The notes beneath the pieces are model-generated. The model made no database searches, was not told the DNA's origin, and saw only the letters and a list, made by a program, of their open reading frames with translations. A stretch of DNA of 64,000 nucleotides, taken from NCBI RefSeq assembly GCF_003330845.1, contig NZ_CP026121.1, positions 4,259,501 to 4,323,500 on the forward strand, in the 5' to 3' direction. This DNA is from Streptomyces sp. Go-475 (lineage in GTDB: Bacteria; Actinomycetota; Actinomycetes; Streptomycetales; Streptomycetaceae). Of this stretch, positions 1 to 64,000 are shown in pieces (within the stretch, counting starts at the first letter, position 1; each line of letters begins with the position of its first letter). The position numbers and the translations under genes were made by a program.

Positions 1-96
1 CTGACTACTGCGCTGTCAGTGGGGACCGCTACCTTACGTGGGTCTTATCTCGCGACATGTTCGCGTCACTCTTCCATGTTCTAGGGGGACCCCCAA

Positions 97-609
97 GTGA
101 CTACTCCGCCGCCCCAGGGCAACCCGTTCGCACAGGGTCAGCCCGCGGGTCAGCCCCAGGCCCCGTACCCGCCGCAGGGCGGCTACCCCCAGCAGCCCGG
201 TCAGCCCGGCTTCCCGCCCCAGGGCGCGGCTCCCTACGCCCCGGTCCCGCCGCAGCCGTCCGGCCGCAAGCTCAGCTTCAAGACCATCAAGAACATCGTG
301 ATCGTCCTGGCCGTGGCGAGCGTGGCCATCGGCGGTTACATATCCAGCCGCGACGACGCCAACACGGCAGCGGTCGGTGACTGCATGCACCGCGGCAGCA
401 GCAACGACGAGAACCCGGACCTCGAGGTCGTCGACTGCGGTGACGCGAAGGCCCAGTACGAGGTGCTCGCCAAGGTCGAGGGCAAGTTCCTCACCGACGC
501 CATGGCTTCCAGCAAGTGCGAGACCGAGGCGAAGGACTTCCAGTACGTGTACACCCAGAGCGGTGACGGCAAGGACTTCCTGCTCTGCCTGAAGGACCAC
601 AAGAAGTAG
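97..609 (+). CDS. LppU-like single-pass membrane protein
   Basis: A 170-residue protein starting at GTG, with a purine-rich ribosome site (AGGGGG) about 8 bases upstream. The first ~55 residues are Pro/Gln/Gly-rich and cytoplasmic. One membrane segment spans about residues 59-83 (begins SFKTIKNIVIV). The outer part carries four cysteines (GDCMH, VVDCGD, SSKCE, LLCLK) that could form two disulphides. This matches small actinobacterial LppU/SCO3897-like proteins found beside the CCA-adding enzyme. No enzymatic motif is visible and the function is unknown. It converges on the CCA-adding gene; two parS palindromes fill the gap between them. Confidence 0.75.
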   Translation: MTTPPPQGNPFAQGQPAGQPQAPYPPQGGYPQQPGQPGFPPQGAAPYAPVPPQPSGRKLSFKTIKNIVIVLAVASVAIGGYISSRDDANTAAVGDCMHRGSSNDENPDLEVVDCGDAKAQYEVLAKVEGKFLTDAMASSKCETEAKDFQYVYTQSGDGKDFLLCLKDHKK

Positions 610-622
610 GGCAGACGCAGAC

Positions 623-654
623 AGGGGCGGTGTTTCACGTGAAACACCGCCCCT
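623..654. other. parS: parS centromere site 1 inside a 32-bp perfect palindrome
   Basis: The core GTTTCACGTGAAAC is at 632-645. It is extended on both sides by AGGGGCGG/CCGCCCCT into a perfect 32-bp inverted repeat, so it may also act as a transcription terminator between the two convergent genes. The core is the ParB-binding site of Streptomyces. Confidence 0.9.
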
Positions 655-666
655 CGTGCTGTCTCC

Positions 667-700
667 ACGGGGTCATGTTTCACGTGAAACATGACCCCGT
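667..700. other. parS: parS centromere site 2 inside a 34-bp perfect palindrome
   Basis: The core GTTTCACGTGAAAC is at 677-690. Flanks ACGGGGTCAT/ATGACCCCGT make a perfect 34-bp inverted repeat. It lies 45 bp (centre to centre) from the preceding site, so both sit in one convergent intergenic gap. Confidence 0.9.
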
Positions 701-709
701 TTCACAGCC

Positions 710-2155
710 TCAGCCCTCCTGGCCGGCCCACCACTCCTTGAGAGCCGCCACCGCTGCGTCATGCTCCATCGGCCCGTGCTCCAGCCGCAGCTCCAGCATG
801 TGCTTGTAGGCGCGGCCGATGACCGGACCGGGACCGACGCCCAGGATCTCCATGATCTGGTTGCCGTCGAGGTCCGGGCGGATGGAGTCCAGCTCCTCCT
901 GCTCCTGGAGTTTGGCGATCCGCTCCTCCAGGCCGTCGTACGCCCGCGACAGGGCCGCCGCCTTGCGCTTGTTCCGCGTGGTGCAGTCCGAGCGGGTCAG
1001 CTTGTGCAGGCGGTCGAGCAGCGGGCCGGCGTCACGGACGTAACGGCGGACCGCCGAGTCCGTCCACTCGCCGGTGCCGTAGCCGTGGAAGCGCAGGTGG
1101 AGTTCAACCAGCCGTGAGACGTCCTTCACCAGTTCGTTGGAGTACTTCAAGGCCGTCATGCGCTTCTTGGTCATCTTCGCCCCGACCACCTCGTGGTGGT
1201 GGAACGAGACCCGGCCGTCCTTCTCGAAGCGCCGCGTACGCGGCTTGCCGATGTCGTGCAGCAGGGCGGCCAGCCGCAGCGTCAGGTCGGGGCCGTCGTC
1301 CTCCAGCTCCATCGCCTGCTCCAGGACGATCAGCGTGTGGTCGTAGACGTCCTTGTGCCGGTGGTGCTCATCACGCTCCAGGCGCAGGGCCGGCAGCTCG
1401 GGCAGCACGTGGTCGGCGAGGCCGGTCTCCACGAGCAGCGACAGACCCTTGCGCGGGTGGCGGGACAAGATCAGCTTGTTCAGCTCGTCCCGCACCCGCT
1501 CGGCCGAGACGATCTCGATCCGCCCGGCCATCTCCTTCATCGCCGTGACGACCTCGGGAGCGACCTCGAAGTCGAGCTGAGCCGCGAAGCGCGCGGCCCG
1601 CATCATCCGGAGCGGATCGTCCGAGAAGGACTCTTCCGGCGTGCCCGGCGTGCGCAGCACACGCGAGGCGAGGTCCTCGAGCCCGCCGTGCGGGTCGACG
1701 AACTTCTTCTCCGGCAGCGCGACGGCCATCGCGTTCACCGTGAAGTCACGGCGGACGAGGTCCTCCTCGATGGAGTCGCCGTAGGACACCTCGGGCTTGC
1801 GCGAGGTGCGGTCGTACGCCTCCGACCGGTAGGTGGTCACCTCGATCTGGTAGCCGCCCTTGTGGGCGCCGACCGTGCCGAAGGCGATCCCGACCTCCCA
1901 GACGGCGTCCGCCCACGGGCGGACGATCTTGAGCACGTCCTGGGGGCGGGCGTCGGTCGTGAAGTCCAGATCATTGCCGAGCCGGCCCAGCAGCGCGTCC
2001 CGGACCGAGCCGCCGACCAGGGCAAGTGAGAACCCGGCCTCCTGGAAGCGGCGGGCGAGGTCGTCGGCGACAGGAGCGACCCGCAGCAGTTCACTCACCG
2101 CGCGGTGCTGCACCTGGCTCAGGGCACTGGACTTTTCTTCGTTGGCGTTCGGCAC
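710..2155 (-). CDS. cca: CCA tRNA nucleotidyltransferase
   Basis: Adds or repairs the 3'-CCA of tRNAs in the cytoplasm. From the chosen GTG start (N-terminus VPNANEEKSS) the protein has 481 residues, usual for actinobacterial PcnA/Cca. The nucleotidyltransferase head shows LVGGSVRD (47-53) and the metal-binding pair in NDLDF (D62, D64). The RNA-binding/dimer motif RRDFTVNAMA (135-144) follows. A C-terminal HD phosphohydrolase domain contains LLHDIGKPRT (H300, D301). The frame stays open about 42 codons upstream, but that part looks non-coding and the GTG start matches the family N-terminus. No strong ribosome site precedes it. Two of the three tRNA genes in this window lack an encoded CCA and so need this enzyme. 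Confidence 0.93.
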   Translation of the reverse strand: MPNANEEKSSALSQVQHRAVSELLRVAPVADDLARRFQEAGFSLALVGGSVRDALLGRLGNDLDFTTDARPQDVLKIVRPWADAVWEVGIAFGTVGAHKGGYQIEVTTYRSEAYDRTSRKPEVSYGDSIEEDLVRRDFTVNAMAVALPEKKFVDPHGGLEDLASRVLRTPGTPEESFSDDPLRMMRAARFAAQLDFEVAPEVVTAMKEMAGRIEIVSAERVRDELNKLILSRHPRKGLSLLVETGLADHVLPELPALRLERDEHHRHKDVYDHTLIVLEQAMELEDDGPDLTLRLAALLHDIGKPRTRRFEKDGRVSFHHHEVVGAKMTKKRMTALKYSNELVKDVSRLVELHLRFHGYGTGEWTDSAVRRYVRDAGPLLDRLHKLTRSDCTTRNKRKAAALSRAYDGLEERIAKLQEQEELDSIRPDLDGNQIMEILGVGPGPVIGRAYKHMLELRLEHGPMEHDAAVAALKEWWAGQEG

Positions 2156-2410
2156 AACAGAAGAGGGTACGTGGCCCGGGCGACCGCGAGCTCCCCCATT
2201 ACCGGTGCGGACACGTCCCTCAATACGCGCACAAGACCCGCCCATGAGAGGGAAAGAGCCACTCACCGCCATAGGCCGCATACCGGACGGCTCGCCATCG
2301 GCCCGCGATCTTGTCGAGCGGACCGCGGCACTTCCCCTCAGCGCGCATCGTTACCATGCGTGGACGCACATTCCGACGACCACTGACGACGACGAGGGAC
2401 GGGCGAGCGC

Positions 2411-4816
2411 GTGGCCGAGGCGGCAGACTTCCAGGGGACCAGTGCCTCACCTGCCCGCCGGTGGCTGCGGCGCACCGGAGCACTGCTCGCCGGTGCGCCC
2501 CTGCTGGCCGGACTCCTCCAGTTGCCCGCCGCCACCCCGGCGGACGCGGCCGGGCCGGAGTCCCCGCAGGCTGCCTCCGGCGCGGGCTCGGTGTCCGTCG
2601 CGGTCGACTCGCTCAGTCCCAGCGCCCCCACAGAGGGGGACACGGTGACCGTGTCGGGCACGGTGACCAACAACGGCAGGCAGGCCGTCACCGACGCCCA
2701 CGTCGACCTGCGGGTGGGGCCCTCGCTCGACACCCGGTCGGCCATCGACACCCTCGCCAAGAAGAGCGACGACGTCCAGGGCCCCGCCGGCGAGGAGATC
2801 GGCGGCAAGTACGCCGAGAAGTTCCCCAAGCTCACCCCCGGCGTGGCGGAGCCCTTCTCCATCTCCGTGCCGGTCGACGAGCTGGACCTCGGCCGGGACG
2901 GCGTCTACCAGCTGGCCGTCGCGCTCTCCGGGGAGACCGCCGCACAGCCCTGGGACCAGGTCCTCGGCATTCAGCGCACATTCCTGCCGTGGCAGCCGGA
3001 AGAGGCCGGCACGAAGACGAAGACCACGTTCCTGTGGCCGCTCGTCTCCAGCGCCCACATGGCCGCCGAGACGGGGTCGAACGAGCAGCAGACGCCGGTC
3101 TTCCGCGACGACGAACTCGCCGAGGAGATCGCGCCGGGCGGCCGCCTCGAACAGATGGTGTCCCTCGGCAAGGGCCTCGACGTCACGTGGGTGGTCGATC
3201 CGGACCTGCTGGCCTCCGTCGACGCGATGACGAAGAGCTACCAGATCCGCGGCGCGGACGGCACCACCACCCCCGGCAGGAGCCAGGAGATCGCCAAGAG
3301 CTGGCTCGCCGAGCTCCAGCAGGCGGTCGCGGGCAAGGACGTCGTCGCCCTGCCGTTCGGCGACCCGGACCTGGCCTCCCTCGCCCACGACGGCACGAAG
3401 GTCACCGGCTCCCTGAGCCACCTCAAGGAGGCCACCGACGTCGTCGACGACACAGTGGGCACGATCCTCCACGTGAAACCGTCCACGGACTTCGCATGGC
3501 CCGTCGACGGCGCCGTCGACCCGTCGATCGTGAAGGTGGCGACCTCCGCGGGCGCCGACAAGGTGATCGCCCGCAGCGACAGCCTCCAGGACGACCTGTC
3601 GTACACGCCCTCCGCGGCCCGGCCCATCGGCGGCGGCACCACGGCGGTCGTCGCGGACTCCAGGATGTCCACGGCGTTCCAGGGCAACCTGACGAAGGCC
3701 TCCGCCTCCACGCTCGCCGTGCAGCGTTTCCTCGCCCAGAGCCTCACGCTCGGCCTGCAGACCGGAAAGCAGCGCAGCGTCGTCGTCGCCCCGCAGCGCA
3801 TGCCGTCCGTCAGCCAGGCCCAGGCCATGGCCGAGGCCCTGGCGGCCCTCGAAGGCGGAAACTGGTCGGAGTCGCAGGACCTCTCCGCCGCCGCCAAGGC
3901 CAAGCCGGACCCGTCCGCCAACACGAAGGTGCCGCCGGCCTCCGCGTATCCCCGTTCGTTGCGCACCCAGGAGCTCGGGTTGGCCGCGTTCCAGCAGATC
4001 GCGACCACGCAGGGCAAGCTCGACAAGTTCAAGGTGATCCTGACCCGCCAGTCGCGGGTCGTGACCCCCTTCGGGCGGGCCATGAACCGCGAGATGTCCA
4101 CGTCGTGGCGCGGCAAGGACGTCGCGGCGCTGGCGTACCGCAACGGCATCGAGTCGTACCTCGACGGGCTCATCGACAGCGTCAAGCTGATCGAGAAGTC
4201 GGAGACCAAGCTCTCCGGCCGCAGCGCCACGATCCCGGTGACCGTCCAGAACAACCTGGTCCAGGGCGTCGAGCACCTGGAGCTGCGGCTCACGTCGCAG
4301 AACCCGACCCGTCTCAAGATCGGCGGTGACGCCTACGAGGAGCAGCGCGTCACCGTCAACGGCGGCCACAGCCAGTCGGTGAAGTTCACCACGTCCGCCA
4401 ACGCCAACGGCCGGGCGAAGGTCACCGCGCAGTTGTACACGGAGGACGGCCGGCCGTACGGTGACGCCGTCACCTTCGACGTGAAGGTCACCGAGGTCAC
4501 GCCCACCGTCATGCTGGTCATCGGTGGCGGCGTCCTGCTCCTGGTTCTCGCCGGCTTCCGGATGTACACCCAGCGCAAGCGCGCGGCCGCACGCGACGCC
4601 GCCGAGGACGACACCGCCGGGACGGACGACGGCGCCGGCAGCCCGCAGGCCCCCGTCGGCGCCGGGCAGAACCCGGAGGCCCCCGGCGACCGTCTCGAGG
4701 AGGAGTCCGAGACCGGCTCCCGGGCAGACGCCCCCGAGCAGCCGAGTGACCCGGCCCCGGACACCGCAGCGGAAAACGCCGACCCGTCCGGCACGGGTGA
4801 GAGAGTGGACCGTTGA
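2411..4816 (+). CDS. DUF6049 family membrane-anchored extracytoplasmic protein
   Basis: An 801-residue exported protein that opens the murJ-sigM-trx block. A signal-like hydrophobic stretch is near residues 17-45 (GALLAGAPLLAGLLQLPA, then an Ala-rich cleavage zone). A long extracytoplasmic body follows, then one C-terminal membrane segment near residue 700 (MLVIGGGVLLLVLAGF) and a charged Glu/Asp/Pro-rich cytoplasmic tail. Beta-sandwich-like features early on (TVSGTVTNNGRQAV) and late (IPVTVQNNLVQG) suggest adhesin-type domains. It is the positional equivalent of mycobacterial Rv3909 beside MurJ, so a cell-envelope role is likely, but no biochemical function is known. Start GTG with GAGGGACGG upstream. 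Confidence 0.85.
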   Translation: MAEAADFQGTSASPARRWLRRTGALLAGAPLLAGLLQLPAATPADAAGPESPQAASGAGSVSVAVDSLSPSAPTEGDTVTVSGTVTNNGRQAVTDAHVDLRVGPSLDTRSAIDTLAKKSDDVQGPAGEEIGGKYAEKFPKLTPGVAEPFSISVPVDELDLGRDGVYQLAVALSGETAAQPWDQVLGIQRTFLPWQPEEAGTKTKTTFLWPLVSSAHMAAETGSNEQQTPVFRDDELAEEIAPGGRLEQMVSLGKGLDVTWVVDPDLLASVDAMTKSYQIRGADGTTTPGRSQEIAKSWLAELQQAVAGKDVVALPFGDPDLASLAHDGTKVTGSLSHLKEATDVVDDTVGTILHVKPSTDFAWPVDGAVDPSIVKVATSAGADKVIARSDSLQDDLSYTPSAARPIGGGTTAVVADSRMSTAFQGNLTKASASTLAVQRFLAQSLTLGLQTGKQRSVVVAPQRMPSVSQAQAMAEALAALEGGNWSESQDLSAAAKAKPDPSANTKVPPASAYPRSLRTQELGLAAFQQIATTQGKLDKFKVILTRQSRVVTPFGRAMNREMSTSWRGKDVAALAYRNGIESYLDGLIDSVKLIEKSETKLSGRSATIPVTVQNNLVQGVEHLELRLTSQNPTRLKIGGDAYEEQRVTVNGGHSQSVKFTTSANANGRAKVTAQLYTEDGRPYGDAVTFDVKVTEVTPTVMLVIGGGVLLLVLAGFRMYTQRKRAAARDAAEDDTAGTDDGAGSPQAPVGAGQNPEAPGDRLEEESETGSRADAPEQPSDPAPDTAAENADPSGTGERVDR

Positions 4817-4859
4817 TATGTCGTGGCCGGTGGGCCCGGGACGATGAGGTGGGGTAACC

Positions 4860-7130
4860 ATGAACGCGCCGTACGACGGTGACCACGGCCGTGCCGTGGG
4901 CGACTCGGGCTACCCCGAGTCGGGCGGGCCCGAGGGCGCGCCGCCCCAGCACGGCCAGGTGCCGCCGCAGCCGCCCGCGGACATGTACCTCCAGGACGCC
5001 TACGCCCAGGACCCCTACCGGGCGCAGGACCTCGCCGCCCAGGACCCGGTCGCCGAGGCGCTCTACGACCGCGCGGCGCACCCGCCGCCCCCTCCGGGCA
5101 CGTACCCGCCGCATCAGATGTACGCCCAGCCACCGCAGTCGCCGTACGCCCCCGACCCGCGGGTGTGGGCCCAGACCCCCGCGCCGGAGCCGGAGGGCCC
5201 GACCCGGCACCTGCCGTACGGCGACGACCCACGCACCACCCAGTTCGTGGGTGTGGACGACCTCGTCTCCCAGGCGGGCGGCGAGCCGCGCCAGGAGCCG
5301 GACGCTTTCGCGCACCTCTTCAGGGACCAGCAGCAGGGCAGCGGTCACCCCTCGTACGAGTCGCCGGCGGTCCCCGGCCCCTCCCCGGCCCCGATGGCAC
5401 AGGGCCAGTACGCGACGCCCGACCAGGCCGCGGCGACACCGCCCCCCGTGGACGAGACGTCCGCCCAGGAGCCGGCCGCCTCACCCGCTCCGAAGAAGGC
5501 CGGCCGCGCCGCGGGCCTGATGAAGTCCAGCGCCGTCATGGCCGCGGGCACGATGGTCTCCCGCCTCACCGGCTTCATCCGCTCCGCGCTGATCGTGTCC
5601 GCCATCGGCGTCGGTTTCCTCGGTGACACCTTCCAGGTCGCCTACCAGCTGCCGACGATGATCTACATCCTCACGGTCGGCGGCGGTCTCAACTCCGTCT
5701 TCGTGCCCCAGTTGGTGCGCGCCATGAAGGACGACGAGGACGGCGGCGAGGCGTACGCCAACCGGCTGCTGACGCTCGTCATGGTGGCGCTCGGCGCACT
5801 CACCGCGCTGGGGATCTTCGGCGCACCGCTCCTGATCCGCGTCATGTCCCCTTCGATCGCCAGCGACCCCGCGGCGAACCAGGTGGCCATCACCTTCACC
5901 CAGTACTTCCTGCCCACGATCTTCTTCATGGGCGTCCACGTGGTGATGGGCCAGATCCTCAACGCCCGCGGGAAGTTCGGCGCGATGATGTGGACCCCGG
6001 TGCTGAACAACATCGTCATCATCGCGACGCTCGGCATGTTCATCTACGTCTACGGAACCGCCGCCGACTCCGGGATGAAGGTCACCACCATCCCGCCGGA
6101 GGGCCAGCGTCTCCTCGGCGTCGGTGTGCTTCTCGGCCTCGTGGTCCAGGCGCTGGCGATGATCCCCTACCTGCGCGAGACCGGCTTCCGGCTGCGGCTG
6201 CGCTTCGACTGGAAGGGCCAGGGCCTCGGCAAGGCCGTCACGCTCGCCAAGTGGACGGTCCTGTTCGTCCTCGCCAACCAGGCGGGCGCCATGGTCGTCA
6301 TCTGGTTGTCCACCGCGGCGGGCAAGGCCTCGCACGTCGACGGCACCGGCATCTCCGCCTACTCCAACGCACAGCTGATCTGGGGCCTGCCGCAGGCCAT
6401 CATCACGGTCTCCCTCATGGCGGCCCTGCTCCCGCGTCTGGCGCGCTCGGCGGCCGAGGGCGACGGCGGCGCCGTCCGCGACGACATCTCCCAGGGCCTG
6501 CGCACCACCGCGGTCGCGATCGTGCCGATCGCGTTCGGTTTCCTCTCGCTCGGCATCCCCATGTGCACGCTGATGTTCGGCTCCACCGGCGTCAGCGAGG
6601 CCACCAACATGGGCTACATGCTGATGGCGTTCGGTCTCGGCCTGATCCCGTACTCCGTGCAGTACGTGGTCCTGCGCGCCTTCTACGCCTACGAGGACAC
6701 CCGAACGCCCTTCTACAACACGGTCATCGTCGCCGCGGTCAACGCCGGCGCCTCGGCGGTCTGCTACTTCGTCATCCCGTCCCGCTGGGCCGTGGTCGGT
6801 ATGGCGGCCTCGTACGGACTGGCCTACGCGATCGGCGTCGGTGTCGCCTGGCGCCGGCTGCGCAAGCGGCTGGGCGGGGACCTCGACGGCGCCCGGGTCC
6901 TGCGGACTTACGCCCGGCTGTGCATCGCGTCGGTCCCGGCCGCCCTGCTCAGCGGCGCGGCCGTCTACGGCATCGGACATACGCTCGGCCAGGGCGTCGC
7001 GGGCTCGCTCGCCGGGGTCTTCGCCGGCGGTGCCGTTCTCCTCGGGATCTTCTTCGTCGCCGCCCGCCGCATGCGCATCGAGGAACTCAACTCGCTGGTC
7101 GGCATGGTCCGCGGTCGCCTGGGACGCTGA
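4860..7130 (+). CDS. murJ: Lipid II flippase MurJ (MviN)
   Basis: Moves the peptidoglycan precursor lipid II across the membrane. The 756-residue protein has a ~215-residue Pro/Gln/Tyr-rich cytoplasmic extension, then the MOP-superfamily core beginning GLMKSSAVMAAGTMVSRLTGF, with about 14 membrane segments. Typical motifs are GFIRSALI, NSVFVPQLV and LRAFYAYEDTRTP. In mycobacteria MurJ is fused at its C-terminus to a pseudokinase and an extracytoplasmic domain. Here the protein ends right after the last helices (MVRGRLGR), and those domains are encoded by the next gene. ATG start with AGGTGGGG upstream; it lies 43 bp after the DUF6049 gene and is probably co-transcribed with it. Confidence 0.95.
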   Translation: MNAPYDGDHGRAVGDSGYPESGGPEGAPPQHGQVPPQPPADMYLQDAYAQDPYRAQDLAAQDPVAEALYDRAAHPPPPPGTYPPHQMYAQPPQSPYAPDPRVWAQTPAPEPEGPTRHLPYGDDPRTTQFVGVDDLVSQAGGEPRQEPDAFAHLFRDQQQGSGHPSYESPAVPGPSPAPMAQGQYATPDQAAATPPPVDETSAQEPAASPAPKKAGRAAGLMKSSAVMAAGTMVSRLTGFIRSALIVSAIGVGFLGDTFQVAYQLPTMIYILTVGGGLNSVFVPQLVRAMKDDEDGGEAYANRLLTLVMVALGALTALGIFGAPLLIRVMSPSIASDPAANQVAITFTQYFLPTIFFMGVHVVMGQILNARGKFGAMMWTPVLNNIVIIATLGMFIYVYGTAADSGMKVTTIPPEGQRLLGVGVLLGLVVQALAMIPYLRETGFRLRLRFDWKGQGLGKAVTLAKWTVLFVLANQAGAMVVIWLSTAAGKASHVDGTGISAYSNAQLIWGLPQAIITVSLMAALLPRLARSAAEGDGGAVRDDISQGLRTTAVAIVPIAFGFLSLGIPMCTLMFGSTGVSEATNMGYMLMAFGLGLIPYSVQYVVLRAFYAYEDTRTPFYNTVIVAAVNAGASAVCYFVIPSRWAVVGMAASYGLAYAIGVGVAWRRLRKRLGGDLDGARVLRTYARLCIASVPAALLSGAAVYGIGHTLGQGVAGSLAGVFAGGAVLLGIFFVAARRMRIEELNSLVGMVRGRLGR

Positions 7131-7270
7131 GACGGGGGGTAGGCGCACAACCATCGTCAGCCGCCGCGTGTCGTGCATAGCGGCGGACTGTGGGCACAAT
7201 TGGTTTCGGCGTCGGACGGCGCGCATCGGATACCGGCCGGCGCGCAATGGATGGGGAGGCAGGAACGACG

Positions 7271-8989
7271 GTGGCGGAACGGAGTACGGCTGCCGTCGAC
7301 GTGGCAGACAACAGCGACGAGACGTCGCTGACCGCACAGGCGGACCAGTCCACGGCCGACGGTGTGGCCAAGAACCGGGAGCGGGACACGGACAGCGACG
7401 AGGTACAGGAGAGCACCCGGACCGACGGTTCCGGAAAGACCTCGCCGCCCGAACTGCACAGTGGTCACAAGCTCGCCAGACGCTACCGCCTCGAGGAGTG
7501 CGTCACCCGTCTGGACGGTTTCAGCAGCTGGCGGGCCGTGGACGAGAAGCTCCGCCGCGCCGTCGGCGTGCACATCCTGCCCGCGGACCATGCGCGGGCC
7601 CGCTCCGTGCTGGCCGCCGCCCGCTCCTCCGCCCTCCTGGGCGACCCCCGCTTCGTCCAGGTTTTGGACGCGGTGGAGGAGAACGACCTCGTCTACGTCG
7701 TCCACGAGTGGCTTCCCGACGCGGCGGAACTGACCACGCTCCTCGCCTCCGGGCCCCTGGAGCCGTACGACGCCTACCAGATGGTCAGCCAGATCTCCGC
7801 CGCCATGGCCGCCGCCCACCGCGAGGGCCTCGCCCATCTGCGGCTGAACCCCAACGCCGTCCTGCGCACCTCCACCGGCCAGTGGCGCATCCGCGGCCTC
7901 GCCGTGAACGCCGCCCTGCGCGGCATCTCGTCCGACACCCCGCAGCGCACCGACACGGAGGCCATCGGCGCCCTGCTGTACGCCGCGCTCACCCAGCGCT
8001 GGCCGTACGAGAGCGACGCCTACGGGCTGTCGGGCCTGCCGAAGGACATCGGCCTCATCGCACCCGACCAGGTGCGCGCCGGTGTGCACCGCGGTCTGTC
8101 CGAGCTATCCATGCGCGCGCTCGTCAACGACGGAGCCACCGCCTCCCGCCACGAGTCGCCGTGCACCACTCCGGAGGAGCTGGTGAAGGCGATCGGCGAG
8201 ATGCCGCGCATCCGCCCGCCGGAGCCGGCGTTCACCGCCCCGCCCGAGTACCAGCGCACGACGTACCAGCAGGGCACGTACGGCCGCCAGTCGGCGCGTC
8301 CCGGCGCCACCCAGCCGGTCCCGGCCCCGCCGCCCCCGCTGCAGAGCCGTACCGGCAAGGCCCTGAAGTGGGCCGTGTCCGCTCTCCTGATCGCCGCGCT
8401 GGGCCTCGGCAGCTGGCAGCTGGCCGACGCGCTCATGGACCAGGGCGGGAAGACGGACGACCCCGACAAGACGCAGAACACCGAGGACAACGACAAGAAC
8501 AACAAGTCCGAGGCCCCGAAGCCCCTCGCCATCAAGGGCGCCAAGGAGTACGTCGCCAAGGGCGACGCCCAGCACCCCGCCGACGTTGCCAAGACCTACG
8601 ACAGCAACACGTCCACGGGCTGGCGCACCAGCAGCTACCTGGACGGCCCGAAGATGGTGATAAAGCCGGGCGTCGGCATCGTCTACGACCTCGGCTCCGA
8701 GAAGGAAGTGACGGCCGCGAACCTCTCCCTGCGGTACGGCGGCAACCACACCACGGTCGAGCTGTACGCGACCGACACCCTCGGTTCGTCCACCCCCCTG
8801 AGCTCCATGAAGAAGCTCGGCACGGCGACCACGAGCAGCACCTCCGCGAAGGTGACCGTCGGCAAACCGGTGAAGAGCCGGTACGTCCTGGTCTGGCTGA
8901 CGGCGCTGCCGTACTCCGGTGACGACCCCGCCAACTACAGCAGGCCGGGCTACAAGCAGGCCATCACCGAAGTGAAGTTCACGGGCTGA
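7271..8989 (+). CDS. Membrane pseudokinase with C-terminal carbohydrate-binding-like domain (MurJ partner)
   Basis: A 572-residue protein from the GTG preceded by GGAGGCAGGAACGACG; the longer open frame upstream lacks such a site. Residues ~70-315 have a Ser/Thr kinase fold, but catalytic residues are missing: the HRDxxxxN loop reads HLRLNPNAV (189-197) and DFG is replaced by RGL (208-210). A membrane segment is at ~362-388, then a Lys/Asp/Asn-rich linker. An extracytoplasmic discoidin-like domain follows (about 410-572), with SNTSTGWRTSSYLDGP and RYVLVWLTALP typical of F5/8-type or NPCBM-type folds. In Mycobacterium the same two domains are fused to MurJ and the phosphorylated pseudokinase recruits FhaA; FhaA and PknB are also encoded in this window. 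It probably regulates MurJ or lipid II export. Confidence 0.8.
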   Translation: MAERSTAAVDVADNSDETSLTAQADQSTADGVAKNRERDTDSDEVQESTRTDGSGKTSPPELHSGHKLARRYRLEECVTRLDGFSSWRAVDEKLRRAVGVHILPADHARARSVLAAARSSALLGDPRFVQVLDAVEENDLVYVVHEWLPDAAELTTLLASGPLEPYDAYQMVSQISAAMAAAHREGLAHLRLNPNAVLRTSTGQWRIRGLAVNAALRGISSDTPQRTDTEAIGALLYAALTQRWPYESDAYGLSGLPKDIGLIAPDQVRAGVHRGLSELSMRALVNDGATASRHESPCTTPEELVKAIGEMPRIRPPEPAFTAPPEYQRTTYQQGTYGRQSARPGATQPVPAPPPPLQSRTGKALKWAVSALLIAALGLGSWQLADALMDQGGKTDDPDKTQNTEDNDKNNKSEAPKPLAIKGAKEYVAKGDAQHPADVAKTYDSNTSTGWRTSSYLDGPKMVIKPGVGIVYDLGSEKEVTAANLSLRYGGNHTTVELYATDTLGSSTPLSSMKKLGTATTSSTSAKVTVGKPVKSRYVLVWLTALPYSGDDPANYSRPGYKQAITEVKFTG

Positions 8990-9012
8990 GCTCCGACAGG
9001 GAAGGGGGTTCG

Positions 9013-9738
9013 ATGGCGGACCGCGCCGAGCACAGCGGTGCAAGTGATCAGGACCTCCTCGCCCGGCATGTCGAGGGCGACCCCGACGCCTTCGGTGAGA
9101 TCGTGCGGCGGCACCGCGACCGGCTCTGGGCCGTCGCCCTGCGGACGCTGGGGGACCGCGAGGAGGCCGCTGACGCGGTGCAGGACGCCCTCGTCTCCGC
9201 CTACCGGGCCGCCCACACCTTCCGGGGCCAGTCGGCCGTCACAACCTGGCTGCACCGGATCACGGTGAACGCCTGCCTGGACCGCGCCCGCAAGGTGGCC
9301 TCCCGCAAGACGTCTCCGGTCGACGACACCGAGCGCCTGGAGCAGCTGCTGGAGCCGCACGAGTCGGCCTCGGCCCCCGCCGAGCGCCACGATCTCCACC
9401 GGCAGCTCATCGAAGCCCTGGGCACCCTGCCGGCGGACCAGCGCGCGGCGCTCGTCCTGGTGGACATGCAGGGCTACCCGGTCGCCGAGGCGGCCCGCAT
9501 CCTCGATGTGCCGACCGGCACGGTGAAGAGCCGGTGCGCACGCGGCAGAGCCAGACTCCTGCCGCTGCTCACCCATCTCCGGCCGGATGGCACCGTCGGG
9601 GAGAAGAAGCCGGGCGGGGAACGGAACCGGACGCAGGGGCCGACCGTCCCACCCGCAGCGGGACCACAGCGAGCGGAACCACCCGAGACAGGACCGAGCG
9701 ACCCAGCGGCAGTGAAGGGCGGAGGTGGACGAGCGTGA
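9013..9738 (+). CDS. sigM: ECF sigma factor, SigM-like
   Basis: A 241-residue group-4 sigma factor. Region 2 lies at about 20-95 (FGEIVRRHRDRLWAVALRTL, then EEAADAVQDALVSAYR). Region 4 is near 138-188 (LPADQRAALVLVDMQGYPVAEAA, VPTGTVKSRCARGRARL). The Arg/Pro/Gly-rich tail after residue 190 is longer than usual. The start ATG follows GAAGGGGG. The last bases overlap the anti-sigma gene by 4 bp (GTGA), implying translational coupling. Order with trxB/trxA matches the mycobacterial sigM locus, which is the basis for the name. Targets cannot be read from this window. Confidence 0.85.
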   Translation: MADRAEHSGASDQDLLARHVEGDPDAFGEIVRRHRDRLWAVALRTLGDREEAADAVQDALVSAYRAAHTFRGQSAVTTWLHRITVNACLDRARKVASRKTSPVDDTERLEQLLEPHESASAPAERHDLHRQLIEALGTLPADQRAALVLVDMQGYPVAEAARILDVPTGTVKSRCARGRARLLPLLTHLRPDGTVGEKKPGGERNRTQGPTVPPAAGPQRAEPPETGPSDPAAVKGGGGRA

Positions 9739-10670
9739 CGTCGACAACAGACATGGCCGGGCACCCGGACGTCGCGGAGATCTCCGACCTCGCCGAGGGC
9801 CTCCTCCCACCGTCCCGGACCACCGACGTACGCCGGCACCTGGAGGAGTGCGAGCTCTGCGCGGATGTCTACGCCTCCCTGGAGGAGATCCGCGGGCTGC
9901 TCGGCACCCTGCCGGGCCCGCCGCGCATGCCCGCCGATGTCGCGGGCCGTATCGATGCCGCTCTCGCCGCCGAGGCCCTGCTGAACGCCATAGAGCCGGA
10001 TTCCGCGGAGAGCGGTGTCCCGGTGAGCACTTCACTTGACGGGCCCGAGCACGACAGCGGTGCGCATGTTTCACGTGAAACATCGACGCCCGCCGATCGC
10101 CCCGCTGACCGGCCCGCCGGTCGCCCGCGCTCTTCCACCACCGGCCCGGGCCGCAAGGACCGTACGCGGAACGGTCGCCGCAGGATCGCCGTGCTGGGGA
10201 CCGTCTTCACGGTCGCCGCCCTGGGACTGGGCTCCGTCCTGCTGTCGTCACTCGGCGACAACAAGCCGCCCCACGACAGGGCGGGCGGCCCACAGACCAC
10301 CCCCGCGGACACCTTCTCCGAGGGGAAGCTGCAGAAGCAGGTCACCGATCTTCTGGCCGAGAGCAAGACCGAGGGCGGCGGCTCCCGTACCCCCATGGGC
10401 GCCGCGACGGCCCCCGGCACCAACCACCCCAAGGCCGCCCAGGACGTCGTGGTGCCCGGCTGCGTCCGCGACGGCATCCAGCGCGACGACGCCGCCCTCG
10501 CCGTCGAGAACGGCAGGTATCAGGGGAAGAAGGCCATGCTCGTGCTGCTCCGCGATGCCGACGACGCCAACCGGGTCACGGCCTACATCGTCGACGCGAC
10601 CTGTGTGGATCCCCAGGCGTCCACCACCCGCGGCAAGATCCTCCTGGAGCGCTCCTACCCGTCCTCCTGA
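9735..10670 (+). CDS. Zinc-binding anti-sigma factor, cognate of SigM
   Basis: A 311-residue membrane protein whose GTG overlaps the sigM stop codon; GGAGG lies about 11 bases upstream. The N-terminus has a ZAS-type metal motif HLEECELC (H35, C39, C42). A hydrophobic segment at ~149-172 (IAVLGTVFTVAALGLGSVLL) anchors it, leaving a C-terminal domain outside. Coupling to sigM indicates it holds that sigma factor inactive. A perfect parS is embedded in the cytoplasmic linker, coding V112-S-R-E-T116. The corresponding mycobacterial position is the SigM anti-sigma factor Rv3912. Confidence 0.8.
   Translation: MTSTTDMAGHPDVAEISDLAEGLLPPSRTTDVRRHLEECELCADVYASLEEIRGLLGTLPGPPRMPADVAGRIDAALAAEALLNAIEPDSAESGVPVSTSLDGPEHDSGAHVSRETSTPADRPADRPAGRPRSSTTGPGRKDRTRNGRRRIAVLGTVFTVAALGLGSVLLSSLGDNKPPHDRAGGPQTTPADTFSEGKLQKQVTDLLAESKTEGGGSRTPMGAATAPGTNHPKAAQDVVVPGCVRDGIQRDDAALAVENGRYQGKKAMLVLLRDADDANRVTAYIVDATCVDPQASTTRGKILLERSYPSS
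10068..10081. other. parS: parS centromere site 3, inside the anti-sigma gene
   Basis: Perfect GTTTCACGTGAAAC, flanked by CAT/ATC. It is read in frame as VSRET in a linker of low sequence constraint. Confidence 0.92.
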
Positions 10671-10762
10671 GTGAGGGCTTCCTTTCCGGCGTCCTCTCCG
10701 CTTCGCCTTCTCCCTGTGTGGCATCCGGCACGGATCCGCATCTCCGTGTGCCCGGACACAGT

Positions 10763-10790
10763 GGGAATGCGCGCCCCTTAGGATCCGTTG
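10763..10790 (+). promoter_or_regulatory. SigR-type promoter of trxBA
   Basis: GGGAAT at 10763-10768 and GTTG at 10787-10790, separated by exactly 18 bp. This is the known consensus of the Streptomyces thiol-stress sigma factor SigR, 70 bp upstream of the trxB start. trxBA is a classical SigR target in S. coelicolor, so disulphide stress should induce this operon. Confidence 0.85.
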
Positions 10791-10860
10791 GGTGGGGTGA
10801 GAGTTCCGAGAGAAGCTCCCACCGGTCGAACGACGCAGAGCAGAGACGAGGAAACAAGCC

Positions 10861-11829
10861 GTGAGCGACGTCCGTAACGTGATCATCATCGGCTCCGGGC
10901 CCGCCGGCTACACGGCGGCGCTCTACACCGCGCGCGCGTCGCTGAAGCCACTGGTGTTCGAGGGCGCCGTCACCGCCGGTGGCGCGCTCATGAACACCAC
11001 CGAGGTGGAGAACTTCCCCGGCTTCCAGGACGGCATCATGGGCCCCGAGCTCATGGACAACATGCGCGCCCAGTCGGAGCGCTTCGGAGCCGAGCTCGTC
11101 CCGGACGACGTGGTGGCCGTCGACCTGACCGGTGAGATCAAGACCGTCACGGACACGGCCGGCACCGTCCACCGGGCCAAGGCCGTCATCGTCGCCACCG
11201 GCTCGCAGCACCGCAAGCTCGGTCTGCCGAACGAGGACGCGCTGTCCGGCCGGGGCGTGTCCTGGTGCGCCACCTGTGACGGGTTCTTCTTCAAGGACCA
11301 GGACATCGCCGTCATCGGTGGCGGCGACACCGCGATGGAGGAGGCCACCTTCCTTTCGCGGTTCGCGAAGTCCGTGACCGTCGTCCACCGCCGCGACACC
11401 CTGCGCGCCTCGAAGGCCATGCAGGAGCGCGCCTTCGCCGACCCGAAGATCTCGTTCGTGTGGGACAGCGAGGTCGCCGAGATCCAGGGCGACCCGAAGC
11501 TCTCGGGCCTGAAGCTGCGCAACATCAAGACCGGCGAGCTTTCGGACCTGGCGGTGACCGGTCTGTTCATCGCCATCGGCCACGACCCCCGCACCGAGCT
11601 CTTCAAGGGTCAGCTCGACCTGGACGAAGAGGGCTACCTGAAGGTGGACGCGCCCTCGACGCGCACCAACCTGACCGGTGTCTTCGGTGCCGGCGACGTG
11701 GTGGACCACACCTACCGTCAGGCGATCACCGCGGCCGGCACCGGCTGCTCCGCCGCTCTCGACGCCGAGCGCTACCTCGCCGCCCTCGCGGACGAGGAGC
11801 AGCCCGAGCCCGAGAAGACCGCTGTCTGA
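10861..11829 (+). CDS. trxB: Thioredoxin reductase
   Basis: NADPH-dependent flavoprotein that reduces thioredoxin in the cytoplasm. Length 322 residues, typical of the low-Mr bacterial enzyme. FAD-binding [16 protein letters not shown] lies near the N-terminus. The redox-active pair is in WCATCDGF (C136, C139). The NADPH-binding [12 protein letters not shown] and the C-terminal FAD motif [10 protein letters not shown] are present. Start GTG, with GACGAGGAAAC upstream. It is followed 44 bp later by trxA; a SigR promoter precedes the pair. Confidence 0.97.
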
Positions 11830-11873
11830 CCTCTCCCTACCCGCCCCACGCACCAACAATTAAGGAGCCCGCC

Positions 11874-12206
11874 GTGGCCGGCACCCTGAAGAATGTGACC
11901 GACGACTCCTTCGAGCAGGACGTCCTCAAGAGCGACAAGCCCGTCCTCGTGGACTTCTGGGCCGCCTGGTGCGGTCCCTGCCGCCAGATCGCGCCGTCCC
12001 TCGAGGCGATCGCCTCCGAGTACGGCGACAAGATCGAGGTCGTCAAGCTGAACATCGACGAGAACCCGGGTACGGCCGCCAAGTACGGCGTCATGTCCAT
12101 CCCGACCCTGAACGTCTACCAGGGCGGCGAGGTCGCCAAGACCATCGTGGGCGCGAAGCCGAAGGCCGCGATCGTTCGCGACCTCGAGGAGTTCATCGCC
12201 GAGTAA
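11874..12206 (+). CDS. trxA: Thioredoxin
   Basis: A 110-residue cytoplasmic disulphide reductase with the canonical active site WCGPC (C33, C36) in VLVDFWAAWCGPCRQIAP and the cis-proline motif SIPTLNVY. The start is GTG with TAAGGAG 7 bases upstream; a longer open frame exists but is not plausible. It is the substrate of the adjacent TrxB and is co-transcribed from the SigR promoter. A strong hairpin terminator and a parS site follow. Confidence 0.97.
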   Translation: MAGTLKNVTDDSFEQDVLKSDKPVLVDFWAAWCGPCRQIAPSLEAIASEYGDKIEVVKLNIDENPGTAAKYGVMSIPTLNVYQGGEVAKTIVGAKPKAAIVRDLEEFIAE

Positions 12207-12236
12207 GGCGGCTGAGCCGTCGCACCGGCGGTGCAT

Positions 12237-12250
12237 GTTTCACGTGAAAC
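12237..12250. other. parS: parS centromere site 4, trxA downstream region
   Basis: Perfect GTTTCACGTGAAAC, intergenic, directly abutting the trxA terminator hairpin that begins at 12251. Confidence 0.93.
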
Positions 12251-12286
12251 ACGAATGGGCCAACCCGGAAGGGTTGGCCCATTCGT
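12251..12286. terminator. Rho-independent terminator after trxA
   Basis: A perfect 16-bp stem (ACGAATGGGCCAACCC) closed by a GGAA tetraloop and followed by TTT. It sits between convergent trxA and the GNAT gene, so it can serve both directions. Confidence 0.85.
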
Positions 12287-12323
12287 TTGACTGTTGTCCT
12301 GCTCCAGAGTGGCTCATGTTCCG

Positions 12324-12941
12324 CTACAGCGGTCGGAGCGCCGGCTCCTTCTGCACGGCTCCCAGGAGCCGGTCCAGCGCCATCTCGACGTCCTCCTTCC
12401 AGGAGAGCGTCGATCTCAGTTCCAGTCTCAGCCGGGGATGGGTGGGGTGTTGTCGGACCGTCTTGAAGCCCACCGCCAGGAGATGGTCGGCGGGCAGCAC
12501 ACAGGCCGGTTCCTTCCAGCGCGCGTCTCCGAACGCCTCGATCGCTTTGAAGCCACGCCGCAGCAGATCCTTCGCGACCGTCTGGACCATCACGCGGCCC
12601 AGCCCCTGCCCCTGGTAGCCCGGCAGGATGAACGCGGTCATCAGCTGGACCGCGTCAGGGGAGACGGGACTCGTGGGAAACGCCGTGGAGCGGGGCACAT
12701 AGGCGGGAGGGGCGTACAGCACGAAGCCCACCGGCACCTCGTCGACATAGACCACCCGACCGCAGGACCCCCAGTCCAACAGGACCGCCGAGATCCAGGC
12801 CTCCTTCTCCAGCGCCGGCGTGCCCGCCTTTACCGCGGCCTCACCGCTGACGGGGTCGAGCTCCCAGAAGACACACGTGCGACAGCGTTTGGGGAGGTCC
12901 TGAAGGTTGTCCAGCGTGAGCGGTACGAGCCGACGCCCCAT
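12324..12941 (-). CDS. GNAT family N-acetyltransferase
   Basis: A 205-residue protein with the acetyl-CoA-binding motif A as GYQGQGLGRVMVQ, preceded by the beta-4 strand VQLMTAFILP. The N-terminal part contains RCRTCVFWE and an aromatic core (EKEAWISAVLLDWGS) seen in Streptomyces homologues of this locus. The substrate is unknown. It occupies the slot between trxA and parB where mycobacteria carry cwlM. ATG start with GAGGAAC upstream; its 5' end overlaps a possible small reading frame. Confidence 0.8.
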   Translation of the reverse strand: MGRRLVPLTLDNLQDLPKRCRTCVFWELDPVSGEAAVKAGTPALEKEAWISAVLLDWGSCGRVVYVDEVPVGFVLYAPPAYVPRSTAFPTSPVSPDAVQLMTAFILPGYQGQGLGRVMVQTVAKDLLRRGFKAIEAFGDARWKEPACVLPADHLLAVGFKTVRQHPTHPRLRLELRSTLSWKEDVEMALDRLLGAVQKEPALRPL

Positions 12942-13087
12942 GAAGGCTGTTCCTCGCTTCCTTCGCCCGCCGCATCGCAGGCGGCTGTCAGAGCGCTCCG
13001 TTCCCTGAGGAGACTGCCGATGAACCCACCGACGGCTCCCAGCCCCAGACCGGCGCTCACCAGTCCGGTGCGGCTCATCGTTCGCAT
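12830..13087 (-). CDS. Possible small membrane protein upstream of the GNAT gene
   Basis: An 85-residue frame with an excellent ribosome site (GGAGGCAGGGG just before the ATG) and a hydrophobic N-terminus (TGLVSAGLGLGAVGGFIGSLL). Its C-terminal third overlaps the start of the acetyltransferase in another frame, which is unusual. It could be a translated leader coupled to the acetyltransferase or a genuine small protein. No family is recognised. Confidence 0.4.
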   Translation of the reverse strand: MRTMSRTGLVSAGLGLGAVGGFIGSLLRERSALTAACDAAGEGSEEQPSWGVGSYRSRWTTFRTSPNAVARVSSGSSTPSAVRPR

Positions 13088-13184
13088 GGCCCCTGCCTCC
13101 GTCTCAGAGGTGCTCCGGGTGGTCGCGCCCTACCCGAACGCATCGTATCCACGATGCGATTCCATCGATACCGCCAGAAAGGAA

Positions 13185-13227
13185 AGAGCGGGCCACGTTC
13201 CGGTACACACCGGACACGGCCCGCTCT
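13185..13227 (-). terminator. Hairpin terminator downstream of parB
   Basis: A 10-bp perfect outer stem AGAGCGGGCC/GGCCCGCTCT with an inner CCGGT-ACAC-ACCGG hairpin, starting 34 bp after the parB stop codon. Confidence 0.7.
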
Positions 13228-13260
13228 GTCGGATGCGCAGTCGAGGCTCCAGCCGGAGGC

Positions 13261-14361
13261 TCAGGACTCGCTCTCCTCCGAGTCGCCCTCCGCGAGGCTC
13301 TTCTGCAGGACCGGGCCCTCGCCCGGCGCGAGAGACCCGAGGATCCGCTCAAGGTCCTCCATGGAGGCGAACTCGACGGTGATCTTCCCCTTCTTCTGCC
13401 CCAGGTCGACCTTCACCCGCGTCTCGAACCGGTCCGAGAGCCGCGTGGCGAGTTCGGACAGCGCCGGAGAGACCCGGGCACCGGCCCGAGGGCCCTTGGG
13501 CCGCTGAGCCTTCTGCGGCCGCGACCCCATCAGGGTCACGATTTCCTCCACCGCCCGCACCGAGAGCCCCTCGGCCACAATGCGGTGGGCCAGCCTGTCC
13601 TGCTCCTCCGAGTCCTCCACGGACAGCAGCGCCCGCGCATGACCGGCGGAGAGCACTCCGGCGGCGACCCGGCGCTGCACGGCCGGCGAGAGCTTCAGCA
13701 GACGCAGTGTGTTGGAGACCTGCGGACGGGAACGGCCGATGCGGTCCGCCAGCTGGTCATGCGTGCAGTTGAAGTCCCTGAGCAACTGGTCGTAGGCGGC
13801 TGCCTCTTCCAGGGGGTTCAGCTGCGCGCGGTGCAGGTTCTCCAGCAGAGCGTCCAGGAGGAGCTTCTCGTCCTCCGTGGCCCGCACGATCGCCGGGATC
13901 GCCTCCAGCCCCGCCTCACGGCAGGCACGCCAGCGGCGCTCGCCCATGATGAGCTCGTAGCGGCCGGAACCCACCTGCCGCACTACGACCGGCTGGAGGA
14001 GCCCCACTTCCTTGATGGAGGTGATGAGTTCGGCGAGCGCGTCCTCGTCGAAGACCTCACGCGGCTGCCGCGGGTTCGGCTTGATGGAGTCGAGGGGGAT
14101 CTCGGCGAAGTGCGCACCGATGGGCGCCGCAGGCGCGGCGGGAGCGCTGGGCTGCGCCGGCTCCTCTGTTTCACGTGAAACAGTCGGCAGAGTCGTCACC
14201 TTCGCTGCGGCGACCCCGCGGTCGTTCGGCAGCACGGGCACGGCCGCGGGGGATGTGGGAGCAGCGCTCCCCGCGGCTGCCTGGGCCACCGACTTCTCCG
14301 TCGGTGCAGCAGGGATCAGTGCGCCGAGACCACGGCCCAGCCCCCTCCGTCGCTCGCTCAC
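13261..14361 (-). CDS. parB: Chromosome partitioning protein ParB
   Basis: Centromere-binding CTP-dependent clamp that loads on parS and organises the origin region. The 366-residue protein has the N-terminal ParA-contact motif [13 protein letters not shown]. The CTP/parS box is at GERRWRA (140-146), with NPRQPRE (96-102) upstream. A helix-turn-helix for parS contact lies at about 200-221 ([20 protein letters not shown]), and the C-terminus is a dimer domain. Start GTG overlaps the parA stop (GTGA), so the two are translationally coupled. A parS lies inside the gene. Confidence 0.97.
14168..14181. other. parS: parS centromere site 5, inside parB
   Basis: Perfect GTTTCACGTGAAAC, coding V61-S-R-E-T65 of ParB in the variable linker before the CTP-binding domain. 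Confidence 0.93.
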
Positions 14362-15434
14362 TGAATGCCCTCCACCATGCTCGGATCGTTCTGCTGTACG
14401 CCGATGTGGGCGTGCGTCGCGTCATAGCTGACGCCCACGCCCTTCAGCGCGATCTCTCGTGCCGCCTCAAGATAGGAGAGGGCACCACTCGAACCAGGAT
14501 CGTAAGTCAGTACCGTCTGCCCATAGCTCGGCGCCTCCGAGATACGGACGGATCGGGGGATGCTCGTGCGCAGCACCTCGTCGCCGAAGTGGGTGCGGAC
14601 CTCTTCCGCGACCTGGGACGCGAGCCGCGTCCGGCCGTCGTACATGGTGAGCAGGATGGTCGACACGTGCAGGCCAGGGTTGAGGTGCCCGCGCACCAAG
14701 TCGACGTTGCGCAGCAGCTGCCCCAGCCCCTCCAGCGCGTAGTACTCGCACTGGATCGGGATCAGGACCTCCTGGCCCGCCACCAGCGCGTTGACCGTCA
14801 GGAGACCGAGTGAGGGCGGGCAGTCGATGAGGATGTAGTCCAGCGGCTGCTCGTACGCCTGGATGGCGCGCTGCAGCCGACTCTCCCGTGCCACCAGGGA
14901 CACCAGCTCGATCTCCGCACCGGCGAGATCGATCGTGGCGGGGGCGCAGAAGAGGCCCTCGACATCGGGGACCGGCTGGACGACCTCGGAGAGCGGCTTG
15001 CTTTCCACCAACACGTCGTAGATGGACGGGACTTCGGCGTGATGGTCGATGCCCAGCGCGGTGGACGCATTCCCCTGCGGATCGAGGTCGACCACCAGAA
15101 CCCGGCTGCCGTGCAGCGCCAGTGACGCGGCGAGGTTGACGGTCGTCGTCGTCTTCCCCACGCCACCCTTCTGGTTGGCGACCACCATGATTCGGGTCTG
15201 CTCGGGCCGTGGCAGACCCTCGCCGGCGCGGCCTAGAGCCTCTACCGCCAGTTGGGCAGCACGACCGATGGGAGTGTCGTCCATCGGAGGCGGTGTTTCA
15301 CGTGAAACATCCGCCCCCATCGACTCGGTACGGGGACCGGGGACCGGATCGGTCATCGGTCCCGCGATGTTGGCGTCGGACCGCAAGGATTCACTCTCCT
15401 CGACTTCAGGCTCGCGATGAACAGAGCCTCCCAT
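14358..15434 (-). CDS. parA: Chromosome partitioning ATPase ParA
   Basis: A deviant-Walker ATPase that drives ParB-parS segregation and tip anchoring of origins during sporulation. With the chosen ATG (N-terminus [16 protein letters not shown]) it has 358 residues. Walker [11 protein letters not shown] is at 89-98, A' is [11 protein letters not shown], Walker [18 protein letters not shown]. The open frame runs ~133 codons further upstream through a low-similarity region. The chosen start matches the conserved actinobacterial N-terminus but has only a weak ribosome site; M27 (MTDPVPGP) is an alternative. One parS is in the coding part (VSRET, 43-47), one in the leader. Confidence 0.93.
15295..15308. 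other. parS: parS centromere site 6, inside parA
   Basis: Perfect GTTTCACGTGAAAC in the 5' part of parA, read as VSRET just before the [10 protein letters not shown] linker. Confidence 0.93.
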
Positions 15435-15699
15435 GTCTTCGGGGTCGTGAACCAGTGAGGCCTGGCGTTCTGTGGAGAAATCCACCTCTGTGGACAACTC
15501 AGGTCCCTCATCGAGTGAACCGAGAGGCTTACGGTCGCGGGGTTCGGCCGCAGCGCGGCCACGACTGATGATGCCGTGCAGCAGTGAGCGACGTTTCACG
15601 TGAAACACGATGCACAGCAGCCGTGGCCGGATTGCCGCGACACTCCGGCATGCATAGGTTTGGCAGCTTGTGTGGAGTACGTCTCGTCCGCAGGACGGA
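15435..15699 (-). promoter_or_regulatory. parAB promoter/leader region
   Basis: The 265-bp interval between rsmG and the chosen parA start. It holds a parS site (15593-15606) and an open but poorly conserved in-frame extension of parA. parAB of S. coelicolor is known to have a promoter induced in sporulating hyphae; I cannot assign -10/-35 boxes with confidence here. Confidence 0.45.
15593..15606. other. parS: parS centromere site 7, parA leader
   Basis: Perfect GTTTCACGTGAAAC between rsmG and parA, upstream of the chosen parA start. Confidence 0.93.
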
Positions 15700-16416
15700 T
15701 CAGCGTCGCCGACGTGTGCGACCCGTACGAGCCGCCTTGGCCCGCTTCGCGGCGAAGCGCACGCCACCCGGGCTCTCCCCGACCTCGACCCGCACGACCG
15801 TGGACATCGGGTCGACCACGCCCTCGCCCACATGCAGGATGGAGGTCTCCACGGCCCCCAGCTTGCTGAGAGCCGTCGACGCGCTCTTCAGCTCCTCCTC
15901 GGCCGCGTCACCCTTGAGCGCGAGCATCTCCCCGTACGGCCGCAGCAGCGGGATGCCCCAGGTGGCGAGACGGTCGAGCGGCGCGACGGCTCGGGCGGTC
16001 ACGACGTGGACGGGCTGGATCTTCCCCATGACCTCCTCGGCCCGGCCGCGGACCACGGTCACATGGTCGAGGCCGAGCAGCTCCACGACCTCGGTGAGGA
16101 AGGTGGTGCGCCGGAGCAGCGGCTCCAGCAGCGTGATCTTCAGGTCTTCCCGGACCAGCGCCAGCGGAATGCCGGGCAGGCCGGCACCTGAGCCGACATC
16201 GCACACCGTCACGCCCTGCGGCACGACCTCCGAGAGCACCGCGCAGTTCAGCAGGTGCCGCTCCCACAGGCGGGGCACCTCACGCGGGCCGATGAGACCG
16301 CGCTGCACGCCCGCCTCTGCGAGCAGCTCGGCGTACCGCACCGCATCCGCGAAGCGCTCACCGAACACCTCGCGCGCCTGCTCGGGCGCGGGGGGAAGCT
16401 CCGCTGCCTCCGTCAC
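15700..16416 (-). CDS. rsmG: 16S rRNA (guanine527-N7)-methyltransferase RsmG (GidB)
   Basis: Methylates N7 of G527 in 16S rRNA; loss gives low-level streptomycin resistance. The 238-residue protein has the SAM-binding motif CDVGSGAGLPGIPLA (72-86), the following acidic strand ITLLEP, and TARAVAPLDRLATW. A basic C-terminal tail (AKRAKAARTGRTRRRR) is typical in Streptomyces. GTG start. It lies in the leftward parA-rsmG-jag-yidC block. Confidence 0.95.
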   Translation of the reverse strand: MTEAAELPPAPEQAREVFGERFADAVRYAELLAEAGVQRGLIGPREVPRLWERHLLNCAVLSEVVPQGVTVCDVGSGAGLPGIPLALVREDLKITLLEPLLRRTTFLTEVVELLGLDHVTVVRGRAEEVMGKIQPVHVVTARAVAPLDRLATWGIPLLRPYGEMLALKGDAAEEELKSASTALSKLGAVETSILHVGEGVVDPMSTVVRVEVGESPGGVRFAAKRAKAARTGRTRRRR

Positions 16417-16495
16417 GGGGGACCGTCCTTCCGTACCGTGTCAGCGCACCCAGCGCCGACACCAGAACCACCAGAACTATCAGGCTGACAAAGTT

Positions 16496-16524
16496 CGGCC
16501 CCGTCTGCGCAACAGACGGGGCCG
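16496..16524 (-). terminator. Hairpin terminator after jag
   Basis: A 12-bp perfect stem CGGCCCCGTCTG/CAGACGGGGCCG with a CGCAA loop, just past the jag stop codon. It may limit read-through into rsmG. Confidence 0.75.
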
Positions 16525-16541
16525 GGGAACGTACGGGCCGG

Positions 16542-17054
16542 TCAGGCGGGAAGCACGACGACGAAGCGCTGCGGTTCCTCGCCCTCGGACTCGCTGCGCA
16601 GGCCCGCGGCCTTGACCGCGTCGTGCACGACCTTGCGCTCGAACGGGGTCATGGGCTTCAGCTTCACGGCCTCACCGCTGCTCTTGGCCTCGGCGGCGGC
16701 CTTGGCGCCCAGCTCGGACAGCTCGGAACGCTTCCGGGCGCGGTATCCCGCGATGTCGAGCATCAGACGGCTGCGGTCACCGGTCTCGCGGTGCACGGCC
16801 AGACGGGTGAGCTCCTGGAGCGCCTCCAGCACCTCGCCGTCACGGCCGACCAGCTTCTGCAGGTCACGGCTGCCCGTGTCGCTGATGATCGAGACGGAGG
16901 CGCGGTCGGCCTCGACGTCCATGTCGATGTCGCCGTCGAGGTCGGCGATGTCGAGCAGACCCTCCAGGTAGTCCGCCGCGATCTCGCCCTCCTGCTCCAG
17001 GCGGGTCAGGGTGTCTGCACCCTCGGCAGCGGCGGAGGTGGTGCCTTCCGTCAC
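16542..17054 (-). CDS. khpB: RNA-binding protein Jag/KhpB (KH-R3H)
   Basis: A 170-residue cytoplasmic RNA-binding protein. The N-terminal acidic region is short and the Jag-N domain is lacking. A KH domain at about 70-110 shows LVGRDGEVLEALQELTRLAV. A C-terminal R3H-type segment has MTPFERKVVHDAVK. It lies 15 bp downstream of yidC, as in most bacteria, and belongs to the rpmH-rnpA-yidD-yidC-jag-rsmG set. KhpB-type proteins bind many transcripts and influence cell envelope growth in other Gram-positives; the role here is inferred. Confidence 0.92.
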   Translation of the reverse strand: MTEGTTSAAAEGADTLTRLEQEGEIAADYLEGLLDIADLDGDIDMDVEADRASVSIISDTGSRDLQKLVGRDGEVLEALQELTRLAVHRETGDRSRLMLDIAGYRARKRSELSELGAKAAAEAKSSGEAVKLKPMTPFERKVVHDAVKAAGLRSESEGEEPQRFVVVLPA

Positions 17055-17069
17055 GGGATGGACTCCTTC

Positions 17070-18347
17070 TTACTTCTTGGACGGGGACTTGGGCCGCTGC
17101 GGACCCTTGCGCTGTCCGGACTGGGCCTTGCTGCGGGTACCGCTGCCGGGCTTCGCGCCGCCCTTCTTGGCGGCGGCTGCGGGCTTGGCGTCCTCGGGTT
17201 CGTCGGACTTGGTCAGCGATGTCTTCGGCTCGTGCTCACCGGCCGCCTTGGGGGCGGCGGACTGGCGCTGAGCCTTGGACTGCCGCTTGGGCTGCTGACG
17301 CTTCGGCGTGCCGGTGGCGGTCGGCGTACCGTCCTCGGCCTGGGCGGCGGCCGCGGTCTCGCTCTTGATCACCGTGCCGTCGGCCTGGGCGGCGAGTCCG
17401 GCCTTGCTCAGGCCGTTGATGAACTTCCGCTCGAACTCGTTGCGGTCGCGGCCCTTGGCGACGATCGCCTTCACGATGGCCCGGTCGCGGCGCCGGCTGA
17501 CCTTGTTGTGCTGCGTGACGTGCTTGTGCAGGCGCTCCAGGTACGAGGCCTGGGCCTTGGAACCCGGGGTGGGGTTGTTGTGGATCACGTACATCTGCTG
17601 GCCCATGGTCCACACGTTGGTGGTCAGCCAGTAGACGAGGACACCCACGGGGAAGTTGATGCCGAAGACGGCGAACATGATCGGGAAGACGTACATCAGC
17701 ATCTTCTGCTGCTGCATGAACGGCGTCTTCACCGTGGTGTCGACGTTCTTCGTCATCAGCTGGCGCTGGGTGAAGAACTGCGACGCCGACATCAGGACGA
17801 TCATGACGGCGGTGACCACGCGCACGTCGGTGAGGGAGGCACCGAGCGCCTCCACCTTCGACGAGCTGTCGGTGAACTTCACCGCCAGGGGCGCGCCGAC
17901 GATGTGCGCCTTCTGGGCACTCTGCAGAAGGCTGGTGTTGATCACGCCGATGGTGTCGTTCGACGCGATGCTGTTGAGCACGTGGTACAGGGCGAAGAAG
18001 AACGGGGACTGCGCCAGGATGGGAAGGCACGAGGACAGCGGGTTGGTGCCCGTGTCCTTGTACAGCTTCATCATCTCTTCGGACTGACGCTGCTTGTCGT
18101 TCTTGTAGCGCTCCTGGATCTTCTTCATCTCGGGCTGGAGCGTCTGCATGGCCCGGGTCGCCTTGATCTGCTTCACGAAGAGCGGGATCAGGCAGATACG
18201 GATCAGGATCACCAGGGACACGATCGACAGGCCCCAGGCCCACCCGGTGTCGGGGCCGAAGAGGGCGCCGTACACCGTGTGGAACTGGACGATGACCCAG
18301 GAGACGGGTGTGGTGATGAAGCTGAAGAGGCTGGCAATCGTGTCCAC
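17070..18347 (-). CDS. yidC: Membrane protein insertase YidC
   Basis: Inserts membrane proteins alone or with SecYEG. The 425-residue Gram-positive-type protein has an N-terminal membrane segment ([19 protein letters not shown]) and the conserved 60KD_IMP core ([18 protein letters not shown], then [12 protein letters not shown]). Later helices contain [20 protein letters not shown] long Lys/Ala/Gln-rich cytoplasmic tail contacts ribosomes in homologues. GTG start with AGGAGCATGATTA upstream. Confidence 0.95.
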
Positions 18348-18350
18348 TAA

Positions 18351-18725
18351 TCATGCTCCTTGGGCATGGGACGGTGTCTCTGCGGCCGGGCTCGAAGGAC
18401 TCGACGGACTTGTGGGAGAAGTCTGTCCCTCGATGGCCGGGTCGGCGGCGGAGGGCCCGCCCTTGCGTGCACGCCACGCGTTACGCAGCATTTCGTGCCA
18501 CCGCGGGCGCTTACGCGGCGGGACATGGTCCACACCGCCCAGCGACCACGGATTGCACCGCAGGATGCGCCAGGCCGTGAGTGCCGTTCCCTTGATGGCA
18601 CCGTGCCGGTCGATGGCCGTGTAGCCGTAGTGGGAGCACGACGGGTAGTACTTGCAGACCGGCCCGAGCAGCGGACTGATCGTCCACTGGTAGAGCTTGA
18701 TCAGAGCCAGCAGCGGGTACTTCAT
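18351..18725 (-). CDS. yidD: Membrane protein insertion efficiency factor YidD
   Basis: A 124-residue protein of the YidD family, with the invariant cysteine-rich core [15 protein letters not shown] and [15 protein letters not shown]. Its tail is Pro/Ser-rich and longer than in Proteobacteria. It assists YidC-dependent insertion. It overlaps rnpA by 4 bp at its start and almost abuts yidC. Confidence 0.95.
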
Positions 18726-19093
18726 CGCGCGCCCCCTCCCAGCAGCCGCTGAAGAGCGGCGTCCAGGTCTCGGGCCAGCTGTGCATGGTCGGCGTCGCCC
18801 GATCCGGGCAGCGCTCGTACGACTACCAGGCTACCGGGGGGCAGCAGGGCGACTCGCTCGCGCATCAGGTGGCGAAGCCTGCGCTTGACCTTGTTGCGGA
18901 CCACGGCACCACCCACGGCCTTGCTCACGACGAAACCCGCACGCGACGGGGGAGCGCTCTCCCCAGGCGCGTGCGGGTCCGTGGCACCGCTACGAAGGTG
19001 GACGACGAGGGTAGGGCGTCCGGCCCTACGACCCCGTCGCACCGCGGTCGCGAAGTCCTCGCGCCGCCTCAGCCGGTTCTCGGTGGGCAGCAC
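18722..19093 (-). CDS. rnpA: Ribonuclease P protein component
   Basis: Protein subunit of RNase P, which matures tRNA 5' ends. 123 residues, GTG start. The N-terminal [20 protein letters not shown] and the signature [14 protein letters not shown] (the RNR motif that binds RNA) identify it. It follows rpmH by 21 bp and overlaps yidD by 4 bp. Confidence 0.96.
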
Positions 19094-19114
19094 GACGTCA
19101 TGACCTGATCGGGA

Positions 19115-19252
19115 TCAGGCGGACAGGCGGGCGCGACCCTTGCTACGGCGGGACGCGAGAATCGCGCGGCCGGCACGGGTGCGCATACGCAGCCGGAAGC
19201 CGTGGGTCTTCGCGCGACGACGGTTGTTCGGCTGGAAGGTGCGCTTGCTCAC
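19115..19252 (-). CDS. rpmH: 50S ribosomal protein L34
   Basis: A 45-residue gene too short for routine open-frame calling. Translating the minus strand from GTG at 19252 gives [20 protein letters not shown], then an Arg/Lys-rich stretch to the C-terminus RARLSA. This is the complete L34 sequence. GGAG lies 10 bases upstream. It is divergent from dnaA. Confidence 0.97.
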
Positions 19253-19470
19253 TCGGGGGCTCCAGAAGAAATCGGTAGTTGCGGGGTGCCGTCCTGGCTG
19301 TCACCGTGCGCCCACGAGTAGCTCGCAGTTACGCCCGAGTGCACCGCTTACCGATCACCCCAGTGACCTGTGCCCATCGGAGGCAGGCGGCAGCAGCCAT
19401 CGACAACTCGACCTGGTTACGGTACGCGCGGCTACGCCATCCGGTCAAACCAGGAGTCGCCGGGAGACAC

Positions 19471-19491
19471 TTGTCCACAGCCTGGGGACAA
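19471..19491. promoter_or_regulatory. DnaA boxes in the dnaA promoter
   Basis: A perfect Streptomyces DnaA box TTGTCCACA (19471-19479) and, on the other strand 3 bp away, TGGGGACAA (19483-19491, one mismatch). They lie directly upstream of the candidate dnaA -35, as expected for autoregulation by DnaA. Confidence 0.8.
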
Positions 19492-19495
19492 CAAC

Positions 19496-19525
19496 TTGAA
19501 CCGCACCCGCCGCCCTGACTACCGT
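19496..19525 (+). promoter_or_regulatory. Candidate dnaA promoter
   Basis: TTGAAC (19496-19501), an 18-bp spacer, and TACCGT (19520-19525), about 100 bp upstream of the dnaA GTG. Both boxes fit a principal-sigma promoter, and the position next to paired DnaA boxes supports the call. Confidence 0.5.
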
Positions 19526-19626
19526 GACTGGACTCCGATTCGTTCCCTTATCCCTGCCCGACCCGATTTACATCCCGACCCGTCCCCGGATCACACCTTC
19601 GAGGGACCCGTGAGAGAGCGTGCCCT

Positions 19627-21705
19627 GTGGCTGACGTACCTGCCGATCTTGCCGCAGTGTGGCCACGCGTATTGGAGCAACTCCTCGGGGAGGGCCGCGG
19701 CCAAGGCGTCGAGGCGAAGGACGAGCACTGGATCCGGCGCTGCCAGCCGCTCGCGCTGGTCGCGGACACCGCCCTGCTCGCCGTACCGAACGAATTCGCG
19801 AAGGGCGTGCTCGAGGGCCGGCTGGCGCCGATCGTCAGCGAGACGCTGAGCCGCGAATGCGGCCGCCCGATCCGGATCGCGATCACCGTCGACGACTCGG
19901 CGGGCGAGCCCCCGGCCACGCCGGCGCCCCCCGCCCGCCCCCAGCCGCGCTACGAGGAGCCCGAGCTCCCGTCCGCACGCCAGGAACGCGACCCGTACGA
20001 CGCCCGCCAGGACCGCGACGGGTATGAGGCCCGCCAGGACCGCGACGGCTACGACGGCCGCCCGGACCGCGACGGCTACGACGCGCGCCAGGAACGTGAC
20101 GCGTACGACAACCGCCAGGACCGCGACGGCTACGACAGCCGCCCGGACCGTGACGGTTACGAGGGGTACGGACGGCACCGCGCGGAGCCGCTGCCGGGGA
20201 CATCCGGCGATCAGCTTCCGCCTACGCGCGCAGACCAGCTTCCGACGGCCCGCCCGGCCTACCCCTCCGAGTACCAGCGCCCCGAGCCCGGCTCCTGGCC
20301 GCGGCCGACGCAGGACGACTACGGCTGGCAGCAGCAGCGCCTCGGCTTCCCCGACCGTGACCCGTACGCGTCACCGTCACAGGACTCCTACGGCGGGCAG
20401 GACTCCTACGGCTCCCCCAAGGAGCCCTACGGATCGCAGGACTACCGCCCGCAGCCCATGGAGCGCCCCTCCTACGAGCCGCCGCGCTCCGACTACGAGC
20501 CGTCACGCCCCGACTACGACCAGCGCGACCCGGTCCGCCGGGAGCTGCCGGAGCCGCCGCCCGGCTCGGGGCACGTGCACCGGGGCGGCCCGGTCGGCCC
20601 GAACCTGCCCACCACCGGCGCGCCCGGCCCGCTGGCCGCGCAGCCCGCGCCGGCGACCGGCCCGGGTGAGCCCACCGCGCGTCTGAACCCGAAGTACCTC
20701 TTCGACACGTTCGTCATCGGCGCCTCCAACCGCTTCGCGCACGCCGCCGCGGTCGCCGTCGCCGAGGCGCCGGCGAAGGCGTACAACCCGCTGTTCATCT
20801 ACGGGGAGTCCGGGCTCGGCAAGACGCACCTGCTGCACGCCATCGGGCACTACGCGCGCAGCCTCTACCCGGGCACGCGGGTGCGGTACGTCAGCTCGGA
20901 GGAGTTCACCAACGAGTTCATCAACTCCATCCGCGACGGCAAGGGCGACAGCTTCCGCAAGCGGTACCGCGAGATGGACATCCTGCTCGTCGACGACATC
21001 CAGTTCCTGGCGGACAAGGAGTCGACGCAGGAGGAGTTCTTCCACACGTTCAACACCCTGCACAACGCCAACAAGCAGATCGTGCTGTCCAGCGACCGGC
21101 CGCCCAAGCAACTGGTGACGCTGGAGGACCGGCTGCGGAACCGTTTCGAGTGGGGCCTGATCACCGACGTCCAGCCGCCGGAGCTGGAGACGCGCATCGC
21201 GATCCTGCGCAAGAAGGCGGTCCAGGAGCAGCTGAACGCCCCGCCGGAGGTGCTGGAGTTCATCGCGTCCCGGATCTCGCGGAACATCCGTGAGCTGGAG
21301 GGCGCGCTGATCCGGGTCACGGCGTTCGCCTCGCTCAACCGGCAGCCGGTGGACCTGGGGCTGACGGAGATCGTCCTCAAGGACCTCATCCCCGGCGGCG
21401 AGGACTCCACGCCGGAGATCACCTCGACGGCCATCATGAGCGCGACCGCCGACTACTTCGGCCTGACGATCGAGGACCTGTGCGGCAGCTCGCGAGGCCG
21501 CCAGCTCGTCACGGCCCGCCAGATCGCCATGTACCTGTGCCGTGAGCTGACGGACCTGTCGCTGCCGAAGATCGGCGCGCTGTTCGGGGGCCGCGACCAC
21601 ACGACGGTCATGCACGCGGACCGCAAGATCCGCAATCTCATGGCCGAGCGCCGCTCCATCTACAACCAGGTCACGGAGCTGACCAACCGCATCAAGAACG
21701 GCTGA
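19627..21705 (+). CDS. dnaA: Chromosomal replication initiator DnaA
   Basis: Binds DnaA boxes and opens oriC. 692 residues, larger than most DnaA because domain II is expanded, as in other Streptomyces. Domain I is at 1-90 ([15 protein letters not shown]). Domain II (about 95-350) is Pro/Tyr/Arg/Asp-rich and contains seven 9-residue tandem units of type RQDRDGYDA (118-180). Domain III AAA+ has Walker A GESGLGKT (393-400) and Walker B LLVDDIQ (D456, D457). The C-terminal DNA-binding helix-turn-helix ends with [18 protein letters not shown] start. Confidence 0.97.
19978..20166 (+). repeat. 27-bp tandem repeats in dnaA domain II
   Basis: Seven imperfect 27-bp units coding 9-residue repeats (consensus R-[QP]-[DE]-R-D-x-Y-[DE]-x) within the flexible linker of DnaA. 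Confidence 0.85.
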
Positions 21706-22588
21706 TGGCGACGGCAGTACGCCGCGGTACGCGGGACAGCAGTACGCCGCTACGCCGCTGAGGGCGCCCCCTGTGACTTCGGGGGGCGCCTTCTTCATGT
21801 GCCGTCCTGTTCGAATACCCGCCGCGTTACGGCCTCCCTCCACAGATTCGCGGACTTTCTGCCGTCCACATCCTGGGGACTGGGGAGTTGTCCAGATCGT
21901 GTCCACAGGGAGCGCTGCCGAAAGACCATCAGACCAGCTCACGTGGTTGTGGATCGGTGGACGAACGATCTCCACAGACTGTGGACGAAGCGGGGATCCA
22001 CAGGCTGTGCACCGAGTTGTCCACGGGCAACCCACAGGCTGGGGGCGGTTGTCCCCAGCAATCGGCGGCTTCTCCACATCCCTGTCCACTGTTCGGCAAC
22101 GCGACGCGCCTCCTCACCGGGTCGAGTGAAAGGCGTCACACAAAGCTGCCGGGTTGGGCTGTGGGAAAGGTGGGTAAAGCTGGGGACAGCACTGGGGAGA
22201 ACTCGCCTCACCCTGTGCACGGGGTGTGCAGAACTTTCTGTTCTCCACAGCGGCACCAGGTTGTCCACCGCTCGCGCCCACAGGCCCGGTGGACAAAATT
22301 TCCGCTCTGAGCTGGGCAAACGTGGTTATCCACGGTATCCACAGGCCCTACTACTACGTCCGACTAGAGAGAGAGCGGAATTCGTTTCGAAGCGGGTCCT
22401 GTGCACAACTCGCTCTCCGGTGCCCGACCGCCCCTCGTCACGACTTGACCCCGAGAGGCACCTACTGTCAGTGCCGTGCGTCAGACTGGTCCCCGGTGTC
22501 CTCCCCATCCCGGGGACCGTCGACACCGAGACAGACGACGAGGGCCAGGCAGAGCGAGAAGCGCCGGCAACAGCAGGAGGCGGCAACA
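21706..22588. other. oriC: oriC, replication origin with DnaA-box array
   Basis: The 883-bp dnaA-dnaN interval has no gene and is packed with DnaA-box-like 9-mers. Forward type: 21862 (CCGTCCACA), 21888 (TTGTCCAGA), 21899 (GTGTCCACA), 21968 (ATCTCCACA), 21994 (GGATCCACA), 22017 (TTGTCCACG), 22049 (TTGTCCCCA), 22070 and 22241 (TTCTCCACA), 22082 (CTGTCCACT), 22261 (TTGTCCACC), 22326 (TTATCCACG), 22335 (GTATCCACA). Reverse type: 21948, 21980 (TGTGGACGA), 22288 (GGTGGACAA), 22400 (TGTGCACAA). None is a perfect TTGTCCACA. The only AT-rich pocket is near 22293-22302. Layout agrees with the known many-box Streptomyces origin. Confidence 0.95.
21763..21790 (+). terminator. Hairpin terminator after dnaA
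   Basis: GGCGCCCCC (21763-21771) pairs with GGGGGCGCC (21782-21790), followed by TTCTTC, about 60 bp past the dnaA stop. Confidence 0.7.
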
Positions 22589-23719
22589 GTGAAGATCCGG
22601 GTGGAACGCGACGTACTCGCGGAGGCAGTGGCCTGGGCGGCACGCAGCCTCCCGGCCCGTCCGCCGGCGCCGGTCCTCGCCGGCCTGCTGCTGAAGGCCG
22701 AGGACGGCCAGCTGAGCCTGTCCAGCTTCGACTACGAGGTCTCCGCACGCGTGTCGGTGGAGACGGAGGTCGAGGAGGAGGGCACGGTCCTGGTCTCCGG
22801 CCGCCTGCTCGCGGACATCTGCCGCGCGCTCCCGAACCGCCCGGTGGAGATCTCCACAGACGGTGTACGGGCGACGGTGGTCTGCGGATCCTCGCGGTTC
22901 ACACTCCACACCCTGCCTGTGGAGGAGTACCCGGCCCTGCCGCAGATGCCGAACGCGACGGGCACGGTCCCGGGCGAGGTCTTCGCCTCAGCGGCCGCCC
23001 AGGTGGCCATCGCCGCGGGCCGTGACGACACGCTGCCGGTCCTCACAGGCGTCCGCATCGAGATCGAGGGCGACACGGTCACGCTGGCGTCCACCGACCG
23101 CTACCGCTTCGCGGTCCGCGAGTTCCTGTGGAAGCCGGAGAACCCGGAGGCCTCCGCGGTCGCCCTGGTGCCCGCCAAGACGCTCCTGGACACCGCCAAG
23201 GCCCTGACCAGCGGCGACCAGGTGACCCTGGCGCTGTCCGGCTCGGGCTCGGGCGAGGGCCTGATCGGCTTCGAGGGCGCCGGCCGCCGTACGACGACCC
23301 GCCTGCTGGAGGGCGACCTCCCGAAGTACCGCACGCTGTTCCCGACGGAGTTCAACAGCGTCGCCGTCATCGAGACGGCCCCCTTCGTGGAGGCCGTCAA
23401 GCGCGTGGCCCTGGTCGCCGAGCGCAACACCCCGGTGCGGCTGAGCTTCGAGCAGGGCGTGCTCATCCTGGAGGCCGGCTCCAGCGACGACGCACAGGCT
23501 GTGGAAAGGGTCGACGCCCAGCTGGAGGGCGACGACATCTCCATCGCCTTCAACCCGACGTTCCTGCTGGACGGCCTGAGCGCCATCGACTCCCCGGTGG
23601 CCCAGCTCTCCTTCACGACGTCCACGAAGCCGGCGCTGCTCAGCGGCAGGCCCGCGGTGGACGCCGAGGCGGACGAGGCCTACAAGTACCTGATCATGCC
23701 CGTCCGGCTGAGCGGCTGA
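22589..23719 (+). CDS. dnaN: DNA polymerase III beta subunit (sliding clamp)
   Basis: A 376-residue ring-forming processivity clamp, the usual length. It starts at GTG with AGGAGG 9 bases upstream; the much longer open frame through oriC is not coding. N-terminus KIRVERDVLAEAVAWAARSL; conserved ASTDRYRFAVREF and the C-terminal protein-binding pocket ending YLIMPVRLSG. It is the first gene right of oriC. Confidence 0.97.
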   Translation: MKIRVERDVLAEAVAWAARSLPARPPAPVLAGLLLKAEDGQLSLSSFDYEVSARVSVETEVEEEGTVLVSGRLLADICRALPNRPVEISTDGVRATVVCGSSRFTLHTLPVEEYPALPQMPNATGTVPGEVFASAAAQVAIAAGRDDTLPVLTGVRIEIEGDTVTLASTDRYRFAVREFLWKPENPEASAVALVPAKTLLDTAKALTSGDQVTLALSGSGSGEGLIGFEGAGRRTTTRLLEGDLPKYRTLFPTEFNSVAVIETAPFVEAVKRVALVAERNTPVRLSFEQGVLILEAGSSDDAQAVERVDAQLEGDDISIAFNPTFLLDGLSAIDSPVAQLSFTTSTKPALLSGRPAVDAEADEAYKYLIMPVRLSG

Positions 23720-23737
23720 GGCTCTCCTCGGGAGCCG

Positions 23738-23746
23738 TTGTCCACA
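23738..23746 (+). promoter_or_regulatory. Perfect DnaA box between dnaN and gnd
   Basis: TTGTCCACA, an exact consensus box 18 bp past the dnaN stop codon; a weaker TGAGGACAA lies at 23750-23758. It may belong to an extended origin or regulate gnd. Confidence 0.7.
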
Positions 23747-23903
23747 GGCTGAGGACAAACCCGCAGGTGAGGGCGTGCGACTGAGCGCGTATGCCCACAG
23801 ATGTGCGCGAGCGTCCGGGTCTAGGCTCGGACGTGGGTACGAAAGTGCCTGGCGGTACGAACGTGCCGCCACGCCACGTCGCAGAACCTAAGGAACACAA
23901 CTG

Positions 23904-24779
23904 ATGGAGCTCGGTCTCGTCGGCCTCGGCAAGATGGGCGGCAACATGCGCGAGCGGATCCGCCGCGCGGGCCACACCGTCTTCGGATACGACCGCAACC
24001 CGGACCTCGCCGATGTCCACAGCCTGCAGGAGCTTGTGGGCAAGCTCAGCGGGCCGCGCGTGGTCTGGGTGATGGTCCCGGCGGGCGAGCCCACGCAGTC
24101 CACGATCGACGAGCTCGCCGAGCTGCTGGAGCCGGGCGACGTCGTCGTGGACGGCGGCAACTCCCGCTGGACGGACGACGAGAAGCACGCCGAGGAGCTG
24201 GCGGCCAAGGGCATCGGCTTCGTCGACTGCGGTGTCTCCGGCGGCGTCTGGGGCCTGGAGAACGGCTACGCGCTGATGTACGGCGGCGACGCGGAGAACG
24301 TCGCCAAGGTGCAGCCGGTCTTCGACGCCCTCAAGCCCGAGGGCGACTTCGGCTCGGTGCACGCCGGCAAGGTCGGCGCCGGCCACTTCGCGAAGATGGT
24401 CCACAACGGCATCGAGTACGCGATGATGCAGGCTTACGCCGAGGGCTGGGAACTGCTGGAGAAGGTCGACTCCGTGACCGACGTCCGGGAGGTCTTCCGC
24501 TCCTGGCAGGAGGGCACGGTCATCCGCTCCTGGCTGCTGGACCTCGCGGTCAACGCGCTCGACGAGGACGAGCACCTGGACCGGCTCCGGGGTTATGCAC
24601 AGGACTCCGGCGAGGGACGCTGGACCGTGGAGGCCGCCATCGACAACGCGGTGCCGCTGCCGGCGATCACCGCGTCGCTGTTCGCGCGGTTCGCCTCCCG
24701 CCAGGAGGACTCGCCCCAGATGAAGATGATCGCGGCGCTGCGGAACCAGTTCGGCGGCCACGCGGTCGAGAAGAAGTAA
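23904..24779 (+). CDS. gnd: 6-phosphogluconate dehydrogenase (decarboxylating), short type
   Basis: Oxidative pentose-phosphate enzyme converting 6-phosphogluconate to ribulose-5-phosphate. The 291-residue protein belongs to the short NAD-type GndA/YqeC group rather than the ~470-residue form. Nucleotide-binding GLVGLGKMGGNM is at the N-terminus. Substrate motifs are DGGNSRW, GVSGGVWGLENGY and KMVHNGIEYAMMQAY. ATG with AAGGAAC upstream. Its insertion between dnaN and recF is characteristic of Streptomyces. Confidence 0.94.
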   Translation: MELGLVGLGKMGGNMRERIRRAGHTVFGYDRNPDLADVHSLQELVGKLSGPRVVWVMVPAGEPTQSTIDELAELLEPGDVVVDGGNSRWTDDEKHAEELAAKGIGFVDCGVSGGVWGLENGYALMYGGDAENVAKVQPVFDALKPEGDFGSVHAGKVGAGHFAKMVHNGIEYAMMQAYAEGWELLEKVDSVTDVREVFRSWQEGTVIRSWLLDLAVNALDEDEHLDRLRGYAQDSGEGRWTVEAAIDNAVPLPAITASLFARFASRQEDSPQMKMIAALRNQFGGHAVEKK

Positions 24780-24815
24780 GCACCACCGAGGTCCTGGGAG
24801 GTCGGCGAAACGACC

Positions 24816-25937
24816 ATGCACGTCACGCATCTGTCGCTGGCCGACTTCCGCTCCTATCCCCGGGTCGAGGTCCCGCTCGACCCGGGGGTGACGGCCTTCG
24901 TCGGGCCGAACGGGCAGGGCAAGACCAACCTCGTCGAGGCCGTCGGCTATCTCGCCACCCTCGGCAGCCACCGGGTCTCCTCCGACGCCCCCCTGGTCCG
25001 CATGGGCGCCGAGCGCGCGATCATCCGGGCCCAGGTGAGGCAGGGCGAGCGGCAGCAGCTGGTCGAGCTCGAGCTCAACCCGGGCCGCGCCAACCGCGCG
25101 CGTATCAACAGGTCCTCGCAGGTCAGGCCGCGTGACGTGCTGGGGATCGTACGGACCGTCCTGTTCGCGCCGGAGGATCTCGCCCTGGTCAAGGGCGACC
25201 CCGGGGAGCGGCGCCGCTTCCTCGACGAGCTGATCACCGCCCGCTCCCCGCGCATGGCAGGGGTCCGCTCCGACTACGACCGGGTCCTCAAGCAGCGCAA
25301 CACCCTGCTGAAGTCGGCCGCGCTGGCCCGTCGCCACGGCGGCAGCAGCATGGACATGTCCACGCTCGACGTGTGGGACCAGCACCTCGCGCGCGCCGGC
25401 GCCGAGCTGCTCGCCCAGCGGCTGGATCTGATCGCCACGATCCAGCCACTGGCCGACAAGGCGTACGAGCAACTGGCCCCCGGCGGCGGCCCGGTCGCGC
25501 TGGAGTACAAGCCGTCCGCGCCGGGCGAGGCGCACACGCGCGAGGACCTTTTCGAGCAGCTGACGGCAGCCCTCGCCGAGGCCCGCAAGCAGGAGATCGA
25601 GCGGGGTGTCACGCTGGTCGGCCCGCACCGGGACGACCTCCAGCTCAAGCTCGGCCAGCTGCCCGCCAAGGGCTACGCCTCCCACGGCGAGTCCTGGTCG
25701 TACGCGCTGGCGCTGCGCCTGGCCTCGTACGACCTGCTCAGGGCCGAGGGCAACGAACCCGTGCTGGTGCTCGACGACGTCTTCGCCGAGCTGGACACCC
25801 GGCGCCGTGAGCGCCTCGCCGAGCTGGTCGCGCCCGGCGAGCAGGTCCTGGTGACCGCTGCGGTCGACGACGACGTACCGCATGTGCTGTCCGGGACGCG
25901 GTTCGCCGTGTCCGAGGGGGCGGTGGAGCGCGTATGA
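24816..25937 (+). CDS. recF: DNA replication and repair protein RecF
   Basis: ABC-type ATPase that recognises ss/dsDNA junctions and assists RecA loading at gaps. 373 residues. N-terminal [15 protein letters not shown], Walker A GPNGQGKT (30-37), Walker [13 protein letters not shown] with a nearby signature region. ATG start with GGGAGG upstream. The downstream DUF721 gene overlaps it by 4 bp (ATGA). Confidence 0.96.
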
Positions 25938-26464
25938 GCGGGCAGGAGCCGAAGAAGACCCCCGAGCCGTCCGGGGTCGATCTCGCGCGCGTGGCGCTCC
26001 GCGCGGCCAAGGAAGCCGCCCGCGCGCGGGGGGACGCGGCGCAGCAGAAGAAGCAGGCGCGCCGCGGTGGCGGACTGCGCTCCGGCGCGCACGCCGACGG
26101 CCGCGACCCCATGGCGCTCGGCGCCGCGATCAACCGGCTGATCACCGAGCGCGGCTGGGAGGCCCCCGCCGCGGTGGGCGGGGTGATGGGCCGCTGGCCG
26201 CAGATCGTCGGCGAGAAGCTCGCCGACCACTGCCTGCCGCAGAGGTACGACGAGGACGAGCGCATCCTGATCGTGCAGTGCGAGTCGCCGGTCTGGGCGA
26301 CCGAAGTGCGCCGACTCGCTCCCACCCTGGTCGCCCGTCTCAACGAGGACCTGGGCCACGGCACCGTGCGGCAGATCAAGGTCATGGGACCCGGTGGTCC
26401 CGCCCGCCGCTACGGCCCCCTGCGCGCCCCCGGCAGCAGTGGTCCTGGCGACACCTACAGGTGA
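25934..26464 (+). CDS. DUF721 (DciA-like) protein
   Basis: A 176-residue protein overlapping the recF stop (ATGA). The central domain ([20 protein letters not shown], then [15 protein letters not shown]) is the DUF721 fold related to DciA, the ancestral DnaB-helicase loader/operator. The C-terminal motif [16 protein letters not shown] is well conserved in actinobacteria. Position next to recF/gyrB matches mycobacterial DciA (Rv0004), so a role in replicative-helicase loading is likely. Confidence 0.88.
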
Positions 26465-28913
<2,449 letters not shown>

Positions 28914-28955
28914 GTCGGTCTCAGCTGACCGCACCAGGAAGGACCTTCACCAGCA

Positions 28956-31550
<2,595 letters not shown>

Positions 31551-31569
31551 GCACGAGGAGTGAGTCAGC

Positions 31570-32388
31570 GTGAGCGGAGCCACGGGCGCCGGACCGAGCG
31601 GTACCTCGACGGGTACGGACACGGACGACGGCGGCCGTGGCTCCGCCGCGCGTGCGGCGGACCCGCACACGACCAACCTGAAGGCGATCAAGTCCCCGAC
31701 CAAGGACGCGCCCTCGCCTGAGTCGCAGGAATCCCAGGGGGGAACCGTGACGGACACTCGAGGTCCGCAGACACAGCAACAGAAGAAGAAGGGCGCGTCA
31801 GCGTCCGCTTCTGGCGCCCAGCCGCAGCCGCAGCCCCAGCCGGCCGCGGAGGAGCAGGGCGCCGCCGCGGCCTCCCCGCTCCCCGGGGAACGGCAGAAGC
31901 AGCAGCCGGCCGGGCCGTACCACCCGCCGCAGGCCTACCCGGCGCAGCAGGAGGCGGCTCCCGGCGCCGCCGCGGCCGCGGTACGGCGTCCGCGCACGGG
32001 GGCGCGGACCACGCCCCGGGTCCGCAAGGCGCGGCTGCGGGTGGCGAAGGCCGACCCGTGGTCGGTGATGAAGGTCAGCTTCCTGCTCTCCATCGCCCTG
32101 GGCATCTGCACGATCGTCGCGGCGGCCGTGCTGTGGATGGTCATGGACGCCATGGGCGTCTTCTCCACGGTCGGCGGCACGATCTCCGAGGCGACCGGCT
32201 CGAACGAGTCCAACGGCTTCGACCTCCAGGCCTTCCTGTCGCTGCCCAACGTCCTGATGTTCACGTCGATCATCGCGGTCATCGACGTCGTCCTGGCGAC
32301 GGCCCTCGCGACGCTCGGCGCGTTCATCTACAACCTCTCCGCGGGCTTCGTGGGCGGTGTGGAGCTGACGCTCGCCGAGGACGAGTGA
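31570..32388 (+). CDS. DUF3566 membrane protein
   Basis: A 272-residue protein downstream of gyrA. The first ~155 residues are disordered and rich in Gln, Pro, Ala and Gly. The conserved DUF3566 part begins VRKARLRVAKADPWSVMKVSFLL and has two membrane segments (ALGICTIVAAAVLWMVMDAMG and VLMFTSIIAVIDVVLATALATL). The positional homologue in Mycobacterium is CwsA/Rv0007-like, implicated in cell shape and division; that role is inferred. GTG start with GAGGAG upstream; likely co-transcribed with gyrA. Confidence 0.85.
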   Translation: MSGATGAGPSGTSTGTDTDDGGRGSAARAADPHTTNLKAIKSPTKDAPSPESQESQGGTVTDTRGPQTQQQKKKGASASASGAQPQPQPQPAAEEQGAAAASPLPGERQKQQPAGPYHPPQAYPAQQEAAPGAAAAAVRRPRTGARTTPRVRKARLRVAKADPWSVMKVSFLLSIALGICTIVAAAVLWMVMDAMGVFSTVGGTISEATGSNESNGFDLQAFLSLPNVLMFTSIIAVIDVVLATALATLGAFIYNLSAGFVGGVELTLAEDE

Positions 32389-32400
32389 CGCGCCTCTGAC

Positions 32401-32446
32401 GTGCTGCGGGTGTCCCGGTGACGGTGCTGCGGGTGCCCTGGTGACG
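32401..32446 (+). repeat. 23-bp tandem duplication
   Basis: Two near-identical 23-bp units (32401-32423 and 32424-32446, differing at two bases), plus the start of a third. They lie just after the DUF3566 stop codon and before the tRNA-Ile promoter. No function evident. Confidence 0.7.
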
Positions 32447-32464
32447 GTGCTCCGACAACCGATT

Positions 32465-32493
32465 TTGGGACTGCCCATGTCGTGCGCTAATCT
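32465..32493 (+). promoter_or_regulatory. tRNA-Ile promoter
   Basis: TTGGGA (32465-32470), a 17-bp spacer and TAATCT (32488-32493), ending 38 bp upstream of the mature tRNA 5' end. Confidence 0.6.
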
Positions 32494-32531
32494 TCAGGAG
32501 TCAGCGCGCGGGACACCCCGCAGAGCGCGGC

Positions 32532-32608
32532 GGGGCTATAGCTCAGTTGGTTAGAGCGCATCCCTGATAAGGATGAGGCCACAGGTTCAAATCCTGTTAG
32601 CCCCACCA
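32532..32608 (+). tRNA. tRNA-Ile (anticodon GAT)
   Basis: Full cloverleaf: acceptor GGGGCTA/TAGCCCC, D-arm GCTC-GAGC, anticodon arm CATCC-CTGATAA-GGATG with GAT at 32566-32568, and T-arm ACAGG-TTCAAAT-CCTGT. The 3' CCA (32606-32608) is encoded, unlike in the other two tRNA genes here. Confidence 0.98.
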
Positions 32609-32613
32609 GCGAG

Positions 32614-32645
32614 AAGACCCCCAGTCGGTAGCGGCTGGGGGTCTT
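32614..32645 (+). terminator. Terminator after tRNA-Ile
   Basis: An 11-bp perfect stem AAGACCCCCAG/CTGGGGGTCTT with a 10-base loop, 6 bp past the tRNA. Confidence 0.85.
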
Positions 32646-32692
32646 TGACATCCATGTGAGCTGAGCGCGTCGGTGACGTGCCGCGGCGGTTT

Positions 32693-33166
32693 TCAAGGCC
32701 GTGTACGGATCGACGTGCCCAAAGCGTCGAGTGCACCCACGGCCGCGTGGACATGGGCCGGACCGCGACGCAACCGTTCTCCCGCGCACCACCAGAACAG
32801 TCGCTCCTGGGCATCCTCCCTTGGATGCATGCCCAGGCCATGCTCGGGGCACAGCGGCCACGCCTGCCACAGAAGCTCCACGACAGTCTCCTGTGCGGCA
32901 TCGGCGACGCTCGCCAGCGCGGAGGCAAGGCTGTCCTGCGAGTTCGGTTCCAGGTGATTGCCGTGCCACTCGCCGTTGGCCATGGCGACGTAGACGTACT
33001 CCGGCTCATCCGCATCGTTGGACGGAAGAGCCAGCAGGCGCAGAGGTTCCAGCTGGGGAAGCGTCACCGCCAGGTCCCGGTTCAGCAGGGTGAGAGCCTG
33101 GTCCCACACTGGGTACTCGCCCGGCGAGACGCGGCGAGGCTCAGGGGGGTCGAAAAGAGCGCACAT
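32693..33166 (-). CDS. Hypothetical protein with CPxHG motif
   Basis: A 157-residue soluble protein. ATG 33166 is preceded by GGAGGATGGTGCTC; an earlier in-frame Met is less likely. The sequence begins MCALFDPPEPRRVSPGEYPV. The conserved-looking part has EWHGNHLEPN and WPLCPEHGLGMHPREDA followed by LFWWCAGE. The C-P-x-H-G plus W-x-C pattern suggests a metal or structural cysteine pair. This architecture recurs in uncharacterised Streptomyces proteins. No function assigned. Confidence 0.65.
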   Translation of the reverse strand: MCALFDPPEPRRVSPGEYPVWDQALTLLNRDLAVTLPQLEPLRLLALPSNDADEPEYVYVAMANGEWHGNHLEPNSQDSLASALASVADAAQETVVELLWQAWPLCPEHGLGMHPREDAQERLFWWCAGERLRRGPAHVHAAVGALDALGTSIRTRP

Positions 33167-33270
33167 GAGCACCATCCTCCGCCACGCCGGCACAATCCAA
33201 GGGTGCCTCCCGGGTGCTCGCGGTGATCGCCGTGGTCGTCGCCGTGCTGTCGTGGTGGCAGGGACATGCG

Positions 33271-33300
33271 AAGACCCCGGCCGGGAGTGGCCGGGGTCTT
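33271..33300 (-). terminator. Terminator after the DUF6344 gene
   Basis: A perfect 12-bp stem AAGACCCCGGCC/GGCCGGGGTCTT with a GGGAGT loop, 63 bp past the stop of the leftward DUF6344 gene. Confidence 0.8.
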
Positions 33301-33362
33301 CAGGGTCTCTGGTGAATCGTGGGGGTACGCAAGATCGCCAGGACGTACCAGGGACCGGGCGT

Positions 33363-33728
33363 TCAGCGCTTGAGGGGTGTGAGGCGGGAGGCGGCGGGGT
33401 CGTCCTCGTCGTCCGTGTCGTCGTCCGCGCAGTCGGTCGTGGTCGTCGCCGTCGAGTCCGTGAGGGAGCGGTGGCGGCAGCGCGGGGACTTGCCGTGGGC
33501 CTCGGCGCGGATGCGCTGTTTCATCGTGGGGGGCAGGGCCCTCGCCTGGGACCAGGGGGCCGCCGCGGGTGCCGTCCGCTGATGCGGGATGCGGTCGCTG
33601 TTGCGCTTCTGCTCGGCCTGCGGTACTGCCGCGGCGGCGGTCGTGGTGATGAATCCGAGCGCCGTGCACAGGGCGAGGAAGGCGGTGACGATGGCGGTCC
33701 ACAGCTTCATGACCTTGTTCCGGGCCAT
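33363..33728 (-). CDS. DUF6344-like small secreted protein
   Basis: A 121-residue exported protein. A signal peptide spans about residues 1-34 (MKLWTAIVTAFLALCTALG core, AAAAVP cleavage zone). The mature part is hydrophilic, with QRIRAEAHGKSPRCRH and a Thr/Asp-rich C-terminus. It resembles DUF6344 proteins of Streptomyces. ATG with GTGAGGGG upstream; an internal ATG at residue 7 is an alternative. Function unknown. Confidence 0.65.
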   Translation of the reverse strand: MARNKVMKLWTAIVTAFLALCTALGFITTTAAAAVPQAEQKRNSDRIPHQRTAPAAAPWSQARALPPTMKQRIRAEAHGKSPRCRHRSLTDSTATTTTDCADDDTDDEDDPAASRLTPLKR

Positions 33729-34066
33729 GGCCCCTCACTTTCGGGTTGGGCGATTTGCGTACTTTCCTCATGATGTGTATGGGGGCCGAGAAGTGGTGGA
33801 CCGACGCCCGTGGCGCGGCGATGTTCAGATGAACACCACTCGTATGGACGCAAGCGGGGTGAAAAGGTGAGGAGAGCGGAGGAGGTGGGTCAAAGTAACC
33901 GTCCGTCGGCGTGTGCTCACCCTCCGGTTCGGAGCGACGAACTCCGCTTCTATCCGGGTCTCCCGGACGGGAGTTGAGGGCCGACTCAGGTCACCGATCG
34001 GTATCGGTCGGTGTGTATAGTCGGGCGCCAGAGGTCCCCTACGTCAAGGAAAGACGAGGTCGCGCG
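33729..34066. promoter_or_regulatory. Divergent region between DUF6344 and DLW-39 genes
   Basis: 338 bp without a gene. It contains an imperfect palindrome (33992-34013, CACCGA...TCGGTG arms) directly upstream of a -10-like TATAGT (34016-34021). These lie ~46 bp ahead of the DLW-39 start and are a likely promoter/operator. Confidence 0.45.
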
Positions 34067-34195
34067 GTGAAGAAGCTTCTCCTGGTCGCACTGGCCGCCA
34101 TCGGCGGGCTCCTCGTGTACCGCCAGATCCAGGCGGATCGCGCCGAGCAGGATCTGTGGACGGAGGCGACTGACTCCGTGCCCACGGGCTCCTGA
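34067..34195 (+). CDS. DLW-39 family small membrane protein
   Basis: A 42-residue protein from GTG 34067. It is a single hydrophobic segment (KKLLLVALAAIGGLLVYRQI) followed by RAEQDLWTEATDSVP. The D-L-W tripeptide and length define the actinobacterial DLW-39 family, normally encoded near gyrA/tRNA genes. Function unknown. The frame is open further upstream but without homology. Confidence 0.85.
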   Translation: MKKLLLVALAAIGGLLVYRQIQADRAEQDLWTEATDSVPTGS

Positions 34196-34219
34196 GTCAC
34201 GACATCCCATACCGAGCAC

Positions 34220-34244
34220 ACCCCGGCCGCCCCGCGGTCGGGGT
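34220..34244 (+). terminator. Terminator after DLW-39
   Basis: A 9-bp stem (ACCCCGGCC pairing with GGTCGGGGT, one G-T) followed by TTTTGTGTG, 25 bp past the stop codon. Confidence 0.75.
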
Positions 34245-34295
34245 TTTGTGTGTCAAGGGACAGCCGTGATCCGCATCGGCGGGGCAGGATGGGCC

Positions 34296-34337
34296 GCGGT
34301 GCACGGTTCCGCGGTGCACGGTTCCGCGGTCGACGGT
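34296..34337 (+). repeat. 15-bp tandem repeats
   Basis: Nearly three copies of a 15-bp unit (GCGGTGCACGGTTCC) just upstream of the secreted-protein start at 34350. The role is unknown; it may be part of the 5' untranslated leader. Confidence 0.7.
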
Positions 34338-34349
34338 GAGGGGTGGCGC

Positions 34350-35711
34350 GTGAGGGGACGGTGTCGGTGTCGTACGGCGTGGGGGCGTGCGGGCGCGTGG
34401 CGCGGTCGTCCGCCGGTGGCCGTACGCCTGGGCGTCGTGGCGGTGGTGCTGGGGACGACGGCCGCCGTGGCGCCGGGCCAGGCCGCCCTGGCCGCCGCGG
34501 GGGCTTCCGGTACGGCGCTGACGCCGAGCCCGTACGCCTTCGCCGACGGCGCCCGGAGCGTCGAGGGCGCCAGGAGCACCGCGGACGCCGTCCTTCTGAA
34601 GCCGGGAACGGCCTACAAGAGCTCCCTCCCGAGCAGCGGCAAGGTCAACTACCGCCTCGAACTCGACGCCGCCTCGAACGCGTACGTCTCCGTCACCGCC
34701 GTCCCCTCCCCCGGCAGCACCGTCTCCGTCATCGACGGGATCAAGGTGTCCGTGCAGGACGCCGAGGGCAACTCCTGCTCCGACGACAGCGAGACCTTCG
34801 GCGCCGCCCGCAGCCCCCACCCGATCGCGGCATGGGGCAGGCGGGAGATCGCGCCGAACAAGTCCCTGTGCCAGAAGAGCGGTGCCTACTACGTCTCCGT
34901 CGAGCGCGCCGACCCGGAGGGCAAGGGCTCCTCACCCGACACCTGGGACCTGGAACTCCTCGCCACGACGGAACCGCGGACGGCGCGCACCGGGGCGACC
35001 ACCGCGCCCGAGGCGTGGAACTCCGCCACGCCCCAGCCGCTCCAGGGAGACTTCGAGCGCCGCCCGGGCGGCGCCGGGTTCTCCGAGGCCCGGCCCCTGG
35101 ACCAGGGCGTCTGGCGGGACGACATCCGGCCCGGCCAGACGCTCTTCTACGAAGTGCCGGTCGACTGGGGACAGCAGCTCGCCGTCACCGCCGACCTCGG
35201 CAGCTCGGACTCCGGCGGCACGCGCTACACGCCCGACGCGCTGGACCTGGCCCTCTACAACCCCGCGCGCGGCCCCGTCGCCGACGTGGGCGTCGGCTAC
35301 GACGGCGATCAGAAGTCCGGCAGCCTGCCGCCCCTGCCGCCGGTCGACCACGCCAACCGCTACGCCGTCACCCAGCAGGTCAGCGGCATGCGCTTCGCCG
35401 GCTCCTACTACCTGGTCGCCCACCTCTCGGAGAGCGTCGCCGAGAGCTTCGGCGACGGGCCGTTCAAGATGACCCTGCGGGTCCGGGTGGCCGGGGCTAC
35501 CCAGGCAGGGCCCGGCTACGCGGGGGAGTCCGAGCCGAAGGGCGTCTTCGAGGTCTCGGACGAGGACCGGGAAGCGGCGGCGGAAGGCGTGGCCGCGGGC
35601 GACGACACCGCGATGCGGGCGGTCGCCGTGGGCGGGATCGGCACCGGGAGCGCGCTGCTCGTGGGGCTCGGGGTGTGGACCGTGGTGGCTCGGCGGCGGA
35701 GCGCCGCGTAG
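34350..35711 (+). CDS. Membrane-anchored secreted protein of unknown function
   Basis: 453 residues from GTG 34350 (GGTGAGGGG upstream). It has an N-terminal signal peptide (VRLGVVAVVLGTTAAVAPGQAA), a ~360-residue extracytoplasmic region and a C-terminal membrane anchor (GGIGTGSALLVGLGVWTVVA) with a short Arg-rich tail. The body shows repeated pre-peptidase-like beta-sandwich patterns: KVNYRLELDAASNAYVSV, and later LFYEVPVDWGQQLAVTADL. Three cysteines occur in the first half. It converges on the Ser/Thr kinase gene. No enzymatic motif is seen. Confidence 0.7.
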   Translation: MRGRCRCRTAWGRAGAWRGRPPVAVRLGVVAVVLGTTAAVAPGQAALAAAGASGTALTPSPYAFADGARSVEGARSTADAVLLKPGTAYKSSLPSSGKVNYRLELDAASNAYVSVTAVPSPGSTVSVIDGIKVSVQDAEGNSCSDDSETFGAARSPHPIAAWGRREIAPNKSLCQKSGAYYVSVERADPEGKGSSPDTWDLELLATTEPRTARTGATTAPEAWNSATPQPLQGDFERRPGGAGFSEARPLDQGVWRDDIRPGQTLFYEVPVDWGQQLAVTADLGSSDSGGTRYTPDALDLALYNPARGPVADVGVGYDGDQKSGSLPPLPPVDHANRYAVTQQVSGMRFAGSYYLVAHLSESVAESFGDGPFKMTLRVRVAGATQAGPGYAGESEPKGVFEVSDEDREAAAEGVAAGDDTAMRAVAVGGIGTGSALLVGLGVWTVVARRRSAA

Positions 35712-35743
35712 GCCGGGCGCGGCGGTTCGACGACCGCGTCCGC

Positions 35744-37580
35744 TCAGATGCGGCTCAGCGCCCAGAAACCCACCGCGTAACAGGCGAGGGCGAGCAGCAG
35801 CAGCGGCACAGCCACCTTGGCCGGCGGGCCGGGGCGGCGGCGCTGCCGTTCCGCGCGGTGCCGGGAGGCCGTCCGGCCCGGCGGTGGGGACTGCAGGGAC
35901 TGGGGGGTCTGTAGGGGCTCCGGGGAACGTGCGGTGTACGTGGCTGTGGTGGCGTCGGCGTGTTCCTGTGCCAACAGGTAGCCATGTGGGGCGGGGTAGG
36001 GCGGCGGGAGCGGCTGCGACGGGGACGGCGGGTACGTCGGGTCGTAGGGGGAGACGGGAGCCTGCTGCTGGGGCCGAAGCTGTGCGGAGTGCGGCTGACC
36101 GGTTGCGGGGGAGGGCGGCGGGGAGGGCGTGACCATGGCCTGCGGAGGCGGCAGGTGGAAGCTGCCCGTGTCCGACATGGAGGACGGGGGTGAGGCGGTG
36201 AACGGGGCGGGCGAGGCCGTCGGGGTTGCCGACGCCGCCGGCGGGTCGGTGTCCTGGCGGGGATCGGGCTGCACGGCCCCTACGGCCGGAGTGCCGGCCC
36301 CTGTGGCCGCAGGGGCGCCGGCCCTCATGCCCGGGGCGTCCGCCCCTGCCCCTGGGGTGCCCGCCCCTGCACCCGGCCTGCCGGCCCCGGCCCCTGGGGC
36401 GTCGCTCGTGCCCGTGATGTCGGCGCGCTGCCACGAGTCCTGTCCTGCCGGAGTCCGGGCGCCCTGCCGGGGCTCCTGCTCGCCCCCCGTCCCCGCGCCC
36501 GCCCCCGGGCCGGACCGCGACGCGTCCGATGCCGCGCCGGGCCGCTCCGCGCCTGACGCCGAACCCGAACCCGACGCCCAACCCGACGCCGAACCTGAAC
36601 CCGAACCCGAGCCCGAACCCGAGCCCGACGCCGAACCGGACACCGACCCCGGCACCGACCCCGGTGGCTCTTCTCCCGGGCCCAGCCCCCCGCGCTCTCA
36701 CCAGCGGCCCCTCCGGCGCGAACCCGGAGGGCAGGGGGCCGAGTTGGTCGAAGATCTCGATCAGTTCGTCGTCCGGGCCTGGTTCCGGGAGGAGTTCCGC
36801 CGCTGCGGCGAGGGCCTTGCGCGCCCCCGTGGCCGTACGGAACCGCGCCTGCGGGTCCGGCTGGAGCAGCGTGGCGATCACCTGCCACAGCGGCTCCGGG
36901 ACGCCCTTGGGCGCGCCGGGCGTCCCGTGCTCGGCGAAGTACTGGATCAGCGCCTTGCTGTCCGGCTTGGCACCCTCCAGCAGGTACAGCGCGACGAGCC
37001 CCACGGCGAACAGGTCGGCGGGGAAGTCCGGCTCAGCGCCCATCATCTGCTCGGGCGCCAGGTAACCGGGCGTCCCCACCACGAGGTTGGTCTCCGTCAG
37101 CCGGGGCTCGCCCAGCCGCATCGCGATGCCGAAGTCGGACAGCCGCAGCCGGGGCCGGCCCGTGCCGGTGGCCTCCAGCAGGACGTTGGCGGGTTTGACG
37201 TCACGGTGTACGACACCCTCCGCGTGCACCGCCGACAGCCCGGACAGCAGCTGGTCGAGCAGGGTGCAGACGAAGGCCGGCGGGAGGGGGCCGTAGTCCC
37301 CGACGAGATGGACGAGGGAACCGCCGGCGACCAGGTCCATGGTGAACAGGACCTTGTCGTCGTCGGCGGCCCAGCTGGTGGGGGCGAGCACATGGGGGTG
37401 GTCGATGCGCAGGGCCTGTTCGCGGACGAAGCGCAGCAGCGAGTGCGCGTCGCTCTGCAGCAGGACCTTGGCGGCCACATAGCGGCGGCGGCGGTGGTCC
37501 CAGGCGCGCCAGACGGCGCCCACCCCTCCGCGTCCGATCGGGTCGACCAGTTCGTACCGGCCGGCGAAGACCTCACCCAT
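35744..37580 (-). CDS. Ser/Thr protein kinase, reading frame disrupted in a G6 tract
   Basis: ATG 37580 opens a kinase domain (~1-270): RYELVDPIGRGGVGAV, K38, HRDVKPANVLL (D127), SDFG (149-151), GTPGYLAPEQMMG. In this frame, after residue ~298, the product turns into low-complexity Arg/Gly junk running far into the antisense of the next gene. One base further along, the other frame gives the expected tail: a Ser/Gly- and Pro-rich linker, then a C-terminal membrane segment (AKVAVPLLLLALACYAVGFW) ending at 35744. Deleting one base from the C6 run at 36686-36691 (G6 on the coding strand) joins both halves into a 611-residue kinase. Read as given, the membrane anchor is lost. Confidence 0.75.
36555..36655 (-). 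repeat. Hexanucleotide low-complexity repeats in the kinase linker
   Basis: An array of 6-bp CCCGAA/CCCGAC-type units coding (Ser-Gly)n in the restored kinase frame. Such arrays are prone to slippage in vivo and to assembly errors. Confidence 0.8.
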
Positions 37581-37631
37581 GGCTGTACGTCGCTCCTCCC
37601 CCTGTGGCTTCCCCCCTTGCTTCCCCCTCGA

Positions 37632-37669
37632 CGGGCGGTACGACTCCCCGCCGGGCGGAACGACTCCCC
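37632..37669. repeat. 20-bp direct repeat upstream of the kinase gene
   Basis: Two tandem copies of CGGGCGG(T/A)ACGACTCCCC at a 20-bp period (37632 and 37652), within the 232-bp gap between the kinase start and the Xre-gene stop. This could be a regulator site for the kinase promoter. Confidence 0.5.
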
Positions 37670-37812
37670 CGATGAGCGATACACATCCCCCTGGCGTCGA
37701 CCGGTCCCCCGTACGGGACACGCCCCCTCGTGCCCGTCCGTACCGTGACGCGACCCCCGTTCACTTCACCCGCTGCCCGCTGCCGAACCCCCTTCGGCGC
37801 CGGGCGGCGGGA

Positions 37813-38361
37813 TCAGCTCTGGTGGGACTGGTAGTGCGCGACCGCGTCCGAGGTGCGGCCCGCACCGTACACCCGGAGGAACTCTGCCAGTTCCGGGTGG
37901 CTCGGCGCGAGGGTGTCCGCGGCCTCGATGATGTCGCCTGCCGCCGCGACCGAGCGCAGCAGCGACTGGATCTCGCGGACGACGCGTTTGACCGTGGGCG
38001 CCCCCGAACTGCTCGTCGTCTGCGTGGTGTTGCTCAGCACCGAGCCCCCCTGTGACTTCTTGATCTCCTCCATGCGCTCGGTGGCCTCGGCGGCGCTCAC
38101 GCTGCCGTCCGCGACCTGCCCCGCCAGGTCCTGCAGCAACTGCACGCGCTGCACCACGGCCGGGTTGCCGATCTTCGCCCGCTGACCGCTCATCAGCTGC
38201 GACAGCATCGGAGCGGACAGTCCCAGAACCCCCGCGAGACGAGCCTGGTTGAGACCAAGATCGTCGATGAGCTTACGGAAGAGCGCCCCCAGCGGCTCCC
38301 CGTACCAGTTCCGCTGCAGTTCCCGCGCTCTCGCGGTCGCTTCCTGCTGTGCGGCGTCCAT
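37813..38361 (-). CDS. Xre-family helix-turn-helix transcriptional regulator
   Basis: 182 residues from ATG 38361 (GGGGAGACGCA upstream; N-terminus MDAAQQEATARAREL). The DNA-binding part is at ~25-65: LGALFRKLIDDLGLNQARLA, then GLSAPMLSQLMSGQRAKIGN. A C-terminal region (TVKRVVREIQSLLRSVAAAG, ending VAHYQSHQS) is probably for oligomerisation. Very well conserved in Streptomyces at this spot upstream of tRNA-Ala. It is likely a nucleoid-associated or developmental regulator; the target is unknown. Confidence 0.85.
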   Translation of the reverse strand: MDAAQQEATARARELQRNWYGEPLGALFRKLIDDLGLNQARLAGVLGLSAPMLSQLMSGQRAKIGNPAVVQRVQLLQDLAGQVADGSVSAAEATERMEEIKKSQGGSVLSNTTQTTSSSGAPTVKRVVREIQSLLRSVAAAGDIIEAADTLAPSHPELAEFLRVYGAGRTSDAVAHYQSHQS

Positions 38362-38460
38362 TGCGTCTCCCCATCGCTTCCCCATGTACGGCGGTTCGCG
38401 GTAGCGAACCACGCCGAGCATCTTACGGAGAGTGGTCGGCGACGGGGACCCCTAATCTTT

Positions 38461-38491
38461 TTGCGGAATCACGGGGGTGACCCGGTACTCT
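38461..38491 (+). promoter_or_regulatory. Candidate tRNA-Ala promoter
   Basis: TTGCGG (38461-38466) and TACTCT (38486-38491), spacer 19 bp, about 50 bp upstream of the tRNA. Confidence 0.4.
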
Positions 38492-38543
38492 GGTCTCCGA
38501 CGCTCGCCGGTACGCGGTTTCTTCCGGTCGGACGTCTTCTTCC

Positions 38544-38616
38544 GGGGCCTTAGCTCAGTTGGTAGAGCGCTGTCTTTGCATGGCAGATGTCAGGGGTTCG
38601 ACTCCCCTAGGCTCCA
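38544..38616 (+). tRNA. tRNA-Ala (anticodon TGC)
   Basis: Acceptor GGGGCCT/AGGCTCC (one G-T pair), anticodon arm CTGTC-TTTGCAT-GGCAG with TGC at 38577-38579, T-arm AGGGG-TTCGACT-CCCCT, discriminator A. CCA is not encoded. Confidence 0.98.
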
Positions 38617-38622
38617 CCCCTG

Positions 38623-38666
38623 GAAATGCCCTCTGAACTGCGGAAACGCAGCGCGGAGGGCATTTC
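38623..38666 (+). terminator. Terminator after tRNA-Ala
   Basis: An 11-bp outer stem GAAATGCCCTC/GAGGGCATTTC enclosing a second hairpin CTGCG-GAAA-CGCAG, directly before a parS site. Confidence 0.8.
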
Positions 38667-38668
38667 GT

Positions 38669-38682
38669 GTTTCACGTGAAAC
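38669..38682. other. parS: parS centromere site 8, right of oriC
   Basis: Perfect GTTTCACGTGAAAC, intergenic, between the tRNA-Ala terminator and a large hairpin. It is the only perfect site right of oriC in this window. Confidence 0.93.
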
Positions 38683-38683
38683 A

Positions 38684-38738
38684 GCACGGCGGGGCGGAAG
38701 ACCCGAGGCCGAGCCTCAAGGCTTCCGCTCCGCCGTGC
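38684..38738 (-). terminator. Large hairpin downstream of the DUF5324 gene
   Basis: A 17-bp stem (38684-38700 with 38722-38738, one G-T pair) with an inner GAGGC-CGA-GCCTC hairpin, starting 19 bp past the leftward DUF5324 stop. Confidence 0.75.
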
Positions 38739-38756
38739 TCTGCGATCCGGCGACCG

Positions 38757-39458
38757 TCAGGAACGGTCGTCGCGCTGGGCGGCCTCTTCCTCGGCCTCCT
38801 TGGCCTGGACCTCCGGGTCCAGCGCCGACTGGCCGCTGCCGTCCACGGCGGACAGCCGACCGGACTCGGGGACCTCCGTCGCGGCGGGCGGCTCGACCAG
38901 CCAGTCCGGGTTGGCCTGCTTGTCCCACCACTTCCAGGCGGCGAAGGCGCCGCCCGCGACGGCACCCAGGATCACCAGCGTCTTCATGGCCTTGCCGGCC
39001 CTGGCCCGCCGTTCATGCCTGCGGACCAGCCGCTGGATCTCCTTGGACGAGACCTGGCCGCGCAGTGCGGCCATCGCGGCCGCACTCCGGGCCGCGGCCT
39101 CGGTCGTGACGGGGACGGCCGCGGCCATCGCCTGCTCGATCCTCGGCCGGGAGTACTCAGCCGCCTGACGGGCGGCCTTGCGGGTACGGACGGCGGCCTC
39201 CTGGGCGGCCTGGTCGACCTTCGGCGGCACATGCGTGCGGGCCTGCTCCAGATACGGCTGCACATGAGTGCCGTACTGGACGCGGGCCTGCCCGGCGGCC
39301 TGCGTCACCTTGGGCGCTAGCCGTACGCGTGCCTCGTGTGCGTAGTGCGCGGCCCTGTCCTTGGCCGTGTCGGCGTAGGGCGCCACCACTTCCGCGGCGT
39401 GCAGCACGCTGTCCTTCGCCGAACCGGTCGCGGCGCGCACGCTGTCGATGCGGGTCAC
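38757..39458 (-). CDS. DUF5324 family membrane-associated protein
   Basis: A 233-residue protein: a ~130-residue Ala/Arg-rich, probably coiled-coil region (VAPYADTAKDRAAHYAHEAR; RLAPKVTQAAGQARVQYG), a basic patch (LVRRHERRARAGKAMK), one membrane segment (TLVILGAVAGGAFAAWKWW) and an acidic tail. It resembles apolipoprotein-like helical repeats. GTG start with GAGGAGGAACCC. Function unknown; conserved at this site in Streptomyces. Confidence 0.8.
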   Translation of the reverse strand: MTRIDSVRAATGSAKDSVLHAAEVVAPYADTAKDRAAHYAHEARVRLAPKVTQAAGQARVQYGTHVQPYLEQARTHVPPKVDQAAQEAAVRTRKAARQAAEYSRPRIEQAMAAAVPVTTEAAARSAAAMAALRGQVSSKEIQRLVRRHERRARAGKAMKTLVILGAVAGGAFAAWKWWDKQANPDWLVEPPAATEVPESGRLSAVDGSGQSALDPEVQAKEAEEEAAQRDDRS

Positions 39459-39783
39459 GGGTTCCTCCTCCTCGGTGGCGTACGGTATTTCGACTTTCCA
39501 CCCTTTTACGGATCATGCCTGCCCGGGCGCTTCGCGCCATGCCAGACGGGCATACGGGTGCCGATGGAGTTGATCGAGTACAAGAACGGATGAACAGGGG
39601 TCAACGTGAGCTTGTCGTCGACAATGCCACGGATCGCCACCGCGCGCCCCCGCCCCGCGACTACTCGACTGGTTTTCCGCAGCCGCTCGGCCCGGTTTAC
39701 CTCCGGTGAACGGAGGTCGGGCGACGTCGGGCCCCGTCCATGCGAGGATCAGGGAGTCACGGAAAGACAACGGAAGGCAGATC
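39459..39783. promoter_or_regulatory. Divergent gap between DUF5324 and cyclophilin genes
   Basis: 325 bp with no supported gene. It must hold promoters for both flanking genes, but no convincing boxes or repeats were found. Confidence 0.4.
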
Positions 39784-40311
39784 GTGGCTGAGCAGCTCTA
39801 CGCCACCCTGAAGACCAACCACGGCGACATCGAAGTCCGGCTTCTGCCGAACCACGCCCCCAAGACGGTCAAGAACTTCGTCGAGCTCGCCCAGGGCGAG
39901 CGGGAGTGGACGCACCCCGAGACCGGGGAGAAGTCCACGGACAGGCTCTACGACGGCACGGTCTTCCACCGGGTGATCAGCGGTTTCATGATCCAGGGCG
40001 GTGACCCGCTGGGCAACGGTACCGGCGGCCCCGGCTACCAGTTCGAGGACGAGTTCCACCCGGACCTGCGCTTCGACAAGCCCTACCTGCTGGCGATGGC
40101 CAACGCCGGCCCGGGCACCAACGGCTCGCAGTTCTTCATCACCGTCGCCCCGACGGCGTGGCTGAACCGCAAGCACACCATCTTCGGCGAGGTCACCGAC
40201 GCCGCCAGCCAGAAGGTCGTCGACACCATCGCCTCGACCCAGACGAACCCGCGCACCGACCGCCCGGTCAACGACGTGGTCATCGAGTCGGTCGTCGTCG
40301 AGACCCGCTGA
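39784..40311 (+). CDS. Peptidyl-prolyl cis-trans isomerase (cyclophilin)
   Basis: A 175-residue cytoplasmic cyclophilin catalysing prolyl isomerisation. Active-site motifs FHRVISGFMIQGGDP and GSQFFITVAP, plus LAMANAGPGTNGSQFF, are intact. GTG 39784 with GGAAGGCAG upstream gives an N-terminus VAEQLYATLKTNHGDIEV typical of the family. No signal peptide. A strong terminator follows. It corresponds to mycobacterial PpiA near the origin. Confidence 0.95.
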   Translation: MAEQLYATLKTNHGDIEVRLLPNHAPKTVKNFVELAQGEREWTHPETGEKSTDRLYDGTVFHRVISGFMIQGGDPLGNGTGGPGYQFEDEFHPDLRFDKPYLLAMANAGPGTNGSQFFITVAPTAWLNRKHTIFGEVTDAASQKVVDTIASTQTNPRTDRPVNDVVIESVVVETR

Positions 40312-40338
40312 GCGCGAAAGCTCCCACAGGGAACCAAT

Positions 40339-40370
40339 CGCCCCGCTCATCCGTAAGGATGAGCGGGGCG
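40339..40370 (+). terminator. Terminator after the cyclophilin gene
   Basis: A perfect 14-bp stem CGCCCCGCTCATCC/GGATGAGCGGGGCG with a GTAA loop, followed by GGGCTTTG. Confidence 0.85.
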
Positions 40371-40413
40371 GGGCTTTGCCCACCACGGCTTTCATCACGA
40401 CCTAGGGGATCTC

Positions 40414-41304
40414 ATGGACGACCAGGCTGCGGGCAGCCCGCAGGACGCCCACAGCGTCCCCACGTGCTATCGCCACGCGGACCGTGAGACCGGCATCCGC
40501 TGCACCCGCTGCGAGCGGCCGATCTGCCCCGAGTGCATGGTCAACGCCTCCGTCGGCTTCCAGTGCCCCGAGTGCGTCCGCTCCGGCTCCGGCACCGGCC
40601 ACGCGCCCACGGCCGCCATGCCCCGCACGATCGCCGGCGGCACCATCACGGCCGACCCCCGCCTGCTGACCAAGATCCTCATCGGCATCAACCTGGCGGT
40701 GTTCATCGCCGTCCAGGTCAACGAGTCGCTCCTGAACGACCTCGTCCTGCTCGGCGCCTGGCCGCCCGCGCCCTACCTGCCCACCCAGGGCGTGGCGGGC
40801 GGTGAGTGGTACCGCATGGTGACCTCGATGTTCACGCACCAGGAGATCTGGCACATCGCGTTCAACATGCTCAGCCTCTGGTGGCTCGGCGGCCCCCTCG
40901 AAGCAGCCCTCGGCCGCGTCCGCTACCTCGCGCTCTACGTCATCTCGGGACTCGCCGGCAGCGCCCTGGCCTATCTGCTGACCTCGCCGAACACCGCCAC
41001 CCTCGGCGCCTCCGGCGCGATCTTCGGCCTGTTCGGCGCGACGGCCGTCCTGATGCGGCGGCTCAACTACGACATGCGGCCGATCATCGCGCTGCTGGTG
41101 ATCAACCTGATCTTCACCTTCAGCCCGGGCTTCAACATCTCCTGGCAGGCCCACATCGGCGGACTCGTCGCCGGTGTCGCCGTCGGGTACGCCATGGTCC
41201 ACGCCCCGCGCGAGCGCCGCGCCCTCGTCCAGTACGGCACCTGCGCGCTGGTCCTGGCCGTGGTCGTGCTGTTGACCCTGTTGAGGACGGCCCAGCTCAC
41301 CTGA
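40414..41304 (+). CDS. Rhomboid family intramembrane serine protease
   Basis: 296 residues. The N-terminus is a B-box-type zinc finger (CYRHADRETGIRCTRCERPI, then CPECM and CPEC). Six or seven membrane helices follow. The catalytic serine lies in LGASGAIFGLFGA and the partner histidine in WQAHIGGLVAGVAVGY; the HN motif of the early helices is HIAFNMLSLWWLG. It cleaves membrane-embedded substrates, which are not identifiable here. Zinc-finger fusion is normal for actinobacterial rhomboids. Confidence 0.92.
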   Translation: MDDQAAGSPQDAHSVPTCYRHADRETGIRCTRCERPICPECMVNASVGFQCPECVRSGSGTGHAPTAAMPRTIAGGTITADPRLLTKILIGINLAVFIAVQVNESLLNDLVLLGAWPPAPYLPTQGVAGGEWYRMVTSMFTHQEIWHIAFNMLSLWWLGGPLEAALGRVRYLALYVISGLAGSALAYLLTSPNTATLGASGAIFGLFGATAVLMRRLNYDMRPIIALLVINLIFTFSPGFNISWQAHIGGLVAGVAVGYAMVHAPRERRALVQYGTCALVLAVVVLLTLLRTAQLT

Positions 41305-41561
41305 GCGCAACCGTTGTCCACAGCGGGTGGCGGATCTTGTGCATAGGGTGCGGGAACACATGTGCCCCCTGTCACCGACCCGCATTTCCGCAGGTCAGGC
41401 AGGGGGCGAACAAGTTTTCGAGTTGCGGTACTTCCGTCATACCGGCGTCAACGCCCAGCGAGTTATCCACAGATCGTCGTTTCTTTTCCACCTGTGGACA
41501 ATGGCTGTGGATAACTCAGCGAACAACCCTGGGTAGAGCTGCGTTCACCTTCCGGTGACCG
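41305..41561. promoter_or_regulatory. Extra-oriC cluster of consensus DnaA boxes
   Basis: A 257-bp convergent gap with four strong DnaA boxes: TTGTCCACA at 41314-41322, TTATCCACA at 41463-41471, TGTGGACAA at 41493-41501 and TGTGGATAA at 41506-41514. These are closer to consensus than any box in oriC itself. Further TCCAC fragments lie near 41487. No gene here. Confidence 0.8.
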
Positions 41562-41816
41562 CTACTTCCACTGCGTCGAGACGCCGAATCCGGCCGCGAT
41601 GAAGCCGAAGCCCACCACGATGTTCCAGTTGCCCAGCGCGTCGATGGGCAGCGAACCGTCGGTGACGTAGAAGACGACGATCCAGGCCAGCCCGATGAGG
41701 AACATGGCCAGCATGACGGGCGCGACCCAGGCACGGCTGTCCAGCTTGAGCGCGGTCGTCTGCTTCGACGGCGGCGGCGTGTAGTCGGCCTTCTTGCGGA
41801 TACGTGACTTCGGCAC
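41562..41816 (-). CDS. crgA: Cell division protein CrgA
   Basis: An 84-residue two-helix membrane protein that modulates FtsZ-ring formation and timing of septation in Streptomyces. Basic N-terminus [18 protein letters not shown], helix 1 [22 protein letters not shown], the connecting D-G-S-L-P, helix 2 [23 protein letters not shown] 41816 with GGAGAG upstream; the longer open frame is not coding. Confidence 0.95.
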
Positions 41817-41955
41817 GAGGGTCTCTCCTGTCGATGCGCTGCGTGGCCGCGCAGGTAACTGGGTCGGTCTCGGGGCAGCGTAAGGGGACTCCGATTGCTC
41901 CCCCGGGCGTCCGTTAGCGTAGTGCTTCCGCCGCGCCGAAGGAGATAAGGGTACG

Positions 41956-42735
41956 TTGAGCAATTCTGCCGACTCCCCCGGGACGGGATCCACCCCTGGG
42001 CGCGCGCGCCGTTTCCGGCCCGTGCGGATCCTCACGGCGGCCGTCTTCGCTCTCGCCGGGCTGATCTTCTTCACCAGCTTCAACACGGCCAAGGGAACCG
42101 ACATCCGCACGGACGCCTCGCTGCTGAAGCTGTCCGACCTGATCCAGGAGCGCAGCCGGGAGAACGGCCGGCTGGACGAGACGAACGGCGCCCTGCGCAA
42201 GGACATAGAGGCGCTGGCGGACCGGGACGACGGGTCGACCAAGGCCGAGGACGCCAAGCTCGCGGCTCTGGAGAAGCGCGCGGGCACCCAGAAGCTCAAG
42301 GGCGAGTCCCTGACGGTCACGCTCAACGACGCCCCGCCGGACGCCACCGCCAAGCTCCCCGGCTACCCCGAGCCGCAGCCCGACTACCTGGTCATCCACC
42401 AGCAGGACCTCCAGGCCGTGGTGAACGCGCTGTGGCAGGGCGGCGCCAAGGGCATCAAGGTCATGGACCAGCGGCTGATCTCCACGAGCGCGGTGCGCTG
42501 CGTGGGCAACACCCTGATCCTCCAGGGCCGCGTCTACTCACCGCCGTACAAGATCACGGCGGTCGGCGACCCCGGGAAGCTGAAGAAGGCGCTCGCGGCG
42601 TCCCCGGCGATCCAGAACTACATGGTCTACGTCAACGTCTACGGGCTCGGCTGGAAAGTCGAGGAGAACGGCCCGGTGACTCTGCCCGGCTACTCGGGCA
42701 CAGTGGATCTGCACTACGCGAAGCCCGTGGAGTAG
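41956..42735 (+). CDS. DUF881 family membrane protein
   Basis: 259 residues from a TTG start preceded by AAGGAGATAAGGG. A basic cytoplasmic N-terminus, one membrane helix ([19 protein letters not shown]), a coiled-coil segment ([20 protein letters not shown]) and the DUF881 domain ([44 protein letters not shown]). DUF881 proteins accompany sortase/division loci in actinobacteria and resemble YlxW. Divergent from crgA. Confidence 0.88.
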
Positions 42736-42759
42736 GAGCCCAGGCCGGGGGAGCCGCCG

Positions 42760-43437
42760 GTGCGCGTGATCGTCAGGACCGTCAGCGAACTGTGCATCAC
42801 CGTCGGCAGCGTGATCGTGCTGTTCGTCGTCTACGTGCTGTTCTGGACCGGTGTGCGGGCCGACGACGTCATGGACGACCAGATCGACCTGCTCCACGAG
42901 GAGTGGTCGAAGCCCCGTCCGCCGGGCGGGACGGCCACCGGGAGCCCCGCGAAGCCGGCGCCGTACGCCGAGGGCAGGCCTTTCGCGATCATGTACATCC
43001 CGCGTCTTGGTTTCACGTGGAACAAGCCGGTGCTCGAAGGCACCGCCACCGGCACCCTGAAGAAGGGCCTCGGGCACTACGCGGAGACCGCCCAACTGGG
43101 GCAGAAGGGGAACTTCGCGGTCGCCGGCCACCGCCGCACCCACGGTGATCCCTTCAAGGATTTCCCCAGGCTGCGGCGCGGTGACGCCGTGGTGCTGACC
43201 GACGGCACGACGTGGTTCACGTATCGGATCGACAAAGGCCCGTACAAAACAGTGCCCTCGGACATCGAGGTGATCGACCCTGTCCCACGTACATCCGGGT
43301 ACACGCGTTCGGGCCGCTATCTGACGCTGACCACGTGCGACCCGGAATGGGGGCACAGTCATCGGCTGATCGTCTGGGCGCACCTGGACTCCACCCAGCC
43401 TGTGGAGGCAGGGAAACCTGAGGCGTTGCGCCGTTAG
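42760..43437 (+). CDS. Class E sortase (first of three)
   Basis: A 225-residue membrane transpeptidase. The N-terminal anchor is at 8-30 (VSELCITVGSVIVLFVVYVLFW). The catalytic triad His124 (AGHR), Cys193 (TLTTC) and Arg202 (HRLIVW) is complete. It carries the class E-type R-T-H-G loop. Class E sortases of Streptomyces attach long chaplins and other LAXTG proteins to peptidoglycan. GTG start with GGGGGAG. It is the shortest of the three, lacking the long N-terminal extension of the second. A near-parS lies inside. Confidence 0.9.
   Translation: MRVIVRTVSELCITVGSVIVLFVVYVLFWTGVRADDVMDDQIDLLHEEWSKPRPPGGTATGSPAKPAPYAEGRPFAIMYIPRLGFTWNKPVLEGTATGTLKKGLGHYAETAQLGQKGNFAVAGHRRTHGDPFKDFPRLRRGDAVVLTDGTTWFTYRIDKGPYKTVPSDIEVIDPVPRTSGYTRSGRYLTLTTCDPEWGHSHRLIVWAHLDSTQPVEAGKPEALRR
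43010..43023. other. Near-consensus parS (one mismatch)
   Basis: GTTTCACGTGGAAC, differing from parS at one base. It lies in the sortase coding region and is read in a different frame (F-T-W-N) from the other coding parS sites. It may be a weak ParB site. Confidence 0.45.
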
Positions 43438-43490
43438 TCTGGTGGCTGTACGGCGTAGGTCTGGTGCCGTGGTACGACGGAAGGGACGGC

Positions 43491-43652
43491 ATGTACGGCT
43501 GGATCTGGCGGCATCTGCCGGGGAACACATGGGTGAAGGCGTTGATCTCACTCGCCCTGGTCGTGGCCGTGGTCTACGTGCTTTTCCAGTACGTCTTCCC
43601 GTGGGCGGAACCGCTGCTGCCCTTCAACGATGTGACGGTGGACAACCAGTGA
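43491..43652 (+). CDS. Small membrane protein between sortase and pabA
   Basis: A 53-residue frame from ATG 43491 (GGAAGGG 6 bases upstream). One membrane helix (WVKALISLALVVAVVYVLFQYVF) follows an aromatic N-terminus MYGWIWRHLPGNT; the tail is PWAEPLLPFNDVTVDNQ. It overlaps pabA by 4 bp (GTGA). It is conserved in position among Streptomyces sortase loci as far as I recall. Function unknown. Confidence 0.8.
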   Translation: MYGWIWRHLPGNTWVKALISLALVVAVVYVLFQYVFPWAEPLLPFNDVTVDNQ

Positions 43653-44287
43653 GCGCGCGCATTCTCGTCGTGGACAACTACGACAGCTTCGTCTTCAACC
43701 TGGTCCAGTACCTGTACCAGCTGGGCGCCGAGTGCGAGGTCCTGCGCAACGACGAGGTCTCGACGGCACACGCCCAGGACGGCTTCGACGGCGTCCTGCT
43801 CTCCCCGGGCCCGGGCACGCCGGAGGAGGCGGGCGTCTGCGTGGACATGGTCCGGCACTGCGCCGCCACGGGCGTCCCGGTCTTCGGCGTCTGCCTGGGC
43901 ATGCAGTCGATGCAGGTGGCGTACGGCGGTGTCGTGGACCGGGCGCCCGAACTGCTGCACGGCAAGACCTCGCTGGTCGAGCACGGCGGCCGGGGTGTCT
44001 TCGCCGGCCTGCCCTCGCCCTTCACGGCGACGCGCTATCACTCCCTGGCCGCCGAGCCGGCCACGGTCCCGGCCGAACTGGAGGTCACGGCCCGGACCCA
44101 CGACGGCATCGTGATGGGCCTCAGGCACCGCGAACTTCCGGTGGAGGGCGTGCAGTTCCACCCCGAGTCGGTGCTGACCGAGCACGGGCACCGGATGCTG
44201 GCCAACTGGCTGGTGGAGTGCGGCGACGAGGGCGCGGTGGCGAGGTCGGCCGGGCTCGCCCCGGTGGTGGGCAGGGCCACGGCGTGA
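43649..44287 (+). CDS. pabA: Aminodeoxychorismate/anthranilate synthase glutaminase subunit
   Basis: Type-I glutamine amidotransferase giving ammonia to chorismate for p-aminobenzoate or anthranilate. 212 residues. Catalytic Cys82 (FGVCLGMQS), His171 and Glu173 (FHPES). N-terminus ILVVDNYDSFVFNLVQYL and LSPGPGTPEEAG are typical. GTG overlaps the preceding small gene and its own stop overlaps the next sortase (GTGA), so all are coupled. PabA and TrpG cannot be told apart by sequence here; a synthase component I is not adjacent. Confidence 0.9.
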   Translation: MSARILVVDNYDSFVFNLVQYLYQLGAECEVLRNDEVSTAHAQDGFDGVLLSPGPGTPEEAGVCVDMVRHCAATGVPVFGVCLGMQSMQVAYGGVVDRAPELLHGKTSLVEHGGRGVFAGLPSPFTATRYHSLAAEPATVPAELEVTARTHDGIVMGLRHRELPVEGVQFHPESVLTEHGHRMLANWLVECGDEGAVARSAGLAPVVGRATA

Positions 44288-45486
44288 CGGCGCTGCGCCC
44301 CGAGCGCGAGTCCGACACCTCGTACGGGCAGCAGTCGTACGGGGTGCCGGGTGCGTTCGAGGACTGGTCGGGCGGAGGGGCGTACGGTGCGCCCCCGCAG
44401 CCGGGGGCGCAGCAGCAGCCGTACCCGCCGGAGCCGGAGCCGCAGTCGTACGAGCCGGCGCCCGAAGCCCGCTCGCCCCGGCCGCAGTCGTACGAGCCGG
44501 CGCCGGAGCCGTACGCGGCGGCGTCGTACGAGCCCGTCCCGGAGGAGCCGTACGGGCCTCCGGTCGACGAGGAGACGGTGGCGCTGCGGATACCGGATCC
44601 GCCGCCCGCGGCCGGTGAGCCCATACCGGGCTCTGCGGCCGCCGGCGGTCCGCGGCACGACGGAGGGACCCACGGCGGCCGGGCGGCCCGCAGGAAGGCC
44701 GCCAAACGCCGTCACGGGCGCCGTGGCGGCGGCCCGGACACCCGCCCGGCGGAAGAAGAGTCCCGGGCGCCCCTGTCGCGGGTCGAGGCGCGGCGGCAGG
44801 CGCGGGCGCGCAAGCCGGGCCCCGCGGTCGTCGCCAGCCGGGCCATAGGCGAGGTGTTCATCACGACCGGCGTGCTGATGCTGCTGTTCGTCACCTACCA
44901 GCTGTGGTGGACGAACGTGCGGGCGCACGCGCAGGCCGGCCAGGAGGCCAGCAGCCTCCAGGACGACTGGGCGAACGGCAAGCGCAACCCGGGGACGTTC
45001 GAGCCGGGGCAGGGCTTCGCCATCCTGCACATCCCGAAGCTGGACGTGGTGGTGCCCATCGCGGAGGGCACCAGCAACAAGGGCGTCCTGGACCGGGGCA
45101 TGGTCGGCCACTACGCCGAGGGCGCGCTCAAGACGGCCATGCCCAGTGACAAGACCGGGAACTTCGGGCTCGCGGGCCACCGCAACACCCACGGAGAACC
45201 GTTCCGGTACATCAACAAGCTCACGCCCGGCGACCCGATCGTCGTGGAGACCCAGGACGAGTACTACGTCTACAAGATGGCGTCGATCCTGCCGGTGACG
45301 TCGCCGAGCAACACGAGCGTCCTGAACCCGATCCCCGCGGGGTCGGGATTCACCGAGCCCGGCCGCTACATCACGCTGACCACGTGCACGCCGGAGTTCA
45401 CCAGCAAGTACCGGATGATCGTCTGGGGCAAGATGGTCGAGGAACGGCCGCGCAGCAAGGGCAAGCCGGATGCGCTCGTCAGTTAA
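44284..45486 (+). CDS. Class E sortase with long cytoplasmic extension (second of three)
   Basis: 400 residues. The N-terminal ~175 residues are a disordered Tyr/Pro/Gln/Glu-rich cytoplasmic region followed by an Arg-rich patch. Membrane helix at ~181-205 (AIGEVFITTGVLMLLFVTYQLWW). Catalytic His299 (AGHRNTHG), Cys368 (TLTTC), Arg377. GTG overlaps the pabA stop. By position and length it corresponds to one of the SrtE pair of S. coelicolor, which anchors chaplins; whether it is E1 or E2 is not resolved. Confidence 0.9.
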   Translation: MTALRPERESDTSYGQQSYGVPGAFEDWSGGGAYGAPPQPGAQQQPYPPEPEPQSYEPAPEARSPRPQSYEPAPEPYAAASYEPVPEEPYGPPVDEETVALRIPDPPPAAGEPIPGSAAAGGPRHDGGTHGGRAARRKAAKRRHGRRGGGPDTRPAEEESRAPLSRVEARRQARARKPGPAVVASRAIGEVFITTGVLMLLFVTYQLWWTNVRAHAQAGQEASSLQDDWANGKRNPGTFEPGQGFAILHIPKLDVVVPIAEGTSNKGVLDRGMVGHYAEGALKTAMPSDKTGNFGLAGHRNTHGEPFRYINKLTPGDPIVVETQDEYYVYKMASILPVTSPSNTSVLNPIPAGSGFTEPGRYITLTTCTPEFTSKYRMIVWGKMVEERPRSKGKPDALVS

Positions 45487-45499
45487 GGGCAGATGACCA

Positions 45500-46249
45500 G
45501 TGGCAGCGACCACCGACACGGACCACGAAGAGCACACCGGCGCGGCGTCGCGGCGGCCTGCGGCGCGCCGCAGGCCCGGCCCGATCGCGCGGGCGGTCAG
45601 CGTCTTCGGGGAACTCCTCATCACCGCGGGCCTGGTCCTCGGCCTGTTCGTCGTCTACTCGCTGTGGTGGACGAACGTCATCGCCGACCGTACGGCCGGC
45701 AAGCAGGCCGACCGGGTCCGTGACGACTGGGCGCACGGCCGGGGCGGGCCCGGGGCGCTGGACACGAAGAACGGCATCGGCTTCCTGCACGTGCCCGCGA
45801 TGAGGAACGGCGAGGTCCTGGTCGAGAAGGGCACGTCGAACAAGATCCTCAACGATGGTGTGGCCGGTTACTACACCGAGCCCGTCAAGTCGGCCCTGCC
45901 GATGTCGGGCAAGCCCGGCAACTTCTCCCTCGCCGCCCACCGCGACGGCCACGGGGCCAAGTTCCACAACATCGACAAGATCAAGAAGGGTGATCCGATC
46001 GTCTTCGAGACGAAGGACAAGTGGTACGTCTACAAGGCCTTCGCCATCCTTCCCGAGACCTCGAAGTTCAACGTCAAGGTCCTCTCGCAGATCCCGAAGG
46101 AGTCGGGCAGGAAGAAGCCCGGGCACTACATCACGCTGACGACCTGCACGCCGGTGTACACGAGCACCTACCGGTACATCGTGTGGGGCGAGCTGGAGCG
46201 GGTCGAGAAGGTGGACGCGGACCGGACACCGCCGAAGGAACTGCGCTGA
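45500..46249 (+). CDS. Class E sortase (third of three)
   Basis: A 249-residue membrane sortase. Helix at ~35-58 (VFGELLITAGLVLGLFVVYSLWW). Catalytic residues are His147 (AAHRDGHG), Cys216 (TLTTC) and Arg225 (TYRYIVW). It is close in sequence to the second sortase, indicating local duplication. The histidine context AAHRDG differs from AGHRNT in the others, which may reflect substrate choice. GTG start with AAGGG upstream. Confidence 0.9.
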   Translation: MAATTDTDHEEHTGAASRRPAARRRPGPIARAVSVFGELLITAGLVLGLFVVYSLWWTNVIADRTAGKQADRVRDDWAHGRGGPGALDTKNGIGFLHVPAMRNGEVLVEKGTSNKILNDGVAGYYTEPVKSALPMSGKPGNFSLAAHRDGHGAKFHNIDKIKKGDPIVFETKDKWYVYKAFAILPETSKFNVKVLSQIPKESGRKKPGHYITLTTCTPVYTSTYRYIVWGELERVEKVDADRTPPKELR

Positions 46250-46281
46250 CGGGACCTGACGGAGACCTGACGGAGAACGGG

Positions 46282-46315
46282 AGAGCCCCGGCACCCTCAC
46301 GGGTGCCGGGGCTCT
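46282..46315. terminator. Bidirectional terminator between the sortase and pknB genes
   Basis: A perfect 15-bp stem (AGAGCCCCGGCACCC) with a TCAC loop, in the 85-bp gap between convergent genes. Confidence 0.85.
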
Positions 46316-46334
46316 GTGCGAGCGGGGTGCCGCG

Positions 46335-48347
<2,013 letters not shown>

Positions 48348-48515
48348 AGCTACCTACCAGCCCTCTCCGTCGGTCCCGACCGGAAGCTTGTACGGTCGGA
48401 GGCTGCCGTCCGGGCCTACCGTACCCGGCTTGTTTTGTGTGACCTGGCCAAGCCCGTCAGCCGATACAGGACCGGTATCGCAACGTGCACCGATGTGAAG
48501 CAGACGTGAGCGGGG

Positions 48516-49991
48516 TCACTTCTTGCTCTCGATGACCGCCTCCATCACGTTCCTCGCGATCGGTGCCGCGAGGCCACCGCCGGAGATGTCGTCACGGACG
48601 GCGTTGTCGTCCTCGATCACGACCGCCACGGCGACCGGCGCTGTGCCGTCCGCGCCCTTGGCGTAGGAGATGAACCACGCGTAGGGGTTCTCGCTGTTGT
48701 CCACGCCGTGCTGGGCGGTACCGGTCTTGCCGCCGACCTTGACGCCGGGGATCTTGGCGTTGGAGCCCGTGCCCTTGTCGACGACCGTCTCCATCATCGA
48801 CTGGAGGAGCTGGGCGTTCTTCGCCGACAGCGGCTGGCTCATCTCCTCGGGCTCGGTCTTCTCGATGGTGTCGACGTTCGGAGCCTGCAGCTCGTCGACC
48901 ATGTACGGCTTCATGAGGGTGCCGTTGTTGGCGACGGCCGAGGCCACCATGGCCATCTGCAGCGGGGTCGCGGCGGTGTTGAACTGGCCGATGGAGGACA
49001 GCGCGGTCTGCGACGGGTTCATGTCGTCGGAGAACACCGACGCGCTGGAGCGGACCGGCGTGAACTGCTCCTCGGTGAAGCCGAACTTCTTGGCCATGTC
49101 CAGCATCTTGTCGTTGCCGAGGTCGGAGCCGATCTTGCCGAAGACGGTGTTGCAGGAGTACTGCAGCGCCACGCGCAGCGTCGCGTTCTTGCAGGGGATG
49201 TTGCCCTCGTTGGGCAGCTTGGTGGTGGTGCCCTCCATGACCCAGGGGTCGGGCGAGTCGGTCTTCGCGTCCGGGTCCGGGTACAGGCCGTCCTCCAGGG
49301 CGGCGGCCGCGGTGACGACCTTGAAGGTCGAGCCGGGCGGGTACGTCTCCCGCAGCGCCCGGTTGAGCATCGGGTCGTCGGGGTTGTTCTTCTTGTCCAG
49401 CTTCTTCCAGGCCTTGGCGTCCTCTTCGCTGTTGCCCGCGATCGACGAGGGGTCGTACGACGGGTAGGAGGCCAGCGCCAGGATCTTTCCGGTGGACGGC
49501 TCCAGCGCCACCACCGCGCCCTTGCCGCCCTGCTTCTTCAGGCCGTTGTAGGCGGCCTTCTGCGCGTCGGCGTTGAGCGTCGTGACGACGTTGCCGCCCT
49601 CCTTCTTCTTGCCCGTGAGCATGTCGAGCGTGTTGCGGAAGAAGAGCCGGTCGTCGTTGCCGGTGAGGATGCCGTCCTCGATGGACTCCAGCTGGTTGGC
49701 GCCGAAGGCCTGCGAGACGAAGCCGGTGACGGGCGCCCACATGGGGCCGTCCTTGTAGGTGCGCTTGAACTTGAAGTCGCCCGAGGTGGTCGTGGCGTGC
49801 CCGGTGATGGGGTCGCCGCCGACGATGATGTCGCCGCGCGGTGAGGCGTAGCGCTCGATCGAGACGCGTCGGTTCTTGGTGTCGGTCCTCAGCTCGTCGG
49901 CCTTGACGTACTGGATCCAGTTGTCGCGGATCAGCAGTGCCAGGACGAGCAGGCCGCAGAAGATCGCGATCCGGCGCAGGGGCTTGTTCAT
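48516..49991 (-). CDS. pbpA: Class B penicillin-binding protein PbpA
   Basis: A 491-residue monofunctional transpeptidase. Signal anchor at 6-22 (RRIAIFCGLLVLALLI). Active-site motifs are S221TFK, S279CN and K422TG. The ATG overlaps the ftsW stop (ATGA). It works with the SEDS protein encoded upstream in septal or lateral wall synthesis. Orthologues in actinobacteria are PknB-cluster PbpA. The C-terminus ends GGLAAPIARNVMEAVIESKK. Confidence 0.94.
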   Translation of the reverse strand: MNKPLRRIAIFCGLLVLALLIRDNWIQYVKADELRTDTKNRRVSIERYASPRGDIIVGGDPITGHATTTSGDFKFKRTYKDGPMWAPVTGFVSQAFGANQLESIEDGILTGNDDRLFFRNTLDMLTGKKKEGGNVVTTLNADAQKAAYNGLKKQGGKGAVVALEPSTGKILALASYPSYDPSSIAGNSEEDAKAWKKLDKKNNPDDPMLNRALRETYPPGSTFKVVTAAAALEDGLYPDPDAKTDSPDPWVMEGTTTKLPNEGNIPCKNATLRVALQYSCNTVFGKIGSDLGNDKMLDMAKKFGFTEEQFTPVRSSASVFSDDMNPSQTALSSIGQFNTAATPLQMAMVASAVANNGTLMKPYMVDELQAPNVDTIEKTEPEEMSQPLSAKNAQLLQSMMETVVDKGTGSNAKIPGVKVGGKTGTAQHGVDNSENPYAWFISYAKGADGTAPVAVAVVIEDDNAVRDDISGGGLAAPIARNVMEAVIESKK

Positions 49992-51439
49992 GACGGGCGG
50001 ACCACCTGGGTCATCTCGGCGTCGGGGTTGGCGGCGGGAGCGGGGGCCGGGCGTCGGGCGGTGTCGCTGATGCGGAGCAGGATGCCGATCAGCGCCCAGT
50101 TGGCGATCACGGAGGAACCGCCGTAGGCCACGAACGGCAGCGTCATACCGGTCAGCGGGATGAGGCCCATGACACCGCCGGCCACGACGAAGACCTGGAG
50201 GCCGAAGGCGCCGGACAGGCCGATGGCCAGCAGCTTGCCGAACGGGTCGCGGGCCGCGAGCGCGGTGCGCACGCCCCGTTCGATGATCAGGCCGTAGAGG
50301 AGCAGGATCGCCATGACGCCGGCCAGGCCGAGCTCCTCGCCGAAGGTGGCGAGGATGAAGTCGGAGTTGGCGGCGAAGCCGATGAGGTCGGAGTGGCCCT
50401 GCCCGAGGCCGGTGCCGAGGGTGCCGCCGGAGCCGAAGGCCCACAGCGCCTGCATGGCCTGCTCGGAGTGGACGACACCGTCCTGGACGCCCGCGCGGGA
50501 CAGTTCGAACTCGCGCATCGGGTTGAGCCAGGCCTGCACACGCGTCTGGATGTGCGGCTCGAAGCTCGCCACGCCGACGGCGCCGACCGCGGACATCAGC
50601 AGACCGAAGACGATCCAGCTGGTCCGCTCGGTGGCGACGTACAGCATGATGACGAACATTCCGAAGAACAGCAGCGACGTACCGAGGTCGGTCTCGAAGA
50701 CCAGGATGAGGATCGACATCACCCAGACGACGAGGATCGGACCGAGGTCGCGGCCGCGCGGCAGGTACAGGCCCATGAAGCGGCGGCTGGCCAGGGCCAG
50801 GGCGTCCCGCTTGACCATGAGGTAGCCGGCGAAGAACACCGCGAGGGCGATCTTCGCGAACTCACCGGGCTGGAGCGTGCCGAGGCCCGGGATCTTGATC
50901 CAGATCTTGGCGCCGTACGTCGGGGCGCTGAGGCCGGGGATCAGCGGCATCACGAGCAGGAGCAGGGCCGCGGCCATGGAGATGTAGGTGTACCGCTGGA
51001 GGACCCGATGGTCCTTCAGGAAGATCAGCACGACCACGAGCAGGGCGACGCCCATCGCCGAGTACAGCAGCTGGCGCGGTGCCGCCTCGACGAAGGTCCT
51101 GCTCGCCTGCAGCTTCTCCGACTGGTCCAGCCGCCAGATGACCACCAGGCCGAGCCCGTTGAGCAGAGTGGCCAGGGGCAGCATCAGGGGGTCGGCGTAC
51201 GGGGCGAACTTCCGGACGACGAGATGGCCGACGCCCGCGAGGAGACCCAGCCCGAGCCCGTAGCTCAGCAGGCCCGGAGGCACCGAGTCGTTGATGGCCA
51301 GCCCGACGTTGGCATAGGCGAACACCGGGATGACGACGGCGAACAACAGCAGCGCCAGCTCGGTGTTGCGTCGGCTCGGGGCGCCGATCGCGCCGATCGT
51401 GGACGTGTGGTGCGTCGGCGAGTTCGTAGTACTGCTCAT
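49988..51439 (-). CDS. FtsW/RodA/SpoVE family peptidoglycan polymerase
   Basis: A 483-residue SEDS protein with about ten membrane helices, the partner glycosyltransferase of PbpA. Conserved SEDS stretches: LQPGEFAKIALAVFFAGYL, ETDLGTSLLFFGMFV, SDFILATFGEELGLAG, and the final GMTLPFVAYGGSS. The catalytic-type aspartate lies in ETDLG. It is called RodA or FtsW in the equivalent mycobacterial cluster; the two cannot be separated here. ATG start, 27 bp after pstP. Confidence 0.92.
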   Translation of the reverse strand: MSSTTNSPTHHTSTIGAIGAPSRRNTELALLLFAVVIPVFAYANVGLAINDSVPPGLLSYGLGLGLLAGVGHLVVRKFAPYADPLMLPLATLLNGLGLVVIWRLDQSEKLQASRTFVEAAPRQLLYSAMGVALLVVVLIFLKDHRVLQRYTYISMAAALLLLVMPLIPGLSAPTYGAKIWIKIPGLGTLQPGEFAKIALAVFFAGYLMVKRDALALASRRFMGLYLPRGRDLGPILVVWVMSILILVFETDLGTSLLFFGMFVIMLYVATERTSWIVFGLLMSAVGAVGVASFEPHIQTRVQAWLNPMREFELSRAGVQDGVVHSEQAMQALWAFGSGGTLGTGLGQGHSDLIGFAANSDFILATFGEELGLAGVMAILLLYGLIIERGVRTALAARDPFGKLLAIGLSGAFGLQVFVVAGGVMGLIPLTGMTLPFVAYGGSSVIANWALIGILLRISDTARRPAPAPAANPDAEMTQVVRPS

Positions 51440-51466
51440 CGTGTGACAGGGCCTCTCACGGCTTGC

Positions 51467-53017
51467 CTACTGCTTACCGCACAGCGAGACGACCTTCTGC
51501 TCTTCCTCCGAGAGGCTGGGGCCGGGGCTGGGAGTGGGTGCGGTCGTGGTCGGGGGCGTGGACTTCTCAGGCGCCGACGGCGAGCCCGACGGGTTCGACG
51601 GGTTCGGCGTCGGTGTGGCCTTTGACGTGAAGGAGGCGGGAGTGGTTCCCGTGGTGCCGCCGGCCTCGCCTTCGCCGGTCCTGGAGTTGTTCCGGCTCTC
51701 GGCCTCGCGCCGCTGCGCTTCCTTCCTGCACGCGGAGGCCTGTACCGACAGTTCCTGGATCTTCGCCTGGGCGTTCTTCAGCCCGCCCTCGGCGATGGTC
51801 GCCTTGACCGCCTTCTGCTGGTACGGCGGCAGGTACTTGAGTTCGATCTCGGGGTGGTCCTTCTCGACCTTCGAGAGGGAGACCCAGGCCAGGTCCTGGC
51901 TGATGCCCCGGTACAGCGCGACGTGCTCGCCCTGGGTGCCGACGTAGTACTGCGTCTGCGTCCAGCGCCAGCCGCCGTAGAGTCCGCCGCCGATGACGGC
52001 GAGCACCAGGGCGGTGTAGAGGGATCTCTTCAGCCAGCGGCCCTTCCCGCGCGGCTTGACGAAGTCGTCGTCGCCGTAGCCGAAGCCGGTCGCCGGGATG
52101 TAGCCGGTGGTGTCGCCGGAGCCGGGCGGGCCGAACTCGCCGCCGCCCTGGCCGTGCCCCTGGCGGCCGAGCCCGGAGGCGCGGCCGGCGGGGGTCTGCA
52201 TGATGCCGTTGTCGTGCAGCTGGTGCTGGTTCTCGGCGACCGCGCCGACCACGACCGGGGTGTCGGACAGCTGCCCGGCGAGGGTGTCGCCGGTGTCCAG
52301 GTCGAGGACGTCGGCGACGATGACGGTGATGTTGTCGGGGCCGCCGCCGCGCAGCGCCAGCTCGATGAGGTTCTGGACGGTCTCCTGGGGGCCCTGGTAG
52401 CTGGCGAGGGTGTCCTCCAGCGTCTGGTGGGACACCACCCCGGACAGGCCGTCGGAGCAGATCAGGTAGCGGTCGCCGGCGCGGACCTCGCGGATGGAGA
52501 GGTCCGGCTCGACGTGGTCGCCGGAGCCGAGCGCGCGCATGAGGAGCGAGCGCTGGGGGTGGGTGGTGGCCTCTTCCTCGGTGATGCGGCCCTCGTCGAC
52601 CAGGCGCTGCACCCAGGTGTGGTCCTGGGTGATCTGGGTCAGCACACCGTCGCGGAGCAGGTACGCGCGGGAGTCGCCGACGTGCACCAGGCCGAGGCGC
52701 TGCCCGGTCCACAGCAGGGCGGTGAGGGTGGTCCCCATGCCCTCCAGCTGGGGGTCCTCCTCGACCATCGAGCGCAGCTGGTCGTTGGCGCGCTGCACCG
52801 CCGTGCCGAGCGAGGTGAGGAGGTCGGAGCCGGGGACGTCGTCGTCGAGGGCGACGATGGTGGAGATGGCCTCGGAGGAGGCGACCTCACCGGCGGCGGC
52901 GCCGCCCATGCCGTCGGCGATGGCGAGCAGGCGTGGGCCGGCGTACCCGGAGTCCTCGTTGCCCTCCCGGATCATGCCCTTGTGCGATCCGGCCGCGAAG
53001 CGCAGTGACAGACTCAT
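51467..53017 (-). CDS. pstP: PP2C-type Ser/Thr phosphatase PstP
   Basis: A 516-residue membrane phosphatase that reverses PknB phosphorylation. PP2C metal motifs: GNEDSGY (20-26), ADGMGGAAAGE (34-44), VGDSRAYLL, CSDGLSGVV and GGPDNITVIVAD. After a Gly-rich linker there is a membrane helix (SLYTALVLAVIGGGLYGGW) and an extracytoplasmic Ser/Thr/Pro-rich domain with one cysteine near its middle and another near the end. Chosen ATG (MSLSLRFAAGSHKGMIREGN) follows GAGGTGCGC; a longer frame upstream is not conserved. Confidence 0.95.
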   Translation of the reverse strand: MSLSLRFAAGSHKGMIREGNEDSGYAGPRLLAIADGMGGAAAGEVASSEAISTIVALDDDVPGSDLLTSLGTAVQRANDQLRSMVEEDPQLEGMGTTLTALLWTGQRLGLVHVGDSRAYLLRDGVLTQITQDHTWVQRLVDEGRITEEEATTHPQRSLLMRALGSGDHVEPDLSIREVRAGDRYLICSDGLSGVVSHQTLEDTLASYQGPQETVQNLIELALRGGGPDNITVIVADVLDLDTGDTLAGQLSDTPVVVGAVAENQHQLHDNGIMQTPAGRASGLGRQGHGQGGGEFGPPGSGDTTGYIPATGFGYGDDDFVKPRGKGRWLKRSLYTALVLAVIGGGLYGGWRWTQTQYYVGTQGEHVALYRGISQDLAWVSLSKVEKDHPEIELKYLPPYQQKAVKATIAEGGLKNAQAKIQELSVQASACRKEAQRREAESRNNSRTGEGEAGGTTGTTPASFTSKATPTPNPSNPSGSPSAPEKSTPPTTTAPTPSPGPSLSEEEQKVVSLCGKQ

Positions 53018-53149
53018 GCGCACCTCGCCTGTCGGCTCCGGGTACAGCCGGTCGTGTCGAGCCACACTGCCCACCCTCCGGTCGGGAGCGCGCCGGGGCC
53101 CGGGGTGGGGCCCGCCACTGCGTGCTCGCTCCGCTCGCTCATTGTCGTA

Positions 53150-53659
53150 CTACTTCCGCAGCTCGATGACGGTCTTGCCGATGCGGATCGGCGCGCCCAG
53201 CGCAATCGGTGTGGGAGTCGTCAGCCGGGTCCGGTCCAGGTACGTGCCGTTGGTGGAGCCGAGGTCCTCGACGATCCACTGGCCGTCGCGGTCCGGATAG
53301 ATCCTGGCATGGCGGCTGGAGGCGTAGTCGTCGTCCAGCACGATCGTCGAGTCGTGCGCCCGGCCCAGGGTGATGGTCTGGCCCTGCAGGGCGACCGTCG
53401 TGCCGGTGAGGGTGCCCTCGGTCACGACCAGCTTGGTGGGGGCGTTGCGGCCGCGCCGGCCGCCGGAGGCCTGCTGGCGCTGCTGCGGCGGCGCCTGGCG
53501 GGCGGCCTGCTGCTGCCGGCCGGCCTCGCGGCGCGATCCGCGCTGGGTGACGCGCGTCCCGAACAGGTCGCTCCGGATGACCTGCACGGCCACGATCACG
53601 AACAGCCACAGAACGGCCAGGAACCCCAGCCGCATGACCGTGAGGGTCAGCTCTGACAT
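53150..53659 (-). CDS. fhaB: FHA-domain protein FhaB/FipA
   Basis: A 169-residue protein: membrane helix (LTVMRLGFLAVLWLFVIVAVQ), a Gln/Arg-rich linker, and a forkhead-associated phospho-Thr-binding domain at ~92-165 with GRAHDSTIVLDDDYASSRHA and DLGSTNGTYLDRTRL. It is the homologue of mycobacterial FhaB/FipA, which links PknB signalling to the division machinery. ATG with GGGGGC upstream, 10 bp after fhaA. Confidence 0.94.
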   Translation of the reverse strand: MSELTLTVMRLGFLAVLWLFVIVAVQVIRSDLFGTRVTQRGSRREAGRQQQAARQAPPQQRQQASGGRRGRNAPTKLVVTEGTLTGTTVALQGQTITLGRAHDSTIVLDDDYASSRHARIYPDRDGQWIVEDLGSTNGTYLDRTRLTTPTPIALGAPIRIGKTVIELRK

Positions 53660-53669
53660 TGCCCCCGCT

Positions 53670-54536
53670 TCACCCTTCGGCTTGCCTATAGATAACGGTG
53701 GTACTGCCCACGACGATCCGCGAGCCGTCGCGGAGCGTAGCGCGGGTGGTGTGCTGCCCGTCCACCACGATGCCGTTGGTGGATCCGAGATCCTGGATCG
53801 TCGAGGGCGTTCCGGTCCGGATCTCGCAGTGCCGGCGGGAGACGCCGGGGTCGTCGATCCGCACGTCGGCGTCGGTGCTGCGGCCCAGCACGAGCGTCGG
53901 GCGGGAGATCTGATGGCGGGTGCCGTTGATCTCGATCCAGTGGCGGGTGCGTCCGCCGGCGGCGGCGCGGCCGGGGGCCGCTGGCGCCCGCGGCCGGCGG
54001 GTACCCGTACCCGCCGGGCAGCCGCCGGGCGGCGGCGCGGCGGGCATGGGCGGGGCGCCGGCGGCGCGGCGGCGGCGGTAGCCGTAGCCACCGGGGCGTC
54101 CGGCCGGCGGGGCGGCGGGCGCGGCGGGCGCGGCGGCGCCTCCCGGGCCGGCCTGGCTGCTGGAGGAGGCGAGCGTACGGCTGCGCACCCGGTACAGGCC
54201 GGTGTCGAGGTCCTCGGCCTTCTCCAGGTGCACCTTGATCGGGCCCATGAAGGTGTAGCGCTGCTGCTTGGCGTAGTCGCGCACCATGCCGGCGAGCTCG
54301 TCGCCGAGCTGGCCGGAGTACGGGCTGAGCCGCTCGAAGTCCGGCGTGCTCAGTTCCACGATGAAGTCGTTGGGGACGACCGTCCGGTCGCGGTTCCAGA
54401 TGGTGGCGTTGTTGTCGCACTCGCGCTGGAGCGCGCCGGCGATCTCCACGGGCTGGACCTCGGACTTGAACACCTTGGCGAAGGTGCCGTTGACCAGACC
54501 TTCGAGACGCTGCTCGAACTTCTTCAGGACTCCCAT
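53670..54536 (-). CDS. fhaA: FhaA: DUF3662 plus FHA domain protein
   Basis: A 288-residue cytoplasmic scaffold. The N-terminal DUF3662 domain starts MGVLKKFEQRLEGLVNGTF and ends near residue 125. The linker is Gly/Pro/Ala-rich. The C-terminal FHA domain (~205-285) has LGRSTDADVRIDDPGVSRRH and DLGSTNGIVVDG. In mycobacteria FhaA binds the phosphorylated pseudokinase of MurJ; here that pseudokinase is a separate gene at 7271-8989. The linker contains an Arg-rich stretch (GGYGYRRRRAAG) where GGYGYPP-like repeats appear in another frame, suggesting compensated small indels. Confidence 0.93.
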   Translation of the reverse strand: MGVLKKFEQRLEGLVNGTFAKVFKSEVQPVEIAGALQRECDNNATIWNRDRTVVPNDFIVELSTPDFERLSPYSGQLGDELAGMVRDYAKQQRYTFMGPIKVHLEKAEDLDTGLYRVRSRTLASSSSQAGPGGAAAPAAPAAPPAGRPGGYGYRRRRAAGAPPMPAAPPPGGCPAGTGTRRPRAPAAPGRAAAGGRTRHWIEINGTRHQISRPTLVLGRSTDADVRIDDPGVSRRHCEIRTGTPSTIQDLGSTNGIVVDGQHTTRATLRDGSRIVVGSTTVIYRQAEG

Positions 54537-55008
54537 GGGGCACCTCCTCCGTCGCTGCCGTCCTGTGTACTGCCCTGCGGGCCGCTTGCCTGGTACTGCT
54601 TACTGATCGTATCCACGCGCCGGTCGATCGGCTGGTTCCCCCTGTCAGCCCGGCCGACGGGTGTCGACGCATGACGAAGTTCCCTGTGGAGCTCCCCTTC
54701 GAACTCCGGCGGGAGTACTGCCGCGCGCAACCGCTTCAGGTACCCCTGCCAAGGATCGTAGAGGCGGCCGGAGACCAGTGTCCCGCACCGGACTGTGGAC
54801 CCCGCCCCCTCCTGGGGGGACAGGGGGTACCGGTACGAGGTTGATACGTGAAGCGGCACGCGTTGATACGTGGCGGGGGCACCGAAGGTTCGGCGAGGGT
54901 TCTGCCTGCGGAACAACGGATGTGAACCCACCCCGTCCAGCGTGCTAATGTTCTGGGTGTCGGAAGGCGCCAGGCCCCAAGGGGCAGGGAGCCCAGGACA
55001 CACCCAAT
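54537..55008. promoter_or_regulatory. Upstream region of the fhaA-pknB operon
   Basis: 472 bp without a supported gene. It contains two direct copies of the 11-mer GTTGATACGTG (54840-54850 and 54862-54872) spaced 22 bp apart, two helical turns. This suggests paired binding of a regulator ahead of the leftward operon. The right end holds the tRNA-Leu promoter. Confidence 0.55.
54922..54951 (+). promoter_or_regulatory. Candidate tRNA-Leu promoter
   Basis: GTGAAC (54922-54927), an 18-bp spacer and TAATGT (54946-54951), about 57 bp upstream of the tRNA. Confidence 0.4.
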
Positions 55009-55092
55009 GCGCGGGTGGCGGAATAGGCAGACGCGCTGGATTCAGGTTCCAGTGCCCGCAAGGGCGTGGGGGTTCAACTCCCCCCTCGCGCA
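55009..55092 (+). tRNA. tRNA-Leu (anticodon CAG)
   Basis: An 84-nt class II tRNA with acceptor GCGCGGG/CTCGCGC (one G-T), anticodon arm CTGGA-TTCAGGT-TCCAG with CAG at 55043-55045, a variable arm (TGCCCGCAAGGGCG) and T-arm GGGGG-TTCAACT-CCCCC. CCA is not encoded (ACCG follows). Confidence 0.97.
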
Positions 55093-55099
55093 CCGTCGG

Positions 55100-55130
55100 A
55101 ACGGGCGGCATCGATCAGATGCCGCCCGTT
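55100..55130 (+). terminator. Terminator after tRNA-Leu
   Basis: A perfect 13-bp stem AACGGGCGGCATC/GATGCCGCCCGTT with a GATCA loop, then CTTCG. Confidence 0.85.
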
Positions 55131-55205
55131 CTTCGTGTCTGCGGATGTGACGGTTGTCTCGGTGTTTCGCCGTGTGAGGAAGCTCTCAGGCCGGTCCCCG
55201 CGGAC

Positions 55206-57653
55206 TCACTCCCGAAGGCCCGCCAGGGTCGCCGGGCGGCGGCGCAGGGCGAGGGCGGTCGGCACGACCGCCGAGGCCACGGCGAGCAGGGCGCAGGCCG
55301 TCGCGGTCGTGCCGAGGGCCTGCCACGGGAAGGCCAGAGCGGGCCGGACCGACAGCAGCGCGAGGGCGCCGGTCAGGCCGGCCAGGTTGACGGCGGCGAC
55401 CGCGAGACCGAGGAGCGCGCCGGCCGCGACGACCGTCAGGGCCTCGGCGCCGGCCAGTCGCAGCACCTGCCACCGGGTGGCCCCGGCCAGCCGCAGCACG
55501 GCCAGGTCGCGGGCCCGGTCGGAGGTCCCCATGACCATGGTGTTGGCCACCGAGATGCCCGTGTAGAGGAGGGCGATGCCGAGGACCAGCAACAGGCCGA
55601 GGCGGGTCGTGCGGTTGGTCTCGGGGTGGGTGGCCCGGAGCCATGCCTCGCGGGTGAGGACCCGGCCGGGACCCGCGGCCCGGTCGAGGGCGGTGGCCAC
55701 GGCTGCCGGGTCCGCGCCGTCCCTCAGGGCCACGTCGATCCGGTCGATCGCGGCGCCCGGGGCGTTGCGCGGGGTGACGTAGACGCCGTTGTCCCCCGTG
55801 CCGGTGGTCAGCACCGCGGCGATGCGCAGGGTGCGGGGCGTCCCGTCGCCGAGCCACACGCGTACCCGCTCGCCCACCCGGTGCCGCCGCCACTCCCCGT
55901 TGACGATGATCGAGTCGTCGTCCAGGTCGCTGACCCTGCCCGCGGTGAGCGGGAGGCGGGTGGTGGCCGCCAGGGCGGCGGGGGTCGCGGCGCGGCCCTC
56001 GGAGCGGACCAGGGCCACGCCGTCCTCCAGGACGTGGACGGCCGTCGAGGACGTGGGTGAGATGTCCGTGCCCGGTACGGCGCGGAGTCTGCGCAGGGTG
56101 GCGTCGTCGAAGCCCGTTCCGGGCGGCGGGGTGAGGACGAAGGCGGCGGTGGTGCGGTCGCCCGCCTCGGCGGCCTTCGCGCGGTTCAGGGTCGCGGTGG
56201 TGCCGAGCAGCGAACCCGCCAGGGCGACGGTGACCAGGACGGGGGCCGCGCGCGCGGCGGTACGGCGTACCCCGGTGGCCGTGTTCGCGCGGACCAGCAT
56301 GCCGACGGTCGTGGGCAGGCAGGTCAGCAGCCGGGTCAGGGGGCGCAGTACGAGGGGTGCGAGCAGGGCGGCCGCGGTGATCAGCAGCATGGGGCGGCTG
56401 ATGTAGGTCTTGCGGTGGAGGAGGTCGCCGGGGTCGCCGGTGAGGGTGAGGACCAGGGTCACGGCGGCGGTGAGCAGGAGTGCCGTGCCGCACAGCAGTC
56501 GGCCCGGGGTGATCCGCCCGCTGTCCTCGCGCAGGGCCGCGGTGGGGGCGGTGCGGCCGGCCCGCCAGGAGGCCGCGGTCGCTCCGGCCAGGGCGACGAG
56601 CAGGCCGGTCCAGAAGGCCGCGTGGTACGGCCAGGTGTGGTCGCCGATGGTGAACCAGGCCGGGGCGAGGCCCTCGTCGGCGACCCGGGCCGCCAGGCGG
56701 GGTGCGAGGTGGGAGCCGAGTGCGCAGCCCGCGGCCGAGGCGAGGGCGCCGACGGTGAGGGCCTCGGCGAGGACGGTGCGGCGGATCTGGCCGGGGGTGG
56801 CACCGGTGGTGCGCAGCAGGGCGAACTCCCGGCGCCGCTGGGCGACCGCGAAGGCGAAGGTCGAGGCGACGACGAAGACCGACACGAAGGCGGTGACGCC
56901 GCCGGCGGTGCCGAACAGGGCGTTCATCGCGGTGAGCGCCTCGCTGTCCCGGCCGGGGTCGGCGTCGGCGAGGCGGCGCGCGTCACCGGTGAGGACCCGG
57001 GCGCTGCCGCCGACCGTCCGCCGTACGGCCGCCGGATCGGCCGTGACGACCAACTGGTGGACGGCGGGAGCCAGTCGGGCGGCGCGGGTGTCGGTGAAGA
57101 ACACGGCGTTCTCGAAACCGCGCAAGGGGTCCACGGCGTTCTCGAAACCGCGCGGGGTCAGGGTGCCGACGACGCGTACCGTGCCCCGGTCCGTGCGGAG
57201 CCGTCGGCCGAGGCGGGACGGGTCGCCGGTGAGGGCGACCTCGTCGGCCGTGCGGGGCGCCCGGCCGGCCGTGAGGTCGTAGGGGGCGAACGCGGCGGTG
57301 GACCAGGGGTGGCCCACCAGGCCGGCGGGGCCGCCCCGCACGGGGAACGACCGGTCCTCGACGACCGGGCCCAGCTTCCGCAGCGCGGTGACGGTCGCCG
57401 CGGGGAGGGGGCGCGGGTGGGCGAGCCGGGCCGTGCGGTCGCCGATCGGGGTCGGAACGCGCAGGGTGTCCTGGCTCTTGACGACGACAGGCGCGGCGGC
57501 GAAGCGTTCGGGGCGGCGCTCCGGGGCGGTCGCGGACGAGGCCAGGGCCAGGCCCGTCACGGTGAGCAGGGCCACGCCCAGGCAGAGGGCGACGAAGCTG
57601 CCGGTGAAGCCGGCCCAGCGGGTGCGCAGGGTGCGCAGGGCGACGGTCAGCAC
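55206..57653 (-). CDS. ABC transporter permease, FtsX/MacB-like (two FtsX domains)
   Basis: An 815-residue permease with an N-terminal helix (TGSFVALCLGVALLTVTGLAL), a large extracytoplasmic domain, an FtsX block of helices (TAFVSVFVVASTFAFAVAQRRREFALLRTTGAT), and a second block near the C-terminus (LLLVLGIALLYTGISVANTMVM; RDLAVLRLAGAT). GTG overlaps the ATPase stop by 7 bp, so they form one exporter. The substrate is unknown; such pairs beside LiaSR-like two-component systems often answer envelope stress or peptide antibiotics. It carries a 30-bp internal duplication. Confidence 0.9.
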   Translation of the reverse strand: MLTVALRTLRTRWAGFTGSFVALCLGVALLTVTGLALASSATAPERRPERFAAAPVVVKSQDTLRVPTPIGDRTARLAHPRPLPAATVTALRKLGPVVEDRSFPVRGGPAGLVGHPWSTAAFAPYDLTAGRAPRTADEVALTGDPSRLGRRLRTDRGTVRVVGTLTPRGFENAVDPLRGFENAVFFTDTRAARLAPAVHQLVVTADPAAVRRTVGGSARVLTGDARRLADADPGRDSEALTAMNALFGTAGGVTAFVSVFVVASTFAFAVAQRRREFALLRTTGATPGQIRRTVLAEALTVGALASAAGCALGSHLAPRLAARVADEGLAPAWFTIGDHTWPYHAAFWTGLLVALAGATAASWRAGRTAPTAALREDSGRITPGRLLCGTALLLTAAVTLVLTLTGDPGDLLHRKTYISRPMLLITAAALLAPLVLRPLTRLLTCLPTTVGMLVRANTATGVRRTAARAAPVLVTVALAGSLLGTTATLNRAKAAEAGDRTTAAFVLTPPPGTGFDDATLRRLRAVPGTDISPTSSTAVHVLEDGVALVRSEGRAATPAALAATTRLPLTAGRVSDLDDDSIIVNGEWRRHRVGERVRVWLGDGTPRTLRIAAVLTTGTGDNGVYVTPRNAPGAAIDRIDVALRDGADPAAVATALDRAAGPGRVLTREAWLRATHPETNRTTRLGLLLVLGIALLYTGISVANTMVMGTSDRARDLAVLRLAGATRWQVLRLAGAEALTVVAAGALLGLAVAAVNLAGLTGALALLSVRPALAFPWQALGTTATACALLAVASAVVPTALALRRRPATLAGLRE
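57102..57153 (-). repeat. 30-bp in-frame duplication in the permease gene
   Basis: Two identical 22-bp stretches (57102-57123, 57132-57153) at a 30-bp period, coding GFENAV twice in the extracytoplasmic domain. Confidence 0.8.
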
Positions 57654-58372
57654 GGCACGGCCTCCAGGCGGGTCATGCGCGCGGCGATGGTGTCGGCGCC
57701 GGCGCCGGTCAACTCGCCGTTGACACGGCCGTCGACGAGGAAGAGCACGCGGTCGGCGTACGCGGCGGCGACCGGGTCGTGCGTGACCATGACGACCGTC
57801 TGGCCCTCGCGGTCGACCATGCCGCGCAGCAGGCCGAGCACCTCGCGGCCGGTGCGGGTGTCCAAGGCCCCGGTCGGCTCGTCGCCGAACAGCACGTCGG
57901 GGCGGGTGATCAACGCGCGGGCCAGGGCGACGCGTTGCTGCTGGCCGCCGGACAACTGCCCGGGCCGGTGCCGGGCCCGTTCGGCGAGGCCGACCTGGGC
58001 GAGCGCCTGGCGCACCCGGGCCTTCGCCACGCGGCGGCCGGCCAGGCGCAGGGGCAGGGCCACGTTCTGCTCGGCGGTCAGCGAGGGCAGCAGGTTGAAC
58101 GCCTGGAAGACGAACCCGACGCGCTCGCGGCGCAGCAGCGTCAGGCGCCGCTCGCTCAGGCCGGTCAGTTCGGTGCCGCCCACGGTGACCGACCCGGAGG
58201 TGGGCCGGTCCAGGCCGGCGGCGCACTGGAGCAGGGTGGACTTGCCGGAGCCGGAGGGGCCCATGACGGCGGTGAAGGTCCCCGTGCGGAACGCGAGGGA
58301 GACGTCGTCGAGTGCGGTCACGGGGCCGTAGGTCCTGGTGACCGAGTCCAGCCGGACGGCGTCGTGTGTCAT
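57647..58372 (-). CDS. ABC transporter ATP-binding protein
   Basis: 241 residues from ATG 58372 (AGGGGGATCCC upstream). Walker A GPSGSGKST, Q-loop FQAFNLLPSL, signature LSGGQQQRVALARAL, Walker B VLFGDEPTGALD, H-loop VTHD: a complete LolD/MacB-type ATPase. It pairs with the overlapping permease and is divergent from the histidine kinase. An in-frame extension upstream is just the 21-bp tandem repeat and is excluded. Confidence 0.93.
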   Translation of the reverse strand: MTHDAVRLDSVTRTYGPVTALDDVSLAFRTGTFTAVMGPSGSGKSTLLQCAAGLDRPTSGSVTVGGTELTGLSERRLTLLRRERVGFVFQAFNLLPSLTAEQNVALPLRLAGRRVAKARVRQALAQVGLAERARHRPGQLSGGQQQRVALARALITRPDVLFGDEPTGALDTRTGREVLGLLRGMVDREGQTVVMVTHDPVAAAYADRVLFLVDGRVNGELTGAGADTIAARMTRLEAVPC

Positions 58373-58380
58373 GGGATCCC

Positions 58381-58443
58381 CCTGGTGTGTCGGTGTGGCT
58401 TCACCTGGTGTGGATGTGGCTTCACCTGGTGTCGGTGTGGCTT
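58381..58443. repeat. Three 21-bp tandem repeats upstream of the ABC ATPase
   Basis: Three units (58381-58401, 58402-58422, 58423-58443) sharing CCTGGTGT and GTGTGGCTT or ATGTGGCTT ends, in the divergent promoter region of the exporter and two-component genes. Confidence 0.75.
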
Positions 58444-58494
58444 CCACGAAACCGGGTGGGGGTGGGTCGGCGCAGTGCGGCGGGGCCTAGATGT

Positions 58495-58516
58495 GGGGTA
58501 GGGCCAGGCCTACCCC
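58495..58516. promoter_or_regulatory. Inverted repeat upstream of the two-component genes
   Basis: GGGGTAGG (58495-58502), a 6-bp spacer and CCTACCCC (58509-58516), between the divergent ABC and kinase genes. A plausible operator for the adjacent NarL-type response regulator. Confidence 0.5.
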
Positions 58517-58572
58517 TGAGCCTCCCTCTGGGCCCATGGCCAGGGCTGCGGGGGGCTCCTACGGTGATCCCC

Positions 58573-59844
58573 ATGCACCCTCGGAACGTGTGGCAGGCCC
58601 TGCGCCGCCCCGGCTATCTGCTGTCGGCGTGGCCCTTGCGGTCGGCCGGTTACCTGCTCACCGGCGCGGTGACCGGCGTCGTCGTGCTCGTCGGGATCGT
58701 GGTGTCGGCGGCGGCCGGCGGGGTGCTCGCGCTCGCGCTGGTGGGGCTGCCGCTGCTGCTCGGGACGGCCCTGGCGGGCATTCCCGTGGCGGCGGTGGAG
58801 CGGCTCCGGCTGCGGCTGGTCGACAGGGAGCCGGCGTCCGACGCGCACGAGCCGCCCGGGGAGCCGGGGCTGCGGCCCTGGCTGGCGACGCGGCTGCGGG
58901 AGCGCGCCACCTGGCGGGAGCTGGGCCACGCGCTGCTCTTCGCGGGGCTGCTGTGGCCGGTCGACGCCCTCGCGTTCGCCGTCTTCCTGCTGGGGCCGCT
59001 CACCGTGGTGGCGACTCCGGTGCTGCTGGCCGTGAACGGCGAGGCGAAGGTGCTCAAGGTGTGGCTCGTCAGCACCTGGCCGGCCGCCGCCGGGTGCGCC
59101 GTGCTGGGGCTGGTCCTGCTGGCCCTGGGCGCCTACCTGCTGGGCGTCGTCGCGGGGGCCCGGGCGGGGCTGGCCCGGCTGCTGGTCGCCCCGCGCGAGG
59201 CCGACCTGGGGGCCAGGGTGATCGAACTGAGCCGGTCCCGGCTGCGGTTGGTGGACGCCTTCGAGGCGGAGCGGCGGCGGATCGAGCGCGATCTGCACGA
59301 CGGGGCGCAGCAGCGGCTCGTCGCCCTGACGATGACGCTCGGCCTGGCCCGGCTGGACGCCCCGCCCGGCCCGCTCGCCGAGCAGCTCGCCAAGGCGCAC
59401 GAGGAGGCGGGCGCGGCCCTCGCGGAGCTGCGCGAGCTGATCCAGGGCATCTATCCCAAGGTCCTCGCCGACTACGGCCTCGAAGCGGCCGTCGCCGACG
59501 CCGCCGACCGCTCGGCCGTACCCGTCGACGTCGACCTGGAGCTGCCCGGGCGGCTCTCCGAAGCGGTCGAGGCGGCGGCGTACTTCGTGGTGTGCGAGGC
59601 GCTCGCCAACGTCGGCAAGCACAGCGGGGCGAGCCGGGCCGAGGTGAGCGGCGGTCACCGCGAGGGCCGGCTGTTCCTGCAGGTCCGCGACGACGGGCGC
59701 GGCGGTGCCCGGGCCGGGGCGGGCAGCGGGCTGACCGGACTCGCCGACCGGGTGTCGGTGCTCGATGGCAGACTCTCCCTGTCCAGCCCGCCCGGCGGGC
59801 CGACCCTGCTGCGTGTGGAGATCCCTTGTGAGCCTGCGAGTTGA
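58573..59844 (+). CDS. Two-component sensor histidine kinase (HisKA_3)
   Basis: A 423-residue NarL-group sensor. The N-terminal half has four or so membrane helices (SAGYLLTGAVTGVVVLVGIVV; LLLGTALAGIPVAAV; HALLFAGLLWPVDALAF; GCAVLGLVLLALGAYLLGV). The phospho-accepting His242 lies in ERDLHDGAQQRL. ATPase motifs are ALANVGKHSGAS and VRDDGRGG, then GLTGLADRV. ATG 58573 has no ribosome site; TACGGT ends 7 bp upstream, so the mRNA may be leaderless. The response regulator overlaps by 17 bp. Confidence 0.9.
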   Translation: MHPRNVWQALRRPGYLLSAWPLRSAGYLLTGAVTGVVVLVGIVVSAAAGGVLALALVGLPLLLGTALAGIPVAAVERLRLRLVDREPASDAHEPPGEPGLRPWLATRLRERATWRELGHALLFAGLLWPVDALAFAVFLLGPLTVVATPVLLAVNGEAKVLKVWLVSTWPAAAGCAVLGLVLLALGAYLLGVVAGARAGLARLLVAPREADLGARVIELSRSRLRLVDAFEAERRRIERDLHDGAQQRLVALTMTLGLARLDAPPGPLAEQLAKAHEEAGAALAELRELIQGIYPKVLADYGLEAAVADAADRSAVPVDVDLELPGRLSEAVEAAAYFVVCEALANVGKHSGASRAEVSGGHREGRLFLQVRDDGRGGARAGAGSGLTGLADRVSVLDGRLSLSSPPGGPTLLRVEIPCEPAS

Positions 59845-60493
59845 CCGGCCGCTGCGCGTCGTCCTGGCCGAGGACAGCGTGCTGCTGCGGGACGGGCTCG
59901 TCGGGCTGCTCGAACGCTGCGGGCACGAGGTCGTCGCGGCCGTCGGGGACGCCGAGGCGCTGGTGGCCGCCGTCGGGGAACACGGGCCCGACGTGGTGGT
60001 GACGGACGTGCGGATGCCGCCCGGCTTCCAGGACGAGGGCCTGCACGCGGCCGTGCGGCTGCGCGGGGAGCGGCCCACGCTGCCCGTCCTGGTCCTCAGC
60101 CAGTACGTGCAGCGCCGGTACGCCGCCGAGCTGCTGGACTCCGGCGACGGCACGGGCGTCGGCTACCTGCTCAAGGACCGCGTCGGCCAGGTCGAGGAGT
60201 TCGTGGCGGCGCTCGGCGAGGTCGCGGACGGCGGCACGGTCGTCGACCCCGAGGTGGTACGGCAGTTGCTGCGCCGCCGCCGCGACCCGCTGGAGCGGCT
60301 CACGCCGCGCGAGCGGGAGGTGCTGGCGCTGATCGCGCAGGGCAGGTCGAACGGGGCGATCGCCCGGGAACTGGTCGTCTCCGAGGCGGCCGTGGGCAAG
60401 CACGTCTCCGGCATCCTCACCAAGCTGGACCTGCCGCCGGCGGACGACACCCACCGCCGGGTCCTGGCCGTGCTCGCGTATCTGCGGGCCTAG
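59828..60493 (+). CDS. NarL/LuxR-family response regulator
   Basis: A 221-residue regulator coupled to the kinase gene by overlap. Receiver domain with phospho-acceptor Asp60 (VVVTDVRMP), acidic pair in VVLAEDS, and Lys in YLLKDRV. C-terminal LuxR helix-turn-helix (LTPREREVLALIAQGRSNGA, then EAAVGKHVSGIL). It probably controls the divergent ABC exporter. The TAG stop lies at the edge of a long inverted repeat. Confidence 0.92.
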   Translation: MSLRVDRPLRVVLAEDSVLLRDGLVGLLERCGHEVVAAVGDAEALVAAVGEHGPDVVVTDVRMPPGFQDEGLHAAVRLRGERPTLPVLVLSQYVQRRYAAELLDSGDGTGVGYLLKDRVGQVEEFVAALGEVADGGTVVDPEVVRQLLRRRRDPLERLTPREREVLALIAQGRSNGAIARELVVSEAAVGKHVSGILTKLDLPPADDTHRRVLAVLAYLRA

Positions 60494-60609
60494 GGCCCTT
60501 CTGATGGATCTCCGCGGCGTCGCGACGCCCGGCACACCCGCTCCCCGCACGCCGCTCGCACGCACCGAACGCCGCTCCTTCTCCCACGGAGATCCATCAG
60601 AAGGGCCCT
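60492..60609. repeat. 118-bp element with 23-bp perfect terminal inverted repeats
   Basis: Left arm 60492-60514 and right arm 60587-60609 are exact reverse complements (begin AGGGCCCTTCTGATGG), separated by 72 bp. The pairing continues after a one-base bulge with CGGGCC/GGCCCG outside. It may be a MITE-like or IS-derived element, or a very long terminator hairpin for the response-regulator transcript. No transposase gene nearby. Confidence 0.8.
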
Positions 60610-60641
60610 GGCCCGGACGGGGCGGCGGGCGCGTTGTGCAA

Positions 60642-60659
60642 AAACCAGCGAGTTGGTTT
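60642..60659. promoter_or_regulatory. Operator-like palindrome upstream of the ArpA-like receptor gene
   Basis: AAACCA (60642-60647), GCGAGT spacer, TGGTTT (60654-60659), 39 bp before the receptor start. It resembles half-sites of autoregulatory elements (ARE) bound by gamma-butyrolactone receptors; likely autorepression. Confidence 0.5.
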
Positions 60660-60697
60660 CATTGCGTCGCCATCAGAGCCCTGCAGGGGAGCCACGG

Positions 60698-61393
60698 GTG
60701 ACCAAACAGGACCGGGCCGTCCGGACCCGCCTCGCGCTGATCCGGTCGGCGGCCGAACAGTTCGAGGCACGGGGGTACGTCCGGGCCAGTCTCGCGGAGA
60801 TCAGCGCGGGGGCCGGCGTCAGCTCCGGCGCGCTGCACTTCCACTTCGTGAACAAGGCCGCCGTGGCGGAGGCCGTCGAGGACGCCGCCGCCCTGGCACT
60901 GCGCCGGATCGGGCGCCGGGGCCGCGGCGGGGACGGGTGCGCCCTGCAGCGCCTGGTCGACGTCACCCACCAGGTCGCCCGGCTGCTGTGCGCCGACGTC
61001 GTGGTGCGGGCGGGGTTACGCCTCAACGCCGAGGCGGTCGACGGGCGGGTGCGCGACCTGCGCCGGGAGTGGCGGGAGTGCGTGCACGAGCTGCTGGCCG
61101 AGGCGGAGCGGCGGGGCGAACTCGCCGCCGGTGTGCCGCCGCACCGCACCAGCGCCGTCGTCCTCGCCGCCACGACCGGCATCGAGGTGCTGGCCCGGGA
61201 GGACCAAGGGTGGCTCGCGCGGCCCTCGTTGACCGACCTGTGGCAGCTGCTCCTGCCGTGCGTGGCGGCGCCGCACCTGGCCGGCGCGCTGGACCCGGCG
61301 GGCACCGGGCCGGAGGACGTGGACTTCGAGGCGGATCCGGGCGCGGAGCCAGATCGGGAGGAGACCGGCACGGCGGGGCTCGCGCTGCGGTAG
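60698..61393 (+). CDS. TetR-family gamma-butyrolactone receptor-like regulator (ArpA/ScbR type)
   Basis: 231 residues from GTG 60698 (AGGGGAG upstream). N-terminal DNA-binding domain: KQDRAVRTRLALIRSAAEQF, GYVRASLAEISAGAG, recognition part VSSGALHFHFVNK. This is the hallmark pattern of ArpA/ScbR/BarA. The ligand domain has VVVRAGLRLNAE (equivalent to the RLxxE region) and Trp125 in LRREWRECV, at the position of the ligand-contacting tryptophan of ArpA/CprB. The C-terminal ~30 residues are acidic. It could be a true receptor or a pseudo-receptor. It lies next to P450 and AfsA genes. Confidence 0.85.
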   Translation: MTKQDRAVRTRLALIRSAAEQFEARGYVRASLAEISAGAGVSSGALHFHFVNKAAVAEAVEDAAALALRRIGRRGRGGDGCALQRLVDVTHQVARLLCADVVVRAGLRLNAEAVDGRVRDLRREWRECVHELLAEAERRGELAAGVPPHRTSAVVLAATTGIEVLAREDQGWLARPSLTDLWQLLLPCVAAPHLAGALDPAGTGPEDVDFEADPGAEPDREETGTAGLALR

Positions 61394-61443
61394 CGACACT
61401 CCGGCTCCCCCTCTCGTGGCCGACAGTGTGTGAAGTGATGGCC

Positions 61444-61467
61444 AAAACAAACCGGATGCCAAGTTTT
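61444..61467. promoter_or_regulatory. ARE-like operator upstream of the P450 gene
   Basis: An AAAAC...GTTTT palindrome (61444-61448 and 61463-61467) that also contains ACAAACCGG, similar to autoregulatory elements. It is 58 bp before the P450 start and is a probable target of the adjacent receptor. Confidence 0.5.
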
Positions 61468-61524
61468 CTCCCCGCCCGGATCGCACCATGGTCTCCCAGC
61501 CTCTGGACCAAGGAGCGATGAGTC

Positions 61525-62823
61525 ATGGCACAGCAGGCCTGCCCCTTCCTGGCGGTCGACCCGTCCGGCCAGGACCTCTACGACGAGATATCCCGGATCC
61601 GTGCCCAGGGCCCGGCCGTGGAGGTGGAACTCCCCGGCGGCGTCAGGGCGTGGTGGATCAACGGCCTGGAGCTGAACAAGCGGCTCCTGGCCGGTCCCGA
61701 GACGAGCAAGGACGCCTACCAGCACTGGCCGGCCTGGATCAACGGGGACATCTCCCGCACCTGGCCGCTCGCCATCTGGGTCTCCGTGCGCAACATGGTC
61801 ACCGCCTACGGCGCCGACCACAGCCGGCTGCGCAAGCCGATGGCCGCTGCCTTCACCAAGCGCCGCGTCGACGCCCTCCTGCCGCGCGTCCAGGAGATCG
61901 TCGACCGTGCCCTGGACGACCTGGAGCAGGTCCCGAAGGGCGAAGTCGTCGACCTGCGGGCGGCGTTCGCGGCGCCGGTGCCGCACGAGGTGGTGTGCGA
62001 ACTCTTCGGCGTACCGCACGGCGAGGACGGTCCGCGGGCCGCGCTCTACCGCATCATCAACGGCTTCTTCGACACGGCGATCTCCCTGGAGGACGCCCAG
62101 GCCAACGCCGTCGAGCTCTACGCCACGCTGACCGCGTTCCTCCAGGACAAGCGCGCGCACCCGGCCGACGACCTGACGACCGCGCTCATCGCCGCCCGCG
62201 ACGAAGGCCACCTCAGCGAACAGGAGTTGATGGACAATCTGATCCTGCTGCTCACGGCGGGCTTCGAGACGACCGTCAACCTCATCGACAACACCGTGCA
62301 CAGCCTGCTCGCCCACCCGGAGCAGCTCGAACTCGTCCGCTCCGGGCAGGTGTCCTGGGAGGACGCCATCGAGGAGTCGCTGCGGTACGAGGCGCCGGGC
62401 GCCATGTCGGGCCTGCGCTACGCCGTCGAGGACATCGAGATCGAGCCGGGCCTCACGATCCCGAAGGGCGACCCGGTGGTCGTGTCCTTCGCCGGTGCCG
62501 GACGCGACCCCGAGCGGCACGGCCCGGACGCCGACCGGTTCGACGTCACCCGCGCCAGCAGGAGCGACCACATCTCCTTCGGCCACGGCGTCCACCACTG
62601 CCTGGGCCGGCCCCTGGCCATGGCCGAGGCGACGGCGGCCCTGACGTCCCTGTTCGACCGCTTCCCGCGGCTGGCCCTGGCCGATCCGTCCCGTCCGCCG
62701 AGGCGGCTCCGGTCGATCATCTCCACGGGGCACGAGTCGTTGCCCGTGCTGCTGCACGGCCGGGACACGGGCCCGCGCCCGGAGGAGACGCAGGCGGAGT
62801 CGGGGGCGCAGGCGATCAGGTAG
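61525..62823 (+). CDS. Cytochrome P450 of the autoregulator locus
   Basis: A 432-residue soluble bacterial P450. Heme loop FGHGVHHCLGRPLA with Cys359; I-helix AGFETT (245-250), where Thr pairs with Glu instead of the usual acidic-alcohol D/E-T arrangement being absent; ExxR as E284-S-L-R287. N-terminus MAQQACPFLAVDPSG. ATG with GGAGCGATGAGTC upstream. P450s beside afsA homologues oxidise the side chain or ring in several butyrolactone/butenolide hormone pathways; the same is inferred here. Its stop overlaps the convergent reductase stop by 8 bp. Confidence 0.92.
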   Translation: MAQQACPFLAVDPSGQDLYDEISRIRAQGPAVEVELPGGVRAWWINGLELNKRLLAGPETSKDAYQHWPAWINGDISRTWPLAIWVSVRNMVTAYGADHSRLRKPMAAAFTKRRVDALLPRVQEIVDRALDDLEQVPKGEVVDLRAAFAAPVPHEVVCELFGVPHGEDGPRAALYRIINGFFDTAISLEDAQANAVELYATLTAFLQDKRAHPADDLTTALIAARDEGHLSEQELMDNLILLLTAGFETTVNLIDNTVHSLLAHPEQLELVRSGQVSWEDAIEESLRYEAPGAMSGLRYAVEDIEIEPGLTIPKGDPVVVSFAGAGRDPERHGPDADRFDVTRASRSDHISFGHGVHHCLGRPLAMAEATAALTSLFDRFPRLALADPSRPPRRLRSIISTGHESLPVLLHGRDTGPRPEETQAESGAQAIR

Positions 62824-63739
62824 CCGGCAGCTCGCGCAGGAACGAGCGGTACCAGGGGGCCGCGCGCCTGAATCCGGCCGCGAAGCCCTCGCCGGGGGAG
62901 CAGTCGAGGTCCTTCCAGAAGGCGTCGTCCACGAACCAGTGGTCGACGGTGAGCATGCCGAGGTGATGGAGGGCGAGCGGCGACCCGGCGGCCCGGTCAA
63001 GGGCGGTGGCTACGTCCACCGCCGCACCGCCGCCGGGCTCCCCCAGGTGCTCGCGCACGGCCCCGAGCAGCTCCGGAACCGTCACCGGCTCGGGGTGGCC
63101 GACGTGGTGCGCGCCGTCGGCGTGCGCCGGGGACAGCGCCGCGGCCACGGCCGCGCGGCCCAGGGTGTCGACGTCGATCATCGACTGGAGCGCCGTGCAG
63201 CCGGTCACGGTCGCCGACAACTCCCGCAGCAGCCGGACCAGTCCGGGGACGACCCACCGGTCGCCCTCGCCGTACACCAGGTGCGGCCGCAGCACCATGC
63301 CGCCCGCGCCGAGAACGTGCTGTTCGGCGGCGGCCCGGGTGCGGCTGGTGGCCGACGCGGGCGCGATCGGCACCTCGCCGGGGCGTACGCCGCGGAAGGG
63401 TCCCCGGCCGTAGACGGCGGCCGTGCTCACGTACACGATCCGGCGCACCCCGGCGCGCACGGCCTCTTCGACCAGGGCCCTGGTGCCCCGGTCGTTGACG
63501 GCCTCGGCGGTCTCGGCGTCGCCGCCGATCCGGGTGGCGCAGTGCACCAGGACGTCGGTGTCCGCGCACGCGCCGCGCAGCGAGGCCGGGTCGGACAGGT
63601 CGCCGTGGACGGTGTCGTTCCCGGTCCCCGCGCGCCGGGACAGCGTCCGCACCCGGACGCCGGGACGGCTACGGGCCGCGGCGACCGCGCGGCTGCCGAC
63701 GAAACCGCTCGCGCCGGTGATCAGAAAGGTGACCGTCAC
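62816..63739 (-). CDS. NAD(P)-dependent epimerase/dehydratase-like (extended SDR)
   Basis: 307 residues from a GTG that overlaps the AfsA-like stop (GTGA), hence coupled to it. Rossmann motif TGASGFVGS (8-16), then HCATRIGGDAETAEAVNDRG and YVSTAAVYG. The usual YxxxK is not seen: the aligned stretch reads T131-S-R-T-R135, so catalysis may be altered. Reductases of this type process the AfsA product in butyrolactone biosynthesis (BprA/ScbB-like step). The role is inferred from context. Confidence 0.85.
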   Translation of the reverse strand: MTVTFLITGASGFVGSRAVAAARSRPGVRVRTLSRRAGTGNDTVHGDLSDPASLRGACADTDVLVHCATRIGGDAETAEAVNDRGTRALVEEAVRAGVRRIVYVSTAAVYGRGPFRGVRPGEVPIAPASATSRTRAAAEQHVLGAGGMVLRPHLVYGEGDRWVVPGLVRLLRELSATVTGCTALQSMIDVDTLGRAAVAAALSPAHADGAHHVGHPEPVTVPELLGAVREHLGEPGGGAAVDVATALDRAAGSPLALHHLGMLTVDHWFVDDAFWKDLDCSPGEGFAAGFRRAAPWYRSFLRELPAT

Positions 63740-64000
63740 GACGGGGACCGTACCTCCGCCGTCCGCGCGGAGGTCAGCGTGGCGGTGAAGACGGCCTCGC
63801 CGTCCTGCCGTCCCGACACGCGTACGGTCACTTCCTCCGGGTCCTCGTCGAGCAGCTCCGTCTCCAGCAGGCACGGGCTGCGCAGTTCGGCGTACCGGGC
63901 GAAGTCGGCCGTCATCGTGCGGGGCCGGAAGGGGCGTTGACCGGACGCGGCGGCCGCGGCCTGGCGGGCTGCCTCGAACAGGACCATGCCGGGAACGTGG
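63736..64000 (-). CDS. AfsA/ScbA-family butyrolactone synthase, C-terminal fragment (cut by window edge)
   Basis: The last 88 codons of a leftward gene whose 5' part lies beyond the window. The visible sequence opens with HVPGMVLFEAARQA, the diagnostic second AfsA hot-dog repeat motif, followed by RSPCLLETELLDEDPEEVTV. AfsA condenses dihydroxyacetone phosphate with a beta-ketoacyl chain to start gamma-butyrolactone or butenolide hormones. It shares an operon with the SDR gene and sits opposite the receptor and P450. The internal ATG at 63987 is not a real start. Confidence 0.88.
   Translation of the reverse strand, partial: HVPGMVLFEAARQAAAAASGQRPFRPRTMTADFARYAELRSPCLLETELLDEDPEEVTVRVSGRQDGEAVFTATLTSARTAEVRSPS

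Follow-up and report, generated by a model that had tools for sequence, protein, structure and literature searches.

Gene content and position of the locus

Is the gamma-butyrolactone/butenolide locus near the replication origin of Streptomyces sp. Go-475 a complete hormone system, is its position peculiar to this strain, and what might it regulate? In the window (the whole stretch of DNA that was analysed, 64,000 nucleotides), a sequence-only reading had recognized a sender-receiver locus of the AfsA type. Sequence comparisons indicate that this butyrolactone-type hormone system is genuine, complete just beyond the window, and fixed at a place near the origin in one Streptomyces group. With considerable confidence, we propose that the hormone circuit was inherited in the core region of this group, with the receptor, optional module, and relay predicted below.

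The four genes seen in the window were verified (the synthase lies only partly inside it), and the locus is completed just past the window end in the order R1, P450, SDR, AfsA-family synthase, and R2. R1 (60698..61393, + strand; start codon picked by eye) encodes an ScbR-family TetR regulator, a probable pseudo-receptor. A cytochrome P450 gene follows (61525..62823, + strand), and both have upstream an operator-like palindrome that matches a strict pattern, AAACCAGCGAGTTGGTTT (60642..60659, + strand) for R1 and AAACCGGATGCCAAGTTT (61449..61466, + strand) for the P450. On the − strand, the gene of an extended SDR (62816..63739; Epimerase/3Beta_HSD domain matches) overlaps by 4 bp that of the AfsA/ScbA/BarX-family synthase (63736..64821), of which only the last 88 codons (C-terminal part, 63736..64000) fall within the window. 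As anticipated, the rest of the cluster lies beyond: rightward extension (locus L011) revealed the synthase start, a second receptor, R2 (64982-65761, + strand), and an operator in the stretch that separates the two genes (64870-64887). The core tRNA-Leu (CAG) is present to the left at 55009-55094. The Bac_DnaA domain of dnaA starts at window position 20683, and the first gene of the locus begins about 40 kb from this domain (the place is about 43 kb to the right of dnaA), which bears out the unusual near-origin place.

The AfsA-type assignment is upheld by the synthase profile scores together with the ScbR-family receptor-like gene. The synthase carries two AfsA hotdog domains (99.5 and 54.1 bits, both over Pfam's cut-off of 24), which removes the earlier concern that the first repeat might be missing, and it reaches 343 bits against the ScbA_BarX_GamBu equivalog profile of NCBI (cut-off 200). 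An AfsA domain profile search found no further AfsA match in the genome. Codon 7 of the synthase is TTA, which would couple hormone making to bldA and thereby tie it to development.

Receptors and operator-like sites

The TetR protein of the window had been read as the receptor of the system. Its membership of the ScbR family stands, since R1 scores 181.6 bits against the NCBIfam profile ScbR_bind_reg (cut-off 150) and is not placed among unrelated TetR proteins; a role as hormone receptor is not supported. In a tree with only four reference chains, which carries a warning of long branches meeting, R2 clusters with AvaR1 and TylP, ligand-binding receptors of solved structure (100/95), and R1 and its relatives form a separate clade (100/99) away from these receptors. 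R2 also matches AvaR1 at 194 bits. R1 was dropped as the hormone receptor on this placement; R2 is the likely receptor, and R1 is probably a pseudo-receptor. Pseudo-receptors are characterized by a basic pI, a property that fails to distinguish R1 from R2: the values for the protein cores (9.23 for R1, 6.34 for R2) agree with the textbook pattern, and those for the full lengths (6.1 and 7.94) do not. R1 has one in-frame TTA codon.

Counting the site of this genome in each case, the strict pattern was present in 36 of the 40 stretches upstream of the synthase and R2 (L026, whose contig has no R2, is not included), in 18/18 upstream of R1, and in 19/21 upstream of the P450. Compared with the AvaR1 consensus for autoregulatory elements (ARE), an 18-bp palindrome (AWWCCRBBHDDNMSGTWT; PMC5744401), the better strand has one mismatch at the synthase/R2 site and at that of a distant CprB-like gene, and two at the R1 and P450 sites. 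When up to two mismatches were allowed, this consensus had 11 matches in 96.5 kb of the strain's own DNA, three of them being the locus sites. The four sites thus resemble AREs and may be called operator-like. A second ARE-like pattern (8 matches at two mismatches versus 5 in a reversed control) yielded nothing that was followed beyond the locus and was set aside.

In the proposed circuit, the synthase would make butenolide phosphate (from DHAP and a beta-keto thioester, the reaction that defines AfsA/ScbA/BarX synthases); the SDR would perform a later step, and the P450 would oxidize the side chain. R2 would repress all four promoters until the hormone binds, R1 would close the circuit as pseudo-receptor, and the CprB-like regulator would relay the signal to antibiotic and sporulation genes. 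The same wiring is described for the SAB butenolide system of S. ansochromogenes (SabR1, sabAPD, cprC), in which SabR1 acts as repressor of its own gene and of those for the synthase, another receptor, and a Cpr protein (PMC6930871). There, a phosphatase (sabP) and a dehydrogenase (sabD) accompany the synthase, and no P450 is named in the account of these genes (PMC6930871).

A candidate target far from the locus

What the locus regulates had been put down as unknown; a predicted candidate is now at hand. At a distance of 2.5 Mb from the locus, a CprB-like gene, whose product groups with CprB (1ui5) in the tree (100/99), has a fourth operator-like palindrome upstream. This site, at -168 to -151 of the gene, is retained in all 14 locus-bearing genomes aligned and is absent in G092, which has no AfsA (no CprB-like start was obtained for loci L191 and L192, from G027 and G132). 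The CprB-like gene itself occurs in 102 of 295 genomes. The exact site pattern was found in 13 of the 295, the same 13 in which the locus was demonstrated, i.e., 12 with a synthase of at least 67% identity plus G130, whose contig holds R2 (82%) and breaks off within the synthase gene. Fourteen promoters served to build the pattern; as 11 belong to positive genomes, only G099 and G130 of the 13 are held out. Among the other 282 genomes, in which drafts can hide a locus as in G130, no synthase above 53% identity was found.

Further genomes bear on the association in both directions. G160 has a CprB-like gene that is 91% identical and a decayed site, and nothing of the locus was found between its response-regulator remnant and DUF2252. 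Counting against the association, a strict-pattern site precedes the CprB-like gene of G122, which has no synthase of this clade. Because locus and site both track one group, shared descent accounts for part of the match. G131, G211, and G142 keep the distant site and have no R1 in the locus, which makes R2 the likely binder. Given the published SabR1-cprC and ScbR-cprA links, a CprB-like relay is our best guess, and the site distribution suggests that the CprB-like gene is one distant target of the circuit.

Alternatively, the locus would make the hormone and the distant site would serve CprB-like autoregulation rather than R2, which we consider unlikely. In S. coelicolor, CprB does bind the cprB promoter (-47 to -21; PMC4150764), but the CprB-like promoters contain a block, recognizable in 15/15 aligned genomes, including G092, at about -50 to -23, whereas the -168 to -151 site is present in the locus-bearing 14 of these 15, absent in G092, and found in 13 of the 295 genomes.

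Five other strict-pattern places in the genome were considered as targets, and none was kept. One is identical in six genomes, is not palindromic, and lies upstream of a gene that we take to be SsgB-like; another, near a symporter gene (labelled by eye), recurs unchanged in G124 and almost unchanged in G296; no link was seen for the remaining three. A palindrome common to G124, G009, and G295, for which the genome studied here has no match to the strict pattern, was inspected in two of them and dropped.

Predicted side-chain oxidation and an altered SDR active site

The P450, confirmed by its domain and by the motifs AGFETT, ESLR, and FGHGVHHCLG, has CYP154A1 (1odo) as its best solved relative by sequence. 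It suggests an oxidized side chain of the hormone, as had been proposed. In the SRB butenolide system of S. rochei (SrrX, SrrG, SrrO), which likewise comprises a synthase, an NAD-dependent dehydrogenase, and a P450, SrrO oxidizes the side chain at C-6' (PMC7564063), a parallel to the function predicted here; that system is plasmid-borne (pSLA2-L) and also includes genes for a phosphatase and a thioesterase (PMC7564063).

The combination of AfsA, P450, and SDR had also been taken to point to a new hormone. By itself it is no argument for one, because the set is already described in the GBL cluster of S. filipinensis, with SfbR, the P450 Sfb4, the epimerase-type SDR Sfb5, SfbR2, and SfbA (PMC7480387). 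Synthase, P450, epimerase-type SDR, receptor, pseudo-receptor, and ARE sequences are common to both, whereas the S. filipinensis cluster has another gene order plus SARP and StrR-family regulators (PMC7480387). JadW1-JadW2 of S. venezuelae and GblA-GblE-GblR of R. jostii share the synthase, an NAD-epimerase/dehydratase-type enzyme, and the receptor, but no P450 is mentioned in their description (PMC5735094); the likeness to JadW1/JadW2 is by description. The S. venezuelae receptor JadR3 binds SVB1, a saturated GBL (PMC6930871).

The lack of a clear YxxxK in the SDR proved genuine and common to its relatives, which have TSR[T/S]R. Aligned against Y146/K150 of 6wjb, Thr131 and Arg135 (TSRTR) stand where YxxxK has Tyr and Lys, and the catalytic motif of classical extended SDR reductases was not found in the alignment with relatives. 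The term "YxxxK" was not found among the open-access literature matches listed. From its gene neighborhood (beside the synthase and an R2-like receptor) and PMC5735094, we take the SDR to be of the JadW2/GblE type. ScbC, an epimerase-like enzyme according to PMC7480387, is yet placed beside BprA-type reductases in PMC5735094.

Substitution of both the active-site Tyr and Lys would fit a catalytically dead or structural protein, which nevertheless appears improbable: the substitution is itself conserved, with Arg kept in 121/121 aligned proteins (the query and the best 120 of 1028 matches; a second alignment had 98 rows, 2 apparently misaligned), the glycine-rich motif is retained, and PMC5735094, citing a study on barS2 of S. 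virginiae, terms such a gene essential for butyrolactone synthesis, its step being unclear. Tentatively, we raise the possibility that the synthase-linked SDRs are a distinct branch, with Tyr/Lys swapped for Thr/Arg, that would perform the missing butyrolactone step (e.g., reduction of the ring double bond of butenolide phosphate) and not ketone reduction, and, jointly, that an operator gained and decaying together with the locus connects the circuit to the CprB-like relay. Shared loss of YxxxK in an enzyme type called essential, with its step unclear (PMC5735094), would make that step testable via two residues.

Inheritance of the near-origin position

The near-origin place is common to 40 loci from named genome records (one contig ends after the SDR), which makes this an inherited core-region locus. 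The P450 is present in 20 of them, R1 in 17, and neither in 19; the two form an optional module. The distance from synthase to dnaA is about 40-55 kb in 7/8 genomes measured, with S. tuirus as the exception at about 104 kb (its record taken as contig C1); in G281, the two genes sit on different contigs. A flank with DUF2252 is the same in all of the 40 loci whose contigs extend that far, and the synthases at this place form one clade (100/100) in a tree from which a length filter removed L050 (core) and L060. The position is thus unusual, as first noted, but not an isolated oddity, being inherited in a group of species by the evidence of synteny and the synthase clade. A one-off insertion near the origin was dropped, as synteny in the 40 loci contradicts it. 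This group of Streptomyces thereby gains one predicted hormone circuit with one inherited place and a candidate target.

Other AfsA loci are mostly off-center: in single-contig genomes, the central tenth holds 1/24 of the other AfsA matches listed (to about 1e-54), with another at 0.449, in a count made by hand with rounded lengths and the origin assumed central, and with five rows of G012, G118, G137, and G290 omitted because their DUF2252 gene is far from the middle. An empty site also exists in G172, where the kinase, response regulator, and DUF2252 genes adjoin, the only clean one in 18 stretches (the left flank differs in the others). Both observations would suit the view that this strain acquired an antibiotic-linked autoregulator locus recently and that it landed near the origin by chance, which is nonetheless very improbable against the shared DUF2252 flank, the single synthase clade, and a reading by eye of ORF translations over some 32 kb rightward, which showed no PKS or NRPS. 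Natural gain/loss contrasts for the inherited circuit are provided by the loci with and without P450 and R1 and by G160, which is without the locus and has the decayed distant site.

Gene content, position, and inheritance of the locus

This is a real and well-preserved locus of a known kind; what makes it noteworthy is an active-site change common to its SDRs and an operator-like site upstream of a CprB-like gene that accompanies it. The window covers positions 4,259,501 to 4,323,500 of a genome in one contig (8,570,609 bp). With the dnaA domain starting at window position 20683, the left end of the locus is about 40 kb to the right of dnaA. A histidine kinase and a response regulator form the left flank, followed by R1 (+), a ScbR-family TetR gene, a P450 (+), the SDR (-), the synthase (-), the second receptor gene R2 (+), and a DUF2252 gene (+), with the P450 and SDR genes convergent and the SDR and synthase genes overlapping by 4 bp. 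The synthase is cut by the window end, and its remainder was read from L011, our stretch of the own locus (L011 coordinate = window coordinate minus 58499). Both AfsA hotdog repeats are present and the protein scored over the ScbA_BarX_GamBu cut-off, bearing out the AfsA-type assignment of the sequence-only reading; no further AfsA match was found in the own genome. Among proteins of solved structure, the P450 is closest in sequence to CYP154A1 (387 bits). A perfect inverted repeat (arms of at least 19 bp, 72-bp spacer) lies at window 60496-60605, in the gap separating R1 from the response regulator gene, and may represent a terminator or what is left of a small mobile element; it had no second copy in the window with up to 3 mismatches allowed, and an exact copy was absent from 224 of 228 loci, the remaining four being own DNA.

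AfsA relatives (E ≤ 1e-10) occurred in 243 of 295 Streptomyces genomes, and synthase relatives with at least 67% identity in only 12, own genome counted (next best, 53%); a thirteenth genome, G130, has the locus cut by a contig end. Of 106 confirmed loci in named records, the best 80 were taken, and 40 of these (L014 to L052 and L058) had synthase identities of at least 60% and shared a place beside DUF2252 wherever the contig extends that far. Within the stretch examined, these 40 loci carried a P450 in 20 cases, R1 in 17, and neither in 19, one contig stopping after the SDR. Synthases from 39 of them (L050 was left out) formed one clade with our own (100/100), in which a subclade of the own synthase and L014 to L034 (100/100) contains every P450-bearing locus. 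L018, L032, and L034 retained the P450 without an adjoining R1, and the R1-P450 module can thus lose R1. Genome G172 presents an empty site, where the response regulator adjoins DUF2252; of the other 17 stretches compared with it, that of G130 has R2 and the cut synthase, and 16 have a different left flank or are cut. The synthase lies ~40 to 55 kb from dnaA in seven of eight genomes measured and ~104 kb away in S. tuirus. The place near the replication origin is unusual among AfsA loci, as had been claimed, yet inherited. L024, from S. viridochromogenes DSM 40736, also carries the locus, and a review lists a butyrolactone "factor 1" for S. viridochromogenes (PMC6930871).

Codon 7 of the own synthase is TTA, and TTA occurs in the aligned stretch of 21 of the 40 synthase orthologues, 13 of which have it at the seventh codon of that stretch (in L037 and L042 the stretch may not start at codon 1). 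R1 has one TTA in the own gene and TTA in 5 of 17 orthologues; none was seen in the P450 (20), SDR (39), or R2 (45) sequences examined. With a TTA codon in the synthase, bldA would be expected to gate hormone making.

Active site of the SDR

That the SDR lacks a clear YxxxK held in an alignment of the query with the best 120 of 1028 homologues, where the Lys is replaced by Arg in all 121 sequences and the Tyr by Thr (112), Ala (7), or Val (2). Arg likewise occupies the Lys position in 96 of 98 locus SDRs, the remaining two appearing misaligned. In a profile alignment, these two positions lie opposite Y146 and K150 of 6wjb. The structure model was confident (pLDDT 95.4); its top fold matches were mainly sugar-nucleotide epimerases and dehydratases, so the fold alone is uninformative on the reaction step. 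A published study terms this enzyme type essential and its step unclear (PMC5735094).

Receptor assignment

Three proteins scored over the ScbR_bind_reg cut-off: R1, R2, and the product of the distant CprB-like gene. In a 45-protein tree with four reference chains, named pseudo-receptors not among them and with a program warning of long branches, R2 and its relatives joined AvaR1 and TylP (100/95), the distant gene joined CprB (100/99), and R1 and its relatives formed a separate clade (100/99). The sequence-only reading had taken R1 for the ArpA-like receptor, a role for which R2, grouping with AvaR1 and TylP, is the likelier candidate. R2 scored 194 bits against AvaR1; R1 scored 69 bits to AvaR1 and 74 to CprB. 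Given its separate clade and these scores, R1 is best read as a putative pseudo-receptor, although its full-length pI does not support this. The C-terminal tail of R2 is encoded by a run of 15-bp repeats (L011 7086-7250, equal to window coordinates 65585-65749, beyond the window); the pI of R2 is 7.94 at full length versus 6.34 for the core.

Operator-like sites and the CprB-like gene

In promoter alignments, the stretches ahead of synthase/R2, of R1, and of the P450 each showed a conserved palindrome. The strict pattern AWACSN9GTTT was present in 36 of 40 synthase/R2 stretches, 18 of 18 for R1, and 19 of 21 for the P450, own counted, a recovery that is by construction because the pattern derives from those sites. 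Independently, the published AvaR1 consensus with up to 2 mismatches gave 11 matches in 96.5 kb, three being the locus sites. Across the whole own genome the strict pattern had 12 matches at 9 places, three of them the locus sites, and read backwards it had 8 matches, so most non-locus places are at chance level. One such place, L124 1501-1518 (G000:C1:1419108), is identical in six genomes and not palindromic, lies upstream of what we take to be an SsgB-like sporulation gene, and is probably another promoter element.

Another of the six non-locus places, at 6.83 Mb, lies at -168 to -151 of the CprB-like gene. This site was retained in all 14 aligned locus-bearing genomes and absent in G092, a genome without an AfsA match. 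A stricter pattern, to which 11 of the 13 genomes that it recovered among 295 had contributed (G099 and G130 had not), placed the site in exactly the 12 with a synthase of at least 67% identity plus G130; the CprB-like gene itself occurs in 102 of the 295. Among 15 near CprB-like promoters from genomes without a synthase of the clade, two further promoters being left out, one (G122) had a strict-pattern site. In G160, the CprB-like gene is 91% identical and its promoter otherwise alike, the site is decayed, and only a response-regulator remnant lies beside DUF2252. G131, G211, and G142 lack R1 and the P450 in the 5 to 10 kb examined on the SDR side and retain the CprB-like site, which points to R2 rather than R1 as its candidate binder. 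The predicted link between locus and CprB-like gene has published parallels: cprC is repressed by SabR1 (PMC6930871), and the cprA promoter is bound by ScbR and ScbR2, the latter also having a link to cprB (PMC4595836).
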